Assembly: GCA_903943625.1 (NCBI GenBank)
Contig: CAJAPL010000179.1
Coordinates: forward strand, 1 to 5,491
Direction of reading: 5' to 3'
DNA: 5,491 nucleotides
From: an uncultured bacterium
GTDB lineage: Bacteria > Patescibacteriota > Gracilibacteria > Absconditabacterales > Absconditicoccaceae
This document shows positions 1 to 5,491 of this stretch, in pieces (within the stretch, counting starts at the first letter, position 1; each line of letters starts with the position of its first letter). The notes under the pieces were generated by a model that did no database searches, was not told where the DNA came from, and worked only from the letters and a program-made list of their open reading frames with translations. The translations under genes and the position numbers were made by a program.

Positions 1-1310
1 ATTCAGATTTTTTCAAATCTTTTTTGCTGTATCTGTCGCGCTTGGATTACTTTTTCTTTGATGCTTTCTGAACTTTCGGATGGTATTTTATCAAGTATTT
101 TTTCTATATTTTCACGCGGAATTTCCATTATCATATCTATCCTATCGAGTAGTGGTCAGGATATTTTGCTTTGATATTTTTTGATATCATTTATGTTGCA
201 GATACAATTTTTTTCTGGATCTTTGTAGTAACCGCATTTACAGGGATTCATAGATCCCACAAACATAAAATTTGCTGGATATTGTATAGTACCAGCTACT
301 CTGGAAATATTTATAGTTTTGTCTTCTATAGGTTGACGTAAAACTTCTATTACTTCCCTAGGAAATTCTGTCAGTTCATCAAAAAACAATACTCATTTGT
401 GAGCGAGACTCACTTCTCCCGGAGTAAGATTGGATCATCATCATATTATTGAAATTTTGGAAGCTGTATGATGAACTTGTCTAAATGGTCTTTGAATTAT
501 GAGAGGGGAATCTTTATTTAATTTGCCGACTACTGAATAAATTTGACTAACTTCAAGTATTTCTTCAAATCATAATGGTGGCAATATGCTTTGGAGCGCT
601 TTTGATAACATCGTTTTACCAGATCATGGAGCTCATACCATGATTAGATTGTGTAATCATGCAGCTGCTATTGCAAGAGCTCTTTTGGCAAAAATCTGTC
701 ATTTGATATGCTCAAAATCTACTTCAAAATTATGGCTTCATGAATATAAATTTTCTATACTTTGTGGGCTTGTAATCTTGTTGATATCTTTTCAATTAAT
801 AAAAAATTCCAATATTTCATGGAAGTTTTTTATGGGATAGATTGTGATGTTTGGTATATATTCTAGTTCATAAATGTTTTCTTGCGGGATAAAGAATTGA
901 TTGTATCATTTCTTGATAGAGGATATAACCGATGGCAATAATCAATTTACTCTTTTAACTGATCAGTCCAATCACAACTCTCAAAAAAAAAGCGAATTAT
1001 TTATAATTTCGTAATTATTTACCCTACCATCATAAATCAAAAGCAATATAGCTACTGCCATCGGCAAATCAAAACTTGTTCAGATTTTTTTGATGTCACT
1101 AGGCGCTAGGTTTAAAATAATTTTTCTTTTGGGTAGCTCTACTCAGATACTACGAAATGTTGCCCTAATTCTTTCTTTGGATTCTTTGATTGCTGCGTCT
1201 GGTAATCATATAATTTCTATGCCAGGCAAAGATCTATTGGAATCTGCCTCTACTACTATTTCAAATCATTGTAATCCCAAATTCGTAAATGTCTTGATTT
1301 TCTGAATCAT
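1..1310 (-). CDS. comM: ComM/YifB-family AAA+ ATPase (Mg-chelatase-like), C-terminus cut by window edge
   Basis: Family role: a hexameric AAA+ motor; in naturally competent bacteria ComM drives branch migration during integration of incoming DNA. Seen here, with TGA read as Gly: the N-terminal domain has IIGLPDAAIKESKERIRA and FFGELGLDGSVKRVNGLLP. The hinge DFEHIKGQIFAKRALAIAAA leads into Walker A GAPGSGKT (residues 226-233), then PFRQVHHTAS, IIGGGSNLTPGEVSLAH and Walker B VLFFDE (307-312). A NPCKCGYY...CIC cysteine set follows (C357, C359, C369, C371), then KISGPLLDRID. The start ATG (1310-1308) is the first after an in-frame TAG and matches the family N-terminus. About 436 residues are visible, so roughly 70 are missing compared with a usual length near 500. 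About 22 of 31 glycines are TGA, including three in a row in the GGG motif. The gene is transcribed away from the polyprenyl synthase. No Shine-Dalgarno sequence is visible. Confidence 0.95.
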
Positions 1311-1348
1311 CTATAATATCTAGTATCTAAAATCTTATAATCAATTTT

Positions 1349-1376
1349 GATATAATCTTTTTTTGGGACTTTGCAA
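1349..1376 (-). promoter_or_regulatory. weak promoter candidate for comM
   Basis: On the minus strand TTGCAA (1376-1371) and TATATC (1354-1349) are separated by 16 bases. Each matches the sigma-70 consensus at 4 of 6 positions. This would give a leader of about 30 bases before the comM ATG. The region is so AT-rich that chance matches are expected, so this is only a candidate. Confidence 0.2.
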
Positions 1377-1383
1377 TAGTTTC

Positions 1384-1403
1384 TGTCAAAAATATATTTG
1401 ACA
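1384..1403. repeat. inverted repeat TGTCAAA-N6-TTTGACA in the divergent intergenic region
   Basis: Two perfect 7-base arms (1384-1390 and 1397-1403) flank a 6-base AT centre. The repeat lies between comM and the polyprenyl synthase gene. Each arm contains a consensus TTGACA hexamer, one on each strand. It could be an operator, a paired -35 element or a small hairpin; the sequence alone does not decide. Confidence 0.5.
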
Positions 1404-1427
1404 AGATTCTTATTGATTGAAAAGAAT
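1398..1427 (+). promoter_or_regulatory. candidate promoter for the polyprenyl synthase gene
   Basis: A consensus -35 TTGACA (1398-1403) is followed after 18 bases by AAGAAT (1422-1427), which matches the -10 consensus at 4 of 6 positions. The predicted transcript would start near 1435, upstream of the ATG at 1480 but downstream of the alternative in-frame ATG at 1429. This supports the shorter protein. The -35 is also the right arm of the inverted repeat. Confidence 0.35.
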
Positions 1428-1479
1428 GATGAAATGAATAGACTGCTGGCTGTCTTTGTTTTTATTTGCTTTTTGTGAA

Positions 1480-2523
1480 ATGGATTTAGCTCAGTTTAAG
1501 GTCGCTTTTGATCGCTTGCTTATGGATTATGTTCAACAGAAAATATCTGATTCCAAAAAAATACTAGATAATGATACGTTAAATAAAATACTTGATTATG
1601 TCCAAACCTTTATATTTTCTTGATGAAAAAGAATAAGACCGTACGCTTTGTATCTTACATATAAATGATTGGGATGAAAAAATGAAGATGCAATAATGCG
1701 TTTTGGCATTATATTTGAGTTGTTGCATAGTTTTGCTTTGATACATGATGATATAATAGATAGATCTGAAAAAAGACACAATATACTTACTATGCATCAT
1801 TATATTAACAAACTATTGTGAGAAAAAAATATGCATATAGCCCAATCTCAAGCTCTGTTGGTTGGAGATTTGTTGTTTTCTTGGGTTTATGAGCTTCAAT
1901 ATAAAAATCATGATTTTGATAGTCAACTGCTCCGTGTCTCAAGATGGAATGTGCATAATATGATAGAAGAGGTGATACTTGGAGAAATGATAGATGTCCA
2001 TATGCTTGTATGAGAACAAGTAGATGAAAAACTGATAGATAAAAAAAATCAATATAAAACAGCTTCATATACTTTTACTATACCTATGCTTACTTGAGCT
2101 ATTTTGGCTGATACAAGTGAAAATGTTTTGGATATGGTTAAAGATTTGTGAAATTGCATCGGTATGGCGTTTCAGGTTAGAGATGACTTAAATGATATTC
2201 TCTGAACAGAAGCAGATAAGCGTATTTTCTCTGATGTACAGGAGGGACAACAAACATATTTTACCAATTACGTCTTCCAACATTGATCTGAATCTGATAA
2301 ACAATTACTTAAACAATCATTGGGAAAGACATTAACTGATAGTCAAATTAAGGAACTCCAAAAAATGTTTTATAATAACGGGGCTATCGATTTTGTAAAA
2401 TCACTTATAAAAAAATATGCTGAGCAAGCCCAACATATTCTTGATAAAATATCTTTTGAAGATGAACCTTCTAGATTGGCTTTTGAGTCGTTGGTGAGGA
2501 AAATATGATATTTGGCTGTTTAG
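1480..2523 (+). CDS. trans-polyprenyl diphosphate synthase, probably short-chain (FPP/GGPP type)
   Basis: Family role: condenses isopentenyl diphosphate with allylic diphosphates to build isoprenoid chains for lipid carriers or quinones; cytosolic, Mg-dependent. The 347-aa protein has every landmark: GGKRIRP (residues 48-54, both glycines TGA), first Asp-rich motif HDDIID (D90, D91, D94), second FQVRDDLND (D235, D236, D239), and DVQEGQQT (252-259). Phe85, five residues before the first Asp motif and with no insertion in that motif, resembles archaeal-type geranylgeranyl synthases; long-chain enzymes usually have a small residue there. Odd points: the usual RRG after the first motif reads RHN, and the Lys usual after the late EG is Gln. 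Eleven of 18 glycines are TGA. The stop is TAG. ATG1480 fits the family N-terminus; an in-frame ATG at 1429 would add 17 hydrophobic residues. Its 3' end overlaps the convergent surface-protein gene. Confidence 0.94.
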
Positions 2524-3728
2524 TTAAGGTTTAGTTTCTTAAACTGTTCAACCATTTTCTTGTGTTTTGTAAATCAGTGCCGATAGTGAAGTTTGAGTAT
2601 AAAAGTTATAATAAATAGCGTCCATCATATTACTCAAAAAACTGATATATAACTTTTTTTCTCTATCTTTTCTTGTACTATGGGAGCGGCAGTAGCGTCC
2701 TTTTCTTCTTCGATGTTTTGTAGCTGAGCTGGTATTGGGCATCATAGCTTCTTGAGGATAGCTTTTCATGATTTTTGGTATATTCAATCTTCCTGTAAAT
2801 ATATATTTCAGATCAATGCGCATTCTTTTTGTGTTCAACGAAAACTTGCGTATCATTGTGCTAATTCTCTAAATTTAAATGGATCAAGATAATTTTCTAA
2901 AACTAATCAACTTGAAGTTTTGACCTCAAAGCTTTCGTTTTGGATATTTGCTCATCAGTATTTTTGCTTATCAGATATAGATATAGAGATGGGGATTAGC
3001 TTGTTTACTGGCAATCGTGTGCGAGGATATACAATGAGCTGATCTCAACTCCAAAAAACTCCATTATCATCATAAACGTAATTCTGATTATTTATATGCA
3101 ATTTTAACTGTTTTTTATCTATTCATTTTCAGTCGTCTTTAATCTCAAAAATAAAGCTAGAATCTAGCGCAACTCAATTGGTTTTGTTTAATGGCTTAAC
3201 CATTTCTATTATGGGAGGTACAACATCTGGTTCACATTCTGGAGCTTTTGCAAATGGAGTTGAAAACGATGCGTTTAATGAGATCACTCTTCAATATTTT
3301 GTTGTTAGATAAGACCCTTCTGTAAATTCAAAGGTGTTGCCTGTTATATTTTCATTGCTTTTGTAGTAGAGATTGAATAATGCGACTTTAGTTTCTTTAA
3401 AATCTTCATTACTTATTTTATTAAACAATATTTTATTGTATTCTATGCTATAGTTTGTCGTGCTTGACTGATCAATGGGGACAACACGGATTATTTTGAT
3501 CTTTTTTGTGTCATATTTTAATACCAGGTTTATTGTGCTTATGTTTTCTCATTTGGATTCGATTGCTATATTGGCAACGTGATCACATCATGCATGTAGT
3601 TTATCAGCAGGCAAAAATCTTGCTTCAGGATATGTTGAATTTAAATAAATATTAGCAGCATAAGTTGGGAGGCTAATAGTAAATCACAAAACTAAAATTA
3701 TTTTTAATAAATTTGTGCCTGTTTTCAT
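2520..3728 (-). CDS. secreted, membrane-anchored surface protein with cohesin-like and Ig-like regions
   Basis: This 402-aa protein is continuous only with TGA as Gly (20 of 24 glycines are TGA). It opens with a signal peptide: Lys2 and Lys9, a hydrophobic stretch at 10-20, then a likely cleavage after TYA at 24. Residues about 26-165 have alternating beta-strand character and the pattern of a cohesin-type sandwich (VANIAIES, then NLVLKYDTKKIKIIRVV). Residues about 171-275 resemble bacterial Ig-like repeats (IKDDGKGIDKKQLKLHI, with YPRTRLPVN and ISISISD). A module with Cys303 and Cys330, possibly disulfide-linked, and a charged linker follow. One membrane helix (361-378) comes next, then a basic tail of about 24 residues. 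Predicted topology: outside N-terminus, inside C-terminus. The domain names are my pattern judgement; a role in adhesion or host contact is inference. ATG3728 is chosen because it directly begins the signal peptide. The stop is TAA. Confidence 0.85.
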
Positions 3729-3758
3729 ATCGTTTTATAGTTTTTAAAACATACTATT

Positions 3759-3786
3759 ATTATAATACTAATTATTTTGATATCAA
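3759..3786 (-). promoter_or_regulatory. promoter of the surface-protein gene
   Basis: On the minus strand -35 TTGATA (3786-3781; 5 of 6) and -10 TATAAT (3764-3759; 6 of 6) are 16 bases apart. The predicted start near 3752 gives a leader of about 24 bases to the ATG at 3728. This is the best promoter match in the window. The -35 lies inside a palindrome that could be an operator. No Shine-Dalgarno sequence precedes the start. Confidence 0.55.
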
Positions 3787-3787
3787 A
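3776..3787. repeat. perfect 12-bp palindrome TTTGATATCAAA over the surface-gene -35
   Basis: The palindrome is perfect and covers the -35 hexamer of the surface-protein promoter. A dimeric regulator bound here would block RNA polymerase. No regulator gene is in the window, and one such palindrome in AT-rich DNA can occur by chance. Confidence 0.4.
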
Positions 3788-3815
3788 GTGACATAGATAA
3801 AGGTATAAAAAAGAT

Positions 3816-3844
3816 TTGACAAATTTTCATTGGTAGTTTTAAAT
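3816..3844 (+). promoter_or_regulatory. candidate plus-strand promoter upstream of the 74-aa gene
   Basis: A consensus TTGACA (3816-3821) is followed after 17 bases by TTAAAT (3839-3844; 4 of 6). If used it gives a purine-rich leader of about 130 bases. A second candidate is nearer: TTGTAT (3925-3930; 3 of 6), 16 bases, then AATAAT (3947-3952; 5 of 6). That one would start just upstream of the ATG at 3982. The sequence does not decide between them. Confidence 0.3.
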
Positions 3845-3981
3845 ATTTACTTGTATTGAATATTGATTAATAATGTGAGGTTTGAAGTTGAAAGTGGGGA
3901 GATAAAAGATACAAGATTGAGTAGTTGTATAAAGAATTGATTTTAAAATAATAAATGTTTTTAATTTATAGCTCCAAAACT

Positions 3982-4206
3982 ATGCCTGACAAAAGTAATA
4001 TAAAGAAAATAGAAGATGAAAAAAAGTTAAATATTCAAAAAACTATGGACCATCCTATCAATGAGGCTTTGAAGTGATGAGAACTTAAGGCAGCTATTTT
4101 GTCGCAGGGAGGGAAACAACAAATTGCTCCGTTAAACCAAATTTCTATATCTTTGGATAAGTATGAAAATAAGGTTATAAGAAAAAGAAAAATCAAATCT
4201 CAATAG
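3982..4206 (+). CDS. small hydrophilic protein of unknown function (74 aa)
   Basis: I do not recognise this protein. It runs from ATG3982 to TAG4204 with two consecutive in-frame TGAs (residues 32-33, read as Gly-Gly), so it is invisible under the standard code. It is rich in Lys, Glu, Ile and Gln. The first 20 residues are strongly charged and look helical, the middle has two small GG stretches (LKGGELKAAILSQGGKQQ), and the end is basic (VIRKRKIKSQ). There is no signal peptide, membrane segment, cysteine or tryptophan, so a cytosolic and perhaps nucleic-acid-binding protein is possible but unproven. An in-frame ATG at 3955 would add nine residues (MFLIYSSKT). The gene lies alone between two divergent or convergent neighbours, and its stop is eight bases from the stop of the 170-aa gene. 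It could be a chance open frame. Confidence 0.55.
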
Positions 4207-4214
4207 ATCCTAGT

Positions 4215-4727
4215 TTACATGAATATTTTGTAGATTCATAGTGTGATTATAGTAAGGAGTCGTCAAACTATTTTCGAAAATATCTTAGATGCTTTTGTTT
4301 TGTTAAAATTTCTATAAAAACTAGATCGTTGCTGCTGATCTACTATTGTTTTTCATATCTTGGTTTCGATGTCTTTTATGTTCTTTTCAAAAAGATTCTT
4401 TTCCAGAAAATAATTTTTTGTGTTTGATTGGAAAAGTCATTCCATGAGTGATATATTTATATTTTCTGGGTATTTGCTATTGTATTGTTCCTGTGCAAAC
4501 TTAGCGATTATTTGGTCGCATTCTAAAACAAACTTCTGCTGGTTGTTTTTGTGATGTCTCTTAATCAAGTTATGAAATGATCATAATAATATTATCAATA
4601 CTGCATATATAGCTATCGCAAACAAAAATATCTCTGATCAGTGGCTAGATAATCATATTGTTTTTGATAGTCTCTCTATCAATGATTGGTATACCGTTTG
4701 TGATGTTATTAAGCTATCTCAAGTCAT
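4215..4727 (-). CDS. membrane protein of unknown function downstream of tilS (170 aa)
   Basis: I do not recognise the family. The 170-aa protein has eight glycines and all eight are TGA. A polar N-terminal segment of about 30 residues leads into one clear membrane helix (33-51, FLFAIAIYAVLIILLG), then the basic stretch HNLIKRHHKNNQQK, which suggests the C-terminal part is cytoplasmic. Residues 64-150 are charged and predicted largely helical (LECDQIIAKFAQEQY, LEKNLFEKNIKDIETKIG), possibly coiled coil. The end (156-170, RLLTIITLGIYKIFM) is hydrophobic again and could be a second membrane or amphipathic helix. ATG4727 is the only start after an in-frame TAA at 4766-4764. It lies four bases after the tilS stop with no Shine-Dalgarno sequence, so co-transcription and translational coupling with tilS are likely. 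The stop is TAA. Confidence 0.85.
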
Positions 4728-4731
4728 ATTT

Positions 4732-5491
4732 TTATAAGATATAAATGTCTTTGAAACTGTGGATTATTTTTCAATCTTTTTCGACGACTGGTATAAAGTT
4801 CCTCCAAAAAACTGGTATCTTTTGGTTGCTACAATATTGGTTTCGTGTTTTCCCCTTGAATTTGTCTCATACTTTGGGGAACCTGAGCACAGATCAAAGC
4901 ATATTCTTTTTATCTATTGTTATATTTAATTTTCATAACTGGATGTTTCACAGTGTATTTATAGGGACTTTTTTATCAATAGTTTTTATCCAAAAATTTT
5001 GTGGTGCATTGATAATGTAGATCTTGCCATGAGAAATCCGAAAATAAGTCTGATTGAAATATTTAAATCAGTCCTGTTTGTTTACTATAAAATCACTTAA
5101 TTCTTTTATAAAACTGCTATTTATGTTTTTATAAATTCATAGTTTTTTTATGATGTTTAATAATTGTCATTGTGTTACTAATTTTTTGAATATGTCTAAT
5201 TCATATCAAAATCTGTGGTTTCGATATGGGGATTTTATGGTGTCTTTTAATAAGTTATTATCTGGCTCTTCTTGATCTAGTTGTTTATAAATTGTTGACA
5301 TGCTTTCTATAAATGAATTGGATAATTTATCCTTTTTGTTTGATAATTTATAAATTTGTGGTAATAGTTTTATTCTTAAGAAATTTCTTAAACTTGTTTT
5401 GGGGTTATCGTTTGTCTCATCGTGTATGTACGGTATTTTATATTTTTTGCATAGTTGGGTTATCTCATTTTTTGTTAAGTCTATTAACGGC
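4732..5491 (-). CDS. tilS: tRNA(Ile)-lysidine synthetase TilS, N-terminus cut by window edge
   Basis: Family role: uses ATP and lysine to convert C34 of tRNA-Ile(CAU) to lysidine, so the tRNA reads AUA instead of AUG; essential and cytosolic. The visible 252 residues begin at PLIDLTKNEITQLCKKYKIP, then HDETNDNPKTSLRNFLRIKL with the conserved D-TN-RN-R pattern of the ATPase domain's end. A helical linker follows. The C-terminal domain has VLRFPKVGDKFKGKTRNQ, then IPVFWRNFIPVVEKDGKIIH, which matches the usual GD-F, K-P-R and P arrangement. The N-terminal half with the SGGxDS ATP-binding loop lies beyond the right edge. Nine of 11 glycines are TGA; the stop is TAA at 4734-4732. AUA codons are very common in every gene here, so this enzyme is in heavy demand. 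The 170-aa membrane protein follows in the same direction. Confidence 0.93.

Follow-up and report, generated by a model that had tools for sequence, protein, structure and literature searches.

The genome of an uncultured member of the Absconditabacterales very probably uses a code in which UGA is predicted to specify glycine and both CGA and CGG tryptophan, judging from sequence comparisons of a 5,491-nucleotide window (the whole stretch of DNA analysed here), its source assembly GCA_903943625.1 and related genomes. The initial annotation had assigned genetic code 25 to the window; its glycine meaning of TGA was upheld, but the arginine meaning that table 25 keeps for CGA and CGG gave way to a tryptophan reading. 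This code is already known, and plain table 25 is the wrong name for it: UGA = Gly together with CGA/CGG = Trp was predicted for Absconditabacteria with Codetta, with six species tabulated (Shulgina & Eddy 2021, PMC8629427), and the code described there resembles the present one in all three codons, in its fitting tRNAs and in the bacterial group. Consistently, the lineage is Absconditabacterales, the nearest named relatives of the window's ComM among the 120 listed being Absconditicoccaceae (93%), Absconditabacterales and SR1. NCBI table 25 (SR1, Gracilibacteria) shares with this genome TGA = Gly, TAA and TAG as stops, the lack of any RF2 found and a tRNA-Gly(UCA) in the family, but differs in keeping CGA/CGG = Arg where this genome would have tryptophan. 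In the UGA = Trp codes (table 4) UGA is also a sense codon, whereas the amino acid here is glycine.

All six genes of the window are open only with TGA as a sense codon, so that table 11 would split every one of them, as had been claimed. We counted 72 in-frame TGA codons, matching the earlier estimate of about 72, against 25 GGN codons. The gene comM, encoding a YifB-type AAA ATPase (3..1310, minus strand; TIGR00368 467.6 bits against a cut-off of 362.4; Pfam Mg_chelatase and ChlI), has 22 TGA and 9 GGN; the polyprenyl synthase gene (1480..2523, plus strand, stop TAG; PF00348, E 3.4e-43) has 11 and 8; an open frame for a 402-aa protein (2520..3728, minus strand, stop TAA) has 20 and 4; the gene for an 83-aa protein (3955..4206, plus strand, stop TAG) has 2 and 2; an open frame for a 170-aa protein (4215..4727, minus strand, stop TAA) has 8 and 0; and the C-terminal part of tilS (4732..5490, minus strand, stop TAA; PF01171 above its cut-off and TIGR02432, for this fragment, below) has 9 and 2. 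TGA is therefore commoner than GGN in five of the six genes and tied in that for the 83-aa protein, in line with the preference reported for most genes, and all eight glycines of the 170-aa protein are indeed TGA. No gene was seen to end in TGA: the 3′ end of comM with its stop and the 5′ end of tilS with its start lie outside the window, hence five stops are visible for six genes, three TAA and two TAG. Within the 1690 codons of the six genes TAA and TAG do not occur, while the other five frames of the window DNA hold 273 TAA and 141 TAG in 8426 codons; with codons treated as independent, the chance of such an absence is about 10^-37. Counting TGA as glycine raises the glycine share of residues from 1.5% to 5.7%.

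The TGA sites originally named in conserved motifs proved real. In ComM, TGA encodes two of the three glycines of the Walker A sequence VGAPGSGKT, the glycine of SGK being GGN, as well as all three of GGGSNL and the one in KISGPLLDR; TGA also stands at both glycines of SGGKRIRP in the polyprenyl synthase and at that of VGDKF in TilS. When TGA was hidden as X, the polyprenyl synthase sequence still matched solved synthases, and the two X before KRIRP aligned with G-G in each of the three solved structures among the alignments listed. Sequence searches of Pfam, NCBIfam and the PDB with the 402-aa protein found no match. By eye it has a signal-like N-terminus and a hydrophobic C-terminal stretch; an impression that it is cohesin-like found no support in the same searches.

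We then turned to the genome scale, using the source assembly, which is 88% complete, and a genome of the same genus (G118). In sense-frame alignments with two standard-code class-mates, with TGA, CGA and CGG masked and counts taken over non-overlapping longest ORFs, glycine stood opposite 168 of 282 TGA codons of the source assembly and tryptophan opposite none; for G118 the counts were 1523 and 5 of 2493. Across ComM from 30 family genomes, columns with at least five TGA carried glycine in 482 of the 570 other codons. The suspected absence of RF2 (prfB) was borne out, as the 88%-complete assembly yielded a single PCRF match, of RF1 type and with 12 TGA within the domain, and no RF2 match. 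A hand count of PCRF matches in 49 family genomes, with RF1 and RF2 taken together, gave exactly one in 46 and none in three. With RF1 alone found, UGA would no longer act as a stop. The proposed tRNA-Gly(UCA) was not found in the source assembly (88% complete), but DNA matches were found in both same-genus genomes and in 43 of 49 family genomes, including 26 of 26 with completeness of 90% or more and contamination of 5% or less. All 20 family loci scanned had the anticodon UCA, and the acceptor end is of glycine type (G1:C72 and U73). Its absence from the source assembly is likely an assembly gap, since neighbouring tRNAs such as Ala and Tyr, both within about 2 kb of tRNA(UCA) in G118, are missing as well. 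This tRNA would be the decoder of UGA. ARAGORN labels it 'SeC'. That label, together with public records of relatives that often show W at TGA sites (as G/W mixtures), as if translated with code 4, would fit TGAs that are frameshifts, pseudogenes, selenocysteine or tryptophan codons; such readings are hardly credible against the Gly-to-Trp counts above, the glycine-type acceptor end and the identical order of all six genes in G118.

The evidence for CGA and CGG came mainly from codon exchange. We compared the source assembly with G118 in 76 ORF pairs of at least 45% identity, after dropping six weaker pairs. Opposite its 135 CGA and CGG codons, G118 had CGA, CGG or TGG in 112, including TGG in 27, and never AGA, AGG, CGT or CGC. 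Taken separately, the 107 CGA codons faced CGA 68 times, TGG 18 times and CGG three times, and the 28 CGG codons faced CGA 14 times and TGG nine times, with those four arginine codons absent in either case. The 90 TGG codons faced TGG in 41 cases and CGA in 33, and among 451 AGA codons, taken as a control, 323 faced arginine codons. Comparison with standard-code genomes gave the same picture: G118 CGA (n = 174) was opposite W 62 times and R four times, with 796 R and one W for AGA (n = 1427); CGA of the source assembly (n = 24) was opposite W seven times and R once, with 84 R and no W for AGA (n = 177), and CGG, in a thin sample of four codons, was opposite W twice and R never. ValS provided a further test, with 28 loci and 16 columns in which tryptophan accounts for 70% or more of the residues outside the family. 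In these columns nine family genomes had TGG 59, CGA 25 and CGG 3 times, besides 57 other codons, while 19 other genomes had 277 TGG and no CGA or CGG; the source assembly had no ValS match and is absent from these counts. The results suggest that CGA and CGG are likely read as tryptophan, not arginine, in this genome. The reading of plain table 25, with TGA alone changed and CGA/CGG still arginine, follows current usage, as code 25 was applied to the Absconditabacteria group in a 2023 study (PMC10746230) and the available portion of a 2021 genome paper mentions UGA alone (PMC8080830); it also agrees with the mostly arginine outgroup residue at the window's ComM CGA. We consider it very unlikely, as the exchange data (TGG at 27 and AGA, AGG, CGT or CGC at 0 of 135 codons) speak strongly against it, as do the ValS tryptophan columns, a ComM column free of those arginine codons in 30 of 30 genomes, and the tRNA acceptor ends described below. 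Annotation with table 25, as in PMC10746230, would place arginine at every CGA/CGG tryptophan.

The single CGA of comM (36..38, minus strand; residue 425, predicted Trp) deserves separate treatment. In 30 of 30 family genomes this column held CGA (15), TGG (11) or CGG (4), and AGA, AGG, CGT and CGC were absent; the outgroup residue is mostly arginine, although the standard-code genome G061 has TGG as well. Our initial guess was arginine, the site lying in what we take to be the usual ARxxQ motif, and it was dropped after the codons of the 30 relatives had been read. When conserved ComM columns were assigned by outgroup consensus, family CGA (15/15), CGG (4/4) and TGG (11/11) all fell on this one arginine column, so ComM alone would misleadingly give arginine for CGA. 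Among the 120 nearest public proteins, residue 425 is R in 65 and W in 55 and nothing else, a mixture in which the annotation split of public records is visible. In counts that mixed sense and antisense open frames, almost every R match of the family other than at ComM 425 was antisense of ComM, and such counts were set aside as evidence on the family. An arginine column filled with CGA, CGG and TGG in the family would also suit an ambiguous reading of CGA/CGG as both Arg and Trp, with reassignment in progress, as would the few CGA opposite outgroup R (4/174 in G118, 1/24 in the source assembly). G118 TGG, however, was opposite R about as often (4/197), and no arginine codon of G118 faced CGA or CGG of the source assembly. 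Moreover, CGA and CGG together roughly equal or exceed TGG in frequency, which would make ambiguous decoding costly, and we regard it as highly improbable.

Besides ComM 425, seven CGA or CGG codons of the window, all on the minus strand, are predicted to encode tryptophan. In the 402-aa protein (G118 ortholog 62% identical), relatives had CGA once and TGG once at the CGA of residue 238 (3015..3017), and CGA at 3/3 loci, two of them from G118, at the CGG of residue 383 (2580..2582). In the 170-aa protein (G118 ortholog 42% identical; that of the 83-aa protein, 60%), the CGA of residue 134 (4326..4328) was matched by CGA in 2/2 relatives and that of residue 156 (4260..4262) by one CGA and one CGG. 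In the TilS fragment, the CGA of residue 90 (5221..5223) is CGA in G118 and that of residue 216 (4843..4845) was matched by one CGA and one CGG, while the CGG of residue 151 (5038..5040) has no support of its own because G118 carries TTT (Phe) there. Table 25 would thus likely mistranslate eight residues in the window.

The tRNAs are consistent with the tryptophan reading. CCG and UCG tRNAs from four family genomes had tryptophan-type acceptor ends, with G73 in 7/7 and A1:U72 in 5/7 (the UCG tRNA of the source assembly has G1:C72), whereas arginine tRNAs had A73 in 6/6, and none of the CCG/UCG tRNAs combined A73 with the GGATA D-loop, both of which were seen in arginine tRNAs. These tRNAs would insert tryptophan at CGG and CGA, leaving AGA, AGG, CGT and CGC to write arginine. 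Their appearance is suggestive of an origin from tRNA-Trp, and we put it no higher since the tRNA-Trp genes closest to the CCG tRNA of the source assembly, among those compared, were from the outgroup (68-71%), the tRNA-Trp(CCA) of the family being less similar. A copy of tRNA-Trp likely changed its anticodon from CCA to CCG, and the switch would have come once hardly any arginine was still written with CGA or CGG. TrpRS duplication was rejected as an enabling step, as 13 of 14 family genomes had one trpS match and one (G144) had two. More tentatively, and with considerable doubt, CGA/CGG may equal or exceed UGG for tryptophan in this genus, captured via anticodon-mutated tRNA-Trp genes after UGA had become glycine; this second change was perhaps favoured by the risk of UGG being misread by tRNA-Gly(UCA). 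ComM 425 would then be a fossil arginine site carried across the switch. The fossil idea is kept for ComM 425 alone, because the genome-wide excess of family Trp at outgroup-Arg sites that would be expected had CGA/CGG still been in heavy use for arginine at the switch is unproven: in sense frames Trp occupied 9/2554 such sites in G118 and 2/1233 in a standard-code control (G046 to G103; Fisher P 0.52), and 1/324 in the source assembly.

The tRNA-Trp-like look of the CCG/UCG tRNAs is new, and so are the usage and the distribution of the tryptophan codons. Per 10,000 codons, the sampled ORFs of the source assembly had CGA 46.8, CGG 16.1 and TGG 59.0, the values for the subset with an ortholog in G118 being 46.4, 13.2 and 41.7, so that CGA and CGG together exceed TGG in the sampled part of the genome. 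The values tabulated for Absconditabacteria are below 37 for CGA in all species and below 7 for CGG in all but one, with near parity with UGG in one species (PMC8629427); ours were counted over ORFs, not Pfam domains. Anaerococcus and RFN20 Bacilli likewise pair an arginine codon turned tryptophan with a CCG tRNA, but there CGG alone is affected and the UCG tRNA is missing, whereas here both CGA and CGG are affected and a UCG tRNA is present (PMC8629427). In ComM and ValS, three families showed UGA = Gly only, and one of the four UGA = Gly families had the CGA/CGG change as well. Two code changes are nested within the class, and outgroups exist for each stage, so that it can be tested directly in what order and by what mechanism the codons were captured.

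Translated with table 25 (TGA as glycine, CGA and CGG still as arginine), the window yielded six genes, encoding ComM, a polyprenyl synthase, proteins of 402, 83 and 170 aa, and TilS; the initial annotation's count of 72 in-frame TGA codons across them proved exact, and the five visible stops are each TAA or TAG, as it had stated. The 1690 codons of the six genes contain no in-frame TAA or TAG, and since these triplets make up 4.9% of codons in the other five frames of the same DNA, the open frames are not due to chance. Judged from match positions, all six genes stand in the same order in G118, a genome of the same genus. Inspected by eye, the 402-aa protein (positions 2520–3728) has a signal-like N-terminus and a hydrophobic segment at its C-terminal end; its G118 ortholog is 62% identical, and it had no match in Pfam, NCBIfam or PDB sequences.

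The meaning of TGA was read from alignments in which TGA, CGA and CGG were hidden as X. A single set of long open frames that do not overlap extensively was aligned with frames from G046 and G103, two outgroups of the same class that use the standard code and were sampled at 400 kb each. Of 282 aligned TGA from the window's own genome, 168 stood opposite glycine and none opposite tryptophan; in G118 the corresponding figures were 1523 and 5 of 2493. As an unhidden control, AGA faced arginine at 84 of 177 places in the own genome and at 796 of 1427 in G118. In ComM from 30 genomes of the own family (f1), 30 columns carry at least five TGA, and 482 of the 570 other codons in these columns encode glycine. 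Public ComM records of the group (the 120 nearest proteins, P0001–P0120) have a mixture of glycine and tryptophan at TGA sites, as if translated with code 4 (TGA as tryptophan) by some sources and with code 25 by others.

We further surveyed release factors and the decoding tRNA. In the own assembly (216 contigs, 1.01 Mb, 88% complete; the window is contig C179), the search for RF2 returned a single PCRF-domain gene of RF1-type sequence, in keeping with the absence of RF2 that the initial annotation had anticipated; the domain contains 12 TGA, and we take the gene to be RF1-type by its motif PETESQGRVHTS. PCRF matches were counted by hand in 288 genomes of the class. The 108 genomes of f1 and three other UGA=Gly families (f14, f22 and f24) had one match in 98 cases, two in 2 and none in 8; of the remaining 180, 156 had at least two, 20 had one and 4 had none. 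The two exceptions with two matches, G218 (f22) and G255 (f14; 2.7 Mb in about 500 contigs), are possibly contaminated. G118 carries a tRNA with anticodon UCA (labeled 'SeC' by ARAGORN), whose ends (G1:C72, C2, G3 and U73) are glycine-type by a rule given in a section of PMC8629427. Its DNA matched 43 of 49 f1 genomes, including 26 of 26 of good quality, and the anticodon read UCA at all 20 loci inspected. The tRNA-Gly(UCA) expected in the own genome gave no match in a DNA search of the 88% complete assembly. This absence is likely an assembly gap, because the tRNAs for Ala, Tyr, Arg(UCU), Leu(UAA) and Glu(CUC), all about 2 kb or less from tRNA(UCA) in G118, are missing too.

The initial annotation had assigned genetic code 25 to the window. 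Its glycine reading of TGA was borne out by the aligned residues, but as a whole that code is incomplete: the code of the own genome is predicted to extend past table 25, with both CGA and CGG as tryptophan. We compared the own genome with an 800-kb sample of G118 (76 ORF pairs, 21,847 codons, leaving out 6 pairs below 45% identity). Opposite 107 own CGA stood CGA 68 times, TGG 18 and CGG 3; opposite 28 own CGG stood CGA 14 times and TGG 9; and AGA, AGG, CGT or CGC stood opposite none of these 135 codons. Opposite the 90 own TGG, TGG stood 41 times, CGA 33 and an arginine codon in one case. In alignments to the standard-code G046 and G103, G118 CGA (174) faced tryptophan 62 times and arginine 4 times, and G118 TGG (197) did so 66 and 4 times. 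The smaller own sample gave tryptophan 7 and arginine 1 for CGA (24 codons), 2 and 0 for CGG (4 codons), and 4 and 0 for TGG (19 codons); own AGG, CGT and CGC faced arginine in 30 of 54, 8 of 15 and 5 of 9 places, respectively. At the seven window CGA/CGG codons besides ComM residue 425, one to three relatives each showed CGA, CGG, TGG and once TTT, and no arginine codon.

The single genes ValS and ComM confirm, on codon alignments, the predicted tryptophan reading of CGA and CGG in f1. The ValS alignment comprised 28 of the 30 requested genomes (the own genome and G039 had no match at threshold), and 16 columns with at least 70% tryptophan outside f1 were taken. In these columns nine f1 genomes carry TGG 59, CGA 25, CGG 3 and other codons 57 times, whereas CGA and CGG are absent from the 19 non-f1 genomes, which carry TGG 277 times. 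Across all conserved ValS columns, f1 CGA fell on tryptophan in 25 of 48 cases and on arginine in none. ComM residue 425, a CGA at window positions 36–38, was read in 30 f1 genomes among 43 with a match (loci L181–L210): CGA 15, TGG 11 and CGG 4. The 120 nearest public proteins have arginine (65) or tryptophan (55) there and nothing else, which looks like a tryptophan site partly translated with the wrong table. Outside f1 most outgroups have arginine at this residue. It is therefore a candidate relic of an arginine position kept through reassignment, and the only candidate exception found to the prior loss of arginine from CGA/CGG. Tryptophan is also tolerated here where the code is unchanged, since G061, which uses the standard code, has TGG.

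The nearest named relative of the window's ComM belongs to Candidatus Absconditicoccaceae (93%); records from Absconditabacterales and SR1 come next. For Absconditabacteria the combined code (UGA as glycine, CGA/CGG as tryptophan) was predicted in 2021 in a passage of PMC8629427; sections of PMC8080830 and PMC10746230 on the same group mention UGA or code 25 alone, and part of PMC13092985 deals with the UGA=Gly class in a different context. A literature search that covered few subscription journals found no subsequent publication focused on the CGA/CGG change. Rather than a new code, the own genome is a new example of the published prediction, now backed by stronger evidence at the codon level.

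The own tRNA(CCG) and tRNA(UCG) each occur on two contigs; as the contig pairs share only about 105 bases around the gene, the two copies may in each case represent a single gene. CCG/UCG tRNAs from the own genome, G118, G071 and G042 have G73 in 7 of 7 and A1:U72 in 5 of 7, compared with A73 in 6 of 6 and G1:C72 in 5 of 6 arginine tRNAs. On average the own tRNA(CCG) is 61% identical to tRNA-Trp (six compared) and 51% identical to tRNA-Arg (also six), and its best matches outside f1 are outgroup tRNA-Trp(CCA) at 68–71%. A DNA search with it matched 9 of 24 genomes, the four best being three outgroup tRNA-Trp and one f14 tRNA(CCG). The likeness suggests descent from tRNA-Trp by an anticodon change from CCA to CCG. 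Of 14 f1 genomes searched, 13 yielded a single TrpRS gene, so the same enzyme would need to accept tRNAs with the new anticodons. The own tRNA(UCG) (L021 and L022, on C68 and C177) has by eye an apparent A27–C43 mismatch and a 4-bp anticodon stem. Such stems are proposed, in a part of PMC13092985, to widen wobble, which would be risky here because CGT and CGC encode arginine.

All kept ORFs of the own sample contain 178 CGA, 61 CGG and 224 TGG (46.8, 16.1 and 59.0 per 10,000), those with a G118 ortholog 109, 31 and 98, and those with an outgroup match 26, 5 and 22; CGA plus CGG therefore exceeds TGG in every set. G118 is at parity, with 50.2, 5.5 and 53.5 per 10,000 in kept ORFs, but counts of 225, 11 and 254 in the subset that matched an outgroup. 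A passage of PMC8629427, counting differently, gives CGA below 37 in all of its Absconditabacteria, with one species near parity with UGG. Over-representation of tryptophan where outgroups carry arginine was unproven (9 of 2554 in G118 versus 2 of 1233 in the control, Fisher P 0.52; 1 of 324 in the own genome), which fits codon capture, arginine having largely gone from CGA/CGG beforehand.

Outside f1, CGA and CGG look like arginine codons. CGA fell on arginine in conserved ComM columns in 7 of 11 cases for f14, 36 of 50 for f22 and 6 of 7 for f24, the rest being mostly lysine, and in conserved ValS columns in 6 of 7, 16 of 21 and 3 of 5. Because CGA in these families falls mostly on arginine columns, the predicted CGA/CGG change is limited to f1 in ComM and ValS, while the TGA change is common to all four families. 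CGG is scarce in f14: the conserved columns of ComM contain one and those of ValS none, and a pool that also includes antisense frames has 6 of 18,482 (3 facing arginine, 2 tryptophan); a section of PMC8629427 predicts CGG as tryptophan in some Gracilibacteria and arginine in others. An odd f14 tRNA(CCG) (loci L320–L349, at about 1494–1577) matched 34 of 48 genomes and was in place at 27 of 30 loci. All 27 share A1:U72 and G73 with tRNA-Trp and lack GG in the D-loop, and in 24 the T-loop TGCAATT replaces TTCAATT. In this family, with UGA as glycine, CGA as arginine and CGG rare, the odd tRNA may represent a half-way stage of CGG capture. One f14 genome, G178, carries the odd tRNA(CCG) plus two TrpRS-like genes above the family cut-off.
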